A stretch of 64,000 bases of DNA, taken from positions 248,001 through 312,000 of the forward strand of contig JAIQGK010000006.1 of the NCBI GenBank assembly GCA_020072645.1, written 5' to 3'. The stretch's first letter is position 1; each line of letters starts with the position of its first letter. This DNA comes from Terriglobia bacterium. Lineage in GTDB: Bacteria > Acidobacteriota > Terriglobia > Terriglobales > Acidobacteriaceae. The position numbers and the translations under genes are program-made. The notes beneath the pieces are model-generated. The model worked only from the letters and a program-made list of their open reading frames with translations, was not told the origin of the DNA and searched no databases. This document shows, piece by piece, positions 1 through 64,000 of this stretch.

Positions 1-1
1 C

Positions 2-1264
2 CGCGACCACCTTAGCGCGGTCACATTCATCAAGAACCTAGCTAACTTGTGTGCCGATCAAGGCAGACTAGTTGAAGCTGAGTCGCTCTACTGTCGTGTT
101 GTGATGATCCTCGAAAAAAATCCGGCATTGGGCGGGATAAGCGCGATTGACACGATGGAAAGCCTCGCTCTTGTTTATCGCTCTCAAGGAAAATATGCCG
201 AAGCTGAAGCGATCTATTTACGCGTTTTAGATTTGACAACTCAAACGTTGAGCAAAAGTGAACCTGGGTTGGCTTCAATCCTGAACCGCACAGTCGGCAA
301 TTTAGCAACAATCTACAGGATACAAGGGCGTTTTCAGGAATGGGAATCTCTTTATCATCGAGTGATTGCTGTCAAGACTCAAGTCTTCGGGTCCGAACAT
401 CCTGAAATCGCAATCACGCTGAACCGCCTCGGGGTATTCCTGAGAATGCAAAAGCGATACAACGAAGCGGAAGTAACATATAAGAAGTCACTAAGAATTG
501 CGGAGCTCAGCTATGGAAATGAGCACCCAGAGGTCACGGCGATACTCACGAATCTAGCGATGCTCCTTCGTGTCCAAGCCAGATACGCCGAAGCAGAAGC
601 CTTATTAAAGCAGGCTCTCTCAATTAAGGAAAAAACCTTTGGCCCAGACCACCCCGACATAGCCAACACACTAAATAGCTTGGCCAGTACTTGCCAGCGA
701 GAAGGGCGCTACGATGAGGCTGAAATGTTTTATCGGCGGGCATTGAAAATTAAAGAGGCGGCATTGTCACCCTCTAATCCGGATATTTCCAACCAACTCT
801 TCAGTTTAGCATCCTTGTACTTAAGAGCTGAACGCTACCTGGAGGCTGAACCGCTTCTTGTGCGCGCGCTGGAGCTTAAAGAGAAGACGTTCGGATCGGA
901 TCACCCAGATGTTGTTGCTAGTATGAACAGTTTGGCAGGGATATATGCGCTTACAGGGCGGTTTAGCGAAGCCGAATTGCTTCTAGAGCGAGCACTATCG
1001 ATCCGGCAACGAGCACTGGGAGCCGAGCATCCTCGGACCGCCAGCAGCCTTGCAAGGCTGGCTTCATTGTATCGTCAGGAGCATCTCTACCGTCAGGCTG
1101 AGCCATTATATTTAAGGGCATTGGAAATAAGAACAAAAGTCTTAGGCGCAGATCATGTGCAAACGCTTCACACTCTGAAGCAGTTGGCGGGATGTTATCG
1201 TGAATTGGGAAGAAACACCGAGGCAGAGACTCTTCTTTTGCGCGGAAGGCTCAGTGAACAGTAG
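2..1264 (+). CDS. Kinesin-light-chain-type TPR protein, 5' end cut by window edge
   Basis: The reading frame is open from base 2, and the first in-window codons already read like a TPR helix (NLANLCADQGRLVEAESLY). The gene therefore starts left of the window; the TTG at 47 is not a convincing start. About 420 residues are visible, made almost entirely of 42-residue repeats of the kinesin-light-chain type (TPR_10/TPR_12), with recurring signatures such as YAEAEALLKQAL, FGPDHPDIANTLNSLA and RYDEAEMFYRRAL. Such arrays bind protein partners; no enzymatic domain is visible in this part, and an N-terminal effector, protease or kinase domain could lie upstream. The gene converges on mutS2, 33 bp away. 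Tetratricopeptide identity is certain; the function is unknown. Confidence 0.85.
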   Translation, partial: RDHLSAVTFIKNLANLCADQGRLVEAESLYCRVVMILEKNPALGGISAIDTMESLALVYRSQGKYAEAEAIYLRVLDLTTQTLSKSEPGLASILNRTVGNLATIYRIQGRFQEWESLYHRVIAVKTQVFGSEHPEIAITLNRLGVFLRMQKRYNEAEVTYKKSLRIAELSYGNEHPEVTAILTNLAMLLRVQARYAEAEALLKQALSIKEKTFGPDHPDIANTLNSLASTCQREGRYDEAEMFYRRALKIKEAALSPSNPDISNQLFSLASLYLRAERYLEAEPLLVRALELKEKTFGSDHPDVVASMNSLAGIYALTGRFSEAELLLERALSIRQRALGAEHPRTASSLARLASLYRQEHLYRQAEPLYLRALEIRTKVLGADHVQTLHTLKQLAGCYRELGRNTEAETLLLRGRLSEQ

Positions 1265-1297
1265 GCCGTAGCCGTACAAACGGATAGTTGACTACTC

Positions 1298-3742
1298 CTA
1301 CTCCCGCAACTCCACTACCGTCGCGCCGGCTCCGCCTTCATTCTGTTGCGGCTCTGCAACTGTCGCCACGTGAGGATGCTTTTGCAGGTATTGACGCAGC
1401 GCTTTCCGTAGAATCCCCATGCCGCTGCCGTGGACGATGCGCACGCGCGTGAGCCCCGCCAAAAATGCGCGGTCGATAAACTTTTCTACCGCGCTGGTGG
1501 CTTCGTCCACATTGCGACCGATGACGTTGAGCTCAGTGGGCGCCCTGGAATCTTCTTTTAACGTTACGGAGATGCCACGCGCTCGGGCCGCCGCGACAGG
1601 ATTTATGGCGCCGCGTGCCGCAGCTCCGCCGGGAGAGAAAACTTCCGCAACATCATGCCGGGGAATCTTCATCTTCATGTTGCCGATTTCGACTTCAAAG
1701 GTGTTCTCATCGAGTTTGCGCTTGATCACGGCGGTGCGGCCAAGGGACTTGAGCTTGACGGTATCGCCTTCAGAGATGTGCTTGACCTCATGGGGACGCG
1801 CGTTGGGATCGCCCTGGTCTGCGCCGGTTTTGTGCGCCACCACGCCGGCGTCAAACTGCTCTTTGAATTCACGGCGCAGCTTGGCGATGCGCTGCTCCGC
1901 CTGCTTGCTGAGCTTTTGCGCGGCGGCGCGGTCCTGCACGGCGCTGACGGCCTCGCGCACCTGGTACTCAAAGTCCTTGATGAGCGATTCCATCTTGCGC
2001 TCAAATTCGCGGACTTTCTGCCGCTGCTCCTGCTGGCCCTCGACTTCAAGGCGCTTCTGCTCGCGGGCCAGGTCCTGCTCGCGCTTTTGCGCGGCTTGGC
2101 GTTCGCGTTCGAGATCGCGCAGCTCAGAGTGCAGACGGTCGAGAAACTTGCTCACGTCCTGCGTCTGCGTGGTTAGGCGTTCACGCGCGGCGTCAGTAAT
2201 CTGGCGATTGAGGCCGAGACGCTGCGCAATGTTGATGCCCGCCGAAGCTCCCGGCACGCCGACGCGCAGCTCATACGTCGGCTGAAGAGTGTTTTCGTCA
2301 AAGCCCACGGCTGCGTTGAGCACGCCCGCGGTGTTGGCGGCATAGACCTTGAGCGAGGTGTGGTGCGTGGAGATCACGCTGAGCGCGCCGCTACGGCGGA
2401 AATGGTCTGCAATGGCCACGGCCAGCGCCGCGCCCTCTTCAGGATCGGTGGCGGAGCCGAGCTCGTCCAGCAGGACAAGCGAATGCGCGGTTGCGGTGCG
2501 CGAGATGAAATCAATGTTGGTGACGTGCGCGGAGAAAGTAGAAAGATTTTGCTCGATCGACTGGTAGTCGCCAATATCGGCAAGCACGGAATCAAACACC
2601 GGAAGGCGCGCCGTGGTGGCGGGTACGGGAACGCCGGCCTGCGCCATGAGCGCCAGCAATCCCAGAGTTTTGAGGCCCACGGTTTTGCCGCCTGTGTTGG
2701 GCCCGCTGATGATGAGCTGGCGATGCGCGCCGTCCATTTCAAGCGTAAGCGGGATAACCTTACCGCCTTTCGCCTTGAGGTTGCGCTCCAGCAGAGGATG
2801 GCGCGCCGCGCGCAGCTCAGTGTAATCTTCCGCCAGCTCTGGACGGACACAATCGTAGTCCACGGCAAAACGCGCCTTGCCGATTTGCAGCTCAACTTCC
2901 GCCATCACGTTGGTGGCGGTAGCAATGGCTTCACTGTGCTCACCCAGGCGCTCCGTCATCTCCTGTAGGATGCGGCGGACCTCAGCCTGCTCTTCTTCCA
3001 GCAGGCGCACAAGGTCGTTGTTCTGCTCAATGGTTTCCAGCGGCTCAATGAACATGGTCTGTCCGCTGGAGCTTGCGCCGTGAACGACGCCATTGACGCG
3101 CTTGCGCTGCTCGGTCTTTACGGGAATGACGAAGCGCTCACCACGGATGGTGACGAGTTCGTCCTGCACGGCGCCGCCTTCTGCCAGCCGCCGCAGATAG
3201 CCGCGCAGCGATTCCTGGATGGCGCGCTTTTGTTTCTCCACGTCACGGCGGATGCGCGTGAGCTCAGCGGAGGCGCGATCATCAAGCGTGCCGTCCGGCT
3301 GGATCTTGTTGCGGAAGTGGCGCAGGAGCAAGGTGAAGTCGGCAATCTGCTGGGTAAGAGCCAGCATGCCGATCCAGTGCGGCTTGACGGCGTCCGGCGG
3401 ATGAAGGGCCATCTCACGCCATTCAGAAGATTTATCCACCAGCAGGACGAGATCGCGAATCTGCTCGATTTCAAGCGTCGCGCCGGGAATGCGCGCCTTG
3501 GCCAGAAGATTGTGCGCATCGAACAGGCCGGTGAATTCGAAGCGGCCGCCGGCGGAGTAAAAGCGGCGTGATTCGTCGGCAAGCTGCTGTTGCTGGTTGA
3601 TCCATGCGCGGTCGAGCGAGGGCTCCAGTTGAGACACCTTGGCCTTGCCCAGCGGCGAGCTGACGTATGCGCCCAGAACGTCACGAAAGTGCGTGAATTC
3701 CAGGACGCGGGCGGAAGAATGCTGGAGCGGCGACGGGACCAT
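1298..3742 (-). CDS. mutS2: MutS2 family ATPase/endonuclease
   Basis: 814 residues, close to the usual MutS2 length. There is no MutS mismatch-recognition domain. An N-terminal core and clamp (about 1-320) lead into the ABC ATPase with Walker A GPNTGGKT at 347-354, then DELGSATDPEEGAAL (Walker B and signature region) and an STHHTSLK switch. A long charged coiled coil follows (about 510-630), then a KOW-like segment, and a C-terminal Smr domain with VRIVHGSGMGILRKAL. MutS2 proteins suppress recombination and in Bacillus subtilis act on collided ribosomes; the Smr domain is the nuclease part. The start is an ATG at 3742. Transcription is convergent with the TPR gene and divergent from treS. No missing motif is evident apart from a variant Smr start (LNVIGRNVDEA instead of LDLRG). 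Confidence 0.95.
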   Translation of the reverse strand: MVPSPLQHSSARVLEFTHFRDVLGAYVSSPLGKAKVSQLEPSLDRAWINQQQQLADESRRFYSAGGRFEFTGLFDAHNLLAKARIPGATLEIEQIRDLVLLVDKSSEWREMALHPPDAVKPHWIGMLALTQQIADFTLLLRHFRNKIQPDGTLDDRASAELTRIRRDVEKQKRAIQESLRGYLRRLAEGGAVQDELVTIRGERFVIPVKTEQRKRVNGVVHGASSSGQTMFIEPLETIEQNNDLVRLLEEEQAEVRRILQEMTERLGEHSEAIATATNVMAEVELQIGKARFAVDYDCVRPELAEDYTELRAARHPLLERNLKAKGGKVIPLTLEMDGAHRQLIISGPNTGGKTVGLKTLGLLALMAQAGVPVPATTARLPVFDSVLADIGDYQSIEQNLSTFSAHVTNIDFISRTATAHSLVLLDELGSATDPEEGAALAVAIADHFRRSGALSVISTHHTSLKVYAANTAGVLNAAVGFDENTLQPTYELRVGVPGASAGINIAQRLGLNRQITDAARERLTTQTQDVSKFLDRLHSELRDLERERQAAQKREQDLAREQKRLEVEGQQEQRQKVREFERKMESLIKDFEYQVREAVSAVQDRAAAQKLSKQAEQRIAKLRREFKEQFDAGVVAHKTGADQGDPNARPHEVKHISEGDTVKLKSLGRTAVIKRKLDENTFEVEIGNMKMKIPRHDVAEVFSPGGAAARGAINPVAAARARGISVTLKEDSRAPTELNVIGRNVDEATSAVEKFIDRAFLAGLTRVRIVHGSGMGILRKALRQYLQKHPHVATVAEPQQNEGGAGATVVELRE

Positions 3743-4018
3743 CTATCTATAGATGTTAGCGCACACGCGGGACTGCGGCGCAGGGAAGCAGCGTTATTTT
3801 GCTTCTTTGCGGCATGAGTAAACTCGTGCCCTGACAAAAAGTCTTCGGAGACGCGGAGAAAACCGGGAAATAAGACCCTATCACTGATTTACGCGGATAC
3901 ACTGATCAGGAACGGATAGGAGGAGCGGCACATCGGGGGAAATCGGGGCGGGGGAAAGACTCATGAAGAGCCAACTCCAGATACAATTTAATAGTCCTAT
4001 TCAGTTCACTCTGACCGC

Positions 4019-7000
4019 ATGCCGGATTGGTACAAAGACGCAATCATCTACGAAGTTCATGTCAGGGCCTTTTTCGACAGCGTTACCGATGGGATCGGTG
4101 ACTTTGGCGGATTGACCCAGAAGTTGCCCTATTTAGAAGACCTTGGCATTACCGCGATCTGGCTTCTGCCGTTCTGTCCCTCACCTCTTAAGGACGACGG
4201 ATATGACATATCTGATTACGTGGATGTGCACCGTTCTTACGGCTCATTGAAGGACTTTCAGCGCTTCATGCGTGAGGCAAAGCGCCGCGGCCTGAGAGTA
4301 ATTACCGAGCTGGTGCTCAACCATACGTCTGACCAGCATCTCTGGTTTCAGCGTTCAAGGCGTGCGCCCCCGGGCAGCCGCTGGCGGGATTTTTACGTTT
4401 GGAGCGATACCTCGGACAAGTATCGTGACGCGCGCATCATCTTTAAGGACTTTGAAAGCTCCAACTGGACGTGGGACCCGGTCGCCAAGGCCTATTACTG
4501 GCATCGATTCTATTCACACCAGCCGGACCTCAACTGGGAAAATCCAGAGGTCCGCAAGGCCATGTTTGCCGCTATGGATTTCTGGTTCGATCTGGGCGTG
4601 GACGGCCTGCGCCTTGACGCGGTGCCATACCTGTTTGAGCGCGAAGGAACAAACTGTGAAAATCTGCCGGAAACCCACGCCGCTTTAAAAGAGCTGCGCA
4701 AGCATGTGGACGAAAAATACCAAGGCCGCATGTTGCTGGCGGAAGCCAACCAGTGGCCGGAAGATGCTGTCGCGTATTTCGGTAAGGGCGACGAGTGCCA
4801 CATGGCATTTCATTTCCCCATCATGCCACGCCTATTCATGGGCCTGCGCATGGAGGACCGCCACCCTATCACGGAGATCCTGCGCATAACGCCGGCGATT
4901 CCGGAAAATTGCCAATGGGCCATGTTCCTGCGCAACCATGATGAACTTACGCTGGAGATGGTGACGGACGAAGAGCGCGATTACATGTACCGCACCTACG
5001 CACAGGACCGCGGCATGCGGATCAACCTTGGCATTCGCCGGCGGCTTGCGCCGCTGCTGGAAAATGATCGCCGCCGTATTGAACTGATGAACGCGCTCCT
5101 GCTCTCCCTGCCCGGAACCCCAGTCCTGTATTATGGCGACGAAATCGGCATGGGCGACAATATCTATTTGGGTGATCGCAACGGTGTTCGCACGCCGATG
5201 CAATGGAGCCCGGACCGCAATGCCGGTTTCTCCCGCGCCAATCCGCAGAAGCTTTACCTGCCGGTAAACATTGATCCGGAATATCACTACGAAGCGCTCA
5301 ATGTAGAGACGCAGAATAACAACTCACACTCTCTGCTGTGGTGGATGAAGCGAATGATCGCGCAGCGCAAACAGCATCCGGCCTTCGGACGTGGGAAGAT
5401 GGAAATCCTGTTCCCCACCAACCGCAAGATATTGGCTTTTGTGCGTGAGTTTGAGGACGAGAAGATCCTGGTGGTAGCCAATCTTTCGCGCTTTACTCAA
5501 TGCGCGGAACTGGACTTATCCAGGCATCGTGAAGCCGTGCCGGTGGAAGTTTTCGGTCGCAACCGTTTTCCCGCGATCACCGAACAGCCCTATCTGCTTT
5601 CCCTGGGACCACATGCCTTCCAGTGGTTTCATCTGCAGCCACTTGAGCAGAGTCAGGAATCGTTTTCCGTTACGGCGCGAGCGGAAGACATACCTGTACT
5701 TGCAATGAACGCACAGGAACTCTTCAACACGGCCACGCGGAACAATATTGCGAAACTGCTTCCGATGATCCTGCGCAGGCGATCATGGTTCATCAACAAG
5801 CATCGTACGATCCGGCAAGTGAGTATCCATGACGTAATCGCTTTGCCAGAAACCATGGCGCATATTCTGCTGATAAACGTTGAATATACTGATGGAGAAC
5901 CAGAGCAGTTCACCGTTCCGCTTTCGCTCACGACAGGGGAACAGGCCGAAACGATTTTGCGGGAAAAACTCTATACGGTCCTGGCAAAGGTAAAAGGCCT
6001 GCCTGATCCACAGTCCATTCTCTATGGATCGGTCTTTGACCGGCAGTTCAATGACGCATTGCTAAAGGCCATGCTGCGCCGTCGCCGGATCAAGGGAGAA
6101 AAAGGAGACATTGTTGGAACGCATACGCGGGCTTTTCGTGAAGCCTGGGGTCGCGTCCGCTCCAATCTGGAGCCGCAGCCGCAAACGCTGGATGCGCACA
6201 AGATCCAGGTAACGTTGGGACAGGATTTTGTTTTCACCATCTATCGCGAAGTGGAACAGGGGCCGAACCCGGACCGTGAAATTGGGGAGTTCCTGACGAA
6301 CCATACGAACTTTGCTCATATTGCCCGCACACTGGGGGCGATCGAATACCGCGTAAGGCAGGAAGATGAGAGCGAAGAAGTGACAACGCTCGGGACTCTT
6401 ACGGCCTACGTTCGCAATGCAGCAGATGGTTGGACATACACGCTGGACCATCTGGGACTTTTCTTTGAGCGCGCGCTGGCCATTGGCGAAGATGATCCGC
6501 GATTGAAGGAACTGACCTCAGGCACTCCCTTTGCCTTGTCCTCTCAACCGGTCCCGCGCGTCATTACTGAATTGCTGGGAGGCCATGCTGAAACGGCGGT
6601 CCTGTTGGGGCGCTGCACCGCTGAATTGCACGCTGCGCTCAGCAGCCATCCGGAGATGCCGGAATTTGCGCCCGAGCCTTTCACGGAGTTCTATCGTCAC
6701 AGTCTTTATCATGGATTTCTGGCGCAGATGAATAAGTCGCTTGATGCGCTTCGCCAGCAAGTGGAGCATTTGTCCGGTGCGGCGCATGAGGAAGCGCGGG
6801 CCGTGCTGGAGCAACAAGCTGCCCTGGGGGAACGCTTCAACGCCCTTCGAGACATGCGCATTTCTGGGATGAGAATGCGCCATCATGGCGACTATCACCT
6901 GGCAAATGTGCTTTACAGCGGCAGTAATTTCATCATCAAGAATTTTGATGGAGACTATACAAGGCCCATGAGTGAGCGACGCATCAAACGATCGCCCGTT

Positions 7001-7330
7001 AAAGATGTTGCCAGCATGGTCCGCTCACTTCACTATGTGTCGCACGCGGTGCTCTTCAATCATGTTCCCGGAATTGTTCCTACGCAGGATGACTCGCGCC
7101 TGGAACGCTGGGCCAAGGCCTGGTATCAATGGGTAAGTGCGCTGTTCCTGCGGGGATACTTTGAAACCGCCGGCGCCGCTGACTGTTTGCCGCAAACCCA
7201 GCCGGAAATCAAGGTCTTGCTTGATGCCTTCACGCTTGAAAAGGGATTGATGGAAGTCGAGTATGAACTTCGGCACCGGCCGGATTGGGTGCGAATTCCT
7301 CTCCACGGAATTCTGGAACAACTGCAATGA
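4019..7330 (+). CDS. treS: Trehalose synthase fused to a maltokinase-like domain
   Basis: 1103 residues, the length of TreS-maltokinase fusions. Residues 1 to about 550 are a GH13 maltose alpha-D-glucosyltransferase that interconverts maltose and trehalose. Its catalytic residues are intact: nucleophile D200 (DGLRLDAVPYLF), acid/base E242 (LLAEANQWPE) and D308 (RNHDEL). Residues about 560-1100 match the Pep2/Mak kinase, with the HGDYHLANVL loop at 956-965. Two kinase positions look lost: the ATP-binding lysine of the family's LKLFRR strand aligns with T740 (FTIYREVEQG), and the metal-binding aspartate of DFEGEP is N975 (KNFDGD). The domain may therefore be a pseudokinase; this is my alignment from memory. 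The TGA overlaps the malQ ATG (ATGA), implying translational coupling. No GlgE gene is in the window. Confidence 0.93.
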   Translation: MPDWYKDAIIYEVHVRAFFDSVTDGIGDFGGLTQKLPYLEDLGITAIWLLPFCPSPLKDDGYDISDYVDVHRSYGSLKDFQRFMREAKRRGLRVITELVLNHTSDQHLWFQRSRRAPPGSRWRDFYVWSDTSDKYRDARIIFKDFESSNWTWDPVAKAYYWHRFYSHQPDLNWENPEVRKAMFAAMDFWFDLGVDGLRLDAVPYLFEREGTNCENLPETHAALKELRKHVDEKYQGRMLLAEANQWPEDAVAYFGKGDECHMAFHFPIMPRLFMGLRMEDRHPITEILRITPAIPENCQWAMFLRNHDELTLEMVTDEERDYMYRTYAQDRGMRINLGIRRRLAPLLENDRRRIELMNALLLSLPGTPVLYYGDEIGMGDNIYLGDRNGVRTPMQWSPDRNAGFSRANPQKLYLPVNIDPEYHYEALNVETQNNNSHSLLWWMKRMIAQRKQHPAFGRGKMEILFPTNRKILAFVREFEDEKILVVANLSRFTQCAELDLSRHREAVPVEVFGRNRFPAITEQPYLLSLGPHAFQWFHLQPLEQSQESFSVTARAEDIPVLAMNAQELFNTATRNNIAKLLPMILRRRSWFINKHRTIRQVSIHDVIALPETMAHILLINVEYTDGEPEQFTVPLSLTTGEQAETILREKLYTVLAKVKGLPDPQSILYGSVFDRQFNDALLKAMLRRRRIKGEKGDIVGTHTRAFREAWGRVRSNLEPQPQTLDAHKIQVTLGQDFVFTIYREVEQGPNPDREIGEFLTNHTNFAHIARTLGAIEYRVRQEDESEEVTTLGTLTAYVRNAADGWTYTLDHLGLFFERALAIGEDDPRLKELTSGTPFALSSQPVPRVITELLGGHAETAVLLGRCTAELHAALSSHPEMPEFAPEPFTEFYRHSLYHGFLAQMNKSLDALRQQVEHLSGAAHEEARAVLEQQAALGERFNALRDMRISGMRMRHHGDYHLANVLYSGSNFIIKNFDGDYTRPMSERRIKRSPVKDVASMVRSLHYVSHAVLFNHVPGIVPTQDDSRLERWAKAWYQWVSALFLRGYFETAGAADCLPQTQPEIKVLLDAFTLEKGLMEVEYELRHRPDWVRIPLHGILEQLQ

Positions 7331-8859
7331 TATTTCCTCGATCAGCCGGCATACTGCTGCATCCCACGTCCTTGCCTGGCGCTAATGGAATAGGCGAATT
7401 GGGAGCGGAAGCGCTACGTTTTTGCTCGTATCTGCATGATGCAGGCATAAAAATCTGGCAGGTGCTGCCATTGAATCCAACCGGATACGGCGATTCACCT
7501 TATCAAGCGCTTTCGGCATTTGCTGGAAATCCGCTGCTCATCAGCCTGGAAGCGCTGGTTGAAGAGGGATGGCTTGAGAAGGAAGACTTGCAACGATTGC
7601 CGGAGTTTCCCACAGATCGGGTGGATTTCAGCAAAGTGATTCCATGGAAATTCAGTTTGCTGCGAAAAGCGGCTTCTAAGTTTTTCGCATCCGTGAAAAT
7701 CGAAGTCAAAGCTGATTTTGAGAAATTCGTCCAGGAAAACCAGGCCTGGCTGAATGGCTATGCTCTTTTCATGGCTGCCAAAGATGCGCATCAGGGCAAA
7801 GTGTGGACGGAATGGGACCCGGATCTGGCTGCGCGCGAACATTCAGCCATTGCAAAATGGAGAGAAAAGCTCTCATTTGAAATCGCCGCTTACAAGTTCT
7901 GGCAGTTTGAGTTCTTTCGCCAATGGAATGTGGTTCGAGAGAATTGTGCGCGTCTTGGGATTCGCATTATGGGCGATATTCCCATTTATGCTGCGCATGA
8001 TAGCGCTGACGTGTGGGCGCATCCAGAGATGTTCTGGCTGGATGAAAAGGGAAGTCCGCTGAAAGTTTCCGGCGTCCCTCCAGATTACTTCAGCGCCACC
8101 GGACAGCTCTGGGGAAATCCACTGTACCGCTGGGACACGATGAAGAAGGACGGCTACCGCTGGTGGATTGATCGCGTGCGCGCCTCGCTCAAGATGTTTG
8201 ACATAGTGCGGCTTGATCATTTCCGCGGCTTTGAAGCATATTGGGAAATCCCCGCGGGCGAGCCGACAGCGATGCACGGCAAGTGGGTCAAAGGTCCCGG
8301 CGCTGAACTCTTTAAAGTCCTTACGGACAAACTTGGCCCGCTGCCGATTGTCGCCGAGAATCTGGGCGTGATTACGCCGGAAGTGGAAGCCATCCGGAAG
8401 CAATTTGGCTATCCAGGAATGGCGATTCTGCAATTTGCTTTCAGCACTGATCCGCAGGCGCCTACTTTTCGTCCGCACAATTATGAGCAGCAACTTGTGG
8501 CTTATACCGGCGGGCATGACAATGATACCATGTTCGGATGGTGGCGTTCCGGCGTGGCCCAAAGCACGCGTACTCAAGCTGACGTAAGAAGAGAGTATGC
8601 CGATGCACAGAATTACTTCGGCGTCAGCGCAGCCCAATTTAATGAAGAAGTAAACTGGATCTTTATTCGCGAAGTCATGAAGTCCGTGGCAAACACTGTC
8701 CTATTTCCCATGCAGGATGTATTGGGACTTGGCAGTGAAGCGCGCATGAATACCCCTGGCACCCTTGGCGGCAACTGGACGTGGAGGTTATGTCCCGACA
8801 GCCTTCGCGAGGCGGACCAGTGCCGGTTGAAGCTATTCACCGAAATGTACGATCGCTAG
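7327..8859 (+). CDS. malQ: 4-alpha-glucanotransferase (amylomaltase)
   Basis: 510 residues, the short plant DPE1/Thermus type of GH77 enzyme. It transfers glucan segments between maltooligosaccharides and releases glucose. Start: the ATG at 7327 overlaps the treS stop, and the family N-terminus (RSAGILLHPTSLPG) begins there, so an upstream in-frame ATG at 7285 inside treS is rejected. Catalytic residues are visible: nucleophile D297 (IVRLDHFRGF), acid/base E344 (IVAENLGVIT) and D398 (GGHDNDT). Pairing with treS suggests a cytoplasmic maltose/trehalose/glycogen module. The stop lies 11 bp from the convergent phosphopantetheinyl transferase gene, with no obvious terminator between them. Confidence 0.95.
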   Translation: MIFPRSAGILLHPTSLPGANGIGELGAEALRFCSYLHDAGIKIWQVLPLNPTGYGDSPYQALSAFAGNPLLISLEALVEEGWLEKEDLQRLPEFPTDRVDFSKVIPWKFSLLRKAASKFFASVKIEVKADFEKFVQENQAWLNGYALFMAAKDAHQGKVWTEWDPDLAAREHSAIAKWREKLSFEIAAYKFWQFEFFRQWNVVRENCARLGIRIMGDIPIYAAHDSADVWAHPEMFWLDEKGSPLKVSGVPPDYFSATGQLWGNPLYRWDTMKKDGYRWWIDRVRASLKMFDIVRLDHFRGFEAYWEIPAGEPTAMHGKWVKGPGAELFKVLTDKLGPLPIVAENLGVITPEVEAIRKQFGYPGMAILQFAFSTDPQAPTFRPHNYEQQLVAYTGGHDNDTMFGWWRSGVAQSTRTQADVRREYADAQNYFGVSAAQFNEEVNWIFIREVMKSVANTVLFPMQDVLGLGSEARMNTPGTLGGNWTWRLCPDSLREADQCRLKLFTEMYDR

Positions 8860-8870
8860 ATATCATCAGC

Positions 8871-9608
8871 TCACAATCCCCAGTCCCATTCTCGATATTC
8901 AAGTTTATGATCTTTTCCTTCAAGGATGATGGCTGCGGCATAGCCCTCAGGGGCAGGAATACTGTACATGCTCCATCGCGCCGCCTCATCGGGAGAGGCT
9001 TCAACGCGCAACAGGCTGGGCTTGACTCCCGATCCAAACGCGACTTCAAAACTATCCAGCGGGAGTGATAAGCCCTGTCCCACTGCTTTGATGTAGGCTT
9101 CTTTTCGTGTCCAGCAACTGAAAAATGCGGCGGCCCGTTCTGTGGCGTGCATTGCCCGCAACCTGGCTACTTCTCCGGGCGCAAAGAAGCGCTGTGCAAT
9201 TTCATCGGTCGCAAACTCCTGGTTGATATACTCAATATCAACGCCAATACAGGCATTGCTCACCACGCCCAGAAGGGCGCGGTCGCGGGAGTGCGATAGG
9301 TTGAATTTCAATCCAGACTCGTTGAATTCTCCGGCAAGCTCCGGTTTTCCGTTTGCAGCGTAGAAAAATATGATTTTTTCAGGCGTCACATTCAGGTACC
9401 CCGCTAGAATCGATCGCATGGCCGCGCGAGCTGCAATGAAGCGGACTCTGTCCCGGTCAAAATGGAAACGGTCAGCTCGCTGATTTTCATCTGGCGAAAG
9501 AATATCCCGATATCGGTCAGCCTGCTCTCTGGGCAAGGCAATGTCGAACTGCCAGAGATGGACTGTGCCTGAAGAAATCCTCTGAGGGGCGATCGAGCTT
9601 AAAGCCAT
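8871..9608 (-). CDS. 4'-phosphopantetheinyl transferase (Sfp type)
   Basis: 245 residues, the usual length for Sfp/Gsp-type enzymes. It transfers 4'-phosphopantetheine from CoA to a serine of acyl- or peptidyl-carrier proteins. Family motifs are present: a basic CoA-binding region ([15 protein letters not shown]), the magnesium-binding GVDIEYI and the W-x-x-KEA motif in [16 protein letters not shown]. No PKS, NRPS or carrier-protein gene is adjacent, so the substrate may lie elsewhere; in Acidobacteriota this class often serves as the only holo-ACP synthase (inference). Downstream of the sugar-kinase gene in the same orientation with a 132-bp gap; co-transcription is possible but unproven. 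Confidence 0.93.
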
Positions 9609-9740
9609 GTTCGGGTTCCTATTTGCGAGCGGTTGAAATGGCGCTCAAGACATCCTTTCATCATCTGAGCGACACTTTACCAGAGAGGCAAGCAAATGTG
9701 GCAAGACTGTGTGACGATTCACCCCATACGAAAAGGGATT

Positions 9741-10622
9741 CTAGAGGGCCAGGGCCTCGGCCACGGTCCATTTGGGCGTTCCTCCCGATCGGCTGGCTAC
9801 AAGTGCGCCGACTCGGTTCGCGAATGCGGCAATCCTAGAAACGGTCCATCCGGCGTTCATTCCGTGGAGAAGAGCGGCGGAAAAAGCATCCCCGGCGCCA
9901 ATGGTGTCCGCAACGGACATCGGAAAGCCGGGAGCTTCAAGATATTCATTCCCAAGCAACAGCGCACATCCTTTTGGCCCTAGCGTGATGCATATGCCAT
10001 CAAGCTGGAATGCGATGAGGCAGTTGCGGCAGAACTGCTCAAGTGAGTCGCCCTGGAGCCCGCCAATCTCCCTGAGAGTGGAAACTTCCTGCTCATTCAA
10101 CTTGAGAATGTGCGCCCGCTGGGCAAGTGTGCGGACGAGTTCAGGCGTGAATGAACCGACGCGGAGATTTATGTCGTAAAAATACTTTGCGGCCGGGGCA
10201 GCCGCCATGAGTTGCAGTGTGAGGTCATGCGCGAGAGCGCTCATCTGTTGCAGAGTGCCAAAATAAATCCACGCGGGCGCGGGATTGACCAACGCATCAA
10301 ATTCAGCCGGGCTGAGAGCAGGGAAGTCATACGCGGCGGGGCGATGAATTGCATAATGCGGTAATCCCTGTGAATCCAGAGCAACCGTGACAGTTCCAGT
10401 AGGCTGATCGGGCATTCGCCGGATGAAGCGTGTTGACAGGCCCGCTTCCTCCATTTGTTCAATGGTCTGTTGCCCATGCCGATCGTTACCCACGGCGCTG
10501 ACAAAGCAGACTTCATGTCCCAGATTATGTGCGTGCCATGCGAAGTTGAAAGGCGCGCCGCCGAGATGCTCAGAGGAGGGAAGAACGTCCCAGAGCACCT
10601 CGCCAGCGGAGACGATTTTCAT
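9741..10622 (-). CDS. PfkB/ribokinase-family sugar kinase (fructokinase-like)
   Basis: 293 residues. The N-terminal strand GEVLWDVLP, the LGGAPFNFAWH substrate loop and the C-terminal signature DTIGAGDAFSAALLHG (anion hole and catalytic Asp) place it in the PfkB family, closest in style to fructokinases of the GEVLWD type. It phosphorylates a sugar hydroxyl with ATP; fructose is the likely but unproven substrate. The start codon lies 12 bp after the stop of the recombinase-domain gene, so the two are probably one transcript. No sugar transporter or isomerase lies beside it. Confidence 0.9.
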   Translation of the reverse strand: MKIVSAGEVLWDVLPSSEHLGGAPFNFAWHAHNLGHEVCFVSAVGNDRHGQQTIEQMEEAGLSTRFIRRMPDQPTGTVTVALDSQGLPHYAIHRPAAYDFPALSPAEFDALVNPAPAWIYFGTLQQMSALAHDLTLQLMAAAPAAKYFYDINLRVGSFTPELVRTLAQRAHILKLNEQEVSTLREIGGLQGDSLEQFCRNCLIAFQLDGICITLGPKGCALLLGNEYLEAPGFPMSVADTIGAGDAFSAALLHGMNAGWTVSRIAAFANRVGALVASRSGGTPKWTVAEALAL

Positions 10623-10634
10623 CCAGAAAGCATA

Positions 10635-11072
10635 CTAGACCATCTTCAGCAGCCGTTCGCGGCGTTCTTCCCAATCGTCACTGGAGAAAATGTGGGGGCC
10701 AACTTCAATGAGGCGCGGAAGCATGTTAAACACTGAAACGGGGGTCCAGAGACCGCCGGTGCGTGTGTGCAGACCGCGTTTGTTCAGCTCCGCGGCCACC
10801 AGGGTAATGGAGTAATCCTGGACGATCAGCTCCATCATCTGGACCAGGACGGCGCGCTCGTTGGGATCTTCTTCCAGGCGGCTGCAGTCGGACGCAACCC
10901 GCAAACCATAAGGTATCTCTTCTACAATGATCGGCTGTTCCGCCTCGTCACTTGCGATTTCACGACGCCATTCCATTGCAACCAGTTTCCAGCCCGCCTC
11001 AGTTTTCTGGCGGACATACTCCAGATCAACCGAACCTGTTACCACTTCACGAATGCGCTCAACTTTTGCCAT
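10635..11072 (-). CDS. Orphan serine-recombinase 'Recombinase' domain protein
   Basis: 145 residues from the chosen start. An AAGGAGG Shine-Dalgarno at 11078-11084 sits five bases before the ATG at 11072 (MAKVERIREV), ruling out a longer form from 11129. Residues about 55-125 read like the PF07508 recombinase domain of large serine recombinases: PYGLRVASDCSRLEEDPNERA, then a helix and AAELNKRGLHTRTGG-WTP. The catalytic resolvase domain with its serine and the zinc-ribbon/coiled-coil parts are absent. It may be a domesticated DNA-binding protein acting as a regulator (inference). It is followed 12 bp later by the sugar kinase gene. Confidence 0.8.
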   Translation of the reverse strand: MAKVERIREVVTGSVDLEYVRQKTEAGWKLVAMEWRREIASDEAEQPIIVEEIPYGLRVASDCSRLEEDPNERAVLVQMMELIVQDYSITLVAAELNKRGLHTRTGGLWTPVSVFNMLPRLIEVGPHIFSSDDWEERRERLLKMV

Positions 11073-11423
11073 TGAGACCTCCTTCTCCAAAGAAGCCTGG
11101 GACGAAATTCCTGTACTGATGGTAGCCAAAATCAGAGTCTTACATGTTACGGGCCAAGCAAATCGAATGCCAGATGGCGAAGCGAGCGCAAACGATTTGA
11201 TCGACGTTACTTAGACGCGCAACAGCGCCGAATGTTAGAAACCGCGGTGATCGCTTTCGAAATTACACGTGCGAAAATGAACAGTGCGATTCGTCCCTGA
11301 TTTGACATCTATTGCAGAGCGGGCTCGCGGGCAGAGTAAGACGGCACCTTCTATCTGGTCACAGTCACGGAGCGAAACATAGTCGTGCCAGACCCATCCG
11401 GTTGAAGAAAATCGGAGGGCTGT
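11073..11423. other. Noncoding gap, nothing recognised
   Basis: This 351-bp gap lies between the start of the recombinase-domain gene and the end of the VOC gene, both leftward. It must hold the promoter of the recombinase-domain/sugar-kinase pair just upstream of 11072. No convincing coding frame, hairpin or repeat was seen. Confidence 0.5.
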
Positions 11424-11900
11424 CTACTCCTTCGATGATGCCATCATGCGAGACAGACGCGCCTGCCGCTCCTCTTCCGTGGTCTCCTCGACACGGGTCG
11501 CAATCGTCCATACGTGTCCCGAGGGATCCATGACCCAGCCGATGCGGTCACCCCAGAACTGGTTCTGCACTGGGAACAGCACTTTGGCTCCGGCGGCGAT
11601 TGCACGTTCCACGGTCTTATCCACGTCTTCAACATAAACGTAGATCACCACCGGCGAGCTGCCGTCTAGAGCAGGAGGATGGCTTGGCACGCCGGGCCAT
11701 TCCGCCTCGATCATAATCATTGCCGGGCCAATGGTCAGCAGGGCATGAGCGGCGCGTTGGTCAGGGCCGGGACGACGCACGCGCTCCAAGGCGCCAAACG
11801 TATTTACGCAGAAATCAATCTCAGCTACAACATCGCGGCAGAAGAGCCTCGGTATGATGGCCGAGGCGCCCTCGGGTATCCCTTTGGTGGCAGTTGTCAT
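11424..11900 (-). CDS. VOC/glyoxalase superfamily protein (PhnB-like)
   Basis: 158 residues. The start at 11900 (MTTATKGIPEG) has a GGAGG seven bases upstream; an upstream in-frame extension to 12029 lacks such a site. The protein shows one pair of beta-alpha-beta-beta-beta modules: IIPRLFCRDVVAEIDFCVNTF at the start, MIMIEAEWPG, a VYVEDVDKTVERAIAAGA helix and FWGDRIGWVMDPSGHVWTIA at the end, as in PhnB-like VOC proteins. Family members include glyoxalases, bleomycin-type resistance proteins and many of unknown substrate. The His/Glu pattern is compatible with metal binding, but no activity can be assigned. Confidence 0.88.
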   Translation of the reverse strand: MTTATKGIPEGASAIIPRLFCRDVVAEIDFCVNTFGALERVRRPGPDQRAAHALLTIGPAMIMIEAEWPGVPSHPPALDGSSPVVIYVYVEDVDKTVERAIAAGAKVLFPVQNQFWGDRIGWVMDPSGHVWTIATRVEETTEEERQARLSRMMASSKE

Positions 11901-12079
11901 GAATACCTCCAAACTCCAGCATAGAATCCTGTTGCCGTGTCTGTATTGTAAAAATTTGAAGTGGCAGAAGAATTTTGCTGTCAGGCCGCTCAGAGATGCA
12001 AGCCAAATCGGGCACGCTAGAGGCGACACGCGAGGAGCAGGTGATCATCTTAAAAAATAGAAACTGAGGTAGCGACACG

Positions 12080-12229
12080 ATGATCCGGAAGCTGAAGTCT
12101 GGCGAGTATCGATTGTATTCGCGCAAGAAAAACGCGAAGACAGGCAAGCGCCGCAATCTGGGAACCTTTCCAACCATGGAAAAGGCCAAGGCCCATGAGC
12201 GCGCGGTGCAATACTTTAAACGCCATTAG
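12080..12229 (+). CDS. 49-residue basic conserved-looking protein
   Basis: A short open frame: ATG at 12080, stop TAG at 12227-12229, with GAGGT about nine bases before the ATG. The product is strongly basic (MIRKLKSGEYRLYS..., TGKRRNLGTFPTMEKA, ending HERAVQYFKRH). The pattern, a compact beta-hairpin followed by a helix, resembles small Acidobacteria/Rhizobiales proteins annotated as hypothetical; this is recognition from memory, not a search. It is followed after 11 bp by a second small basic gene, so the two probably form an operon. A nucleic-acid-binding role is possible from charge alone. Confidence 0.7.
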   Translation: MIRKLKSGEYRLYSRKKNAKTGKRRNLGTFPTMEKAKAHERAVQYFKRH

Positions 12230-12240
12230 AGGAGACAAAT

Positions 12241-12408
12241 ATGCCGAGCGAGAAACAGAGAAGCGCTGCACGCAAGAACATCAAGAAAGCCGCAAGTGCG
12301 GCAAAAAAGAAACGCACGATCGCGCACTTGCCCAAGTCAACCAGAACTGCACTGGGGAAGCAGGCAGCCAAGGTCGCGAAAGAGAAGCGGCACAAGAAAG
12401 CTGCGTAA
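12241..12408 (+). CDS. 55-residue Lys/Ala-rich histone-like small protein
   Basis: ATG at 12241 with GAGGAGA seven bases upstream, stop TAA at 12406-12408. The sequence is dominated by Lys, Arg and Ala (QRSAARKNIKKAASAAKKKR, then HLPKSTRTALGKQAAKVA and KEKRHKKAA), like eukaryotic H1 tails and several bacterial histone-like peptides. It probably binds nucleic acids (inference from composition). The good ribosome-binding site, operon position 11 bp after another small basic gene and tail-to-tail arrangement with the protease gene support a real gene. Confidence 0.68.
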   Translation: MPSEKQRSAARKNIKKAASAAKKKRTIAHLPKSTRTALGKQAAKVAKEKRHKKAA

Positions 12409-12426
12409 GATCGGACTGAACAAAGA

Positions 12427-13359
12427 TCAGGGCTGCTGGAAAGATGCCATCGTAAACGGGCCGGGAGCCGGGCTGAAGATGACCGTGGCATTTGTGCGAT
12501 CAAAGAATACTGACCGGAACGGAGCTGCGGGAAGCAATCCATCCTGGTGGTCGGATGGTTTTTGGAGATCGTTGTGCAGGACCACGACTTGCGTTTGCGG
12601 CAGGTGAGAGCCGGCGATGGAAACGTCGTGCAGGAGAATAGTGGAAGCCCTGTTGTCTGCCAGGTTGGTCGCAACCTGCATCAGGCAATTGGCTTTTCCG
12701 CATGAGCGATCCGTCGCAGCTATGCGGTCGTGGAATATCAGGAACTGCGCAATGCCGGAGTCGAGCGCCAGCTTCCAGCTTCCGGTGGGAGAAGCTTCAG
12801 ATCCAACCTTAATCAGCAATCGTGACTCATTGATTTCCACGGGAACACGCAACCCCGCCGGCGCTTGTGCGGATTCAGGGAAAGGATAAAGTTCCAGCGT
12901 GCGATGTTCGTAGTCGAGACGGAAAGAGAACTGGAGCAGAAAATTCATGCCCAGCACGCCCCGAATCTTCCGGTCCAAAGCAGTAAGTTGCGGGAGCGGC
13001 ACGGCCAACGCTTCCTGGTTTGAAACGGATGCAGGCCCCACACGGAACGTCTGGAAATAATAACGAGGTACATCTGTGGCGCTGGCCAGGCTCGCCAATG
13101 TGAGCTTGTCTTTGGGTTGCAAGGCCAGTTCCGTTGCGAGCTGCGGATCAATCAACGTGGTGTTGGTGCCAGTATCAATCAAGAAATCAAAAGGCCCGCG
13201 ATCATTGATGGAAACGCTTACGACCATTAAATAACCAGCGATCACTCGGACGCGAAGATGAGTGTTGGTGTCCGATTCAGGATGGGGCGCGGCAGATGCG
13301 GGCACGGCCCAGCAACAGAACAGCAGAATGAATGCGAGTTTTTTTGCGGCACGCGCCAT
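12427..13359 (-). CDS. Secreted retropepsin-like aspartyl protease
   Basis: 310 residues. A signal peptide is visible (KKLAFILLFCCWAVPASA, cleavage after about residue 23). Two aspartyl-protease half-motifs follow: FLIDTGTNTTLIDPQLA at about 60 and a second, LALDSGIAQFLIF, at about 200, where DSG replaces DTG. The central GVLGMNFLLQFSFRLDYEHRTLELYP block is typical of bacterial gag-polyprotein-type aspartyl proteases (PF13650/PF13975). It probably acts in the periplasm or outside the cell; the substrate is unknown. It ends 18 bp from the small basic protein gene on the other strand. Confidence 0.85.
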   Translation of the reverse strand: MARAAKKLAFILLFCCWAVPASAAPHPESDTNTHLRVRVIAGYLMVVSVSINDRGPFDFLIDTGTNTTLIDPQLATELALQPKDKLTLASLASATDVPRYYFQTFRVGPASVSNQEALAVPLPQLTALDRKIRGVLGMNFLLQFSFRLDYEHRTLELYPFPESAQAPAGLRVPVEINESRLLIKVGSEASPTGSWKLALDSGIAQFLIFHDRIAATDRSCGKANCLMQVATNLADNRASTILLHDVSIAGSHLPQTQVVVLHNDLQKPSDHQDGLLPAAPFRSVFFDRTNATVIFSPAPGPFTMASFQQP

Positions 13360-13450
13360 TCGTCTTCCTTTGGGGCCCTGTAAGTCGGCCCCGAGGGAAG
13401 CCGTGACAAAACTATCGTGAACGCGATTGAGCTCGTGAGAAAGATGACTT

Positions 13451-13786
13451 TTGGTCGCAGCACTTGTGGGAGCGGGTAGTGGGTGGGTGACAGCCAGAGC
13501 GGTTTACGATTCGCCGGCCCTTGGGACCAGGGAAATTAGTGCTGCGCTTAACCGCATAAATACTGGGCTTTCGCCTAAATCAGATTGGGATGTGCCGCGA
13601 GAAATCCCGCCAGAACGGTTGTATTACTACCTTGATTACGTTACTTTGCGACAACAGCTCCACGGGACGTTTGTCACTCTGGGAGTGATCAACATCACTG
13701 CAGTTTCAAGCGCTGGGCGCGAACAACGCAGACCGAAAGAGCAGCGCGTGGTAGAATCACGCGGCCTTCACGCTCATGTCCACTGA
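13451..13786 (+). CDS. Doubtful 111-residue hypothetical protein
   Basis: An open frame with a possible TTG start at 13451 preceded by a stop at 13445. It has a hydrophobic N-terminus (MVAALVGAGSGWVTA), a plausible soluble middle (DWDVPREIPPERLYYYLDY), and ends 11 bp inside the APC permease gene. No Shine-Dalgarno or recognised domain is visible. The N-terminus and middle look protein-like, the C-terminus does not; it could be a decayed gene or chance. The surrounding 13360-13775 is otherwise the intergenic and promoter region between the protease and the permease. Confidence 0.28.
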   Translation: MVAALVGAGSGWVTARAVYDSPALGTREISAALNRINTGLSPKSDWDVPREIPPERLYYYLDYVTLRQQLHGTFVTLGVINITAVSSAGREQRRPKEQRVVESRGLHAHVH

Positions 13787-15098
13787 ACTCAGACGCTCCA
13801 TGGGGCTTACCGCTGCCACGTCAATGGTGGTGGGAATCATTGTGGGCGCGTCTATTTTTGTGCAACCCGCAGAAGTAACCCGGCTGGTTCCGAGCCGAAG
13901 CGGCGTAATTTTGGCCTGGCTGGTTTCAGGCGTGCTCACGCTATGCGCCGCGCTGGTGTGTGCAGAACTCGCGCGTCTGTTCCCGGACACTGGGGGCGTG
14001 TATGTCTTTCTGAAGCACATCTATTCTCCGGCCCTGGGATTTCTCTGGGGATGGACGATGTTCTTTGTTATGCATGCAGGGATCCTGGCGGCCATTGCGG
14101 TGGTGCTGGCGCGCTACCTAGGATATTTTTTCGGTTTTGGCGACACCGGCGTTCGGCTGCTGGCTATGACTGCGATTCTGCTTGTCTCTTTTATCCAATA
14201 TTTAGGCGTGAAGCCAGGAAGTGCCGTTCAGGTGATTCTTACCATGGCAAAGGTCTGCGCAGTCGCATTGCTATGCGCGCTGATTTTTACGCTGGGAAAA
14301 GCGGCGCACCAGGACGTAATCGCATCCCCCGACCAGTCGGTACACTTGGCGTCTTTTGGTCTCGCGGTGGCTGCGGGCCTGTTCGCCTTCGGTGGCTGGC
14401 ACATGGTTTCATATTCGGCGGGGGAAACGCGAAATCCGGAGCGCACCATTCCGCGCGCTTTGATCTTTGGCGTGTTGATCGTAACCGCCTGCTACACGCT
14501 TTTGAATGGCGCATATCTTTACGTAATGCCGCTTGGTTCAGTGGCCGCTTCTACGCGCGTTGCGGCCGATGCCATGGAACGCGTTCTGGGTCCCGTGGGC
14601 AGCAAGGCGATCACGGTGGTGATTATTGTGTCGGCGCTGGGATCGCTAAACGGGATTGCGCTAGCGGGACCGCGAGTCTATTACGCCATGGCACAAGACC
14701 GCCTGGCTTTTCGATGGATGGCGGCGCTCCATCCCAAACGCCAGACTCCTTATCTCGCGATTGCCGCGCAGGCCGTGTGGAGTTGCGTTCTGGCGGCCAC
14801 AAATTCTTATCGCGCGCTTTTTAGCCGAGTGATTTATACAGAATGGTTGTTCTTTGCGCTGCTGGCCGCAGGAATTTTTCTGCTGCATCGGCGCGGCCAG
14901 TACAAGCCAAAATTCCTCGCTTTTGCCTATCCGCTGCTGCCGGCCATTTCCTTTGTCACATCGGCTGCCATCGCCGTAAACCAGATCTGGGCCGCTCCGC
15001 GTGATAGTTTCATTGGTCTGGGCTTGCTTCTTATGGGGCTTCCAGTATATTTTTTCTGGGCCCGTCGCAATACGATCAATAGAGCAGCAACGCCGTAA
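13776..15098 (+). CDS. APC-superfamily amino acid permease
   Basis: 440 residues with about twelve hydrophobic segments. The first segment carries the APC signature for substrate and sodium/proton binding (TSMVVGIIVGASIFVQP); FPDTGGVYVFLKHIYSP and FAFGGWHMVSYSAGETRNPERTIPRAL are typical of the LAT/AdiC-like branch. It imports or exchanges amino acids across the cytoplasmic membrane; the specific substrate cannot be read from the sequence. The start ATG at 13776 has no strong Shine-Dalgarno. The neighbouring amidohydrolase gene is 141 bp downstream on the same strand, hinting at, but not proving, a shared catabolic role. Confidence 0.92.
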   Translation: MSTELRRSMGLTAATSMVVGIIVGASIFVQPAEVTRLVPSRSGVILAWLVSGVLTLCAALVCAELARLFPDTGGVYVFLKHIYSPALGFLWGWTMFFVMHAGILAAIAVVLARYLGYFFGFGDTGVRLLAMTAILLVSFIQYLGVKPGSAVQVILTMAKVCAVALLCALIFTLGKAAHQDVIASPDQSVHLASFGLAVAAGLFAFGGWHMVSYSAGETRNPERTIPRALIFGVLIVTACYTLLNGAYLYVMPLGSVAASTRVAADAMERVLGPVGSKAITVVIIVSALGSLNGIALAGPRVYYAMAQDRLAFRWMAALHPKRQTPYLAIAAQAVWSCVLAATNSYRALFSRVIYTEWLFFALLAAGIFLLHRRGQYKPKFLAFAYPLLPAISFVTSAAIAVNQIWAAPRDSFIGLGLLLMGLPVYFFWARRNTINRAATP

Positions 15099-15239
15099 TT
15101 TAGGGAGACGCTGCCGTACCAGGTTTCTACGCGACGGCGATAAAAACAAAATTCAAACAGAGATGCGAAACCGAGAGATCCTGGTTGCGATAGGGATTCC
15201 TCACCTTCGCAAGCTCAGGGTTCGGAACTTCAAAAAAAT

Positions 15240-16220
15240 ATGCCGATCATCGACTTTCATAATCACTACTATCCGCCAGAGTACATGAAGGCCATTGAGC
15301 AGGGACCAAGCGCCGTGCGCATCGACTACGACGCCGAGGGCAATCCTCAACTGCATTATCCCGGCGACTACAACGTTGCTGTGCGCGGCCATCGCGATAT
15401 CGCCTATCGCGCCCAGGTGCTGCGCGACGCCAAGATCGACACTCAGGTCATCACTCTCACCACGCCGGGCACGCACATTGAAGAGCCTGCGACCGCCATC
15501 CGCCTTGCGAAGATCACCAATGATGCCTTTGCCCGCGCTGTCTCTGACTATCGCGGCCTCTACGTTGCTCTGGCCACGCTGCCGCTCTGTGATCCCGCGG
15601 CCTCGGTTGCGGAACTACGCCGGGGAATGGAGCAGCTTAAATTTCGCGGCGCCATGGTCTTCAGCAACATCAACGGCGTCGCGCTTAGCGACCGAAGTTT
15701 CTGGCCGGTTTGGGAAGCCGCGAATGAACTCGGAGCCATCGTTCATATTCATCCCACAAATCCTGTAGGTGTGGAGGCCATGCTCGACTATTGGCTGATG
15801 CCTCTTGTCGGTTTCCTTATGGACACAACGCTGGCCGCCGCAAGCCTAGTCTTCAGCGGTGTAGCTGAGCGTTTTCCGAACATCAAATGGGTCCTTGGAC
15901 ATCTCGGCGGCGCGATTCCATATCTTGCCGAGCGCCTTGATCGCGGTTATGAAGCGTTTGCCGACTGCCGCAAGAACATTTCGCGCCCTCCAAGTTCCTA
16001 CCTCAAAAAGTTTTACTTCGATACCGTCAACTTCGATCCGCACGCGCTGGAACTGGCCGTGAGCTTTGCCGGCGCGAGCCAGATCCTTGCGGGCAGCGAC
16101 TACCCGCACCAAATCGGCTCGATCCCAAAGATGCTGGAGAGCTTGAAAGCGATGGGGGTGACAGAAGAAGAGCGGGCGATGATCCTGGGTGGGAATGCGA
16201 AGAGGCTGTTGGGGATTTAG
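15240..16220 (+). CDS. Amidohydrolase-2 family (ACMSD-like) decarboxylase/hydrolase
   Basis: 326 residues, TIM-barrel metal enzyme of the amidohydrolase_2 family (PF04909), which includes aminocarboxymuconate-semialdehyde decarboxylase. Metal ligands are visible: the N-terminal H-x-H in IIDFHNHYYP, HIHPTNPVG at about 175, GHLGGAIPYLAERLDRGY at about 220 and the late aspartate in GSDYPHQIG at about 285. Substrate unknown; 2-pyrone, orsellinate or amidohydrolase activities are alternatives. The first residues MPIIDFHNHYY fit the family start, although no good ribosome-binding site precedes the ATG. The gene is convergent with the TPR gene, 38 bp away. Confidence 0.9.
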   Translation: MPIIDFHNHYYPPEYMKAIEQGPSAVRIDYDAEGNPQLHYPGDYNVAVRGHRDIAYRAQVLRDAKIDTQVITLTTPGTHIEEPATAIRLAKITNDAFARAVSDYRGLYVALATLPLCDPAASVAELRRGMEQLKFRGAMVFSNINGVALSDRSFWPVWEAANELGAIVHIHPTNPVGVEAMLDYWLMPLVGFLMDTTLAAASLVFSGVAERFPNIKWVLGHLGGAIPYLAERLDRGYEAFADCRKNISRPPSSYLKKFYFDTVNFDPHALELAVSFAGASQILAGSDYPHQIGSIPKMLESLKAMGVTEEERAMILGGNAKRLLGI

Positions 16221-16258
16221 GGGCTGTTCACACTCCAAGAGGTGAAGAGAACGACGGA

Positions 16259-18175
16259 TTATGGACAAATCCCCGACTGCAAAATCTCTCCTATACTTTC
16301 GGGTACAATGCTTTGCCACTCTGCATTGTTTGCGAGGTTCATCCCCGTGCCAGCAGGATTATAGAAAGTTGCGGAGACTGATCTTATTTTACGAGCGCCA
16401 CAGTCGATTTGGTAATTTGTGATGGTGTGGTTAGGCGAATTAGCATGTTGTGCTTTCAGCCACAGCGCAGCGATACTGCCGGATCCGAAATCCAAGGTCT
16501 TCAGATCAATAAAATAATGCACGTTGTTGTCCCCGGTTGAGAGCTGTTGCCATCTATCGATTGGATAAGAGATGTCGGCGTTTGTTGCGCGTGAGAATTC
16601 CGCGGCTGCTGACCGAAAATGCCCATTTGCCCATTCGGCATTCCCTCGTTTCTGATAAAGCTCAGCAATCGTAAAATCATTGAAGTTCTCTTTTTTTTGA
16701 CTGAAATTACCTCTATTCATGGCGGGGAAGTACTTTTGTCGCAGCCCTTCAGCTAAGTTCTCGTCGGAGATGTCACCCAGTTCCGGATAAATCCGCTTGA
16801 TTTGCGACGGGTTCATTAATACAACGAGATCTCGAACTTTTACTCCTATAGCTTGGGTGTAGTCCTGGATTGCTGCGTCGAAATTCCCCATTTTGAAATA
16901 GGCATCTGCTCGATTTGCGTAACTGCTTTCCAGATAGACGTCGGAGTGGCCCTTTTTGAGTGCAAGACTCTTTGAAAAATCGCTCACTGCTTCGAAATAG
17001 CTGCCAATATCTATTTTTGCCAACCCGCGATCATTATAGGCAGTGGCATTATCAGGTTGTAGCGCAATTGTCATATCATAGTATTGAATAGCTTCTTTGT
17101 AGCGCTTTAAAGTAAGGCACTCTTGAGCTGCATCGGCTGTAGCGGCGGCGAATTTCGGATCGAGCTTTGCGGCTGCTTCGAAATAATTTAGGGCTTTCTG
17201 ATGAGTTAAAGCCCTGAACCCACCTTTAGCGCCTGTAACCTCTGAAATATCGTGTGCCGCCGCTTGGGACCAAAAGGCCATCTTCTGCGTTATTCTTCCC
17301 AAGAAAAAATGAATAAGCGGTGAATCGCTTTTTAGAGAGAGCGCCCTATTGAGATCAGAGAACGCTGGTGCATAATATTGTTCGTTGTATGTGGTAAATG
17401 TTGTGTAGAAAAGACCACGAAATAAAAACGAGCGGTAATCGTTCGGGAAAGTTGCAACAAGCTGATCAAAATGCTTCCGTATTAGAGCTGTTCCCGATGC
17501 TTCCTCGTCAGGCTTAACCCCGCCAGTATTGAAGACATTAAGGGCACTGTCCGGATTTGTCTTCACAGCAATTTCCAGGTCATTGAGAGTTTCCTGATAT
17601 TTGCTATCCAGAAAATCTGCGTATGCCCGGAGGCCTAAGATCGAAGCCTCATCCGTCACTGCGATTCGCTTGTTCGTGCTTGTTTGCCGCCGCGATATAG
17701 CGGAATCGAGGTCATGTTTAATCGCATCCAGATCCGGCTTCTGCAGCAGCAGCGAATACGTAGCTCGCATAACATATGCATCAGCATAATCGGGATGCTG
17801 TTGGATTATTTCGGAGAGATTCGCCGTAGCCTCTTTTAGCTTTATCTCATCCTTGCTGTTGCCGACTTTCTGCAAAATATTGAGAGTCTTTTCGCCGAGA
17901 TCCCGCTCCTCTGGTGAAGGAACCGTTAATTGTGCGTCCGTCTGTGCACTAAATTCAGGAATGCTCTTAGCTTCGATGAGCAGAGCTTCGCGTTGCTTTG
18001 GCGTGGCTGAGAGTTTGGGGGCTGCGGCCGCAGGAATGCGCTCACCATGGCGGCTTGCGTAGACTAAAAGAATGCCAGCGGTGATTATTGGAAGGCCAAT
18101 CAGGATCCAGCGTAGCTTTCTCGTTCTTGCGCTGTTAGTTTTTTCAAGTACAGGCTTTGTACCTTGCGTGGCCAT
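16259..18175 (-). CDS. Membrane-anchored TPR protein with surface-adhesin-E-like C-terminus
   Basis: 638 residues from the ATG at 18175; a TTG seven codons upstream is the alternative start. One membrane anchor (LRWILIGLPIITAGILLVYA) near residue 25 is followed by a long array of TPR motifs (for example YKEAIQYYDMTIALQPDNATAYNDRGLAKI). The final ~100 residues look like the surface-adhesin protein E domain (PF16747): YFIDLKTLDF, SIAALWLKAQ, YQIDCGARKIRSVSATFYN and a final GICP. The conserved cysteines could form a disulfide, pointing to an extracytoplasmic C-terminus. The E-like assignment is by memory of the domain pattern. Function unknown; perhaps envelope assembly or interaction. Confidence 0.85.
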   Translation of the reverse strand: MATQGTKPVLEKTNSARTRKLRWILIGLPIITAGILLVYASRHGERIPAAAAPKLSATPKQREALLIEAKSIPEFSAQTDAQLTVPSPEERDLGEKTLNILQKVGNSKDEIKLKEATANLSEIIQQHPDYADAYVMRATYSLLLQKPDLDAIKHDLDSAISRRQTSTNKRIAVTDEASILGLRAYADFLDSKYQETLNDLEIAVKTNPDSALNVFNTGGVKPDEEASGTALIRKHFDQLVATFPNDYRSFLFRGLFYTTFTTYNEQYYAPAFSDLNRALSLKSDSPLIHFFLGRITQKMAFWSQAAAHDISEVTGAKGGFRALTHQKALNYFEAAAKLDPKFAAATADAAQECLTLKRYKEAIQYYDMTIALQPDNATAYNDRGLAKIDIGSYFEAVSDFSKSLALKKGHSDVYLESSYANRADAYFKMGNFDAAIQDYTQAIGVKVRDLVVLMNPSQIKRIYPELGDISDENLAEGLRQKYFPAMNRGNFSQKKENFNDFTIAELYQKRGNAEWANGHFRSAAAEFSRATNADISYPIDRWQQLSTGDNNVHYFIDLKTLDFGSGSIAALWLKAQHANSPNHTITNYQIDCGARKIRSVSATFYNPAGTGMNLANNAEWQSIVPESIGEILQSGICP

Positions 18176-18463
18176 GCTGGCGAGGAATACTACCAAATTA
18201 TTCGCTTCCGGCGTAGGGAATTACGATCTCGCGAATCATAAATATTAGCTGCTTGGCAGTTTCAGTCGTCCCCAAAGCGGATTCTATTCTTCTCTTCGCG
18301 TTTACCCACTGTTGAAACGGCGGGCTATTGCCGTCTGTCCCGCTGCGCGGGTCTGGCGAGTGGCTCTCCGTTTCCCGACGCTAACGAAGGCCGGGTTCGA
18401 TGCATCCGTCAATGCATTGGCGCCAGCACCGTAGGCGTCGTAGAAAAGGAAAGCCCAAGAAGC

Positions 18464-18868
18464 CACAGCCGAGGGCGGCTGTGCCACATGTGCATGGGAG
18501 TTTTAAAAATCGCACAGCCGAGGGGCACCTCAATCCCAAGGAGCCAACCCCGGGGCTCATCGGGACCCCAAGGCTGTGCCACATGTGCATGGGAGTTTTG
18601 AAACTGCACAGCCGAGGGCACCTTCACCTCAACGAGCCAACAGCGGGCTCCCACCCGGCCAGGCGAAAAGCGTTGCCTGTCGGGGAACCCGGGCTCGTCG
18701 GGGACCTTCCGGGGCTGTGCCACATGTTAATGGAAGATATTAAAGGCTCATCGCCGTTTGTCGGTCGGTGCCACATATGCATGGAAGGTTTTAAAAGCGC
18801 AGCTGAACGTGGCTATGAGGTTTTAAAAATCTTTCACCGGCGAGGGCGCCGGTGCCACATGTGCATGG
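18464..18868 (+). repeat. Array of five REP hairpin elements
   Basis: Five direct copies of a hairpin element. The clearest (18464-18508) is an 8-bp stem, CACAGCCG-AGGG-CGGCTGTG, followed by CCACATGTGCATGG and a TTTTAAAA tail. Copies two (18513-18604) and three (18607-18740) share the outer arms but carry 50-100 bp inserts in the loop. Copy four (18766-18797) has a damaged left arm. Copy five (18835-18868) has a different stem, CACCGGCG-AGGG-CGCCGGTG, with the same CCACATGTGCATGG flank. Chance frames through this array are repeat translation, not genes. Confidence 0.85.
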
Positions 18869-18990
18869 TGTTGGTGTAAATTGTTGGGTTGGTTGTAAAT
18901 TTTTGAATCACCAAACTTGTTTGGACTTTTTCAAGAATTCGTCAAAAGCCAGTCCCCTCGGGCTTATCAGGCACTCATTAAGAGCCAGAC

Positions 18991-19018
18991 TCATGTGGCA
19001 CAGCCGCCCCCGGCTGTG
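18991..19018 (-). repeat. REP element at RAYT 3' end
   Basis: An inverted copy abutting the transposase stop: on the minus strand a CACAGCCG-GGGG-CGGCTGTG hairpin followed by CCACATGA. Same stem family as the first array unit, with loop GGGG. Confidence 0.85.
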
Positions 19019-19021
19019 TTC

Positions 19022-19498
19022 CTATTTTTTGTTCTTATCCTCTTGCCATAACCAAGGATAGTCTTCCGGTCTGGAAACCAACCCTTTTCTGACTGGATTC
19101 TGTCTTACATATTCGATCTTCTGCTCCAGGCTCTCTGCATGCCTTATCACATGATCAAAAGACTCATCCTGCCAGACAGTGCCGCTTCTTCTTAAGGCTT
19201 TGTTCACTGTATGAGATGATGCACTTTTGATTGCCCCGATAATTTCTTCAAAGCTGTAAGTCTCGCCTTTGGCGTCTTCGAGCGGCAGAAAAATCATGTG
19301 TACATGGTCCGGCATTACGACGGCGACATGGAGCCGCATTTTGCTGCCATTGTCATGAAGGCAGTGTTTCAGCGTTATGTCGCGCGCCGCTGGCGGCAGT
19401 TCCCATCTGAGGTATGTGTCAAAGGTGATGAAGTGTTCCCGGCCTGAAAGCTCAATGTGAGGCAGGTTTCTCCGGTAGTTGTATTTGCGAACCTTCAT
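19022..19498 (-). CDS. REP-associated tyrosine transposase (RAYT, TnpA-REP)
   Basis: 158 residues, a typical size. It is a Y1 HUH nuclease related to IS200/IS605 TnpA: the HUH motif is H65-V66-H67 in VVMPDHVHMIF, and the catalytic tyrosine is Y130 in KIEYVRQNPVRKGLV. It retains the aromatic C-terminal YPWLW seen in RAYTs. It nicks and joins REP hairpins in known systems and is usually a single-copy, non-mobile chromosomal gene. It is bounded on both sides by REP copies whose stems match those in the array, so this is a complete RAYT/REP locus. All catalytic residues appear intact, so it may be active. Confidence 0.93.
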   Translation of the reverse strand: MKVRKYNYRRNLPHIELSGREHFITFDTYLRWELPPAARDITLKHCLHDNGSKMRLHVAVVMPDHVHMIFLPLEDAKGETYSFEEIIGAIKSASSHTVNKALRRSGTVWQDESFDHVIRHAESLEQKIEYVRQNPVRKGLVSRPEDYPWLWQEDKNKK

Positions 19499-19520
19499 GG
19501 TGGTTCAGAATTTATAACAT

Positions 19521-19620
19521 CCCATACACATGTGGCACCGGCGCCCTCGCCGGTGAAAGGTTTTTTAAAAAGCAGCACAGCCGGGCGCGGCTGTGCCACA
19601 TATGCGTGGGAGACTTAAAA
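19521..19620. repeat. Two opposed REP elements upstream of the RAYT
   Basis: A back-to-back pair. The first (19521-19570) is reversed, with CACCGGCG stem type, loop AGGG and flank CCACATGTGTATGGG on the minus strand. The second (19576-19620) is forward, with a CACAGCCG-GGCG-CGGCTGTG stem, then CCACATATGCGTGGG and a TTAAAA tail. Together with the array and the element at 18991 they give eight copies around one RAYT. Confidence 0.85.
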
Positions 19621-19942
19621 ATTGTTCGTATTTAGTTGCACTACTCTCGGAGGATTATTCTCCTTATATTCGTCCCATAGCGAGCAATAAGTAGCTAGTA
19701 ACTGGCAGCTATCCAAGTCGGAGCACAGGTTGAGATTCGGGCCTTTTGGAAAGAGAGCGCCCAGGCGGCAGGTTAAAAGAAGTTCTTTGACAATCTGGCG
19801 ATGGTGCGATGGTCTTGGCAATTTCATCCTAACTATTGCACCAGCCCGAAAGGCGAAATCTGCAATGAGCGGCCAGCCATGTCACACTGGCCTATGACTG
19901 TGGCATGATAGATAGCATTTATTGTTCTAAGACCAGCCGCCT
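19621..19942. other. Noncoding gap, nothing convincing
   Basis: 322 bp between the REP pair and the STAS-like gene. A 70-codon leftward frame (19615-19827) runs into the REP tail and has no recognised domain and only a poor ribosome site. It presumably holds the promoter of the STAS-like gene. Confidence 0.4.
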
Positions 19943-20335
19943 ATGCCTGTCGTTCTCAAGATCGATCCGCAGCGCAGAGTTGTGCATTCCGCGTTTTACG
20001 GCAGGATTACCGACGCTGAATTACTCGGACATCGCAAACGCATTGCTTCTGACCCGGACTTCAATCCCGAGTTTGCCGACATTGTGGACTTCAGCGACGT
20101 GAGCGATCCGGACATCACAGAAAACGCTATCGGTGCGCTGGCGGCAAACCCCAGCCTGTTCAACGCTTCAGCAAAGCATATCGTGATTGCGCCTGCGGCC
20201 GTAGTGTTTCGGTTGGGGGCCAGGTTCAAGGATCTCGCCCGGTCGTCGCGACCGAACTTTCACGTCGTGAAGACGAGAGCAGAAGCCTACAAACTGCTGC
20301 CGGGCGGGAATAAACCAAAGTCGGGCCAGCACTAG
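19943..20335 (+). CDS. SpoIIAA/STAS-like conserved protein
   Basis: 130 residues. The layout (MPVVLKIDPQRRVVHSAFYGRITDAELLGHR, then FNPEFADIVDFSDVSD, IVIAPAAVVFRLGARF, FHVVKTRAEAYKLL) is that of a widespread soluble family with a SpoIIAA/STAS-like fold that is frequent in Acidobacteria and Myxococcota. These proteins are mostly uncharacterised; the fold suggests ligand or protein binding. No signal peptide or catalytic motif. It stands alone between the RAYT locus and a stress-gene cluster. Confidence 0.72.
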   Translation: MPVVLKIDPQRRVVHSAFYGRITDAELLGHRKRIASDPDFNPEFADIVDFSDVSDPDITENAIGALAANPSLFNASAKHIVIAPAAVVFRLGARFKDLARSSRPNFHVVKTRAEAYKLLPGGNKPKSGQH

Positions 20336-20389
20336 AGTTTTTCCCTGCCAGGTCATAGCGAAAGACCGCGAATTCAGCGCGTGAATCCC

Positions 20390-20413
20390 GCAGCTCTCGA
20401 ATTCGAGAGCTGC
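20390..20413. terminator. Perfect 24-nt palindrome, possible terminator
   Basis: A perfect palindrome with arms GCAGCTCTCGAA and TTCGAGAGCTGC, followed by TCCTTATTTCC. It sits 54 bp after the STAS-like stop and could end that transcript on the plus strand. The T-run is poor, so a protein-binding site is an alternative. Confidence 0.5.
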
Positions 20414-20494
20414 TCCTTATTTCCAGACAGAACAAGGACGAGTTCTTCCATCCAATCTGTTAAGCACCACTTATGTCCAATCTAAGGAGCAACT

Positions 20495-20728
20495 ATGGAA
20501 GATAAAAACAAGATGGATCAGCAATCTGGCCGCCCGAATCGCGATCAGGAGACGGAAAAGAAGCCGTCGCAGGGTTCGCAGGATATTAATCGGCAAGGCC
20601 AGGGCAACGTTCAGCAAGGCCAAGGCAACGTTCAGCAGGGCCAGCAAGGCCAACAGGGCCAGCAAGGCCAACAGGGCCAGCAGCAAGGCCAACGCGATCA
20701 GCAGGAACGCGAAAAGAAGCCTGCCTAG
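20495..20728 (+). CDS. Low-complexity Gln/Gly-repeat hydrophilic protein
   Basis: 77 residues with an AAGGAG ribosome-binding site a few bases before the ATG. The product is extremely hydrophilic: charged ends (MEDKNKMDQQSG and QREKKPA-like) around a core of GQGNVQQ repeats and GQQ triplets, with no hydrophobic residues to fold. It is probably intrinsically disordered, hydrophilin-like. The DNA at 20595-20693 has two 21-bp and about seven 9-bp imperfect repeats, so copy number may vary between strains. It lies upstream of the YciF-like gene, itself usually stress-induced, fitting a desiccation or osmotic stress role (inference). Confidence 0.6.
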   Translation: MEDKNKMDQQSGRPNRDQETEKKPSQGSQDINRQGQGNVQQGQGNVQQGQQGQQGQQGQQGQQQGQRDQQEREKKPA

Positions 20729-20772
20729 CAGGTACGTTATCTGGCGCGATGAACGACGCCAGGGTCTGGGAA

Positions 20773-20805
20773 ATCACCATCCCCCCGGGGAACGGGGATG
20801 GTGAT
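20773..20805. terminator. 12-bp stem hairpin
   Basis: Arms ATCACCATCCCC and GGGGATGGTGAT enclose a 9-nt loop. It lies 45 bp after the Gln/Gly-repeat gene stop. There is no T-run on either side, so it is either a processing/transcript-stabilising hairpin or a weak terminator. Confidence 0.5.
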
Positions 20806-20900
20806 ATCGGGCCGTTACGGCGCATCGCGCGCTGGAGGCGCAGCACGATAAACTTCATAACAACTTCACGTCGCATATCGAAACAAAGGGGAGAAACGCA

Positions 20901-21395
20901 ATGGAAATGGAATCCTTGAGAGACCTGTTTATTGATGAGTTGAAAGATCTTTATTCCGCGGAAAATCAGATCCTGAAAGCCTTGCCCAAGATGATTAAAA
21001 AGGCGAGTTCCAAGGAACTGAAAAGTGGCTTTGAGCAGCATTTGAAAGAAACCCAGGGGCATGTGGAACGCCTGGAGAAGATTTTCAAGGAGCTGGATGA
21101 GAGTCCACGGGGAAAGAAGTGCAAGGGCATGGAAGGCGTGATTGCCGACGGCAAGGAACTAATGGAAGAGGACGCCGAGCCTGAAGTGATGGATGCCGGG
21201 CTTATCGGCGCAGCGCAGCATGTTGAGCATTATGAAATTGCCGGCTACGGATGCGTAAGGACATACGCCGAATTGATGGGCGAGTCCAACTTCGCCAGCC
21301 TGCTGCAGAAGACGCTGGATGAGGAAAAAGCAACCGACGAGAAACTGACCAAGCTCGCACAAAACATCAACGTGGAAGCAGAAAAAGCGGCTTAA
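20901..21395 (+). CDS. yciF: YciE/YciF ferritin-like protein (DUF892)
   Basis: 164 residues, all-helical DUF892. The family start (LRDLFIDELKDLYSAENQILKALP) begins just after the ATG at 20901, preceded by GGGGAGA. The ferritin-like carboxylate and histidine set is visible: E in SAENQ, E and H in LKETQGHVERLE, then AAQHVEHYEIAGYG and LDEEKATDEKL, consistent with a di-iron or metal site. These proteins are stress-induced in enterics; the biochemical role is unresolved. It probably forms a stress gene group with the preceding repeat protein; a terminator follows 16 bp after the stop. Confidence 0.92.
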   Translation: MEMESLRDLFIDELKDLYSAENQILKALPKMIKKASSKELKSGFEQHLKETQGHVERLEKIFKELDESPRGKKCKGMEGVIADGKELMEEDAEPEVMDAGLIGAAQHVEHYEIAGYGCVRTYAELMGESNFASLLQKTLDEEKATDEKLTKLAQNINVEAEKAA

Positions 21396-21411
21396 GCTTC
21401 ATCGAGGCGTA

Positions 21412-21450
21412 AGGCCCTGTGTTTCTGGAACCAGAACGCAGGGTCTTTTC
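21412..21450 (+). terminator. Rho-independent terminator after yciF
   Basis: Stem CCCTG-GTTTCTGG against CCAGAAC-CAGGG with a tight loop, followed by TCTTTTC. It ends the yciF transcript. Since a potential upstream aidB start at 21419 lies inside it, the true aidB start must be downstream. Confidence 0.75.
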
Positions 21451-21532
21451 GCGTGGGTACTCTAAGGTTCGGCAGCAGACACAAAATGAAAGTCGTGCCG
21501 TTGCGCTGACTCTGGTTCATAATGAGAGCATT

Positions 21533-23242
21533 ATGACGGCTTCCAGCAGACAGATCAGCCCGCAGCCGACCTCGTCACTATCTGAACCGGCAGATGCCAA
21601 CAGCGATCAACTGGCGCCCAATCAAGTTCCGCCGCTTACCGGTTACAACCTCTTCTTGAGCGACCGCACACTCGCGCAAGCAGTGGAGCGTGAAGGCGCA
21701 GGCTGGGCACGCGAGCAGATCACTGAGCTTGGGCGATTGCTCGGCACAGAAGAGGCGCAGCGCTGGGGCTTTGAGGCCAATGAGAACAAGCCGGTGCTGC
21801 ACACGCATGACCGCTTTGGCAATCGCCGCGACGAAGTGGTCTTTCATCCGTCATGGCACAACCTGATGCGGACTTCGGTGGCGAACCGGCTGCACTGCCT
21901 GCCATTGGAAGCCGCGCGACCCGGCGCTCATGTTGCTCGTGCCGCGCTGATGATGCTGACGGCACAGAATGAAGCTGGGCACACCTGCCCGGTATCGATG
22001 ACGTTTTCCGCGGTGGCTTCATTACGCGAAGAACCAGATCTGGCTGCCGAATGGGAGCCTCGCATAATGTCGTCCACGTATGATCAGCGGTTTGTGCCGC
22101 CCAAGGAGAAGTCCGGCGTGCTGCTGGGCATGGGCATGACGGAAAAGCAAGGCGGCTCCGATGTGAGGGCCAACACCACACGGGCTGAGCGGATTGGAAG
22201 CTCGCGGGAGTACCTGATCACCGGACACAAATGGTTTGTTTCCGCGCCCATGTGCGACGCGTTTCTCATTCTGGCGCAGGCGCCGCAAGGTCTTAGCTGC
22301 TTTCTTCTTCCACGCTGGACTTCCGACGGCAAACGCAATGCGTTCCATATCCAGCGGTTGAAAGACAAGATGGGCAACCGCGCGAATGCGTCCAGTGAAG
22401 TTGAGTTTGAGCAAGCGTGGGCCCATGTGGTGGGCGAAGAAGGAAGAGGCGTGCAAACCATCATTGAGATGGTGAATCACACACGCCTGGATTGCGCGAT
22501 TGCCGGTGCGGGGTTGATGCGGCAGGCGCTGGCGCAGGCTGTCCATCATGCGCGTCATCGCGAAGCTTTTGGGAAGTTACTGATTGATCAGCCGCTGATG
22601 CGGAATGTGCTGGCCGATCTGGCGATTGAGTCTGAGGCCGCAACTTTGCTTATGGTCCGGCTGGCCCGCGCGTTCGACCACCGTGACTCGGATGAGCGTG
22701 AACGCGCCTTTTGCCGCGTTGCCACGGCCATCGCCAAGTACTGGCTATGCAAGCGCACGCCAGTACAAGTGGGTGAGGCGCTGGAGTGCCTGGGCGGTAA
22801 CGGTTATGTGGAAGAGTCGATCATGCCGCGGCTCTATCGTGAAGCGCCGCTTTATTCCATCTGGGAAGGCTCCGGCAACGTTATATGCCTGGACGTGCTG
22901 CGCGCGCTGACCAAGGATACTGCTACGGTGGACGCTCTACTTGCCGAGTTCCAAACCACTGCCGAATCTGACCAGCGGCTGGATGCGTATGCCAAAAACA
23001 TTGGTGGGCGATTGGCCACGGCTGCCGGCGACAAATACGCGGCCAGAGACCTGACGGAAAAACTGGCTCTTGCGCTTCAGGCATCATTGATGGTGCGTTA
23101 CAGCTCTCCGGCGATGGCAGAAGCGTTCATCACTTCACGGCTGGCGGGGCAGCATGGGAATGCATTTGGAACGTTGCCGGCGGGAGTGGATGAAAAAGGG
23201 ATTCTCAATAGCGTGATTGAGTCGCTGGCGATGCCAAAATAA
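21533..23242 (+). CDS. aidB: AidB-like acyl-CoA dehydrogenase
   Basis: 569 residues from the ATG at 21533; an in-frame extension to 21419 overlaps a terminator and is rejected. The acyl-CoA dehydrogenase fold is of the AidB subfamily: MTFSAVASLREEPDLA, the flavin loop LLGMGMTEKQGGSDVR, the RLKDKMGNRANASSEVEF block, and the C-terminal LECLGGNGYVEESIMPRLYRE plus IWEGSGNVICLD. AidB binds FAD and, in E. coli, DNA during the adaptive response to alkylation; it is also annotated as isovaleryl-CoA dehydrogenase-like, with weak activity. No ada-like gene is beside it. The monocistronic gene ends in a hairpin. Confidence 0.9.
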   Translation: MTASSRQISPQPTSSLSEPADANSDQLAPNQVPPLTGYNLFLSDRTLAQAVEREGAGWAREQITELGRLLGTEEAQRWGFEANENKPVLHTHDRFGNRRDEVVFHPSWHNLMRTSVANRLHCLPLEAARPGAHVARAALMMLTAQNEAGHTCPVSMTFSAVASLREEPDLAAEWEPRIMSSTYDQRFVPPKEKSGVLLGMGMTEKQGGSDVRANTTRAERIGSSREYLITGHKWFVSAPMCDAFLILAQAPQGLSCFLLPRWTSDGKRNAFHIQRLKDKMGNRANASSEVEFEQAWAHVVGEEGRGVQTIIEMVNHTRLDCAIAGAGLMRQALAQAVHHARHREAFGKLLIDQPLMRNVLADLAIESEAATLLMVRLARAFDHRDSDERERAFCRVATAIAKYWLCKRTPVQVGEALECLGGNGYVEESIMPRLYREAPLYSIWEGSGNVICLDVLRALTKDTATVDALLAEFQTTAESDQRLDAYAKNIGGRLATAAGDKYAARDLTEKLALALQASLMVRYSSPAMAEAFITSRLAGQHGNAFGTLPAGVDEKGILNSVIESLAMPK

Positions 23243-23243
23243 A

Positions 23244-23341
23244 AAAGTCTTCGCGACCAGCGTTCAGCCGCGAAGACTCCACCAAGGAAAGAAAAACAGA
23301 AGATCACAGAGGCTAGCGATAGGCTCGGCAGGAGACTCTGT
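23244..23341 (+). terminator. Two hairpins after aidB
   Basis: The first pairs AGTCTTCGCG with CGCGAAGACT (about 23246-23278); it lacks a T-run. The second pairs CACAGAG with CTCTGTG (about 23307-23341) and is followed by CCCTTCTTTT. Together they likely end the aidB transcript. The remaining gap to 23536 shows no gene. Confidence 0.55.
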
Positions 23342-23536
23342 GCCCTTCTTTTGGTTCCCTATCCTAGTAGTGCAGTAAGCCGCTGATTCGTTTCAAGGAT
23401 TTTTGAATTAATTAAATTCTTTGCATGGTCGGCGCATCGGTCAGGGCTTGGCGCGAGCATTGGACAGGGAATCCGCGGCAAGGCGGCCAAGCGGCAAGAT
23501 GCTGAATGGGATTCATTGACGGTCTGCGATTTCGGC

Positions 23537-23869
23537 TTATTCCAGCGATCCTGCCTCTATCGTCACGTTCTCGCGCACGATAAGCCGCTGTCCGGCCATC
23601 TCTTTGACTGTGGGCAGCACGCGGTCAATGTGTTCCGCGGTATCCACAAAGGTAAGCACCAAAGGGAGTTTGCCACCGGCATCGACCAGTGTTGTCGTTT
23701 TTACCCGCCCGCGACCGGTAAAGCCCGCCACGGCGTGCAGCACCGTGGCGCCGGCAATCTGCTGGTCGCGCAGATACTTCAGCAATTCCAGATGAAGCGG
23801 CCTGCGATGCCATTCGTCGGCTTCACTGAGGTAGATCGAGATCTGCACAGCAATGCGGGATGAACTCAT
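23537..23869 (-). CDS. DUF190 family protein linked to fluoride export
   Basis: 110 residues from the ATG at 23869 (MSSSRIAVQISIYLSE). DUF190 features: an N-terminal strand, HRRPLHLELLKYLRDQQIAGATVLHAVAGFTGRG in two pieces, and a PII-like alternation ending with LPLVLTFVDTAEHIDRVLP. The fold is related to PII-type signalling proteins. It starts 45 bp after crcB and shares its riboswitch-controlled transcript, as DUF190 and CrcB genes do in many genomes. Likely role: accessory or regulator of the fluoride channel (inference from linkage). An upstream extension to 23962 would run inside crcB and is not needed. Confidence 0.88.
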   Translation of the reverse strand: MSSSRIAVQISIYLSEADEWHRRPLHLELLKYLRDQQIAGATVLHAVAGFTGRGRVKTTTLVDAGGKLPLVLTFVDTAEHIDRVLPTVKEMAGQRLIVRENVTIEAGSLE

Positions 23870-23913
23870 GGGTGAACAATTGCTTATTTCTAAGCAAAAT
23901 TCTACACCGCAAA

Positions 23914-24306
23914 TTAAATCGCGCGCGCAATCATTGCTCCTGCCAGGACCGCTACCAGGCAAAGCACATTGTTGGCCAGGATGTTGGATGCGAACAGCGC
24001 CCAGTGTCCCCGCTCATAATATGACATCGTCTCAAAAGCATAGCTGGAAAAGGTGGTATAGGATCCGCAAAACCCAATGGCCACCAGCAGCCGCCATTTC
24101 GGATCGGCGAAGACTCGTTCCGTGGTCCATATCAGGAAAAATCCCACCAGTAGGCTGCCGGTAATGTTGATGAGCAGCGTCCCGACCGGAAATGCCGCGT
24201 CAGTAAAGCGAGTGATAATCCGGCTGAGGAAGTAGCGCAGGTTAACGCCAAGAATGCCACCTAGAGACACCCAGAGATAGGGTTTCCAATCAATCAGAGA
24301 TTGCAT
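23914..24306 (-). CDS. crcB: Fluoride channel CrcB/FluC
   Basis: 130 residues with four hydrophobic helices, the standard Fluc size. Motifs: GGILGVNLRYFLS in helix 1, FPVGTLLINITGSLLVGFF with the conserved Asn in helix 2, GFCGSYTTFSSYAFE with the phenylalanine-box and sodium-site residues in helix 3. It is a dual-topology dimeric passive fluoride-specific channel in the cytoplasmic membrane. A fluoride riboswitch precedes it by about 25 bp, and DUF190 follows in the same operon. Confidence 0.96.
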   Translation of the reverse strand: MQSLIDWKPYLWVSLGGILGVNLRYFLSRIITRFTDAAFPVGTLLINITGSLLVGFFLIWTTERVFADPKWRLLVAIGFCGSYTTFSSYAFETMSYYERGHWALFASNILANNVLCLVAVLAGAMIARAI

Positions 24307-24330
24307 ACTGATGGCTCCAAAAGTGAATTT

Positions 24331-24382
24331 TGGTAGGAGTCATCAGCCGTCAGAGGGCGGTTAAAGGCGAACTCCATCGCCA
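24331..24382 (-). promoter_or_regulatory. Fluoride (crcB) riboswitch
   Basis: On the minus strand, the leader contains all conserved crcB-motif parts in order: GGCGATGGAGTTCGCC (hairpin with the GAUGG and GUUC core), TTTAACCGCC, a short loop, then GGCTGATGACTCCTACC. The distal ACUCC can pair with GGAGU to make the pseudoknot, as in known fluoride aptamers. It is an ON switch in characterised cases. It stands directly upstream of crcB. Confidence 0.93.
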
Positions 24383-24541
24383 TGAGTATTAAAACATGGA
24401 ATAGCGTAACCCGAGCAGGTAAATCTGTCAGCAAAATGCAAATTAGGAAAAGAAAATGTTTTAAATATGCACATTAAATGAGGCATTTTACCCAAACCGG
24501 CTAATCTAATATAGTGGTTATCGCTTTTAACGGCCCTCCCC

Positions 24542-25393
24542 ATGACTCTGTTGGAAAAACGTATGCGAGGTCTCAATAGGGACCTTTTGACTGCCTTCTC
24601 CAAAGTGCTTGGCCATGCCAAGCCAAAGAGCGTCCATCGCCTGCGTATCACTATTCGCCGGATTGAAAGTCTAGTCAGCTACGCTAATCCAGACCTGGGA
24701 AAAAAAGAGGAACGTACCTTGAAAAAGATGGCGGACTTGCGTAAGCGGGCAGGGAAGGTTCGTGACTTCGATGTCCAAACAGATATTCTGGAGACCTTGG
24801 GCAATGGGTCCGCCATCAAAGAGCGCGAAGCTTTGACAGAGCTTCTGCAAAAAAAGAGGGAGCAGCGCGCCAAGAGGCTGGAATCGGCCCTGAAAAAACT
24901 CCACGGAGCCAAGTTTTTGAGCCGTCTTGACCATATCGCGGAACTGGCTGGAGAGCTACAAGACGGCAAAAATCGTGTGGCTCCTTTGGAAAAGGCCAAA
25001 GCTCAGCTTACGGAAATGGCTGATGACTTTGGATCCAGCGAAACAATAAAGCCGAGCCGGCTACATGAAACCAGGGTCGCTCTGAAGCATATCCGTTACA
25101 CGGCGGAGCTGGCCGAAGACTCAGCCGAGCAAAAAGAGCTTATGCGCGAACTTAAGTCGGTTCAGGATGCGATTGGCGATTGGCACGATTGGCTGGAGTT
25201 GACCGAAAAGGCGGAAAAGCGGTTTTCTGATCGCGCAAACTCACCTCTTTTGCGGGAGGCGCGTACTGTGCTTAGCGCCCGCCATTCAGATGCAATCTCC
25301 TCGGTGAAGAAACTGTTTACCAAAGCGCAGGCCCCCGCTAAAAAGCCTTCGCGTTCCGACCGGTCTTTGCCGACTGCCGCCCGTTCTGCCTGA
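24542..25393 (+). CDS. CHAD domain protein
   Basis: 283 residues, a helical CHAD domain: an N-terminal helix with VHRLRITIRRIESLV, a second repeat with LHETRVALKHIRYTAEL, then VQDAIGDWHDW, and a Lys-rich Ala/Ser/Pro tail. The conserved histidines and basic residues form the polyphosphate-binding groove in CHAD proteins, which are typically encoded next to polyP genes or fused to CYTH domains. It precedes ppx by six bases, so it is very likely co-transcribed and probably binds or targets polyphosphate (inference backed by published CHAD-polyP binding). Confidence 0.92.
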   Translation: MTLLEKRMRGLNRDLLTAFSKVLGHAKPKSVHRLRITIRRIESLVSYANPDLGKKEERTLKKMADLRKRAGKVRDFDVQTDILETLGNGSAIKEREALTELLQKKREQRAKRLESALKKLHGAKFLSRLDHIAELAGELQDGKNRVAPLEKAKAQLTEMADDFGSSETIKPSRLHETRVALKHIRYTAELAEDSAEQKELMRELKSVQDAIGDWHDWLELTEKAEKRFSDRANSPLLREARTVLSARHSDAISSVKKLFTKAQAPAKKPSRSDRSLPTAARSA

Positions 25394-25399
25394 TAAAAC

Positions 25400-26917
25400 A
25401 TGCCCGTCTTTGCCGCAGTTGATATCGGTTCCAACTCAGTGCGGCTCAGTATTGCCGAACTTCGGCGTGGACGCCTGGTTTCTCTGCACCAGGACCGCGA
25501 GGTGACCCGCCTGGGTGAAGGCGTATTTCGCGACGGCAATCTCGATCCGCAGGCGATGGCCCAGACGCTGAAGGTGCTGCGCCGTTTTCACCGCGCGGTG
25601 CAGGGTCATGCCGTGGACCGGACGCGTGTTATCGGGACCAGCGCACTGCGTGACAGCAACAGCCGCCGCCTTTTTGAAGAATGGGTGAAGACCGTTACCG
25701 GCTGGAACCTTGAGGTTGTGAGCGGTCTTGAAGAAGGCCGTCTCATTCATTTGGGCGTGGTGTCAAACATGCGCACGCCGCCACCCAAAATGTTGCTGAT
25801 TGATCTGGGTGGAGGCAGTTGCGAACTCACTCTCTCTGAAAAAGGGCATATCAAAGAAATTGTCACGCTACCTCTGGGCGCGGTCCGGCTGACGCAGGAG
25901 TTTATCCATCATGATCCGCCTACAAAACCGGAGCTGAAGCGGCTGCATGACTTTATTGTGCAGGAAGCCGCTAGCATATCGCGCAAAATAACGCGTGCCG
26001 CAGTGCGCGCGGTGATTGCTACCTCCGGGACAGCAGCGGCACTGGCGGGAGCGGCGCAGTCTTTGCATCTTAGCCGGAGCGGTGGCGTCTCCCTGGCCAT
26101 TGCGGAGAAGCTCTCCCGCAGGCTGGCAAAAATGACCGATCGGCAGCGCGCGGCAATCAAGGGCATTAATCCCAAGCGCGCGCAGATCATCGTGGCCGGC
26201 TCAGCGGTGTATGCGCATGTGCTTGACGCTTGCGGACTGAAGGGGTTTCGATACTCTCCACTCGGACTGCGTGATGGAATTTTGGCGCAGATGGCCGCTG
26301 AATATGACCAGCACACCCGCTCACACCGCCAATTGGAAGCTGACCGCCAAGACGTGCTCATGAACACCGCCCGCCGATACGGGGTTGACCTGGAAAATGC
26401 CGAGCAGGTGCGCAAGCTGGCCCTTGCTCTTTTTGACCAGACCCGGCGCATGCACGGCCTGAGCAAGGATTGTCGTGAATGGATTGCCGCCGCGGCAATT
26501 TTGTATGAGGTTGGAACGTACATCAATCCGGTTGGCCTGCACCGCCACGCTTACTATGTGATCTCGCGCTCGGAACTGTTTGGCTTCACTCCCTTGCAGC
26601 GAAAAATTATTGCAACAATCGCGCGCTTCCAGGGGAACTCCAAACCACAATTTCGCGACCGCCTCATCAAGTTGCTGCCGGCTCAAATCCGGTCAGACGT
26701 GATCAAGAGCACGGCGCTCTTGCGGGTGGCGCGCGCTTTAAATCAAGGCAGGCTTTCTGCCGTGGAATCCATTCGCGTGGTGGCGCGCGGCGGGGAAGTG
26801 ACGCTCAACGTGGAGGCGGGCCGCGCCGGCGCAGATTTGGAGCTGTGGGCTGGAGAAAAAGAGCGGGCTTATTTCCGCGAAGTCTTTGGCCGTGAGCTTG
26901 ACTTCAAGCTGGTCTGA
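25400..26917 (+). CDS. ppx: Exopolyphosphatase Ppx/GppA
   Basis: 505 residues. An actin-like ATPase-fold phosphatase: N-terminal VFAAVDIGSNSVRLSIAEL, the LLIDLGGGSCELTL phosphate loop at about 140, and an HD-type C-terminal domain (about 325-480). It hydrolyses terminal phosphates from polyP and possibly pppGpp. It lies 6 bp after the CHAD gene. Its last 49 bases overlap, tail to tail, the end of sixA on the other strand, which may give antisense RNA interference between the two operons. Confidence 0.94.
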   Translation: MPVFAAVDIGSNSVRLSIAELRRGRLVSLHQDREVTRLGEGVFRDGNLDPQAMAQTLKVLRRFHRAVQGHAVDRTRVIGTSALRDSNSRRLFEEWVKTVTGWNLEVVSGLEEGRLIHLGVVSNMRTPPPKMLLIDLGGGSCELTLSEKGHIKEIVTLPLGAVRLTQEFIHHDPPTKPELKRLHDFIVQEAASISRKITRAAVRAVIATSGTAAALAGAAQSLHLSRSGGVSLAIAEKLSRRLAKMTDRQRAAIKGINPKRAQIIVAGSAVYAHVLDACGLKGFRYSPLGLRDGILAQMAAEYDQHTRSHRQLEADRQDVLMNTARRYGVDLENAEQVRKLALALFDQTRRMHGLSKDCREWIAAAAILYEVGTYINPVGLHRHAYYVISRSELFGFTPLQRKIIATIARFQGNSKPQFRDRLIKLLPAQIRSDVIKSTALLRVARALNQGRLSAVESIRVVARGGEVTLNVEAGRAGADLELWAGEKERAYFREVFGRELDFKLV

Positions 26918-27399
26918 AGCGTTCGCGCGATTTTGGGCGTCACCAGCCAGTCCAGCGTGCCGGTGCGTCCGTTCATCTCCACGCGGGCGACGGCGCCTTT
27001 CTTGAAGTCAATGTGCGTGGCGCCGTTGGGGCCGGAAATCGATTTGCTCAGGAACTCCGTAAAGCTTGGATTGTGCCCCACCACCATGATGGCATCGTAG
27101 CTCTTATAGCGCGCCAGAACTGTCCGAAACTGTTCGAAGCCGGCTTCCGGGCGCAGGGCGTCTTCGATTTGTACGGCTCCCTCAAACGCTAATTCATTGG
27201 CCACCAGAGAAGCTGTCTGGCGCGCCCGTTTGAGCGGACTGCTAATGATCTGATCAACCTGGACATCCAGGTTCGCCAGCAGACGGCCGATATAACGAAC
27301 TTGCAGAATGCCTTCTTCATCCAAAGGGCGGCGTTCGTCCTTCTTTGGGTTCAGCATGGTTTTACCGGCGGAAGCATGACGGAAAAAATATATAAGCAT
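26869..27399 (-). CDS. sixA: SixA-type phosphohistidine phosphatase
   Basis: 176 residues of the histidine phosphatase superfamily: catalytic RHASAG at the N-terminus (His8) with the SixA-style RHA instead of RHG, SPLKRARQTA, and the second histidine in VGHNPSFTEFLS. SixA removes phosphate from phosphohistidine proteins such as ArcB and PtsN-pathway members. The start is 3 bp after the ppk stop, so it is co-transcribed with Ppk1, an enzyme that itself uses a phosphohistidine intermediate. The C-terminus overlaps the ppx end by 49 nt. Confidence 0.92.
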   Translation of the reverse strand: MLIYFFRHASAGKTMLNPKKDERRPLDEEGILQVRYIGRLLANLDVQVDQIISSPLKRARQTASLVANELAFEGAVQIEDALRPEAGFEQFRTVLARYKSYDAIMVVGHNPSFTEFLSKSISGPNGATHIDFKKGAVARVEMNGRTGTLDWLVTPKIARTLQTSLKSSSRPKTSRK

Positions 27400-27402
27400 A
27401 GG

Positions 27403-29604
27403 CTATCGGGCAAGCACCTGTCTTTTGCGCCGGCCAATGGACCTTCTGGGCCGGGGTGTGGCTGGTTCAGGAATATCGGCTGCCGTGGCTGTGCCTTCTG
27501 CCACGGCAATCAGGAACTCCTGGGCTGAAAAAGCTGGTTCTCTACTTTTACGTGCCGGTCGTGTGTAGTGTCCGTTACGGTCCAGAAAGCGCGCCTTTAC
27601 GTTGTCTGCGAGATAAGCAGCCAGTATCTCGCTTTTTACACGTTGCTTCAAATGCGGATCCAGCACTGGACATAGAACTTCAACGCGTTCATAAAGGTTG
27701 CGTGGCATCCAGTCAGCGCTTGAGATGTAGACTTCATCTTCACCGCCATTTTCAAAATAAAAAATACGCGTATGTTCCAGCAATCTGCCCACGACGCTGC
27801 GGACAACAATGTTGTTGCTGATACCCGGCACTCCCGGCCGTAACGAGCACATGCCGCGCACCGTAAGATCAATGGGAACGCCTGCCTGCGACGCCCTGTA
27901 TAAAGCCTCAATCACGTTTTTATCGAGTAGCGAATTCATTTTGGCGATAATCCGCGCCGGCCTTCCGTTGGCCGCGTGCTCGGCTTCGCGATGAATCTGC
28001 TCCAGCGTGGTTGCGGCAAGGTCGATCGGTGAAATGGCTAGCGGAGTGTAACTCGGCGCTTCAGCATAGGCGGTGAGATAGTTGAATACCGAGTGAACCG
28101 CCGAGGTGATATTCGGCGCAGCCGTGAGCAAGCTCAGGTCCGTATAGAAGCGCGCTGTTGTCGGATTGTAATTGCCTGTTCCGATATGAACGTACCGTCG
28201 CGTCTTGCCGTCAGGATCATGGCGGACGAGCAGACAAAGCTTGCAATGGGTCTTGAGGCCCACCAGCCCGTGATAAACCTGAACACCCTCGTCTTCGAGC
28301 GTACGTGCCCATTGGATATTCGAGGCCTCGTCAAAGCGCGCCGTCAATTCCAATACGGCAGTCACTTCTTTCTCAGCCGCGGCGGCGGCGATCAACGCTC
28401 CCACAATTGGCGAATCTCGGTTGGTGCGATAGATTGTCTGCTTCAGAGAGATAACGGCGGGATCCGTTGCCGCGCTCTCAACGAAATCCACCACCGCATC
28501 AAAGGAATCATAAGGATGGTGGAGCAGGATGTCGCGCTTGCGCAGCTCCGCAAAGATGTTGGGAGTGTTGGGCGGAAGCCGCAATTCACGCGGCACAAAT
28601 CGCTTAAATTTCAGCTCAGGCCGCTCGATCTCATAAAAATTGAAGAGTCGGGAAAGGTTTACCGGGCCTTGCGTGTAAAAAATTTGCCAGTCCTCAAGTT
28701 CAAAGGTCTGCTGCAGCCGTCGGGCAATTTCCGCACTGGCATTGGCGTCAATCTCCAGCCGCACAGCATCACCTTTACGACGACGGTGCAGTTCTGTCCT
28801 GACGGACTCAAGCAGGTTGCGCGATTCTTCCTCCTCGACATACAGATTGCTGTTTCGGGTCACACGAAATGACGCAGCCGAGACAATTTCATACCCGCGA
28901 TACATCGTGGCCGCGTGATACGTGAGAAGATCGGCGAGAAAAACGTAATCTATGCCAGTCTGCGATGGCAGGCGTACCAGGCGAGGAAGCACGCGCGGGA
29001 CGGTAATCACACCCATGTAAGTGCCGCTGGCCCGCCGCTTGCGTTTAAGCAACAATGCAATGCAGAGCGCCTTGTTCAGCACGCGCGGAAAAGGATGCGC
29101 CGGATCCACCGTTACAGGCGTGAGCAGCGGATCAACTTCTTTTTCACAATAGGCGTCTATGAAGGCTTCCTGCTCCGGAGCAAGATCTTTCAAGTCCAGA
29201 ACGCGTATGTTTTCCTTTGCCAGCGCGGGCATTAACCTGTTGTTCCAGCTATCGTACTGCTCCTGGACAAACTCGTGCGTTTCTCTGGCAATCAACTCGC
29301 GCTCTTGCTGGGCGGAAAGCGCATCAGGACCGGCATCAATGTAGCCTTCTTCAATGCGCTGCAGAAGACCGGCGACACGGACCTCAAAAAATTCGTCAAG
29401 ATTGCTCGCCGTGATCGCCAGAAACTTTACCCGTTCCAATAGCGGATTGTGGTAATCGTTCGCTTCTTCAAGCACACGACGGTTAAATGCAAGCCATGAA
29501 GTCTCACGATTGATGTAAAGGGACGGATCTGATACTGACCGGTTCATGCGCTGGACAGAGGCAGGTCTGGAGCCATTGTTCGTTGTTTGATGCCTCCCGA
29601 TCAT
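27403..29604 (-). CDS. ppk: Polyphosphate kinase 1
   Basis: About 733 residues from the ATG at 29604; alternatives are a TTG at 29643 and an ATG at 29547, the latter matching the family start best (LYINRETSWLAFNRRVLEEA). Domains: N-terminal helices, head, and two phospholipase-D-like C-terminal lobes. The autophosphorylated histidine lies in RYVHIGTGNYNP, the second active-site histidine in LLEHTRIFYF. It polymerises ATP gamma-phosphate into polyP at the membrane. Co-transcribed with sixA, 3 bp downstream. Opposite to the CHAD-ppx operon. Confidence 0.95.
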   Translation of the reverse strand: MIGRHQTTNNGSRPASVQRMNRSVSDPSLYINRETSWLAFNRRVLEEANDYHNPLLERVKFLAITASNLDEFFEVRVAGLLQRIEEGYIDAGPDALSAQQERELIARETHEFVQEQYDSWNNRLMPALAKENIRVLDLKDLAPEQEAFIDAYCEKEVDPLLTPVTVDPAHPFPRVLNKALCIALLLKRKRRASGTYMGVITVPRVLPRLVRLPSQTGIDYVFLADLLTYHAATMYRGYEIVSAASFRVTRNSNLYVEEEESRNLLESVRTELHRRRKGDAVRLEIDANASAEIARRLQQTFELEDWQIFYTQGPVNLSRLFNFYEIERPELKFKRFVPRELRLPPNTPNIFAELRKRDILLHHPYDSFDAVVDFVESAATDPAVISLKQTIYRTNRDSPIVGALIAAAAAEKEVTAVLELTARFDEASNIQWARTLEDEGVQVYHGLVGLKTHCKLCLLVRHDPDGKTRRYVHIGTGNYNPTTARFYTDLSLLTAAPNITSAVHSVFNYLTAYAEAPSYTPLAISPIDLAATTLEQIHREAEHAANGRPARIIAKMNSLLDKNVIEALYRASQAGVPIDLTVRGMCSLRPGVPGISNNIVVRSVVGRLLEHTRIFYFENGGEDEVYISSADWMPRNLYERVEVLCPVLDPHLKQRVKSEILAAYLADNVKARFLDRNGHYTRPARKSREPAFSAQEFLIAVAEGTATAADIPEPATPRPRRSIGRRKRQVLAR

Positions 29605-29695
29605 TGTACTTTGTTTCCGGCCAAGATAGAGGACTTGCTCCAATGTGGCAGTATTAATGTATTACTCTAATAGCTGAGTATAAGTAGATGATTTA

Positions 29696-30358
29696 TTAGG
29701 CTTGTGAGTGGTGTCTTACGTCCGCTCCCCGAACCCAGAAGATAACGTCTTCAGCAATGTTTGTAGCATGGTCGGCCACGCGCTCAAGGTTTCTTGCCAC
29801 GATGAGCGTGTCCAGCAGGTTGCGGTGCATGCCGGCGGACTTGGCCATTGCGGCATCAACGGCCTCAAAGATTTCCCGGTTCATGTTGTCAACCATGTCA
29901 TCGCGTTCCAGCACTGCCTGGGCCATATCAACATCGGCCGTAAGAAAAGCATTCAGGGCGTCACGAACCATGCTGATGCTGAGCTGCGCCATCCGTGGAA
30001 TATCCACGTTCAAAGCGGGGTCGGGGCGCGTCAGCAGGTCCATGACACGTTCGGCGATGTTGACTGCTTGGTCGCCGACACGTTCCAGGTCGGCATTGAT
30101 TTTGATGCAGGCGACGATGAAGCGAAGGTCAATGGCCATGGGCTGCTGCATTGCCAGCAAATCAATGGACATTTCGTCCACGTCGCGCTCAGCGGCATTG
30201 ATCTTGGATTCATCGCGCAGAACCAATTCACAAAGGGAGAGGTCGCGGGTTTGGTAGGCCCTCACTGCGCGTTCCACGGCCTGCTCCGCCATGCCGCCCA
30301 TGGCCAGCAGCTTTTGTTTTAAGTCGTCAAGTCCCTGATGGAAACGCGTACGCGTCAT
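29696..30358 (-). CDS. phoU: Phosphate transport regulator PhoU
   Basis: 220 residues, two three-helix bundles with the metal-binding E-x-x-x-D motifs ([19 protein letters not shown] and [18 protein letters not shown]). PhoU links Pst transport status to PhoR and represses the Pho response when phosphate is abundant. The ATG overlaps the pstB stop by four bases (ATGA), so it is translationally coupled as the last gene of pstSCAB-phoU. A 91-bp gap separates it from ppk. Confidence 0.96.
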
Positions 30359-31116
30359 CCGAACCTCCCGGTAATGTAATCTTCCGTGCGTTTGTTGGAA
30401 GGCTTGGTAAACATGGTTTCTGTCTTATCCAATTCCACCATGTTGCCCATGAGAAAGAAAGCGGTGAAGTCCGCCACGCGTGCGGCCTGCTGCATGTTAT
30501 GCGTGACAATCACAACCGTGTATTCCTTTTTCAGTTCGAAAATCAAGTCTTCAATTTTGGCGGTGGAGATGGGATCAAGCGCGGAAGCGGGTTCATCCAT
30601 CAGCAGCACTTCTGGTTCTACTGCCAAGGCTCGCGCAATGCAAAGCCGCTGCTGCTGCCCTCCGGAAAGACTGGCGCCTGATTTCTTTTTTAAATCGTCT
30701 TTGACTTCGTCCCAAAGTGCTGCCTGCTTGAGAGACCGCTCCACCACCTGATCGAGTTCACGCCGATTGCGAAAACCATTCAGCTTTAGTCCCGCAGCCA
30801 CATTGTCATAAATCGACATGGTGGGAAACGGATTGGCTTTTTGAAATACCATGCCAACGCGGCGACGTATCCATACCGGCGAAACGCCCTTGCCGTAAAC
30901 GTCCAAGTCTCCGATGCAGACCGTGCCTTCCACGCGCGTATCGGGCAACGTTTCATGCATCCTGTTCAGACAGCGCACAAAAGTTGATTTGCCGCAGCCG
31001 GAAGGGCCAATGATGGCGGTGGCCTTTTTGGCTGGAATTTCCATTCCGATATCGAACAGCGCCTGCTTGGCCCCAAACCAGGCGTTCAAATGGGCCACGT
31101 GAATGCCTGCGTCCAT
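30355..31116 (-). CDS. pstB: Phosphate ABC transporter ATPase PstB
   Basis: 253 residues from the ATG at 31116 ([15 protein letters not shown]); an extension upstream lies inside pstA. ABC motifs: Walker [10 protein letters not shown], signature [15 protein letters not shown], Walker [16 protein letters not shown]-loop [15 protein letters not shown]. It energises phosphate import by PstA/PstC. The start overlaps the pstA stop by one base (TGATG); the stop overlaps phoU (ATGA). Confidence 0.97.
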
Positions 31117-31979
31117 CAACTGGCTCCCTTGATGACGCCGCGGCTCACGATGAACCGGACAAAAACGACAGTAAGCACAATCATAGAAATGAGAACCAGG
31201 GCAGCAGTCCATGCCTGAGCGTGCGCCTGCTCATAGGGCTGGATGGCGTATTTATATATCTGCAAGGGGAGCGCTGCCACCGGTTGGTTGGGACTTGAGC
31301 TCCAGAACTCATTGCCGAAGGCGGTAAACATGAGGGGCGCACTCTCACCGGCGATGCGCGCAAATGCCAGCATTACGCTGGTGACAATTCCGGCGCTGGC
31401 CGAACGAAGCACAACAGAAAGGATGGTGCGCCATTTGGGAATCCCCAGCCCCAGAGCGGCTTCGCGTATGGACTGCGGCACCAGCAGCAGGACTTCTTCA
31501 GTGGTGCGGGAAATCACTGGAATCATCATAATGCCGAGAGCCACGCTTCCGGAAATGAGGGAGAAATGCCCTTGTGGAACCACGACCAGAGCCCACGCTG
31601 TCATGCCAATTACCACAGAGGGCACTCCGTTGAGCACGTCGGCGGTAAAGCGGACGATGTTGCCGAATTTGTTGCGGCCGTATTCGGCCAAAAAGATTCC
31701 TGCGCCAATTCCTAACGGAACACCGATCAGGCTGGCGAAGCCCAAAAGCAAGATAGATCCGAGGATCGCATTACCCATGCCGCCACCTTCTTCACCAATC
31801 GGTTTGGGAATCTGGGTGAGGAACGCCCAATTGAAAGTACCCAAGCCTCGGACTACGACTGTTCCCAAAATTAAAAAGAGAGGCACAGTCACTATGAGCG
31901 CAGCAACAGTAATCAGGCCAAGGGCGATCCAATTCGATAGCCTGCGGCGGAGAGAAGTGGTATGAGGGTTTTTAAGCAA
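31116..31979 (-). CDS. pstA: Phosphate ABC transporter permease PstA
   Basis: 287 residues with six membrane helices. The EAA loop ([18 protein letters not shown]) and the PstA-typical [11 protein letters not shown] region identify it. It forms the channel with PstC. Overlaps pstC by eight bases and pstB by one base. Confidence 0.96.
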
Positions 31980-33024
31980 GCGCCCTCGATGGTTTTCCCC
32001 GGGCTATAGACCATACCAGCAACCCGGCCAGAGCGTTCACAATGAGGGTGATCACAAATAAAATCAGCGCCATTTCCATCAGAGCGCTTAAATACAAATT
32101 GCCAACAGCCTCAGTGAATTCATTGGCAACCGCGCTGGCAAGCGTGTATCCGGGAGCGAAGAGGGAACGCGCAATTTCCGGACGGTTGCCGATCACCATG
32201 GTTACGGCCATGGTTTCACCCAGGGCACGGCCAAGCCCCAGAATCACCGCGCCGAAGATACCTGGCCGAGCGTTGCGCAGGACGGCGATGCGCAGCATTT
32301 CCCACTTTGTAGCTCCCAGCGCCAACGCGGCTTCGCGCTGCACGCGCGGAACGGCGGTGATGACCTCACGGGTAATGGAGGCAATGATGGGCAGGATCAT
32401 AATGGCAATAATCATCCCGGCAGCAAGCATTCCCCAGCCGTATTTCGGGCCTTCAAACAAACCTGTCCAGCCGAAATACCTGGCCAGAAATGGCTCCACA
32501 TGCACGCGAACAAACGGGGCCAGAACAAAGATGCCCCAGAGTCCGTAGATTACGCTGGGAATCGCCGCAAGCAGTTCAACCAGCAAAGAGAGGACCGCAC
32601 GAATGCGCAGCGGGCAGATCTCGGTGAGAAAGAGCGCCGTTCCAACAGAGAGAGGGACCGCGATTACGAGACTGACCAATGAGGAAACGATCGTGCCGTA
32701 AATGAAAGGCAACGCGCCAAAATCTTCAGCAACAGGATCCCAGATTTGCTTGACCAGGAACTTGAACCCAAATTTAGATATGGAAAGGCGCGACTGGCTG
32801 ACCAGTTCAAAAAAGATAAGACCCACCATGGCCAGCACAGCCAGCGCGCAGAGAAGGATAACGCCGCGAAATACCCGGTCGGCAAACACGTTTTCCCGGA
32901 AAACCAGGCGGCTTTTAGGCACAACCTGCAAAGTTTCCGAGCTGCCCAAAACAGGAGCCGACATCTCTGCTGCTTCAGGCACTTCTGAGCCCCGGGAAGG
33001 CCCGTGCTCCGGCATGGTTCGCAT
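31972..33024 (-). CDS. pstC: Phosphate ABC transporter permease PstC
   Basis: 350 residues; the first 45 are a polar extension before the first helix, and the ATG codons at 33015 and 32964 are possible alternative starts. Membrane domain with PVAEDFGALPFIYGT, AIPSVIYGLWGI and the EAA loop (RVQREAALALGATKWEML). A candidate Pho box pair sits at 33047-33063, only 23 bp before the first ATG, which would fit better if the start were internal or the transcript leader very short. Confidence 0.95.
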   Translation of the reverse strand: MRTMPEHGPSRGSEVPEAAEMSAPVLGSSETLQVVPKSRLVFRENVFADRVFRGVILLCALAVLAMVGLIFFELVSQSRLSISKFGFKFLVKQIWDPVAEDFGALPFIYGTIVSSLVSLVIAVPLSVGTALFLTEICPLRIRAVLSLLVELLAAIPSVIYGLWGIFVLAPFVRVHVEPFLARYFGWTGLFEGPKYGWGMLAAGMIIAIMILPIIASITREVITAVPRVQREAALALGATKWEMLRIAVLRNARPGIFGAVILGLGRALGETMAVTMVIGNRPEIARSLFAPGYTLASAVANEFTEAVGNLYLSALMEMALILFVITLIVNALAGLLVWSIARGKPSRALA

Positions 33025-33046
33025 GTCTCAGAAGCTAGCAGACGAT

Positions 33047-33063
33047 TGTTAATAGACTGTTAA
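33047..33063 (-). promoter_or_regulatory. Candidate Pho box upstream of pstC
   Basis: On the minus strand TTAACA-GTCTA-TTAACA, two perfect hexamers with an 11-bp period, the spacing of Bacillus-type PhoP boxes. The same hexamer pair occurs before pstS. It overlaps the T-run of the pstS terminator. Confidence 0.5.
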
Positions 33064-33093
33064 AAAACAAGCGCCGGCAGGTTAAACCGGCGC
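33062..33093 (-). terminator. Terminator/attenuator between pstS and pstC
   Basis: On the minus strand GCGCCGG, a 9-nt loop and CCGGCGC, then TTGTTTTTT. It lies 26 bp after the pstS stop. Partial read-through would produce more PstS than membrane subunits. Confidence 0.8.
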
Positions 33094-33118
33094 TGGAAGG
33101 AGTTGAAGGAATTTTTGT

Positions 33119-34156
33119 TTATTTCTTTGCAGACTGTTTTGCAGTTACCTTGATTTCTTTGATCCGCGCTTTCACTTTTGCGGCCACATTCTTTGGCAAT
33201 GGAGCGTACTGGAGCGCAGACGTCATGGTCTGTCCTTTGTCGACCATCCAGTTTAGAAAGTCCACAAAAGCTTTTTCCTTGCCTGCATCCTTCCATTCCG
33301 CGGGAACCAGGAGCCAGGTAAAGCTGCTGATGGGGTATGCAGCTTTGCCGGGCGCGTTGGTGATGGAGACCCTGAAGTCGTCCGGCATGTCTTTGACCGA
33401 GGCGGCTGCCGCCGTTACTGAGTCAAGGCTGGCCTTGACGAAAGATCCAGCAGCATTTTGCACGCTGCCGTAAGGCATTTTGTTGGAGACGGCGTAAATG
33501 AGTTCAACATAACCGAGACTTCCTTCGGTTTGTTTTACGGTTCCCGCAACTCCTTCATTGCCCTTGCCGCCCAGACCGACTGGCCAGTTTACCGATGTGC
33601 CTTTGCCGACTTTGTCCTTCCACTCAGAGCTGACCTTGGACAAATAATCGGTCCAGATGTAAGTTGTTCCGCTGCCATCCGAGCGATGAACGATGACGAT
33701 ATCTTCATCGGGAAATTTGACGCCAGGATTGGCTTTGGCCAGCCGGGGATCGTTCCACTTTTTAATTTTGCCGAGGAACAGATCAGCCAGCACGTCCGGC
33801 GTGAATTTGAGCTCGCCAGTTACACCCGTAACGTTGTACATAGGCACGTCAGCGCCAAGGACGGTTGGGATGTGAAAAACTTTGGCCGGAGTTTGCGCAA
33901 TCTGTTCATCGGTCATGGGGCCATCACTGGCGCCGAAATCAACGGTCCCAGACTGAATCTGCTTGATGCCGCCGCCGCTGCCAATGGATTGATAGTTGAT
34001 TTTGATGTCAGAATGTTGATTGTGGTACTCATCAAACCACTTGGAATACATGGGATACGGGAAAGTCGCGCCCGCACCGGTCAAATCCGTTTCCGCGCTC
34101 GCCACGCCGAGCATCGCGGCCACTACTGCCAATGCCATCGCAAATCTCATTTTCAT
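33119..34156 (-). CDS. pstS: Phosphate-binding protein PstS
   Basis: 345 residues with signal peptide (MKMRFAMALAVVAAMLGVASA). The phosphate-binding protein pattern is clear: LTGAGATFPYPMYSKWFDEY at the mature N-terminus, SIGSGGGIKQI, DFGASDGPMTDEQI, and the HRSDGSGTTYIWTDYL loop, whose Arg, Asp, Ser and Gly contact phosphate. Acts in the periplasm. First gene of the pst operon; preceded by an 11-bp-period Pho box and followed by an attenuator. Confidence 0.97.
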   Translation of the reverse strand: MKMRFAMALAVVAAMLGVASAETDLTGAGATFPYPMYSKWFDEYHNQHSDIKINYQSIGSGGGIKQIQSGTVDFGASDGPMTDEQIAQTPAKVFHIPTVLGADVPMYNVTGVTGELKFTPDVLADLFLGKIKKWNDPRLAKANPGVKFPDEDIVIVHRSDGSGTTYIWTDYLSKVSSEWKDKVGKGTSVNWPVGLGGKGNEGVAGTVKQTEGSLGYVELIYAVSNKMPYGSVQNAAGSFVKASLDSVTAAAASVKDMPDDFRVSITNAPGKAAYPISSFTWLLVPAEWKDAGKEKAFVDFLNWMVDKGQTMTSALQYAPLPKNVAAKVKARIKEIKVTAKQSAKK

Positions 34157-34206
34157 TGTCGCTCCTCAGTGTTGATCTCCGTGTGCACGAGATGAAGCTA
34201 ACAAAG

Positions 34207-34227
34207 GAGTGTTAAACGAGTGTTAAA
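34207..34227 (-). promoter_or_regulatory. Candidate Pho box upstream of pstS
   Basis: Two identical 10-mers, TTTAACACTC, at an exact 11-bp period on the minus strand, followed one period further by the weaker TTTGTTAGC. This is the direct-repeat layout of PhoP/PhoB sites, about 50 bp before the pstS start. The PhoBR pair in the window is the likely regulator. Confidence 0.68.
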
Positions 34228-34435
34228 AAGCAGCGTCTAGCTACTAGCTGCTGGCTCTTAGCCTTTAGCTGTTTTTTTCTGAAGACATCTCGATTCGCCG
34301 ATGCATAGTCAAACTTCGTGCGGTTAGCGCCGCTCTCGGGGCAGGGCAGCTCGTATCAGGCATGACTAAGACCATGCCTTCGGGCGCGGATAAGCAAAAG
34401 GGGAGATTTCATGACGTGACGTTCGCAGTAGATTC

Positions 34436-34468
34436 GCAAAAAGAACGCCGGCTGCTCAGGCCGGCGCT
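34436..34468 (-). terminator. Terminator after the porin gene
   Basis: CGCCGGC, 7-nt loop, GCCGGCG, followed on the minus strand by TTCTTTTTGCG. It lies 37 bp past the porin stop. The rest of 34228-34435 shows no gene. Confidence 0.8.
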
Positions 34469-34504
34469 CAAAAATAAAGCAAGGGAGAAATTGTGCACTG
34501 CGGC

Positions 34505-36136
34505 CTACGGGATTACATAGCGCAATACGAGGTGGTCCATGAACATATGGGCGTTCTTGGGTGCACCTGCTGGCACGAACCATGGTGCCCGGGTTGAATA
34601 GCTGGCATCGTTAATCAGCAACAATGCTCCGTATTGCGGGTTCTTCCACAGCGTTTGCGTCAGAACGAAGCTGCCTTCCTGAATGGCGCGGTTATTGTTG
34701 ATGGCTGAGTTTGTTCCGCCAAAGCCGATGCAGGGCCGGTTGATCGCAACTAACCCCGGAGCGCAGGAGATTGGCGTTGCAGTGGCGGCTGCAGTCAGGT
34801 CATTGAACGAATTTCGTCCAAAGTAATAGCCGCCGTAGTAAGCGCCAATCTGGGTCTTGCCCATAGTGGCTTCAATACCGGTGTAAGCGGAACCGGAGTG
34901 GACCATGGAGGGATCCACCGTAAACGTGCCTGGCCCGGTGGCAATCGGAGCCACTACGTACTGGGGTCCAAGACCGTTGAAGTACCGGGCTGTACCGGTC
35001 CCGTAAATGCCGTAAGCCATCAGACGGAAGTTTTTGGCCAGCTCAAAATTCAAGCCACCCATGCCAGCCGTGCCAAAGCTTGAATGGCCGTGAAATGTAG
35101 TGGCGCCTCCGGGGATGTTGGTAACTTTCACTGAAGTAACAACTCCGCCGCCTTCCAGGTGGAATGCTCGACCGCCCATCTTGGTGTCATAGGCCATCTT
35201 GCTCATGATGTCAGGAATCAGGTTGGGAACGCCTGCGGTGGCAGCGCCGTCAAGCTGCGGAGTCAGGACGGCATTGAACGCCGTTGGGACTGTAACTTCA
35301 CCATTGGTGTATTGCTGCGGATTATCGATGGCAACGGCCCATGAGAAATTGTCGTTGGGCCGGATCGTCAGGCGGAACTGTCCATCACGCGAGTATGGCA
35401 TTCCTGCGTGAATATTGGCGTCAGTTGAGTATGTAGCCGCCAGATCAGAGGGCATCGGCGAAGTTCCTACGCGGTTCGGCGTAATCAGGCTCCAGGCCTG
35501 GCCAGCCGTGAACTCCCATATGCCGCGCTTTACATCCACAAAGAAGAGGCGCATGCGCAGAGTGTGGGGGTTGGTTGTGGCAAAAACGTTGGCAGCATCG
35601 TTACCGTTAAAGTCGCCTTCAATGAACCCGGTAATGTTGTTGGCTCCGTACTTACCCGCAATCTTCAAATTCCAGCGTGAATACTGGCCAGAGGCGCGAT
35701 ATTCGGTGAGATGTCCCGCAGCGGTATTGCTGAAGGGGATGGCGCCGAAGTTTGTGCCAATCGCATTGCCTGTATTGACTGTCCGAAAGATGTTCTGGAA
35801 ATCCACAAAACCGCCGGGAGTAAAGTCTGTGCCGCCAATGCGGAATGAAAGCGGCGACTGCTTGGGCTTTTCCGTTTCCTGCGTGATCGCATTCGCGGTG
35901 CTGGTTGTGGTGAGCGAGGCATTGGCCAGATGTGGAGCTGAATCGGATTGCTTTCTGGCTGCCAACTCCTGGCGCAATGATTCAATCTGCTGTTGCTGGC
36001 TGGCGATGGCATCCTGCAAAGTCTTGATCTGGTTTGAGATGCGGCTATCGTCAGTGTTTGTGTTGTTGGGCGCGCTCTGGCCAAAGACAAAACTGGAAAC
36101 CAGAAGCAAAAGACATATTTGTCGGAACAATTTCAT
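34505..36136 (-). CDS. Outer-membrane porin, DcaP-like
   Basis: 543 residues. Signal peptide MKLFRQICLLLLVSSFVFGQ, then a short coiled coil (ISNQIKTLQDAIASQQQQIESLRQEL) of the sort that trimerises DcaP-type porins, then a Gly/Asn/aromatic-rich beta-barrel of about 16 strands ending in LVLRYVIP. Substrate uncertain; in known DcaP porins it is dicarboxylates or similar anions. The position between pstS and the arsenic cassette suggests an anion, perhaps phosphate (inference). A TTAACA half-site occurs upstream, but no full Pho box. The N-terminal LTEYRASGQYSRWNLKIAGKYG segment matches the family. Confidence 0.8.
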   Translation of the reverse strand: MKLFRQICLLLLVSSFVFGQSAPNNTNTDDSRISNQIKTLQDAIASQQQQIESLRQELAARKQSDSAPHLANASLTTTSTANAITQETEKPKQSPLSFRIGGTDFTPGGFVDFQNIFRTVNTGNAIGTNFGAIPFSNTAAGHLTEYRASGQYSRWNLKIAGKYGANNITGFIEGDFNGNDAANVFATTNPHTLRMRLFFVDVKRGIWEFTAGQAWSLITPNRVGTSPMPSDLAATYSTDANIHAGMPYSRDGQFRLTIRPNDNFSWAVAIDNPQQYTNGEVTVPTAFNAVLTPQLDGAATAGVPNLIPDIMSKMAYDTKMGGRAFHLEGGGVVTSVKVTNIPGGATTFHGHSSFGTAGMGGLNFELAKNFRLMAYGIYGTGTARYFNGLGPQYVVAPIATGPGTFTVDPSMVHSGSAYTGIEATMGKTQIGAYYGGYYFGRNSFNDLTAAATATPISCAPGLVAINRPCIGFGGTNSAINNNRAIQEGSFVLTQTLWKNPQYGALLLINDASYSTRAPWFVPAGAPKNAHMFMDHLVLRYVIP

Positions 36137-36319
36137 TCAATCTCCTCCACGATGGGGATAACAATTTTGCCGCGCTAGAAATGCGATCGTGACGCTTGTT
36201 GCTTCTACGTTTTGCAATTTGGTGCAACGCACTCTTATAGGCAACATTTGTTAACGAGCGATGAAGGAAATGTGAATGCGGAGTGAATTCAGGATGGCAG
36301 AGTCCTTTGCACAAAAAAG

Positions 36320-36426
36320 CAAACCTCACCACGGATGAACACGGATGACACGGATTTACAAATTGAAAAAAGTCCTATTGAACTTCTTTGATCCGTGTAA
36401 ATTAGTGTTATCTGTGGTGAGGTTTG
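36320..36426. repeat. 107-nt imperfect inverted repeat
   Basis: Arms of about 37 nt (starting CAAACCTCACCAC and ending GTGGTGAGGTTTG) pair around a 33-nt centre. The arms contain the ATCCGTGT/GGATGACACGG words found in intergenic hairpin elements of many bacteria. It sits upstream of the porin gene and downstream of acr3, and may terminate transcripts from both sides or be a miniature mobile element. Confidence 0.7.
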
Positions 36427-36492
36427 GGGGGCAAAAACAGCAACCTTGTTGGTGAGACAGAAAAAGCATGAAGCTTGGGCCATGCCGCCCCT

Positions 36493-37608
36493 TTATCGTG
36501 CCGAGTGCAAGGCAGGTGTACGAGCTTCAGCAAAATAGCGGCGCTGGAACCAAAAGGCGACATTCACAAGCCCAATCATGACAGGGACTTCAACCAAAGG
36601 ACCTATCACGGCTGCAAAAGCAACGCCGGAGTTTACGCCAAAAACGGCAACGGCAACGGCAATTGCAAGTTCAAAATTGTTGCTGGCGGCTGTGAATGCG
36701 AGCGTCGTGGTTTTGCTGTAATCGGCTCCAACTTTCCGGCCCATCCAAAAGCTCACCAGGAACATGATGACAAAATAGATCAGCAAAGGTATCGCGATCC
36801 GCACCACATCAAGCGGCAACGTAACGATCAGAGCGCCTTTCAGGCTAAACATCACCACAATCGTGAACAGCAGCGCCAAAAGCGTTAAAGGGCTGATCAT
36901 GGGAATGAAACGAGTAACGTACCAGTCTTTGCCCTTTGCTTTTAACAGAACGAAGCGCGTGAGCATGCCGGCAAGGAAGGGAATTCCAAGATAAATAAAA
37001 ACGCTCTGAGCAATTTGCCCAATGCTGACTGCAACAACACTGCCTTTTAATCCGATTGCAGGTGGAAGAACCGTAATGAAAAGCCATGAATAAACGCTAT
37101 AAAAGAGGACCTGGAAAACGCTGTTGAAAGCAACAAGCCCGGCGGCATAGTCAGAGTCGCCACTGGCCAATTCGTTCCACACGATAACCATTGCAATACA
37201 TCGGGCCAGACCGATAAGGATGAGCCCTGTCATATATTCCGGATAGCCCCGGAGAAAGATGACCGCCAGCAAAAACATCAATATTGGCCCGATCACCCAG
37301 TTCTGGATCAGAGACAAGCCGAGGACCTTTCGATTCCGAAACACCTCTCCAAGCCGTTCATACTGAACTTTGGCAAGCGGAGGATACATCATCAGAATCA
37401 ATCCCAATGCGATTGGGATGTTGGTGGCGCCTCTTTGAAACCGCCCAATCAAAGACGTGGCGACCGGAAGAAAATGCCCAAGGCCAACGCCCAGAATCAT
37501 GGCCAGAAAAATCCACAAGGTAAGATAGCGGTCAAGAAATCTGAGGCGCCGGCGATTCACTGGCGTGCACTGGCCGGAACTGGCAGAGCAGATTACTTCT
37601 GCGCTCAT
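36493..37608 (-). CDS. acr3: Arsenite efflux permease Acr3
   Basis: 371 residues, ten membrane helices. The ACR3 motifs are clear: [13 protein letters not shown] with the essential Cys137, and [20 protein letters not shown] in the ninth helix. It exports arsenite (and sometimes antimonite) driven by the proton gradient. The short N-terminal tail holds extra cysteines ([12 protein letters not shown]) that may help metal sensing. The start is 7 bp after arsR, making a two-gene operon. Confidence 0.95.
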
Positions 37609-37615
37609 ATGACTT

Positions 37616-38014
37616 TTATCTCCTCAAGTTTGTTTGCCTTGCAGAACGCGGGGAAACCAAACCAGCCTTTAATTCACTTATGCTGCAAGCGCCCGCTTTT
37701 ACTGCCTTAGCGAGTTGTTTCCTGTCGGCCACAAACACTTTTTCAGTCAATGCACTTTTGAGATAGGAAATAAGAGCGATATGCTTCGAGTTGTTCTGCT
37801 CCAAAAGCCGATAATAAATCCGAAAGCCTTCGCGCCGGTCGTGTACCAGACCTGAGCGTTTCAAATAGGTCAGGTGCCGGGAAACATTGGATTGCGCTGT
37901 GCCAATTACATATTGAATGTCGCACCCGCAGAGTTCGCCACGCAAAAGCAGATTAACGATGCGCAACCGGGTGATATCGGCCAAGCCCTTAAAATAACCT
38001 TCCACACCCTTCAT
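37616..38014 (-). CDS. arsR: ArsR-family arsenic-responsive repressor
   Basis: 132 residues, winged helix. The arsenic site is ELCGCD (Cys29 and Cys31) at the start of the DNA-binding helix, as in classical ArsR (ELCVCD); the recognition helix is [18 protein letters not shown]. It represses the ars genes until arsenite binds. The C-terminal tail of about 35 residues is longer than the family core and holds a further Cys ([10 protein letters not shown]). Divergent from arsC, with a shared 115-bp regulatory region. Confidence 0.94.
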
Positions 38015-38077
38015 TTCGCGACACCCCCAGGATTTTACCCATTTATCTTTTCGTGTAAGATTCCTGCGTCTTCAGTC

Positions 38078-38103
38078 TATGCATGTAGGTGCATAAATGC
38101 ATA
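38078..38103. promoter_or_regulatory. Candidate ArsR operator
   Basis: An inverted repeat TATGCA-N6-TGCATA followed by a second ATGCATA half-site, in the arsR-arsC divergent region. Position and symmetry suit an ArsR site that would control both directions. Confidence 0.5.
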
Positions 38104-38129
38104 GTAACATTTAAGCGGAGGGTGCGCGA

Positions 38130-38630
38130 GTGAAAGATAATTTCAACGTTCTATTTCTGTGTACAGGCAACTCCGCCAGATCGATCATGGCTGAGGCAAT
38201 CATGAACCAGAAGGGGCGACCAAACTTCGTCGCCTACAGCGCCGGCAGTCACCCAAAAGGTTCCGTCCATCCGGGCGCATTGAGGCAACTGGAGAAAGCA
38301 CATTTGCCCACTCATGGATACCGGAGCAAAAGTTGGGAAGAGTTTTCCAGACCCGGCGCGCCGCACCTGGACTTTGTATTTACCGTCTGCGACAACGCCG
38401 CCGCTGAAGTGTGTCCTGTCTGGCCGGGTCAGCCGATGACAGCCCATTGGGGCATTCCGGACCCGGCCGCAGCGCAAGGCAGCGAGGAAGAGATACAGTG
38501 GGCATTTCACAGCGCTTTTTTAACGCTGGACCGCCGAATCAGTCTTTTTCTCTGTCTTCCCCTGAAAAGTCTCAACAAGCTCACAATCCAGAGAGAGATC
38601 GACAAAATTGGCGGCACAACGGAGCGATGA
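38130..38630 (+). CDS. arsC: Thioredoxin-dependent arsenate reductase ArsC
   Basis: 166 residues, low-molecular-weight phosphatase fold. GTG start at 38130 with GCGGAGGG upstream. The P-loop is CTGNSARS with nucleophile Cys11; the redox relay cysteines Cys87 and Cys95 lie in FTVCDNAAAEVCPVWPG, as in the thioredoxin-coupled class. It reduces arsenate to arsenite, which Acr3 exports. The sequence after residue 140 is less typical but full length. Divergent from arsR-acr3. Confidence 0.95.
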   Translation: MKDNFNVLFLCTGNSARSIMAEAIMNQKGRPNFVAYSAGSHPKGSVHPGALRQLEKAHLPTHGYRSKSWEEFSRPGAPHLDFVFTVCDNAAAEVCPVWPGQPMTAHWGIPDPAAAQGSEEEIQWAFHSAFLTLDRRISLFLCLPLKSLNKLTIQREIDKIGGTTER

Positions 38631-39073
38631 ACCATCAGAACAAACGCCGGTGCCCGGCGCTGTACTCCCGGAAAGTTGCAAAGAATTTTGGCCAATCAGT
38701 GTTTCTCGCAGCACGCGAAATTGAACATGGCCGGTTTCGTGCTTTCTTTGTGGGTAAGTTTTGGCCTAAGATGCAAAGTGGTCGGACTTCACCCAAAAAC
38801 AAAGAATTGAGTTTCACTGCGGAGAAATAAAAGCAGTCCAGGCAAAACCCAACGCCTACCAGGGAGACCAGAGACACGGAGGAACGGGGAGGAAAACCGG
38901 TGATTGCTCTGAAACCCACGCCAAACTGGAATGACCGGGGATGCGGTGGGATCCCCAGGGAGGGGGGAGGCATAAAGATCGGGTGATCCGGTGATCGGGG
39001 AATCTGGTGATCGGAAGAGCAAAAAGCTTACTGCGGCTCAAACGGACAAGCGCGGATAGGGGAGGCAAGAGAA
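38631..39073. other. Noncoding gap between arsC and phoR
   Basis: 443 bp with no convincing gene. A short run of GGTGATC-type direct repeats lies at about 38975-39015 (GGGTGATCCGGTGATCGGGGA and the like). No terminator with a T-run was found for arsC or phoR. Confidence 0.5.
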
Positions 39074-40786
39074 CTAGACCTTGGGCAGCAGGAAGAAGAA
39101 GGTCGTGCCGTGTCCGACGGTGCTTTCCACCCGGACGGAGCCGCCGTGATTGAGAACAATATGTTTAACGATCGCCAGACCAAGACCAGTGCCGCCGCTT
39201 TCGCGGGACCGCGCTTTATCGACGCGATAAAAGCGCTCAAAGATGCGCGGCAAATGTTCAGAGGCGATGCCGGGGCCGAAGTCGCGAACAAAGAACTCAA
39301 TGCCGCTTTCGCGCTCGTGTGCCCCAACCACAATCTTCCTTCCGCTCTGGGCGTAGCGCAGGGCATTGCTTATGAGGTTGCCGAAGACCTGATGAACAGC
39401 GTAATTATCGGCCAGCACGGACCAATCCGGGATGTCTTCAATCACGAGCTCAACCTGGGCCGCGCGGGCATCTTCCTGCATGGAAGAAGCCGCTTCAGCA
39501 AGCAAAATGCGCGCGGAGTGTGGACGCAAATCAAGTTTTTCCTCGCCAGATTCAACGCGAGCCAGCACCAGAAGGTCTTCCGTCAGGCGGCCCATGCGCT
39601 CCGCATTGCGGCGAATGACCTGAAGAAAATCGCGAGCGCTGTCATTAAGCAGGCCGTCAGATTCAAGAAGCGTTTCAGAATATCCGCGAATGGAAGTGAG
39701 CGGCGTGCGCAGCTCATGAGAGACGTTGGCGATGAAATCTCGCCGCGTTTTTTCCACGCGCTCAATCTCAGAGATGTCATGCAGCACGGAGACAACGCCT
39801 CCATCGGGCAACGGTTCCGCGGTCACGGAAAATGATTTGCGTCCGGAAAGGGAAGTGGCAATGGTGCTCTCACGGCGCTTTGATTTCAGGACTTCATTAA
39901 TTGTGGCGAGAAAGTCAGGATGACGCAGCAATTCGACTACGGGAACACCGATGCGGACCGGCTGGTGCAGTATGCCGGCAATGGCGTGGTTGGCCCATCG
40001 CACTTTCATGTCGGGAGAAACGGCGATCACGCCGTCCGTCATGCTATTGAGAAGCGCTTCAAGCTCGGAGCGGCTCTCACGCACGGCGGCAAAGTTTTCT
40101 TCCAGTCGCCGCGCGGTGCGGTCAAGGGCCATAGCTACCTGGCCTATTTCGTCAGCGCTGGTTACAGCAATGCGCGCGGAAAGATCTCCGGCAGCAACCT
40201 GCCCGGCAAAACGCACAATGCGACGCAGCCGGCGGGAAATCACTTCTGCAATGACTGCAGCCAGTACAAGCGCCAGCAGCAATGCAAGCGCGGTGGCGCG
40301 CAGAAGGTTGGTGCGGATCGAAGCGATTTGCCGCTGCAAGCTGGAAAGTGGATAAGCGAGGCGAACTATCTTGTCACCGCTGGGAACGGCCAGGTAAAGG
40401 AATTCAATGCCAACTGTATGACTGACGCGAGACGAACTGCCGATTTTTCCCGCAAGAGCGGCCACCACTTCAGGCCGGCCGGCATGGTTTTCCATGGTTT
40501 GGGAATCGGCCACAGAGTCGGCAAACACCACGCCATTGCGGGCAATGATGGTGACCCGCGTTTCCGTGATGCGCGCTTCTTCATCGGCCATCTGCTGCAG
40601 CGAATGCTGGTGGTCATTCTGAACACGCAACGCAAAGCCCTGGGCGTTCTGGACAAGGAGTTTCTCAATGTCATTGTGTACTGCATTTTCCCAGGTGTGC
40701 CGGATGCTGATGTCCAGTGTGAGCGTTGCGGCGGCAATCACCGCGACAAACGCACCCATGGCTTTCAGAAAAATGCGGTTTCTCAT
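39074..40786 (-). CDS. phoR: PhoR-type sensor histidine kinase
   Basis: 570 residues. Two membrane helices (around 10-25 and 163-182) enclose a periplasmic region; then HAMP (about 183-235), PAS (about 240-335), HisKA with the phosphoacceptor His357 in FIANVSHELRTPL, and HATPase with GTGLGLAIVKHIV near the end. The arrangement matches PhoR kinases that sense Pst/PhoU status. Its start overlaps the phoB stop (ATGA), so phoB is upstream in one operon. The pst genes lie 5-8 kb away in the same orientation. Confidence 0.88.
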   Translation of the reverse strand: MRNRIFLKAMGAFVAVIAAATLTLDISIRHTWENAVHNDIEKLLVQNAQGFALRVQNDHQHSLQQMADEEARITETRVTIIARNGVVFADSVADSQTMENHAGRPEVVAALAGKIGSSSRVSHTVGIEFLYLAVPSGDKIVRLAYPLSSLQRQIASIRTNLLRATALALLLALVLAAVIAEVISRRLRRIVRFAGQVAAGDLSARIAVTSADEIGQVAMALDRTARRLEENFAAVRESRSELEALLNSMTDGVIAVSPDMKVRWANHAIAGILHQPVRIGVPVVELLRHPDFLATINEVLKSKRRESTIATSLSGRKSFSVTAEPLPDGGVVSVLHDISEIERVEKTRRDFIANVSHELRTPLTSIRGYSETLLESDGLLNDSARDFLQVIRRNAERMGRLTEDLLVLARVESGEEKLDLRPHSARILLAEAASSMQEDARAAQVELVIEDIPDWSVLADNYAVHQVFGNLISNALRYAQSGRKIVVGAHERESGIEFFVRDFGPGIASEHLPRIFERFYRVDKARSRESGGTGLGLAIVKHIVLNHGGSVRVESTVGHGTTFFFLLPKV

Positions 40787-41472
40787 TTGGGCGCCTCAAA
40801 CTTATATCCCGCGCCACGGACAGTCTTGAGATACCTGGGATCTTCCGGGTCTTGCTCGATTTTTTCGCGCAGCCGCCGGATATATACATCAACGGACCGC
40901 GGCGTTACAAAGGATAGATCGCGCCACACGGCATCAAGCACCTGATCACGAGAATAGACGCGGCCCGGATGCGAGGCGAGGAAATGCAGCAGACGAAATT
41001 CAGTGGCCGTAACGTCCGTGGGCTTGCCGCGCACCATGAGCGTCATGGAGTCACTATGCAGTTCAAAGTCGGGAGTGGTAATGCTTGTGGTCAAGGGCTG
41101 CTCAAAACGCCGCAGAACCGCCCGGACGCGGGCAGTAAGTTCGCGAGTGCCGAAAGGTTTGGTGATGTAATCGTCGGCGCCAAGATCGAGGCCGCGAACG
41201 CGGTCTTCCTCACCTGCGCGCGCTGTTAGAAAAATGATTGGTATGCGGGCAAGATCACGGCTTTCGCGAATTTGGCGGCAAACTTCAAAGCCGCTGTGTC
41301 CGGGAACCATGATGTCAAGTAGAAAAAGGACGGGCGGCTGCTTGCGCGCTTGCGGCAATACTTCGTCGCCAGAAATGCAAAGGCGCACGTTGAATCCGGC
41401 CGCCTGCAGGTGATGGCGCACCAGGTTGCCAATGTCCGAATCGTCTTCAAGAACAATGATGTTTTGTTTCAA
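40783..41472 (-). CDS. phoB: PhoB-type response regulator
   Basis: 229 residues: receiver domain with Asp53 (LLDIMVPGHSG), acidic pair EDD at the N-terminus and the Lys in YITKPF, then an OmpR-type winged helix (LTATEFRLL-like VTATEFRLLHFLASHPGRVYSR and RSVDVYIRRLREKI). Probably binds direct-repeat Pho boxes such as that before pstS. The assignment to the phosphate system rests on the context of the pst operon and the PAS-bearing partner. Stop overlaps the kinase start. Confidence 0.86.
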   Translation of the reverse strand: MKQNIIVLEDDSDIGNLVRHHLQAAGFNVRLCISGDEVLPQARKQPPVLFLLDIMVPGHSGFEVCRQIRESRDLARIPIIFLTARAGEEDRVRGLDLGADDYITKPFGTRELTARVRAVLRRFEQPLTTSITTPDFELHSDSMTLMVRGKPTDVTATEFRLLHFLASHPGRVYSRDQVLDAVWRDLSFVTPRSVDVYIRRLREKIEQDPEDPRYLKTVRGAGYKFEAPK

Positions 41473-41576
41473 CTGAGTTCCATAGGGTTCCGCGTATGAT
41501 TTTAACCGTATCCATGTGCGGTATTGGAAATCGCGTGCCGATTGTAAGCTCCATCGTGGGCTGCTACCATCGGACT

Positions 41577-43178
41577 GTGAACCGTCTTAAAACCTTTCCT
41601 GCAAAAATGGCTTTGGGCGTAGCCCTGGCTGCCTCGGGCGCACTGTATGCAACATCCCCAACGGCAGTTGTCCTGCCAGCAGTGCCGCCCACAGTGGATT
41701 CAATCACTCCCGGCGAATTGCGCATGCACCTGGAATTTCTCTCATCTCCGGAGTTGGGCGGGCGGTATACGCTTTCGCCGAGCTTCGCCATAGCGGCGCG
41801 CTACATTGCGTCACATCTTGAGGCTTATGGTTTCAAGGGCGCGGGCGAGCATGGCGATTTTCTGCAGACTTTTCAGGTGATCTCAAGCAAGCCGGACACG
41901 GCAAAGAGCGTACTAGAAATCAGTTTTGAAGGGAAGCCTAAGTCTTATCACTTCGGCGACTTCTATATTCCGGCTGAAGGCGGGAACGGCGACGCGCAAG
42001 GAAAGATTGTTTTTGTGGCAACGGGAATCTCGTCGCCATCGCAACACCAGGATGATTATGCCGGCCTGGATGTGAAAGGGAAAATTGTCCTGATCGTGCC
42101 CGGCGTGCCTTCCGGCGTCGATATGTCTCGCCTTGACCGGAATGAATACGGCCAGGGAGCAGCGCGCGCTCACGGCGCAGTTGGAATCCTGCAGTTGCCG
42201 CCGCAACGCCTGCTGGAGCTGATGAAAGGCAAGGGCTTTCAGGAGAGAGCAGCTTCGCGTGAAAATATACGGCTGGCGCGCGACGCGGATGGCAATCTGC
42301 CTCAAGTAACGCTGGGACCGGCAGTGGCAGAAGAGCTCTTGGCGGCTTGCGGGCTCGACCTTAAAACCGTGTATCAGGCAGTCAATCACAAGCAGAAGTT
42401 GCAGACAAAGAGCGTGGACCTTACCGCCAAAATGACCGTCGCCACGCAGCAGACAAAGGCCACAACGCAAAACGTTGCGGGAATTCTTGAAGGCACAGAT
42501 CCTGTGCTAAAGCATGAATACGTAGTGTTCAGCGCGCATTACGACCATCTAAAGACAGGCCCCGGAGGCGAAATTTATCCCGGCGCCGATGATGACGGAT
42601 CGGGAACCACATCCGTGCTGACCATTGCGCATGCCATGTCACTGGAGCGGCCAAAACGCTCAGTGCTGGTGATGTTCCATGCCGGTGAAGAGCTGGGGCT
42701 GCTGGGATCGGAATACAACACGGAATACGCGCCCGTGGTGCCGCTGAAGCAGATGGTGGCTGACCTGAATATCGACATGATTGGACGTTCCAAGGCGCCC
42801 GGAGATAATGCAATGGAGGACGATCACCTTACTGACGCGAACACCGTGTATCTGGTGGGATCAAACCGCATCAGCCAGGAGCTCCACCAGCTCAGTGAAG
42901 AGACTAACTCGCAATTCCAGAAGATGAAGTTGGATTATTACTACAATGATCCTAACAATCCAGAGCGGATTTATTTCCGGTCAGACCACTGGAATTATGC
43001 CAAGCACGGCATTCCCATCATTTTTTATTTCGACGGAACTTCAGTGGATTATCACCGGCCGACGGATACGATCGAGAAAATTGACTTTACCAAGATGACA
43101 AAAGTGGCGCGGCTGGTATTTGAAACGGGATGGCGGATCGCCAACCTGGACCACAGGCTGGCGAACTCGCATCAATAG
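41577..43178 (+). CDS. Secreted M28-family zinc peptidase
   Basis: 533 residues from the GTG at 41577, which gives a signal peptide (MNRLKTFPAKMALGVALAASGALYA); alternatives are ATG at 41607 and 41496. A PA domain (about 120-250) is inserted before the M28 catalytic core. Two-zinc ligands: H in VFSAHYDHLKTG, D in DDDGSGTTSVL, E/E in FHAGEELGLLGSE, D in DLNIDMIGRS and the last H in RSDHWNYAKHGIP. An aminopeptidase of the periplasm or exterior. Divergent from phoB, convergent with the next gene by a 7-bp overlap. Confidence 0.92.
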   Translation: MNRLKTFPAKMALGVALAASGALYATSPTAVVLPAVPPTVDSITPGELRMHLEFLSSPELGGRYTLSPSFAIAARYIASHLEAYGFKGAGEHGDFLQTFQVISSKPDTAKSVLEISFEGKPKSYHFGDFYIPAEGGNGDAQGKIVFVATGISSPSQHQDDYAGLDVKGKIVLIVPGVPSGVDMSRLDRNEYGQGAARAHGAVGILQLPPQRLLELMKGKGFQERAASRENIRLARDADGNLPQVTLGPAVAEELLAACGLDLKTVYQAVNHKQKLQTKSVDLTAKMTVATQQTKATTQNVAGILEGTDPVLKHEYVVFSAHYDHLKTGPGGEIYPGADDDGSGTTSVLTIAHAMSLERPKRSVLVMFHAGEELGLLGSEYNTEYAPVVPLKQMVADLNIDMIGRSKAPGDNAMEDDHLTDANTVYLVGSNRISQELHQLSEETNSQFQKMKLDYYYNDPNNPERIYFRSDHWNYAKHGIPIIFYFDGTSVDYHRPTDTIEKIDFTKMTKVARLVFETGWRIANLDHRLANSHQ

Positions 43179-43675
43179 CCCGCTTTGGCGGCTTTGGCTT
43201 TTAACTGGGTGGCAGGCTTTTTCTCCTGCATGTAAGTGTCAATCACAACGTCGAGCCGCTCAAAGAATGAAACTGAGGGTTGGATCGTCTCCCCGGGGAT
43301 TGCGGATTTCGCCGCTGGGGCCAGAGCGCGCAACAGTTCGTTGACACGTTGCAGTCGCGTGTCCTGCTGCTCGTTGTTGATCGTTGCAGAAGGCTGGGCG
43401 GAAGCCTGTTCGAGATAAAACCACAAAATCCGGCGAAGCTGGTCTAGCTCCACTTTGAAATCATTAAGAGACTGTACGGCATTTTCATCTTCAAAAAATC
43501 TGGCCAGCTTATTTTCGTTTGCTGGCTCATTCAGTTCGCCATGCATTTCTGCCTGGATGGAATGGATTTCGCCGGTGATGCTTTTAATGCGATGCACCAG
43601 AGCGTTCTTGATCTGCGGTTGGCGCTGCCATGAATCGGTAGCGGGAAGTCGATGGATGTTGCCAGTTGGTTTCAT
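43172..43675 (-). CDS. Hypothetical helical protein
   Basis: 167 residues, not recognised. Hydrophilic and mainly helical with heptad-like stretches (RIKSITGEIHSIQAEM, FKVELDQLRRILWFYLEQ), a Gln/Asn-rich middle and a Lys/Ala-rich end. No signal peptide or membrane segment. Convergent with the M28 gene by 7 bp. Confidence 0.6.
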   Translation of the reverse strand: MKPTGNIHRLPATDSWQRQPQIKNALVHRIKSITGEIHSIQAEMHGELNEPANENKLARFFEDENAVQSLNDFKVELDQLRRILWFYLEQASAQPSATINNEQQDTRLQRVNELLRALAPAAKSAIPGETIQPSVSFFERLDVVIDTYMQEKKPATQLKAKAAKAGY

Positions 43676-43807
43676 GGGGTGATTTCTTCCAATAGCAGCA
43701 AAAGTCAGATGTACAACATAAAGGCAGATAGATTTTCGCGTAAGCGAAACATACGGAGAGTCACCAAGATTGCCAACAGCAGGAGCAAGAAAATAAGGCT
43801 TGAGCGG

Positions 43808-45820
43808 CTAAATCCTGCGCGCCAGCACCACTGTAATGTCATCCGGTTGCTCGGTTGAGCCAATCCAATCCTGGACTGCGGAGATTACATGTTCAGTGAT
43901 TCTGTCCAGCGGCTGGTGACGATTGGCGGCAACGGTTTCAATCAGGCGGTCTTCTCCAAATTCGCCGAACTCATTTTCCGGTTCCGTAATGCCGTCACTA
44001 AACGCAATAAAAATATCGCCCGGATACAGTTCCACGGTCTCTTCCGCATAGTCGCAGTCGGGAAACAACCCAACGACAGTTCCACCGGTTTCCAGGCGAC
44101 GCACGGTTCCATCGGCTCCCAGGACGATCGGAGGCAAATGTCCGGCATTGGCATACGTCAACCGATGTTTCTCGTCGTCGTAGAAGCCGAGGAACAGCGT
44201 GGCATATTTTTCCGGCTGCGTGCTTTGGAACAAGTGCCGGTTTAAAAGCCAGAGCATCTGCGCTGGGGAAGGCGGCGCCATTCGCGCCTCAAATGCTGCA
44301 ACCCTGCTGTTGGTGCCATAAGCCGCGGCCATGCCCACGGAAACAAGCTGTTCCTGCTCATACGCCCTCACGGCGGAATGGATGGTGGCCATTAATAGCG
44401 CTGCGGATATGCCTTTGCCGCTGATATCGCCCACTGCAACCATCACCTGCTCCGGCCCATAGGAAAGAAAATCGTAATAGTCGCCGCTTACAATACGCGC
44501 CGGACGGCAGATGCCATGCAGTTGAAGCGTGCTGGTCCCAACATTTTCTCGCGGAAAGAGCTGTGCCTGTACTTCATGCGCGATTTCCAGCTCGCTTTGC
44601 AGCCGCTCTTTTTCCTTTTGCTCAGCGATCAGCTTTTGCAGATTGTCAGTCATCGAATTGAATGAAACCTGCAGCGCAGCCAATTGGTCTTTTGCCCGCA
44701 CGTCAATGCGATGACTGAAATCGCCGCGGTTGATGAACTGTGTGGCGCGGTAGAGATTCGCCACCGAATAGGTAATTTTTCTGGTCAGGCCAATGCCGAT
44801 CAACAACGCAACAAGCACCACAACGGCGAACGCAATCGCCAGCCCGATCAGGGCAATTACGATTACCGTGCTCCCAATGCCCATGGACGCCGTGATATAG
44901 GAATAGACAGTGGAAAACCTTGTGGTACCTCCCAGGAATCGTGTTCCCAAAGAGCCGTTTTCCCAATCGATTACTTGAATTTGTCCGCCAAAATCAACTT
45001 CGGGGTCCAGCGTGTTTATAGGGGCGGGCACACTGCCGGCGCTGATTCGGCCCGAAGCCGCTACGGCGCCTTGTGTGTTGGGGCCACTGGCCTCGAGCAA
45101 TTTCTCATCGCTATAGAGCGTGAGTGATCCGACCTTGCTGGCAATCCGGGCCAGAAATTTTCGATCAAGCTGAACGCTTGAAATCACCATCGCATTGCCG
45201 CTTGGATCCTGGTGAGAGTTCACGGCGCGTAGGTAAATGTGTCCTTTTTCGTTTACCAGCCCGGTAAAGCCATCTTTAACCCAGCCGGGGACAGATGACG
45301 TAGGCAGAATGGCGATTGAACGTCCGGGAAATGACGTGTCTCTTGCGGTGATCTTTTCCGGGTTGCTGCTGTGCCGCGTGATTTCCTCTTCCGCCGCTGC
45401 ATTGGCGGCGCTCAGGCGGTTCGCTTCCACTTTGATTTCAGAAATCGCGCTGAACACGGCCAGGTCGCCCAGTACCAGATATCCGGACAGAAGAGCAATG
45501 GCCACGGCAAGCGTCACCGGCACGCCGCCGATAAACAGATAGGTAACGATCAGGCGATTTCGTACGCTCCACATTACATGGTCGCGCAGCCAGCGCAGGC
45601 CCAGCCACAGTAACAGCATTGAGACTGTCCAGCCCAGAAAGGTCGTCCAGCCGCCCAGGGCGTCAGCGGCGCTCCGTGCATTGGCCACTTTGAGCAGCCA
45701 TTTCAATAAGAGCAGTAGCGCTGTCATCCCTGCCAGATAAAGAGTTGCCAGTGCCAGGCGAGTGCGCGGCATCAAGCCCGCTGAGGCCAGCTTGCGCGTG
45801 ATTTGGGACCAGACAGCCAA
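43808..45820 (-). CDS. Membrane SpoIIE/RsbU-type PP2C phosphatase with HAMP
   Basis: 670 residues from a TTG at 45820 that has a GGTGAAG-like site; an ATG at 45772 is an alternative. Four to five membrane helices, a large extracytoplasmic region (about 125-310), HAMP (about 350-405), then SpoIIE-type phosphatase from about 420: ELEIAHEVQAQLFP, SGDYYDFLSYG and VAVGDISGKGISAALLM with the metal-binding aspartates. Family members dephosphorylate anti-sigma-factor antagonists and so control stress sigma factors. No anti-sigma partner is adjacent, so the target is unlinked. Confidence 0.9.
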   Translation of the reverse strand: MAVWSQITRKLASAGLMPRTRLALATLYLAGMTALLLLLKWLLKVANARSAADALGGWTTFLGWTVSMLLLWLGLRWLRDHVMWSVRNRLIVTYLFIGGVPVTLAVAIALLSGYLVLGDLAVFSAISEIKVEANRLSAANAAAEEEITRHSSNPEKITARDTSFPGRSIAILPTSSVPGWVKDGFTGLVNEKGHIYLRAVNSHQDPSGNAMVISSVQLDRKFLARIASKVGSLTLYSDEKLLEASGPNTQGAVAASGRISAGSVPAPINTLDPEVDFGGQIQVIDWENGSLGTRFLGGTTRFSTVYSYITASMGIGSTVIVIALIGLAIAFAVVVLVALLIGIGLTRKITYSVANLYRATQFINRGDFSHRIDVRAKDQLAALQVSFNSMTDNLQKLIAEQKEKERLQSELEIAHEVQAQLFPRENVGTSTLQLHGICRPARIVSGDYYDFLSYGPEQVMVAVGDISGKGISAALLMATIHSAVRAYEQEQLVSVGMAAAYGTNSRVAAFEARMAPPSPAQMLWLLNRHLFQSTQPEKYATLFLGFYDDEKHRLTYANAGHLPPIVLGADGTVRRLETGGTVVGLFPDCDYAEETVELYPGDIFIAFSDGITEPENEFGEFGEDRLIETVAANRHQPLDRITEHVISAVQDWIGSTEQPDDITVVLARRI

Positions 45821-45879
45821 TCTTCACCGATTATATCGGTGAGCGCGGCCCCACGGGGAAATCACTGGAAAGATGGATA

Positions 45880-46485
45880 CTAAAGGCGTTCCAGCAAGGC
45901 GTCACGGAATTGCAGGCCGTGCGTCAGGCTCAGGCTGCTGGCGGCCGTCCTGAGGCGCTGGTAGCAGCCAAGCGCGTCAATGCCAAAAAGGTGTCGCATG
46001 GAAGGCAGACTGGGGGAGGGAAGCAGAAGGCTAAAGGGCGAAGGCAGCACCAGCCATAACTTCAGCTTGACCAGCGCCAAAAAGGAATATAACCGGAACT
46101 CCGTAGCCGCCTGAACCAGTTCCTGCGCCATTAACTGCCGCTGGCGGACTGCTTCGGCATCGTTTCCGGCCTCGGCAGTCTCCATGTTGCCCCATTCAAT
46201 CAGCACCAGGGCGTTGTGCGACATGCGCAGCAAATACTCGCGCAGCAAATGGATCCGCCGGCGCTGCCAATCCTTGAATTCCTGTGGTGACATGCGTATC
46301 CGGAAATTGGTTTCCTGCGCGGGATCCAGCAATGACTCAAGTTCTTCATGCTCCGCAGGCCGCAGAAAAGGGGTCACGTCTTCAATGGTGCGTTTGGGAA
46401 ACTTGCCGCGATACTGGACGGCGGTATAAATGGCAACTATCAGCAGTATGCCGACCAGGAATATCGTGATGATATCGAACATCAT
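45880..46485 (-). CDS. Unknown single-pass membrane protein
   Basis: 201 residues, not recognised. One N-terminal membrane helix (MFDIITIFLVGILLIVAIYTAV), then a charged region with FKDWQRRRIHLLREYLLRMS, and a hydrophobic stretch near residue 140 (YSFLALVKLKLWLVLPSPFSLLLP). The start overlaps the stop of the next gene upstream by four bases (ATGA), so both are one unit. The pair has no paralogue in the window. Confidence 0.65.
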   Translation of the reverse strand: MMFDIITIFLVGILLIVAIYTAVQYRGKFPKRTIEDVTPFLRPAEHEELESLLDPAQETNFRIRMSPQEFKDWQRRRIHLLREYLLRMSHNALVLIEWGNMETAEAGNDAEAVRQRQLMAQELVQAATEFRLYSFLALVKLKLWLVLPSPFSLLLPSPSLPSMRHLFGIDALGCYQRLRTAASSLSLTHGLQFRDALLERL

Positions 46486-47237
46486 CGTCCCAGAATGCCT
46501 TTCACCGTCTTGGTATGCCTCTTAATTTCTGTGATCATCTGCTCCGGCGTAAGCGTCGCGGCCCATGCCGCTTCCGGCCGTACGGGCTCCGCCTTTAAGA
46601 ATGTGGCCAGCCAAATGGCCACCCCAATAATGTACGCGATAGGAGGTGCAATTCTGACAACCGGGTCAAATTTCGTTCCAAATTCGGAACGAAGCAGGAA
46701 GGCCACCAGGAACCCGGCGGCATTGACCCCATAGCCAAAAACAATCCCTGCGGCATGCTGCCCCCAGCGCAGGTGGAACAACCTGACCAGAACAATAAAT
46801 AGGGAAAATATGCCAAATTGCAGCAATCCCACCGCAATTTCCAGGCCAATGATGGTTGTAGTGAACAAACTGAAGGCTGGGCGTGGAACTAAAAAAATGC
46901 GTAGAACCGCCACACTGAGCATTACGATGCCAATTCCCGGGAAAAGCCACCGGAACCATTTCATGCCCAAAAAATTCCGAAATACCGAACGCAGCGCTTC
47001 ATTGAGGGCCAAGAAAGCAAGAAAAACTCCCAATGCATCGCTTGGCCAAAACACAAAAGCGTAGTAGCGGATGTTATTACTTACGATCAACAGGACAATC
47101 GTTGCGATTACGGACAAACTAATACCGGAAAAAAAGAACGGGAATTGCCGATAAACGCGCCGCACAATCAACAGCAGGCACAGGACTGCTGCCAGCCCAG
47201 TGCCCACTATGGTCAAAACTAGTTCGCTATTTTTCAC
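46482..47237 (-). CDS. Unknown seven-helix membrane protein
   Basis: 251 residues, not recognised. About seven hydrophobic helices, with charged loops (RRVYRQFP, RPAFSLF) and a short cytoplasmic C-terminal tail (TPEQMITEIKRHTKTVKGILGR). Translation is coupled to the downstream single-pass protein (4-base overlap), suggesting a membrane complex. Could be a channel or a sensor; no catalytic motif is visible. Confidence 0.65.
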   Translation of the reverse strand: MKNSELVLTIVGTGLAAVLCLLLIVRRVYRQFPFFFSGISLSVIATIVLLIVSNNIRYYAFVFWPSDALGVFLAFLALNEALRSVFRNFLGMKWFRWLFPGIGIVMLSVAVLRIFLVPRPAFSLFTTTIIGLEIAVGLLQFGIFSLFIVLVRLFHLRWGQHAAGIVFGYGVNAAGFLVAFLLRSEFGTKFDPVVRIAPPIAYIIGVAIWLATFLKAEPVRPEAAWAATLTPEQMITEIKRHTKTVKGILGR

Positions 47238-47282
47238 AAGAGCGTCGGCAAGCTTAAACTAGCCACACGGCAACCGCAAATC

Positions 47283-47408
47283 TTAATTACTATGCAACGG
47301 CGGCAGCGGTGGAGTTGGCGCGGGGAGCGTGGCCGCGTGAGCTTGTATCGCGCTCACTGTTACCAATAAAACCATTGCTAGCATCGTACGAATCATGCTT
47401 TTTCGCAT
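47283..47408 (-). CDS. 41-residue secreted Pro-rich peptide
   Basis: ATG at 47408 with AAAGGAG seven bases upstream, TAA at 47283. A clear signal peptide (MRKSMIRTMLAMVLLVTVSA, probable cleavage after QAHA) leaves a mature peptide of about 15 residues, ATLPAPTPPLPPLHSN, that is almost half proline. No family is recognised. A diverged, broken copy lies 195 bp upstream on the same strand. Possible roles are a secreted peptide, a chaperone-like leader or a small lipoprotein-like factor; no evidence decides. Confidence 0.6.
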   Translation of the reverse strand: MRKSMIRTMLAMVLLVTVSAIQAHAATLPAPTPPLPPLHSN

Positions 47409-47483
47409 ATTTTTCTCCTTTAGAGTAGGCGGTCATTCGAGCGCGCAACGACCGTAAAGTTATTTCGGGGCCTCAACTGCAAA

Positions 47484-47645
47484 TCTATCTTTGCCGGCAG
47501 TAGCAGAGGAACAGGCGGAGAGAGTTCTCGCGCGAGCTTGCATCGCGCTCCCTATAACCATTCAAGATCATTGCCGGCCACGTGCGAATCAAACTCCCGC
47601 AATACCTCCCTCTTTAGTGCACGCAGTCGTCAAAACGCAACAACT
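47484..47645 (-). pseudogene. Decayed tandem copy of the Pro-rich peptide gene
   Basis: The 47484-47645 stretch aligns base for base with 47283-47450, including the ribosome site region (AGAGGGAGGT), start, signal-peptide codons and flanking DNA. Its ATG is changed to ATTG, indels break the frame and a TAG interrupts the signal peptide, so it is not translatable. Period about 195 bp; a recent-enough tandem duplication. Confidence 0.6.
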
Positions 47646-47796
47646 GCATGTTTGTTTTTGGGCCCGTGGAAACCAGCGCAGGGGAAAGGGCAAACGCCCA
47701 GGGGAGGGAATCCAGGTACTGCGAGAATTCTATCGCCACCAGAAGTGATTCGCGCAGTCTGGACGCGAGAATTTAACAAAAACCAAAAGTCGAAAG

Positions 47797-48747
47797 TTAC
47801 GAATACTCAACACTGCTCTGATCTCCATCGTTGGCCGCCGTCTCAGCGGCTTCAGGTGTGAAATCAGATGACAAATGTGCACCCGCCAGCAACATTAAGC
47901 CGGAGATGAAGGCCCAGAACATCAGGGCCACTGAGATGGAAAATGCCTGTCCGTAAACCTCCTGAAAATCCAGCCAGGGAAGGGCCTTGATGTATAGAAC
48001 TTTTCCTACTTCCCACAGCACGCCCATGGCGACCGCCGCCGGAAGTACGCTTCTGGCCTTGATTTTGCCGTTGGGCAGCAGCCAGTAAATAAGGAAGAAG
48101 ATGGCAATGCTGGCCAGCGTGGCGCAGACCTTGAGCGCCACAAACGTGGCGGCCCGGAAAAGAATGTTTTCATTGCCCCGCATCATGAAAGTCAATGCCA
48201 GCTCATTCCCCGCCGCCATCCCGATTGAAATAAGCGCCAATATGCCGCAGGCGAAAGCCAGCGCCAGTGAAATGATCTGGTTTCCCAGGTAAGAACGGTT
48301 TTTGGCAAAGCCCCATATCCGATTGAAAGCCACTTCCAGCGGCACAAAAACACCGGTGGAGGTAATGAGCAAAATCACGACCGAGGCCATCTTGACGCGT
48401 TGACGCGCCTTTACCAGCGACTGAAGGTTGCGGATTACGAAATCCTGGCCGGCAGGCAGATGGTCCCGCAATAAATCCACCACCACGTTGTACATGGTTG
48501 CTGAGTGGAAGACATTTCGAATCAGCCACATAAGCAGAACCATGAAAGGAAAAAATGAGAGAATCGCATTTGCCGCCACGGAGAAAGCGTAGGTATGTGC
48601 TTCAGTCCGCGTCAGGTATTGCATGGTAGGCCAGCCGCGATGCATCAGCATGTGCTTCCATGGACGCAACAATAGCCGGGAAGCGGGCGATTCCGGAGCC
48701 GCAATCGGCACGGCGTCAACGGCTGGCGAAACTGAACCTGATGTCAT
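47797..48747 (-). CDS. YihY/BrkB-family membrane protein
   Basis: 316 residues from the ATG at 48747 (MTSGSVSPAVDA). YihY/BrkB/UPF0761 pattern: a conserved amphipathic segment (AHTYAFSVAANAILSFFPFMVLL), DFVIRNLQSL, and TSTGVFVPLEVAFNRIWGF, with about six helices and GKVLYIKALPWLDFQEVYG near the C-terminus. Formerly called ribonuclease BN by mistake; now seen as a transporter-like membrane protein of unknown function. The gene starts leftward, so its promoter shares the region with the cold-shock gene's leader. Confidence 0.9.
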   Translation of the reverse strand: MTSGSVSPAVDAVPIAAPESPASRLLLRPWKHMLMHRGWPTMQYLTRTEAHTYAFSVAANAILSFFPFMVLLMWLIRNVFHSATMYNVVVDLLRDHLPAGQDFVIRNLQSLVKARQRVKMASVVILLITSTGVFVPLEVAFNRIWGFAKNRSYLGNQIISLALAFACGILALISIGMAAGNELALTFMMRGNENILFRAATFVALKVCATLASIAIFFLIYWLLPNGKIKARSVLPAAVAMGVLWEVGKVLYIKALPWLDFQEVYGQAFSISVALMFWAFISGLMLLAGAHLSSDFTPEAAETAANDGDQSSVEYS

Positions 48748-49138
48748 GGAGAGCCTGCGAAAATCGTAACAGAAAAGCGCTTCCTTCCAACTTTTATAAG
48801 TACCATTTTGGGACAAACGAAAGTATCGCAAAACAAGTTCCCTTTGGCGTTACCTCGCTATGCAAACAAAGTGCTTTACAAGAACCGGAGTTCCTGAATA
48901 TTATGCTCTGCTCCCGGCGACTTGTCCCGCAGGGCGCACTCTGGTTGATGTTTTTGTACAGCAGTTTGAACTCGCCGAACGATCCGGTTGCTGGAGTCGC
49001 CTTCGGGCCTTCCGGCACGGCAGCCATCGGTTGCGGAAAAGAGCCATCTGGCGGCAAAGCAACAACCTTTTTTCTCCACCTTCGCGGTTGCAAAGGCGGA
49101 GATTCCAATCTGATGCTGAGGCGAAAGGAGTTGCATTT
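48748..49138 (+). other. Divergent promoter region and probable cold-shock leader
   Basis: 391 bp between the YihY-family start and the cold-shock gene. It contains no convincing gene; frames passing through are continuations from the cold-shock frame. Cold-shock mRNAs often have long structured leaders, and GC-rich hairpin-forming stretches (for example around 48975-49030) fit this. No specific RNA motif is identified. Confidence 0.45.
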
Positions 49139-49354
49139 GTGAAAGAGAAGGGAACTGTGAAGTGGTTCAACGGAGCCAAAGGCTATGGCTTCATTCAACG
49201 CTCTACCGGGGAAGACGTTTTCGTCCACTTTTCCGCTATTCAGGAAAATGGCTACAGGACGCTGAACGAGGGCGAAACCGTGGAATATGAGCTCATGAAA
49301 GGGCCCAAGGGCTTTCTGGCCGCCAATGTACTGCGCGGCGGCGCGGCGAACTAG
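49139..49354 (+). CDS. Cold-shock domain protein
   Basis: 71 residues, single OB-fold. GTG start at 49139 with AAGGAG eight bases upstream; longer frames starting upstream are not needed. RNA-binding motifs RNP1 (KGYGFIQ) and RNP2 (DVFVHFSAI) are intact, and [14 protein letters not shown] is the classic N-terminus. Binds single-stranded RNA/DNA as an RNA chaperone. A terminator follows 25 bp after the stop. Confidence 0.96.
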
Positions 49355-49378
49355 CAAAAGCAACTGAGCGATCGAGGT

Positions 49379-49409
49379 TTCCCCTTGTGCGGGCAAGGGG
49401 ATTTTCTTT
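49379..49409 (+). terminator. Terminator after the cold-shock gene
   Basis: CCCCTT, 7-nt loop, AAGGGG, followed by ATTTTCTTT. It ends the cold-shock transcript. Confidence 0.8.
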
Positions 49410-49798
49410 GCGCCCTGCTCTTCTCCCATCGCCAGTGGCGACGCAAAAAACGAGGCTGGACGATTCAACATCGTCCAACCTCAAATCCAAGCAAGGCCTT
49501 GCCTGATAGTCCTGGCCGCGCGGCCAGGAAACCTGCCGGAACAGAAGCTTTCAGTTTTAGCGGGACTGAAGGCTTCAGCTTCCGGGCGATTCATGGCGGG
49601 AGTGGCTCAGAGAAGCAAGGTTCCAGGGCCTGCTTCTCTTTTGGGGACCCGCAAAACAAGATTTCAGCAAACTCGACGTCAAGAAAAACCATTGTTGCCG
49701 CCGAACTCGCTTACAAATTCATTCTGATTTATTTGGATTAGAAGGTTATCAAGGCCACATTAAACTTCTTCATTTCACTCGTGTGAGTTTGCGGCCCG
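49410..49798. other. Noncoding region with three hairpins
   Basis: No coding frame is convincing. It holds three hairpins: 49452-49482 (arms GAGGCTGGACGAT and ATCGTCCAACCTC), a perfect 18-nt palindrome CCTGGCCGCGCGGCCAGG at 49511-49528, and 49609-49643 (AGAGAAGCA/TGCTTCTCT followed by TTTTGGGG). A small RNA or protein-binding region is possible but not shown. Confidence 0.45.
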
Positions 49799-49833
49799 CA
49801 AAAAAATCCCCCGGAAGTTTTATTCCGAGGGGC
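49799..49833 (-). terminator. Terminator after the STN-domain gene
   Basis: On the minus strand CCCCTCGGAA, loop, TTCCGGGGG, then ATTTTTTTG. It lies 21 bp after the STN-domain gene stop. Confidence 0.8.
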
Positions 49834-49853
49834 GTGAGATTTTTTGTCTGGAA

Positions 49854-50834
49854 CTAGTTCAGCGGTGGATTGTCTGCATTATTCGGCTGGGTTTCTGGTT
49901 GAGCTTGCGGCTCAGGCTGTGGTGGCGGTTCTACCCGGTTCGCTTCATTCTCACGGTCTTTCCGTTGCTGCTCTATTTCAGCCAGTCTTTTTTCTTCACG
50001 GGCTTTTTGCCAGTTCGCCATCAATTGTTCCTGCGTCAGTGGCGTTAGCGGCTTGGCCACTCCAGCCACTGGCGGAACATTTTCGTTGAGCTTGAATTCG
50101 GTCTCTGCTGGAGCTTGCGCCGGCGGAGGCTGGAATGGCCGGCTGGCGGCAAATTCAGTACGGCCAAACGAATGCCGCGTGCGGACCAGGATGCGTTGCA
50201 GGCCACCGTCAGCAGCCCCGGAGCCCATGATGATGTAGTCGATTTTGGGACTATCCAGCAATGCGCTCATCACGTCCTGGACTGCGCTAGGCCCAATCTG
50301 GGCGACTACGGGTTCATTTTGCAGTTCCGGAGCTAAATCTATGCTCGCGCCCGTCTTGGCGGAGATAAGATTCAAGACCATTCCCAGCGGGGCATTCTGA
50401 GAAGTTACACTCAGTTTTCCTTGCGCGTAATGAACTGTTGCAGTCGCTTCGGGTGTTGGTGCAGGGGCCATTGTTGCCGGCGCTGCAACAGGCGCAGGAG
50501 CAAAATTTGCAGCCACAGGCGCGACCGCTGGATATGCTGTTGGTGCTGCCTGGATCGCCGCTGCGGGCCGCGCTACCGGCGGCGCAGGCGCGGGCTGGAT
50601 ATGGACTGGAGCGATATTTGGATTTGTATTCGGCCGCGGAAAGTTCTGAGGAGCCACCATCTGGCGCGCTGCCGGAACCACTGGCGCTGACGTGTTCCCA
50701 TCTTGCCCGGTTGGTGCGGGCACCGCGCTGGTAGCCGGACTTGGCTTGCGCTCCAAACGTCCGCCAGACCTTTGGGCAACCGCAACTAAAGACGCCATCG
50801 CCAGGAGAAGAGCCGCAGTGTTCGCGATCCTCAT
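49854..50834 (-). CDS. Secreted Ala/Pro-rich protein with STN-like domain
   Basis: 326 residues from the ATG at 50834 (MRIANTAALLLAMASLVAVAQ signal peptide), with an AAGGTAGG-type site; an upstream extension to 50975 lacks support. A long Ala/Pro-rich linker (about 25-140) leads to an STN/secretin-N-like domain (about 145-230: GKLSVTSQNAPLGMVLNLISAKTG, then VQDVMSALLDSPKIDYIIM), a Gln-rich coiled coil (WQKAREEKRLAEIEQQRKD) and a Pro/Gln tail. STN domains sit at the periplasmic face of secretins and TonB receptors; here no barrel follows. Downstream of a two-component pair; perhaps part of its operon. Confidence 0.75.
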   Translation of the reverse strand: MRIANTAALLLAMASLVAVAQRSGGRLERKPSPATSAVPAPTGQDGNTSAPVVPAARQMVAPQNFPRPNTNPNIAPVHIQPAPAPPVARPAAAIQAAPTAYPAVAPVAANFAPAPVAAPATMAPAPTPEATATVHYAQGKLSVTSQNAPLGMVLNLISAKTGASIDLAPELQNEPVVAQIGPSAVQDVMSALLDSPKIDYIIMGSGAADGGLQRILVRTRHSFGRTEFAASRPFQPPPAQAPAETEFKLNENVPPVAGVAKPLTPLTQEQLMANWQKAREEKRLAEIEQQRKDRENEANRVEPPPQPEPQAQPETQPNNADNPPLN

Positions 50835-50982
50835 ACAAAAACCTACCTTAAGAACCCGGATTCCTACTCTTGCATTGTGCCGCTTTGGCGCCCGCTTGAC
50901 CATTGAAAAAACATTAAATTTTCCAATCCAGCCGTTTTTTATCGCCTGCAATTGAATAGGGCTGCCGCAAATCAAGCGCAGA

Positions 50983-52443
50983 TTAATTGATGGGAGCGTC
51001 GCGCTGTACGCTGGGCGTCAAGCTCTCACCCAGTGAGGAAGCATTCAGCAGTGGCAGCGATACTCGAAAGCATGATCCTTTACCCGATGAGCTAGACACT
51101 TCAATGTGTCCGCCATGAGCTTCCGCGATGCTGCGGGCGAAATGAAGTCCCAAGCCGGTGCCGGGAACGTGGGATTTTCGCGCTGAACTGGAACGGTAAC
51201 CACGCTCGAAGATATGTACCTGCTCATCGGGCGCAACGCCGCTTCCGGTATCGCTGATCGAAATAATGGCAACGTCGTTATGAACGGACAAAACCACGTC
51301 AACGCTTCCGCCGCGATGGTTGAACTTGATTGCATTATCCAGAAGATTGAGCAACAGCCGCCAGATCTGGCCCGCATCGAATGCGCCGATCACGTTCTGC
51401 TGCACTGTCCCAGAAATCTGGATTCCACGCTCTCCCGCCTGTCCGCGCATGCCATCAACCGCTGTCTGGACCAGTTCGGAGAGGTCTTCCTTTTCCCGAT
51501 TCAGCTTGATTTGCTCGCTTTCCGATTGGGCCAGTTCCATCAGGTCTGAAACCGTCCGCGCCAGCAGTTCCACATGCTCAAGCTGCTTGGAAAGCGTGTC
51601 GCGGTAATTCGTTTCATTGTTGCCGAGCCGAAGCGCCTGTTCCGTTTCCGATCGCAAAACGGTAAGCGGCTGCCGGATTTCATGGGAAAGAGTCCGCAGA
51701 AATTCCGTCATCCGCTGGAATGAGCTTTGCAGCCGCGCAATCATGGCATTGAGAGAGGTGCTGAGCTCATCAACCTCGTCACCAGTGCCAGTTACCGGAA
51801 GCCGGGTGCTCAAATCGAAAGCGGTGATCTGTTTTGCCGCGGCTGCCGCCTGTTCCAGGCGGCGCATGGAATAAGACGTCATGATCAATGCATTCACGGC
51901 ATGCGCCAGAATGATGAAGGGAATCAGGGCAAACAGAAACATGCGGAGACGCCAGCAATCTTCATCCGTCTGATCTAAAGACGTGCCTACTCTCAAAAGA
52001 TAATGCCGCCCCGCCAGGCCCAGAACCGGGACATCGAGAATGCGTATGTGCGTGTTGCCCGCCGTGATGCTTTGCCATACGGAATGATCGGATGAAGGTT
52101 CCGCTGAAGAAACCGGAAGATGCAGGGCCGCCATTGCATGAGAAATGTCGAGCGTATGGCCTTCGTCGTCCAGCAGCTCGTAATACCGCATGGAACGCTC
52201 AAATTGGGCGCGTACTTCCGGATCAGCTTCTGCGTTGAGCCACTTTACGCTGCCGGCGCGAATCTGTAGCATGCTGCGGACGGAAATAGCGCGGTCCTGC
52301 AGTTCGTCGTCCAACTGGCCATAAATGCGGCGAGTCAGCAGAGCATAAGCGCTCCAGGCCAGTATTACGACCAGGAGCGCGAATGTTACTGTCTGTTTTA
52401 TTGCAAGCCGGGTACTGAGCCGGCGTAAAGCCACGAATTTCAT
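50983..52443 (-). CDS. Sensor histidine kinase (CusS/QseC type)
   Basis: 486 residues: membrane helices at about 20-37 and 168-190, a periplasmic loop, HAMP (about 190-245), HisKA with His254 in FLRTLSHEIRQPL, and HATPase ending in GTGLGLHFARSIAEAHGG. Its start overlaps the response-regulator stop (ATGA). Downstream gene: STN-domain protein after a 148-bp gap. The signal is unknown; metal-stress kinases of this type are common. Confidence 0.92.
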   Translation of the reverse strand: MKFVALRRLSTRLAIKQTVTFALLVVILAWSAYALLTRRIYGQLDDELQDRAISVRSMLQIRAGSVKWLNAEADPEVRAQFERSMRYYELLDDEGHTLDISHAMAALHLPVSSAEPSSDHSVWQSITAGNTHIRILDVPVLGLAGRHYLLRVGTSLDQTDEDCWRLRMFLFALIPFIILAHAVNALIMTSYSMRRLEQAAAAAKQITAFDLSTRLPVTGTGDEVDELSTSLNAMIARLQSSFQRMTEFLRTLSHEIRQPLTVLRSETEQALRLGNNETNYRDTLSKQLEHVELLARTVSDLMELAQSESEQIKLNREKEDLSELVQTAVDGMRGQAGERGIQISGTVQQNVIGAFDAGQIWRLLLNLLDNAIKFNHRGGSVDVVLSVHNDVAIISISDTGSGVAPDEQVHIFERGYRSSSARKSHVPGTGLGLHFARSIAEAHGGHIEVSSSSGKGSCFRVSLPLLNASSLGESLTPSVQRDAPIN

Positions 52444-53114
52444 TGGGAAGCTGATGACAACATATATCCTACGCCACGAGCGGTATGGATCAGTGGCTTT
52501 TCATAGCCGTGATCAATTTTGGCGCGGAGATAATTGATGTAAACATCCACGATGTTGGTAAGCCCTTCAAAACCCAGGTTCCAGACATGCTCTACCACCA
52601 TGGTGCGTGTAACAGTGCGGCCGGCATTGCGCATCAGGTATTCCAGCACGGCGTATTCACGCTGCGTAAGATTGATCGGCTTGCCGCCACGCGTCACCAT
52701 GTGCCGCATGCGATCAAGCTCCAGGTCTTCCACGCTGAGCTTGTCCAGCAATTCCTGGGGACGACGCAGAAGAGCGTGGACCCGGGCCAGCAGCTCTTCG
52801 AACGAAAATGGCTTTACAAGATAATCGTCGGCACCCGCCTGCAGGCCGCAAACACGGTCGGAAACGTCTTTGCGCGCGCTCAGGAGCAGGATCCTCATAT
52901 TGGACCCGGATTTACGTAATTTGCGAAGAACGGTTAGACCGTCAAGTTTAGGAAGATTCCAATCGAGAATGATTCCGTCATAATCAATCTCGGTTGCCAG
53001 CTGGAGACCTTCTTCTCCGTCCCCAGCCAGATCGACAGCGAAGTGGTCCGCTTCCAGACCCTTCACCAGTGTGCGTGCTACTTTAGGCTCATCCTCAATA
53101 ACCAATATGCGCAT
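52440..53114 (-). CDS. OmpR-family response regulator
   Basis: 224 residues: receiver with phosphoacceptor Asp51 (IILDWNLPKLDG), acidic EDE at the N-terminus and Lys in DDYLVKPF; winged-helix effector (INLTQREYAVLEYLMRNAGR). CopR/CusR-like subclass. Gene pair with the adjacent kinase. The 600-bp region upstream of it (53115-53787) would hold its promoter. Confidence 0.94.
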   Translation of the reverse strand: MRILVIEDEPKVARTLVKGLEADHFAVDLAGDGEEGLQLATEIDYDGIILDWNLPKLDGLTVLRKLRKSGSNMRILLLSARKDVSDRVCGLQAGADDYLVKPFSFEELLARVHALLRRPQELLDKLSVEDLELDRMRHMVTRGGKPINLTQREYAVLEYLMRNAGRTVTRTMVVEHVWNLGFEGLTNIVDVYINYLRAKIDHGYEKPLIHTARGVGYMLSSASQ

Positions 53115-53787
53115 AAGTCCACCTCCCGCTTCGGTGGAAGAATTGCCGTCACTTTAAACTCAGCGACGTGCAAAGTCCATCCGCTGTTTACCCCAAACCC
53201 TACCGTACATCCTGGAATTAACTACCCGTATACTTGTGCTGCCAGACATCAAATCGTTTCACTTCTGCCGATTTTTATGTTGTACGTCAGCGATAACCCT
53301 CACTGTCCGTATGGCCAAGCTATCCGATCATCTTCCAGCAGCGACATCATGCCTGATTTCGCTGGAAGCACCTGCACCTTTTGTCTTTGATCTCTTCTGA
53401 GTCAGCTTTCGCTGTGCATCATCTCTGGGACATGTTCTTTGGTACAGGTACTAAGTTGCCCTATCGTACACAGAATTTTTAAAATTGAAACATTTTTTTT
53501 TCAATTTTGGGCCGCTTTTTTTGCTGCCCACTTCTGAGGTACATCTCAATTGCGCCAACAGGGACAATATAGCATGGCCGTATGGACATAGCAATATATT
53601 GTACTTAAGGACATGTACTTATTCCTGCCATCCAGCATTGAGGCCGCAAAACACGCTTAACCCATTATTTTTGTGCAGCTTGCATTCTCACTTCGCCGCC
53701 ATTGTTAGGCAATTTGTTTCAATGTGATCGTTTTTTATCTGTGGAAAACTTTTACATCGTGGGACTAGGAAACGTAACAAACGATCA
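53115..53787. other. AT-richer noncoding region with inverted repeat
   Basis: 673 bp, visibly lower in GC than its neighbours. No convincing gene; frames such as 53485-53727 lack a good start or domain. A hairpin-forming repeat, ACAATATA-N23-TATATTGT at 53564-53602, encloses TGGCCGTATGGACA, whose near-inverse TGTCCGTATGGCCA occurs at 53304-53317. Could be a protein-binding region or a relic of transferred DNA. Confidence 0.45.
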
Positions 53788-54792
53788 TCACGGCGCAAAC
53801 AAATTGAGCTGTCTGGAAAGGCCTCCTCCCGATGTCCGAACGCCAGAATCATGGTTCCTGACACCGATACCGTGCCGTCGGCACAACTTGTTCACCAGCG
53901 CTGAAACACGCTTCTTGTAATCAACAGGCAAAAAAGCGCGATCAGAGTAGCGCGCTTTGTACAAGGTTACAAGTTGAGGAAAATGCTCCTGCAAAAAAGG
54001 CATGAATACTTTTGCGGAACATGGTTTTAAGAACAGCGGTATGGCGGCGACTGATGTTGCGCCGGCCGCGGCCGCGGAACGAACAACGCTTTCCAGGTCT
54101 TTTGGAGAGTCGGTGATGCCGGGCAAGATCGGCGCACAATTCACGCTTGTGGATATTCCGGCTGCCGAAAGCTTCTTTACTGCGCTAAAGCGCAAATCAG
54201 GCCGAGGCGCTCGTGGTTCCAGGATGCGCGCGAGATCAGTCTTCGTTGTCGTGATAGTTACGTGGATACTGAGCCGGTTCCTGGCGGATATCTGCTGTAA
54301 CAGATCAAGATCGCGCACGATCAGGTCCGACTTGGTTACCAGTCCAAGAGAAAGCCCATCATGCCGCGCCAACTCCTCCATCACGGCGCGGGTAATCCCG
54401 AACTTTCTCTCAGCAGGCTGATACGGGTCTGTGGCCGTGCCGATGGCGATGCTTTGGCCCGGACGCACCTGCTTCAACTCTTGCCGCAGCAGCCATGCGC
54501 TGTGCTTCTTCACGTAGATCTTGCGCTCAAAATCCAGCCCGTCGTGCATCTCCATAAACTCATGCGTATAGCGCGCATAACAGTATTTACAGGCAAACTC
54601 GCATCCTCGATAGGGATTGATCTGCCAGGAGAAGGGCATCCGCGGCGAATCACAGCGCGTGAGCATGCTGCGATTTTCAAGGGAGATGTACTCGACGTTG
54701 TGACCTTCAGAAATTGCTTCGCCCTTGGCTGCTAGGCGCGCAATGCCGATGAAGGGAACTTGGGGTTCGGAATGCGGGAAGAGGGACTCCAT
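53788..54792 (-). CDS. Radical SAM protein, SplB/PA0069-like family
   Basis: 334 residues from ATG at 54792. The radical SAM cluster motif is C-x3-C-x2-C in RGCEFACKYCYARY, with ATDPYQPAE nearby, typical of the PA0069/Rv2578c family. It carries a [4Fe-4S] cluster and cleaves S-adenosylmethionine; substrate unknown, sometimes called SPL-like from similarity to spore photoproduct lyase. Lies 85 bp downstream of pgl in the same orientation, so it may be read through from the pentose-phosphate operon. Confidence 0.9.
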   Translation of the reverse strand: MESLFPHSEPQVPFIGIARLAAKGEAISEGHNVEYISLENRSMLTRCDSPRMPFSWQINPYRGCEFACKYCYARYTHEFMEMHDGLDFERKIYVKKHSAWLLRQELKQVRPGQSIAIGTATDPYQPAERKFGITRAVMEELARHDGLSLGLVTKSDLIVRDLDLLQQISARNRLSIHVTITTTKTDLARILEPRAPRPDLRFSAVKKLSAAGISTSVNCAPILPGITDSPKDLESVVRSAAAAGATSVAAIPLFLKPCSAKVFMPFLQEHFPQLVTLYKARYSDRAFLPVDYKKRVSALVNKLCRRHGIGVRNHDSGVRTSGGGLSRQLNLFAP

Positions 54793-54877
54793 AGTCGTTT
54801 CGCAGGGTATTCGCCAAATGCAAGAATATGCCAAATGCGAACAAAATGCAAATGAGATGAGAGAGGACAGTTAAGGA

Positions 54878-55618
54878 TTAAGGGACACGGTTAACTGGCA
54901 GCAAACTGCCTGCATCCTGGTCGATCAGCCACAGCAATCGGCCGTTTTCCGGATGGATACTTTGAGCGGGAAATTCGCTGGTTCCCGGACGGAGCACCTG
55001 GCTGAGAATCTGCGCCTTGCCGGCGCCGGAGACGAGAAAGACCACCTCGGCAGCATTGTTCAGAACTGGGAAAGTTAACGTGATGCGAAAAGTCTTAAAT
55101 TTCTCCACCCAATTTGCCGTTACCCTGCGGGATGCTTTGCTCAGCGCTTTGCTGCCCGGAAAAAGTGAAGCAGTGTGGCCATCTTCACCGATCCCAAGAA
55201 AAATGAGGTCGAACCCCGGCCAGTCGTGATTGCCCAGATGGAAGAAATTAATCAACTGGTGCTCATATTCTGCTGCAGCTGCTTCAGCGTCCAGTTCGGC
55301 GTGAATACGATGTACATTCTTCTCAGGAATTGGCACCTTGCTCAAGAGTGACTCGCTGGCCATGCGAAAGTTGCTGTCAGGATGGTCCGGCGGAACGTGG
55401 CGCTCGTCTCCGAAGAAGATGTGGATATGGTCCCACGGCAATTGCTTATGCTCGCTGGCTAGCAGGGAATATACAGCGCGAGGCGTGTTGCCGCCCGATA
55501 GCGCGACCGAAAATCGTCCTCGCTCCTGAACCGCAGCTTCTGCCGCACGATGAAACTCCTGCGCTGCTTCACGCGCAAGCGTAACAGCGTCAGGCGCAAT
55601 TTTGATCTCTACTCCCAT
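54878..55618 (-). CDS. pgl: 6-phosphogluconolactonase
   Basis: 246 residues from ATG at 55618; an extension upstream lies inside zwf. DevB/SugarP-isomerase family: VALSGGNTPRAVYSLL, HIFFGDERHVPPDHPDSN and the IGEDGHTASLFPGS loop with the catalytic histidine. It hydrolyses 6-phosphogluconolactone, the Zwf product. Starts 19 bp after zwf. Confidence 0.95.
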   Translation of the reverse strand: MGVEIKIAPDAVTLAREAAQEFHRAAEAAVQERGRFSVALSGGNTPRAVYSLLASEHKQLPWDHIHIFFGDERHVPPDHPDSNFRMASESLLSKVPIPEKNVHRIHAELDAEAAAAEYEHQLINFFHLGNHDWPGFDLIFLGIGEDGHTASLFPGSKALSKASRRVTANWVEKFKTFRITLTFPVLNNAAEVVFLVSGAGKAQILSQVLRPGTSEFPAQSIHPENGRLLWLIDQDAGSLLPVNRVP

Positions 55619-55637
55619 TTGCGAGTATCGCGATCCG

Positions 55638-57191
55638 CTATTCGGACTCGATTTTTCTCCAGGAACGGCCGTCGCGGGCGATGATGTCGGTAGCCTCTTC
55701 CGGTCCCCACGATCCGGCAGCGTAGTTTGGGAAATTGCGCGCAGCCAGCGCCTTCCATACATCGATAATCGGATCAACCACGGTCCAGCCTGCTTCTACC
55801 ATGTCCGCGCGCTGGTAGAGAGTCTGGTCGCCCATGATTCCGTCATAGAGAAGCACTTCGTAACCGGTATTGGCTGTGGTACCGAAATAGTCAGCGTAGT
55901 TAAAGTCCATCTCTACTTCACCGACCTTCATTTGTGCGCCGGGGATTTTGGCTCCAAAGCGGAGCGAAATACCTTCGTCCGGGGCGATATGAATGATGAG
56001 TTGATTGGCATCCAGGCTGTTGACCGGCGTGTCGCGAAACAAAACCAGCGGCGCACGTTTGAACTGGACTGCCACTTCAGTGTGGCGCGTCGGCAGCCTT
56101 TTGCCTGTTCGGAGGTAAAAAGGAACACCGGCCCAGCGCCAGTTATCGATCATCAGCCGCAACGCGACAAACGTTTCGGTTTTCGATTCCGGCGGGACGC
56201 CTTCTTCTGCGCGATACGCCGGGACCCGCTCGCCACTGATGACACCGGCGCCATACTGGCCGCGAACCGCGCAATGCAAAACATCTTCTTCACTAAACGG
56301 CTGCAAGGCGTGCAATATTTTTGCTTGCTCATCATGGACAGCCGTTGAGTTAAATGAAATCGGTGGTTCCATGGTTGTGAGTGAGACCAACTGGAAGAGG
56401 TGATTAGGCACCATGTCACGGAGCGTTCCTGCCATGTCAAAGTAGCCGCCGCGTTTTTCCACGCCAACAGTTTCCGCCACCGTGATCTGTATGTGGTCAA
56501 TGTAGCGGCGGTTCCAGATAGGTTCAAAAATGCCATTGCTGAAACGAAAAACCAGAATGTTCTGGACTGTTTCTTTGCCAAGGTAATGGTCAATGCGGAA
56601 AATCTGCTGTTCAGTCAGCACTTTACTGACTTGGCGGTTCAGCGCCTTGGCCGATTCCAAATCATTACCGAACGGCTTTTCAAAAACCACTCGCCGCCAG
56701 TGTCCATCTTTTTCACAGGCCAGTTCTGCAGCGCCGAGGTGCTCAACGATTTCGCCAAAGAAAGTTGGGCTGGTGGCAAGATAAAAGAAGTAATTTCCCT
56801 TTGTATTGCACTTCTCGTCGATCTCAGCCAGGATTTTCCCGACTCGAGTGTAGAGTCCGGCATCATGAAATTCGCCTCCCGCATAGAAGACCCGCTGGAT
56901 CATCCAATCACGAAGCTTGGGATCAACTTTACTCGTCGCAAACTTATCAAGATTGTCGCCCATGATCTTCTGATACTGCTCGCGGGTGTAATCGTTGCGG
57001 CCAACTCCGACGATCGCGAAATCTGAAGAAAGCAACTTGCTCTTGACCAGGTTATAGATGGCAGGGAAGAGCTTGCGCGAAGTAAGGTCACCAGTTCCGC
57101 CAAAAATGACCATCACGCAAGGGCCTGTGGGCGGTGGAGAACCTGAGGGTGGCTTGTCCAGGGCCGGCAATTCTCTTTCTAGTTGAGGCAT
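55638..57191 (-). CDS. zwf: Glucose-6-phosphate 1-dehydrogenase
   Basis: 517 residues. Coenzyme-binding [19 protein letters not shown] and the active-site [13 protein letters not shown] are intact; ATG start at 57191 with AGGAGA upstream. Oxidises glucose 6-phosphate with NADP (or NAD). The N-terminus has a ~25-residue Pro-rich extension. 18 bp after gnd. Confidence 0.97.
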
Positions 57192-57209
57192 GTAAGCGCG
57201 ATCTCCTGA

Positions 57210-58205
57210 TCAGGAAGCTTTTTCGTTTTTTGGGGTCAGCTCAATGTGGCCGCCAAATTTCTGCCGCATGGCGCTCAGCATCTTCTCAGCGAAAGTATGG
57301 TCCTGTCGCGAGCGGAAGCGCGTGTAAAGCGCTGCGGTCAGGACATCTGCGGGAACAGCTTCTTCCAGCGCTGCTGTAACGGTCCAGCGGCCTTCGCCTG
57401 AATCCTGCACAATGCCGGTGTACTCAGAAAGCGTGGGATTTTCCGCCAGAGCCATCGCCGTGAGATCCAGCAGCCAGGAAGAAATCACGCTACCTCGACG
57501 CCAGACTTCAGCGATATCCGGCAGGTTGAGATCGTAGCGATGACCTTCAGGAAGTTGTGCTGAGGTTGCGTTACGGAAGATATCAAAGCCTTCCGCATAG
57601 GCTTGCATCAAACCATACTCAATGCCGTTGTGCACCATCTTTACAAAGTGCCCAGCGCCGGAAGGTCCACAATAGAGGTAGCCTTCTTCCGCAGTGCTTT
57701 TGAATTTCTCGCGCCCAGGGGTTTTGGGAATGTCGCCTTTGCCGGGAGCCAAGGTTTTAAAAATTGGATCAAGATGCTCCACGGCTTCTTTCGGCCCTCC
57801 AAGCATCATGCAATATCCACGCTCAAGTCCCCAGACGCCCCCGCTGGTTCCAACGTCAATATAGTGAATGCCGCGGTCTTTCAATTTCTGTGATCGCCGT
57901 ACGTCGTCTTTATAGTAAGAATTGCCGCCGTCAATAATGATGTCGCCAGCCTGGAAGCGCGGTGCCAGCGCGTTCACGGTCTGCTCTGTTGGATCGCCCG
58001 CAGGAACCATGATCCACGCGGCGCGAGGTTTGGTCAGCTTCGCCGCAAAGTCATCGAGTGACGTTGATCCTGTAGCGCCTTCGCCAGCCAACTCATTCAC
58101 GTTCTGCGGGCTCAGGTCAGAGACCACGCATTGATGTCCTGCGCGCATCAGACGCCGAACCATGTTGCCGCCCATACGGCCCAGCCCAATCATTCCAAGT
58201 TGCAT
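57210..58205 (-). CDS. gnd: 6-phosphogluconate dehydrogenase, short (GndA/YqeC) type
   Basis: 331 residues, the short decarboxylating class rather than the ~470-residue E. coli type. N-terminal [18 protein letters not shown], the [19 protein letters not shown] substrate region and [16 protein letters not shown] with catalytic Lys are present. The ATG has AAGGAG seven bases upstream. A 157-bp gap separates it from pgi. Confidence 0.95.
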
Positions 58206-58291
58206 CGTTCTCCTTTTTTCTGGAATTCCGAGCGCAGCGAGGAATCCCTTTTTCTAAAATTCCGAACCGGAGCGGAGTGTAGGTGAGGAAA

Positions 58292-58326
58292 CCCTATGAC
58301 AACCAGAATTTGTCGTTACAATAGGG
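58292..58326 (-). other. Hairpin in the pgi-gnd gap
   Basis: CCCTAT and ATAGGG, with inner GACAA/TTGTC, form a bulged hairpin in the only long gap of the pentose-phosphate operon. It lacks a T-run; it may stabilise or process the transcript, or mark a separate gnd-zwf-pgl promoter region. Confidence 0.5.
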
Positions 58327-58362
58327 TGCCCTCGCGCTACGCGCTCGGGGTTGCGAAAAGAT

Positions 58363-60102
58363 CTACTTCAAAGCGTCTGTTACAGCCCGCCCTAACCTCT
58401 CAAGCCCCGCATCCACATCCTTCGGCAGATGCACGCGCAAGGCCCGCCGCTTGCGATCCGCCAGCACCTGGAAATCTCCGCGTGCCTGTGCCGCCTTTAC
58501 GATTCCGAATGTGTATTTCTGTCCCGGCACAGGAAGATCGTTCGCATCGTCGCAGGTGATCTGCAGGAACACGCCGGTGTTCGGGCCGCCTTTGTACGCC
58601 TGTCCGGTGGAATGCAGGAAACGCGGGCCGAAGCCCAGGCAGGTTGCAACGTGCTTGCGGTCGCGCACGGCATGGCGAATCGCCTGCAATGATTCTTCAT
58701 GCGCGCTGTTCATTTCGATGTATGCCAACAAAGGCATGTAGTCGCCGGCATTGAATTGGCTCAGATGCACGCGCAGAAAACCCACAAGCGAGCGATCATT
58801 TCCTGCAAGCTTGTTCAGATTTGCCGCGTTGCGCTCGTCTGTAAATAGCTTGATGCGGCCGTCATCGAAAAGCGGGGACTCCTCTGGCAGCTTTCCGCTT
58901 TTCTCATACTCTTCTGTCAATTGCCGCGTAACGATCTTGCTGGCTTCCACGTCAGGCTGGTTGAACGGATTGATCTTCAGGATGGAGCCGGCGACCGCCG
59001 TGGCAATTTCCCAGCGGAAAAATTCCTGCCCCAGGTCGTAAATATCGGCCAGTTCGATTTCGACAACCGGATGACCGGCGCTACGGAGAGCGTCAAGCTG
59101 CTGAGTTTGGGGAGTGTCAGGCTCATCGGCAAGCCGCAGATGAATGAAGACACGATCATTGCCGTAAACCTCAGGCGCGCCCAGCGCCTCACGGTCCACC
59201 GGGACAAGCCCCTTGCCGATTTTGCCGGTACTTTCAGCAATGAGTTGTTCCAGCCACGCGCCCAGATCGTGAATCCCCGGCGACGTGATGATGGTGACTT
59301 TATTGCGGCCAAGATTACCCAATGTCCCCAGGATTGAGCCAAGGACTGCGCCGGGATTCTGGTCTGCCGGAACTTCAGGCTTGCAAGCCTGCACCATTTC
59401 ATTGGTGCGCTGAAGGAATTTGCTGAGATCGAGTCCCATGATGGCGGCCGGGACCATGCCAAAATTGGAAAGGGCAGAGTAGCGTCCGCCAATGCTGGCC
59501 ACGCCGAAAAAGATTTTGCGGAAATGGTCGCGCTCCGCCACCTGCTGCATCTTGGAGCCGGGATCAGTAATGGCGATAAAGTGCTCGCCAGCCTTATCCT
59601 TGCCGACCGTTTGCTGCATGCGCTCAAAGAAATATTGCTTGAAGATATTCGGTTCCAGCGTGCTGCCGGACTTGCTGGCGACGATGCATAGCGTCTTTGC
59701 CAGATCAACCTGACTCTCAATAGACTTGATTTGTGCCGGATCGGTTGAATCCAGAACATGCAGCTCAGGGTGCTCCACCTGCTTCCCATAAGTGATCTTC
59801 AGAACCTCAGGACACAGACTGGAGCCGCCCATGCCCAGCAATAACGCGTGCGTAAAACCTGCTTTTGCTGCGTCTGTGGCCGCATCATTCAACTGCTTTA
59901 AATGTGCAAGCTGGTCTTCAACAATCGGCAACCAGCCTACCCATTTATCTTCATCGTCGCCCGTCCAGAGCGAAGGATCACCGCGCCAAAGCCGCGCCAT
60001 CTTGTTGTTGGCCTGCCAGTCTTTCAGAGTCGATTGCACGGCCTGTGTGAGCGGCGCGGAGAGTTCCCAGCGGGGTAACTGGATACTTGTCTTTGTGCTC
60101 AC
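58363..60102 (-). CDS. pgi: Glucose-6-phosphate isomerase
   Basis: 579 residues from a GTG at 60102. The SIS-domain signature LLGMGGSSLCPEVL and SKSGSTLEPN are present. This is the type that in many bacteria is fused to transaldolase (Tal-Pgi); here the two parts are separate genes, and the GTGA overlap with tal suggests coupled translation. It links fructose 6-phosphate made by transketolase and transaldolase to glucose 6-phosphate, closing the oxidative cycle. Confidence 0.94.
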   Translation of the reverse strand: MSTKTSIQLPRWELSAPLTQAVQSTLKDWQANNKMARLWRGDPSLWTGDDEDKWVGWLPIVEDQLAHLKQLNDAATDAAKAGFTHALLLGMGGSSLCPEVLKITYGKQVEHPELHVLDSTDPAQIKSIESQVDLAKTLCIVASKSGSTLEPNIFKQYFFERMQQTVGKDKAGEHFIAITDPGSKMQQVAERDHFRKIFFGVASIGGRYSALSNFGMVPAAIMGLDLSKFLQRTNEMVQACKPEVPADQNPGAVLGSILGTLGNLGRNKVTIITSPGIHDLGAWLEQLIAESTGKIGKGLVPVDREALGAPEVYGNDRVFIHLRLADEPDTPQTQQLDALRSAGHPVVEIELADIYDLGQEFFRWEIATAVAGSILKINPFNQPDVEASKIVTRQLTEEYEKSGKLPEESPLFDDGRIKLFTDERNAANLNKLAGNDRSLVGFLRVHLSQFNAGDYMPLLAYIEMNSAHEESLQAIRHAVRDRKHVATCLGFGPRFLHSTGQAYKGGPNTGVFLQITCDDANDLPVPGQKYTFGIVKAAQARGDFQVLADRKRRALRVHLPKDVDAGLERLGRAVTDALK

Positions 60103-61259
60103 GGGCGGGCTCTCTTTTGCTCCACAACCTGATGGAGTTGAGTGAAAGCGTCATCAAAGAGCTTGATAGCGTCATCAAGCAGCTTGCCGGTGACTTGCTT
60201 CATGGAAATCCCCGCCTTTTCCATGTCAGACATGGTCTTATCGGCAGCGGCGAGGTCGCTATCCAGCGTGCGCCGTAAGACGCCGTGATCGCGGAAGGCG
60301 TCCATGGTGGCCGGAGGAATGGTGTTTACCGTGTCCGGGCCGATCAACTCTTCAATGTAGAGCACATCGCGATATTTTGGATTTTTGGTGCTGGTGCTGG
60401 CCCAGAGCAGCCGCTGGCTTTGTGCGCCTTTAGCGGCAAGAGCTTTCCAGCGCGGGCTCTCGATCATCTTCTGGTAATAACGATAAGCCTGCTTGGCGTT
60501 GGCGATGGCAACCTTGCCGCGTAACGACTCAAGGAGCTGTGCATCGTCTCCCTTCGCAGTTTTGAGGCGCTCTTCAATGGTGGAGTCCACCAACGTATCG
60601 ATGCGGCTGACAAAGAAGCTGGCTACGCTGGCGATACCGCTGATATCCTTGCCGGCTTTAAGGGCGGCTTCCAGACCATCGAGGTAGGCTTCAGCCACGG
60701 CAATGTAAGCTTCCTGGGCGAAGAGCAGAGTGATGTTGATATTCAGGCCTTCACTGGTAAGGCGGCGCACCGGCTCTACGCCTTCAGGCGTACCGGGAAC
60801 TTTAATCATGATATTGGGACGATTGACGGCCTTCCACAGGCGACGCGCTTCTTCGATAGTGCCTTGAGTATCCCGCGCCAGCGTGGGCGAGACCTCAAGG
60901 CTCACATAGCCGTCGCGACGGTTTGTGGACTTGTAAACCGGCAGGAGCTTGTCAGCTGAGTCTTGAATATCACGCACGACGATGCGTTCGTAAATCTCGC
61001 CCGTAGGCAGGCCCTGTTTGCCGAGCTGGGTAAGAAGGTCCGTGTAGTCATTGCTGCCGCCGATGGCTTTTTCAAAGATTGAAGGATTGGAGGTGATGCC
61101 GCGCAGGCCGTCCTGGTCAATCAACTTCTGCAAATCGCCGTTGAGAATAATGTTGCGGCGGATGTAGTCCAGCCAGACGGATTGACCATATTTTTGCAGG
61201 CCGAGCAGCGCGTTTTGAGTGCCGGTTTGGGTTTTCTCAGGGGTAGTAACGGGGTTCAT
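60099..61259 (-). CDS. tal: Transaldolase
   Basis: 386 residues, the larger class found in Tal-Pgi fusions. Catalytic Lys lies in NIMIKVPGTPEG; ITSNPSIFEKAI and INITLLFAQEAY are conserved barrel blocks. It transfers dihydroxyacetone between sedoheptulose 7-phosphate and glyceraldehyde 3-phosphate. Overlaps the rpiB stop (ATGA) and the pgi start (GTGA). Confidence 0.96.
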   Translation of the reverse strand: MNPVTTPEKTQTGTQNALLGLQKYGQSVWLDYIRRNIILNGDLQKLIDQDGLRGITSNPSIFEKAIGGSNDYTDLLTQLGKQGLPTGEIYERIVVRDIQDSADKLLPVYKSTNRRDGYVSLEVSPTLARDTQGTIEEARRLWKAVNRPNIMIKVPGTPEGVEPVRRLTSEGLNINITLLFAQEAYIAVAEAYLDGLEAALKAGKDISGIASVASFFVSRIDTLVDSTIEERLKTAKGDDAQLLESLRGKVAIANAKQAYRYYQKMIESPRWKALAAKGAQSQRLLWASTSTKNPKYRDVLYIEELIGPDTVNTIPPATMDAFRDHGVLRRTLDSDLAAADKTMSDMEKAGISMKQVTGKLLDDAIKLFDDAFTQLHQVVEQKRARP

Positions 61260-61735
61260 GAAATCTTCTCCTTGACGACCGAGTCGAGTGAGTAGCGCTG
61301 TTCAATGCTATGAATCTTTGCCAGACGCCGGCGATGCCTGTCTTCATTGGTAAAACGGGCGTTAATAAATGTGATGCACAAATCCTTGGCCAGTTCCGGC
61401 CCAATTACGCGTGATCCTAAAACCAGGACGTTGATGTCGTCATGCTCGACGCCCTGATGCGCGGAATATCCGTCATGACAAAGGCCGGCGCGAACACCCG
61501 GAATCTTGTTGGCCGCGACGGATGCGCCCACGCCGCTGCCGCAGATCAGGATGCCGCGCTCTGATTTGCCCTGAAGCACGCTCATACTGACCAATTGAGC
61601 ATAATCAGGATAATCCACCGGAGCGGTGCTGTCAGTGCCCACGTCATTCAGCTCGTGGCCGCATTGGCGCAAGTAGTCGATCAGAAATGTTTTCAGTTCA
61701 AAACCGGCGTGATCGGAACCTATTGTGATCTTCAT
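61256..61735 (-). CDS. rpiB: Ribose-5-phosphate isomerase B
   Basis: 159 residues, ITIGSDHAGFELK at the N-terminus, GILICGSGVGASVAANKIPGVRAGLCHD in two pieces with the active-site Cys in CGSG, and HDDINVLVLGSRVIG. Interconverts ribose and ribulose 5-phosphate. 23 bp after tkt; ATGA overlap with tal. Confidence 0.96.
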   Translation of the reverse strand: MKITIGSDHAGFELKTFLIDYLRQCGHELNDVGTDSTAPVDYPDYAQLVSMSVLQGKSERGILICGSGVGASVAANKIPGVRAGLCHDGYSAHQGVEHDDINVLVLGSRVIGPELAKDLCITFINARFTNEDRHRRRLAKIHSIEQRYSLDSVVKEKIS

Positions 61736-61758
61736 GAGTTATTGGTTTTTGGCTGATG

Positions 61759-63867
61759 TTAATGTTTCCCCAACATCTCTCGGGCTGCTTGCACTACCGC
61801 GTCCGCAGTAAAGCCGAATCTCTTCAGCAATTCTTTGAGCGGAGCGGAAGCGCCGAAGGTCCGCATTCCAATACTCTTTCCCTTAGGGCCTACATACTGT
61901 GACCAGCCGAAGGTTGAAGCCTGCTCCACAGAAATGCGGGCGGTCACGCTCTGCGGCAACACGCTCTCACGATACTCTGGAGACTGTTTCTCAAATATTT
62001 CCCATGAAGGCATGCTTACAACGCGCACTTTGCGGCCTTCCGCACTCAGGGTTTCATATGCGGACACGCAGAGAGAAACTTCGCTTCCAGTAGCCATCAG
62101 GATCAGCTCGGGCTTTCCGTCTGGCGCATCGGCCAGGATGTACGCGCCTTTTGCCACACCGGAGGCAGCGGCGTACTTGCTGCGATCGAAGGTCGGAATA
62201 GCCTGGCGAGTAAGCACCAGCGCAGCCGGCTCATGCCGCAACTGCATGATCACTCGCCACGCTTCTGTAACTTCATTGGCGTCTGCCGGACGCAGCGTAA
62301 TAAATCCGTGCAGCGCTCGGAGTGACGCGAGTTGCTCAATCGGCTGATGCGTGGGACCGTCTTCACCCACACCGATAGAGTCATGAGTGAACACATAAAT
62401 GACAGGAATTTCCATGATCGCCGCGAGGCGCATGGGTGGACGAGAATAGTCGCTGAAGATCAGGAACCCGGAGCCGTAAGGACGAATCTTACTGAGTGAG
62501 AGTCCGTTCAGGATAGAGCACATGGCATGCTCACGGATGCCAAAATGGAAGTTGCGCCCGGCGTAGCTGCCAGCTTCAAATTCGCCAGCGCCCTCAAAAC
62601 TGAGGTGCGTTTTAGTTGAAGGAGCAAGATCGGCTGATCCACCCATGAGCCAGGGCACATTTTGGGCAAGCACGTTCAGGACCTTGGCGGATGAATCTCG
62701 GCTGGCCATGCCTTTAGGATCGGCAGGGAAGACGGGCAGATTCTTGTCCCAGCCTTCAGGAAGCTGGCGATGCTGCATGCGCGTGACCTGGTCAGCGAGA
62801 TCGGGGGACGTCTTTTTATACTGCGCGAACGTCGCTTCCCATGCGGTACGGAGGTCATGTCCGCGCTTACCCATCACGGCAGAGAAATGTTCACGTACTC
62901 CGTCTGGCACCAGGAATTTTGCGTCCTCCGGCCAGCCGTAAACGCGCTTCGCTCCACGAATTTCTTCTTCACCCAGCGGCTCGCCATGGGCTTCTTTGGT
63001 GTCCTGCTTTTTCGGCGCGCCATAGGCAATGTGGCTGTCAATAATAATGAATGTGGGGCGGTCGTTAGTCTGGTGAAAAACGTTGAGAGCGCGGGTCAAC
63101 AATTCCAAATCATTGGCATCGCCTACACGCGTGACGTTCCAGCCATATCCCATGAATCGGGAAGCAATGTCTTCACTGAACGCCAGCTTGGTTTTGCCTT
63201 CAATCGTGATGTGGTTATTGTCATAGAGCCAGCAAAGATTGCTCAGCTTGAGATGGCCTGCCAGCGATGCCGCCTCACTGGAAACGCCTTCCATCATGTC
63301 CCCATCGCCGCAGATCGCATAGACGTTGTAATTGAACAGCTCAATATCCGGCTGATTGAAATGTGCAGCCTGCCATTTGGCCGCAATCGCCATGCCCACA
63401 CTATTGGCCACGCCCTGGCCCAGCGGGCCGGTAGTGGTTTCAACGCCAGAAGTTAGCCGATATTCAGGATGTCCGGGGCATTTGCTGTCTAGCTGGCGGA
63501 AGTGCTTGATGTCGTCCAGGGAAACGGCAGGCTCGCCCAGCGTTTCATACTTCGGATTTACTGCCTTTACGCCGGCAAGATGCAGCAATCCATAAAGCAG
63601 CATGGAGGCGTGTCCATTGGAAAGGACAAAGCGGTCACGGTTGGGCCAGATGGGATCTTCAGGATCATAGCGAAGGAAGCGCTGCCAGAGGACGTAAGCC
63701 ACAGGTGCCAGGGCCATAGGCGTTCCCGGATGACCGGAATTCGCCTGCTGCACCGCGTCCATGGCGAGCGTGCGGACGGTGTTAATGCAGAGCTGATCAA
63801 TATTGCCTGCGTTTTTTATGTCTTTGGTCTGGTCGGCGACTTCTGGCAAGGTCACGGGAAGAGCCAT
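61759..63867 (-). CDS. tkt: Transketolase
   Basis: 702 residues from the ATG at 63867, the first ATG. A TTG four codons upstream abuts the GGAGG and is unlikely as a start. Thiamine-diphosphate fold: QANSGHPGTPMALAP, GDGDMMEGVSSEAASLAGHL and the Asn motif; SIGVGEDGPTHQPIEQLASLR in the Pyr domain. It transfers two-carbon units between sugar phosphates. First gene of the pentose-phosphate operon; the promoter must lie in the right-edge noncoding DNA at 63868-64000. Confidence 0.96.
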   Translation of the reverse strand: MALPVTLPEVADQTKDIKNAGNIDQLCINTVRTLAMDAVQQANSGHPGTPMALAPVAYVLWQRFLRYDPEDPIWPNRDRFVLSNGHASMLLYGLLHLAGVKAVNPKYETLGEPAVSLDDIKHFRQLDSKCPGHPEYRLTSGVETTTGPLGQGVANSVGMAIAAKWQAAHFNQPDIELFNYNVYAICGDGDMMEGVSSEAASLAGHLKLSNLCWLYDNNHITIEGKTKLAFSEDIASRFMGYGWNVTRVGDANDLELLTRALNVFHQTNDRPTFIIIDSHIAYGAPKKQDTKEAHGEPLGEEEIRGAKRVYGWPEDAKFLVPDGVREHFSAVMGKRGHDLRTAWEATFAQYKKTSPDLADQVTRMQHRQLPEGWDKNLPVFPADPKGMASRDSSAKVLNVLAQNVPWLMGGSADLAPSTKTHLSFEGAGEFEAGSYAGRNFHFGIREHAMCSILNGLSLSKIRPYGSGFLIFSDYSRPPMRLAAIMEIPVIYVFTHDSIGVGEDGPTHQPIEQLASLRALHGFITLRPADANEVTEAWRVIMQLRHEPAALVLTRQAIPTFDRSKYAAASGVAKGAYILADAPDGKPELILMATGSEVSLCVSAYETLSAEGRKVRVVSMPSWEIFEKQSPEYRESVLPQSVTARISVEQASTFGWSQYVGPKGKSIGMRTFGASAPLKELLKRFGFTADAVVQAAREMLGKH

Positions 63868-64000
63868 TCTCTTAAGCAACCTCCAACAGATAAGCCTACG
63901 CTAAATTGGGGCCATCTGGGGAGTGCGGAAACCGCTTTTTGCGAGATGGCGGCGCAAGAAGCTGAGGAAAATTGGGCAAAACCCCAAAACCTTACGGCTG

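Follow-up and report, generated by a model that had tools for sequence, protein, structure and literature searches.

A trehalose synthase fused to a maltokinase-like domain

The window, a stretch of 64,000 nucleotides from a Terriglobia bacterium, carries on its forward strand an open frame of 1103 amino acids (4019-7330), which we read as trehalose synthase (TreS) fused to a predicted pseudo-maltokinase (Mak). The protein matches TIGR02456 (TreS) with 904.3 bits, against a curated cut-off of 678.35. It also matches TIGR02457 (Mak/Pep2) over residues 565-1100, with 372.8 bits for the whole protein and 375.2 in the genome scan, the cut-off being 375.05. A Mak_N_cap match at residues 585-644 has 21.6 bits, slightly below its cut-off of 22. 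The host of the fusion gene is a soil bacterium.

The TreS domain (GH13) takes up residues 1-545 (4019-5653, + strand). Its catalytic residues are all present, as the earlier note had stated, with D200 encoded at 4616-4618, E242 at 4742-4744 and D308 at 4940-4942. The Mak-like domain, with cap, N lobe and C lobe, spans residues 585-1103 approximately (5771-7327, + strand). The note had placed the kinase region at 6200-7330; a fused Mak domain is indeed found there, but it starts upstream, near residue 585 (about nucleotide 5771). In an AlphaFold model the predicted Mak fold is kept, with Foldseek TMt values of 0.81-0.87 to chains of the solved mycobacterial maltokinases 4u94, 4o7o and 5jy7, and the TreS part is poor. 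On the TreS side of the known TreS:Mak interface, the equivalent of R534 is kept but not the equivalents of R312 and P503; these two are missing in most intact relatives as well.

The start codon of MalQ (4-alpha-glucanotransferase, GH77; 7327-8859, + strand) overlaps the stop codon of the fusion (ATGA). MalQ lies directly downstream of the fusion in 12 of the 21 genomes of the clade described below. It was not seen adjoining in the other nine, in two of which the contig ends. Judging from this arrangement, the maltose user next to the fusion is probably MalQ. A scan for promoters and terminators gave fewer sites than were found in shuffled sequences.

Residues of the kinase site

The window protein was aligned to Mycobacterium vanbaalenii Mak and relatives, and the residue numbering of that enzyme is used here. 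The P-loop is degenerate, with D725-A-H-K728 (6191-6202, + strand) in place of EQSN (134-137) of active Mak, so that Ser136-Asn137 become H727-K728. The ATP-binding Lys149 is replaced by T740 (codon ACC, 6236-6238, +). The catalytic loop HGDYHLAN (residues 956-963; 6884-6907, +) keeps its HGD, H956 to D958 (6884-6892), and with it the putative base. Further along, N975-F-D-G-D979 (6941-6955, +) stands for DFEGE, and the metal aspartate Asp322 is aligned with N975 (AAT, 6941-6943). The earlier note had called all four of these features, including an apparently missing SNTS-type nucleotide loop, and the alignment bears it out. There are two losses beyond those it named: the metal ligand Gln310 is replaced by N963 (6905-6907, +) and the maltose-site Tyr416 by M1078 (7250-7252, +). 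The residues retained in the window are Asp305 (D958), Asp343 (D996), Lys413 (K1075) and Tyr420 (Y1082).

A lysine or aspartate supplied by nearby residues would have spoken against a lost site; in the alignment with the nearest relatives no neighbouring residue of either kind fills the gaps. Compensation by K974 was rejected, as its column holds T, M, S, E or R in these relatives. The same applies to D977, which occupies the position of Glu324, a residue that in the account of PMC4306142 does not coordinate Mg. Sequencing error in one assembly is likewise discarded, since a relative's contig from a MAG, with a Mak domain 95% identical, carries the same T/N/N/M set. Furthermore, Lys149, Gln310 and Asp322 are kept in all 87 Mak domains classed as intact, which makes the losses in the window more than chance. 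Active-site conserved columns as a group are lost in 8 of 20 cases and other conserved columns in 11 of 56, with no significant excess (Fisher p 0.13).

Published mutants bear on the same sites. According to PMC4306142, Asp-to-Asn at position 322 abolishes activity of the M. tuberculosis enzyme, changes in the P-loop remove 97% of activity at Ser136 and all of it at Asn137, and Tyr416Phe nearly abolishes Mak activity. The window's genome has no PF11896 (GlgE) match and no second TIGR02457 match that would indicate a separate maltokinase, these being the two genes that the note had suggested looking for. Residue losses, mutants and genome search together support its pseudokinase reading, as far as sequences can tell.

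There are kinases that stay active without the lysine or the metal aspartate. The protein might then be an active maltokinase with unusual catalytic residues, making residual maltose 1-phosphate for an unknown enzyme. This is extremely improbable, given that Tyr416, Gln310, Asp322, Lys149 and the P-loop are gone together in the window, in a genome with neither GlgE nor another TIGR02457 match.

GlgE, relatives and selection

We scored 109 genomes for both the Mak site and PF11896. The degenerate site occurs without GlgE in 22/22 cases and the intact site with GlgE in 81/87; the Fisher value for this table (p 6e-18) takes no account of kinship and is not read here as a probability. In 73 of the 81 intact GlgE-bearing genomes, glgE is found no more than 12 kb upstream of Mak, in the same orientation. 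Rows L001 and L003 are the window itself and were left out, and L002, whose DNA matches L033, was counted once. One genome (G286) was counted for GlgE with its Mak site unscored. A further set of 80 genomes gave 19 Mak-scored ones, G602 not among them, and a set of 13 gave 10, excluding G038, G602 and G573. Among plasmid records 183 had a match, and 8 were read.

Six of the 87 intact genomes have no PF11896 match. In four of them (G476, G598, G588, G532) the contig reaches no further than about 1.1 kb beyond TreS-Mak on its upstream side. In G317 the reading frame (950 aa) reaches the end of a short stretch, which is read as a contig end, and G432 is 53% complete with an unfused Mak. Two more genomes with an intact site and no PF11896 match (G723, G744) have their Mak matches within about 2.7 kb of the contig start, and another from the set of 13 (G088) has its copy at a contig end. 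Five unfused Mak genes (G030, G043, G068, G056, G079) keep Lys149, Asp305, Gln310, Asp322 and Tyr416 with no PF11896 match, so an absent GlgE alone does not predict the loss. Two GlgE-bearing genomes (G478, G379) have a degenerate copy, and both also carry an intact-site copy beside it. Some variation was also seen at single positions: Tyr416 is His in one GlgE-bearing genome of the intact class (G293), and Ser136 is Thr in rows L009, L016 and L199.

The gene falls in a clade of 21 genomes (SH-aLRT 100) with nine genus codes within the window's family. PF11896 has no match in any of the 21, 16 of which are at least 90% complete, nor in the nine genomes of the window's genus. The losses are graded across the clade. 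Tyr416 is lost in 21/21, Asp322 in 12/21 and Lys149 in two, the window and one sister, being kept in 19/21. Nine members keep Asp322, eight of these Gln310 too, and their damage is at the maltose site plus, in most, the P-loop; in one (L078) Ser136, Asn137, Lys149, Gln310 and Asp322 are all kept. Asp305 and Asp343 are kept throughout the clade, and positions 136 and 137 of the P-loop are highly variable.

The retained residues could reflect residual nucleotide binding or use of another substrate. The second possibility would be a neofunctionalised kinase that still binds nucleotide and phosphorylates a different sugar through D958 and altered metal ligands. Asp305 and Asp343 in 21/21, Lys149 in 19/21, the members that keep Asp322 and Gln310, and the purifying selection described below agree with it, and glucosamine kinase (6hwj, a distant match) exemplifies a change of substrate within the same fold. 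We nevertheless find it unlikely, as the window has changes at each of Lys149, Asp322 and Gln310 and in the P-loop, the M. tuberculosis enzyme loses its activity with Asn for Asp at position 322 (PMC4306142), and the variability of residues 136 and 137 is not that of a re-tuned active site.

The degenerate state is not confined to this clade. A tree test rejects a single origin for the 26 degenerate rows (p-AU 5.2e-6), the starred branches of the tree force at least three changes to the degenerate state, and the loss is repeated in at least two lineages besides the 21-genome clade. A separate origin of the degenerate copy in G193 was considered and dropped: the tree joining it to the main clade is better (p-AU 0.685), so three origins are counted, not four. 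The feature is clade-wide and recurrent, beyond what the note on one sequence could see. The TreS triad was found as D in 20, E in 21 and D in 21 of the 22 degenerate rows, the remainder being outside the fetched stretch.

Lastly, the Mak domain has a median omega of 0.104 in six degenerate pairs against 0.120 in 22 intact pairs, and a Mak/TreS dN ratio of 3.28 in nine degenerate pairs against 3.60 in 27 intact ones. The degenerate domain is under purifying selection as strong as that acting on its active counterpart, which argues that the domain does something; relaxed decay is unsupported, neither measure being higher than in active fusions. This bears on a decaying relic, a dead passenger that persists only because its removal would impair the folding of TreS or because activity was lost recently. 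Graded loss of active-site residues, with GlgE not found in 21/21, would fit such a relic. It is very unlikely, given an omega of 0.10, a dN ratio not above that of active fusions, a frame open without inner stops in 21/21 members over nine genus codes, and W14, R152, D343, R349, W379, E417 and W428 kept in every one.

A probably disarmed kinase and its known counterparts

By its predicted kinase fold, lost catalytic residues and retention under constraint, the domain classes as a pseudokinase, predicted to be inactive, at the C-terminus of a trehalose synthase. It is likely that a lineage without GlgE disabled its Mak and kept the domain in a structural or regulatory role within a plain trehalose-maltose isomerase. 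The TreS part would interconvert trehalose and maltose, while the Mak domain, still of maltokinase fold, would no longer bind MgATP and maltose in a way that allows phosphoryl transfer, so that no maltose 1-phosphate would be made. In active fusions TreS brings the two sugars to equilibrium and the kinase drives flux (PMC8084333). With this ATP-driven pull gone, flux would be set by the trehalose-maltose equilibrium and by the maltose user, here probably MalQ, to which the fusion may be coupled.

We propose that GlgE was lost first. An active Mak would then yield a toxic and unusable product, maltose 1-phosphate being known as toxic (PMC7935935, PMC4663749), and the kinase would be disarmed for that reason. 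From the graded losses we infer the order: first the maltose site (Tyr416), next the P-loop together with the metal site (Gln310 and Asp322 both becoming Asn), and finally the ATP lysine, a step shared by the window and the sister species. The domain would have been retained for its part in holding or tuning the TreS assembly, which may be its present role and would agree with the structural or allosteric function that the note had suggested.

A bolder version, which we hold tentatively and think rather less probable than its opposite, makes the pseudo-maltokinase a ligand-sensing regulatory domain (for nucleotide, sugar phosphate or maltodextrin) that gates the isomerase and evolved at least three times. 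If so, an irreversible glycogen-making step would become a reversible, regulated trehalose-MalQ shunt.

Genes of the TreS-Mak type are easily annotated as maltokinase and taken to indicate the GlgE pathway, which would be wrong for this clade of 21 genomes. The absence of GlgE would be tied to repeated disarming of its supplier, matching the toxicity of maltose 1-phosphate. The intermediates, lacking the maltose site, the metal site or the ATP lysine, may make a non-catalytic role of Mak in TreS separable from catalysis.

The protein has the same two domains, in the same order, as the TreS-Mak or TreS-Pep2 fusions of Estrella lausannensis and Pseudomonas aeruginosa (PA2152). Those belong to the GlgE pathway and are reported with both reactions active (PMC7935935, PMC8084333), unlike the window, where the kinase site is predicted lost and no GlgE was found in the genome. 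Beside the fusion gene lies MalQ in the window, against glgE and glgB in P. aeruginosa. The Mak-like domain resembles mycobacterial Mak/Pep2 in its predicted fold and in sequence (E 2.5e-34 to 4o7o). It differs from them in its identity of 22-23% by structural alignment and in the replacement of Lys149, Ser136, Asn137, Gln310, Asp322 and Tyr416.

A parallel is offered by pseudokinases among the bacterial spore kinases (BSK), which are protein-kinase-like and related to small-molecule kinases; there the fold is kept and catalysis is predicted lost more than once (PMC2860764). As described there, they are spore proteins with no fusion to a sugar isomerase, unlike the window protein. The HxD aspartate is lost in the predicted BSK pseudokinases and kept in the window (D958).

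Active-site residues of the fused maltokinase domain

Trehalose synthase (TreS) and a maltokinase-like (Mak) domain form one protein of 1103 residues in the window (4019-7330, + strand). The TreS family TIGR02456 matches at residues 4-540 (904 bits). The TreS-linked maltokinase match, at residues 565-1100, reaches 372.8 bits for TIGR02457, just below the cut-off of 375; this family gives 463 and 502 bits for two fused relatives whose site is intact, and 364-402 bits for four degenerate members of the main clade. The next gene encodes the 4-alpha-glucanotransferase MalQ, and its start codon, at 7327, overlaps the stop of TreS-Mak (ATGA). The genome is 6.44 Mb and 99% complete, and L002, a close relative of the window, is listed as a MAG of the Acidobacteriaceae. 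At 47-1264 a repeat-rich ORF, resembling tetratricopeptide repeats when judged by eye, adjoins a MutS2/Smr gene (1298-3742, - strand).

Residues were numbered after the M. vanbaalenii Mak sequence (4u94), with roles as described in passages of PMC4306142. Alignment to 4u94, with the codons read, places T740 at Lys149 and N975 at Asp322, which confirms the replacement of the ATP-binding lysine and the metal aspartate reported in the earlier note. The SNTS-type nucleotide loop is gone, as that note had suspected, with the P-loop EQSN134-137 reading DAHK (725-728). In addition, Gln310 is replaced by N963 and Tyr416 by M1078. Asp305, Asp343, Lys413 and Tyr420 are still present. According to the same passages of PMC4306142, Asp-to-Asn at the Asp322 equivalent abolishes activity, a Ser136 change removes 97% of it, a change at the Asn137 equivalent removes all, and Tyr416Phe lowers it drastically. 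Because of this combination of losses, maltokinase activity appears very unlikely in the domain, and we predict with high confidence that the fusion has none.

The AlphaFold model (54 rows) has block-mean pLDDT of 73-97 from residue 571 on. Its TreS part is poor, probably because some 44 N-terminal residues are missing from the other alignment rows. Foldseek matches the model to solved maltokinases, with target-normalised TM of 0.81-0.87.

Graded loss and constraint in the main clade

The search covered 396 genomes of the phylum, 398 of the family and 9 of the genus (gene in 3), and the Mak site was scored in 109 genomes. We found 21 related degenerate fusions, namely the window, G401 and G398 from its genus and 18 over eight further genus codes, all in one clade (SH-aLRT 100). 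Tyr416 is gone in all 21, replaced by M, L, I, A, S or Q. Asp322 is retained in nine and lost in 12, always to Asn and always together with Gln310 to Asn. Lys149 is gone in the window and G401 (2/21). G398, whose Mak domain is 72% identical to that of the window, retains Lys149 and Asn137 and has the metal-site and Tyr416 losses. This distribution, with G398 as an intermediate, suggests that the maltose site was lost first and the ATP lysine last.

For nearest pairs, median omega of the Mak domain is 0.104 in degenerate pairs (6 with usable dS) versus 0.120 in intact ones (22), and the Mak-to-TreS dN ratio is 3.28 (9 pairs) versus 3.60 (27 pairs), with no significant difference in either. The degenerate domain thus shows no faster drift than its active counterpart. 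Losses are commoner in active-site columns (8/20) than in other conserved columns (11/56), but not significantly so.

Association with GlgE and repeated origins

GlgE, which uses maltose 1-phosphate, was searched via its N-terminal family PF11896. The earlier note had proposed looking for glgE in the genome, and PF11896 has no match there, nor in any of the 9 genomes of the genus or the 21 of the main clade (16 of these at least 90% complete). GlgE is present in 81 of the 87 intact genomes among the 109 scored, and in 73 of those 81 it lies upstream of Mak, on the same strand and no more than 12 kb away. The six intact genomes that lack a match are explained by contig ends or incompleteness. 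Three scoring rounds (109 + 20 + 11) gave 140 loci. Of these, 26 are degenerate: for 24 the genome has no GlgE match, and the other 2 accompany an intact copy. Contig-end cases aside, every fused, intact TreS-Mak among the 140 sits in a genome that has GlgE.

Unfused Mak with an intact site and no PF11896 match occurs in five genomes. In G030, G043 and G068 (loci L185, L186, L187), such a Mak lies mid-contig with its catalytic residues intact. Three genomes of the window's family (G539, G410, G473; loci L087, L089, L091) encode Mak in its own ORF (about 545-580 aa) rather than in a TreS fusion, and carry GlgE. Nine genomes of genus g9 (G225, G313, G585, G595, G603, G610, G623, G640, G650) and one of g2 (G561) have the PF11896 match in two pieces ~90-150 bases apart, pointing to a putative insert in the GlgE N domain.

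Degenerate sites recur outside the main clade in three genomes, each 99% complete and without a GlgE match. G394 has Asp322Asn, Tyr416Asp and P-loop EQNL; G193 retains Asp322 and has Lys149Arg, Gln310Arg, Tyr416Arg and Tyr420Arg; G175 (L192) has Asp322Gly at the metal site, Tyr416Arg and Tyr420Asp, and its catalytic base is gone too (HGD to HGN). G175 and G379 (L194) form a degenerate pair from outside the window's family. In both G478 and G379, a degenerate fusion occurs in a GlgE-bearing genome with a second, intact-site copy. The degenerate G478 paralogue (L167, L168 being the two copies) has its nearest kin in G394, where the degenerate type is found alone, and a duplication-first route to the pseudokinase is possible.

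The tree with extra rows needs 4 intact/degenerate changes, at least 3 being forced by starred branches. A single origin for all 26 degenerate rows is rejected (p-AU 5.2e-6), but a tree that places G193 with the main clade is acceptable (p-AU 0.685). For this reason we put the count, from quick trees in which G193 is a long branch, at a minimum of three origins: the main clade (perhaps with G193), g13 (G394, G478) and G175/G379. As an outside control, 8 of 183 matching plasmid records were read, all of them alphaproteobacterial fusions; their Mak site is intact in each case (8/8; one with Thr for Ser136), and GlgE adjoins in all four that are gene-annotated.

A possible non-catalytic role and known systems

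In active fusions, TreS equilibrates trehalose and maltose, and ATP-driven phosphorylation pulls flux to maltose 1-phosphate (passages of PMC8084333), the GlgE donor, which is toxic on accumulation (passages of PMC7935935, PMC4663749). Since an active Mak would be harmful once GlgE is gone, loss of its activity would be expected. The genome has TreY, TreZ and two OtsA-family matches, and can thus probably make trehalose, which TreS of the fusion would equilibrate with maltose. MalQ follows directly in 12 of the 21 clade members, window included; of the remaining nine, two (G557, G579) lie close to the downstream end of their contig. We propose a shunt from trehalose through maltose to MalQ, with the Mak domain retained as scaffold or regulator. 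Its retention for a non-catalytic role seems likely, and for a coupling to MalQ we see roughly even chances.

Full-text searching of one open-access library gave nothing for pseudokinase together with maltokinase, and passages of one review nothing on point for an inactive maltokinase in a TreS fusion. In M. smegmatis, where TreS and Mak form a complex, the ATP site of Mak and the TreS interface have elements in common (passages of PMC6509496), and for this reason the Mak pocket could plausibly affect TreS. Pseudokinases are already known among related bacterial kinases, the BSKs, as described in part of PMC2860764.
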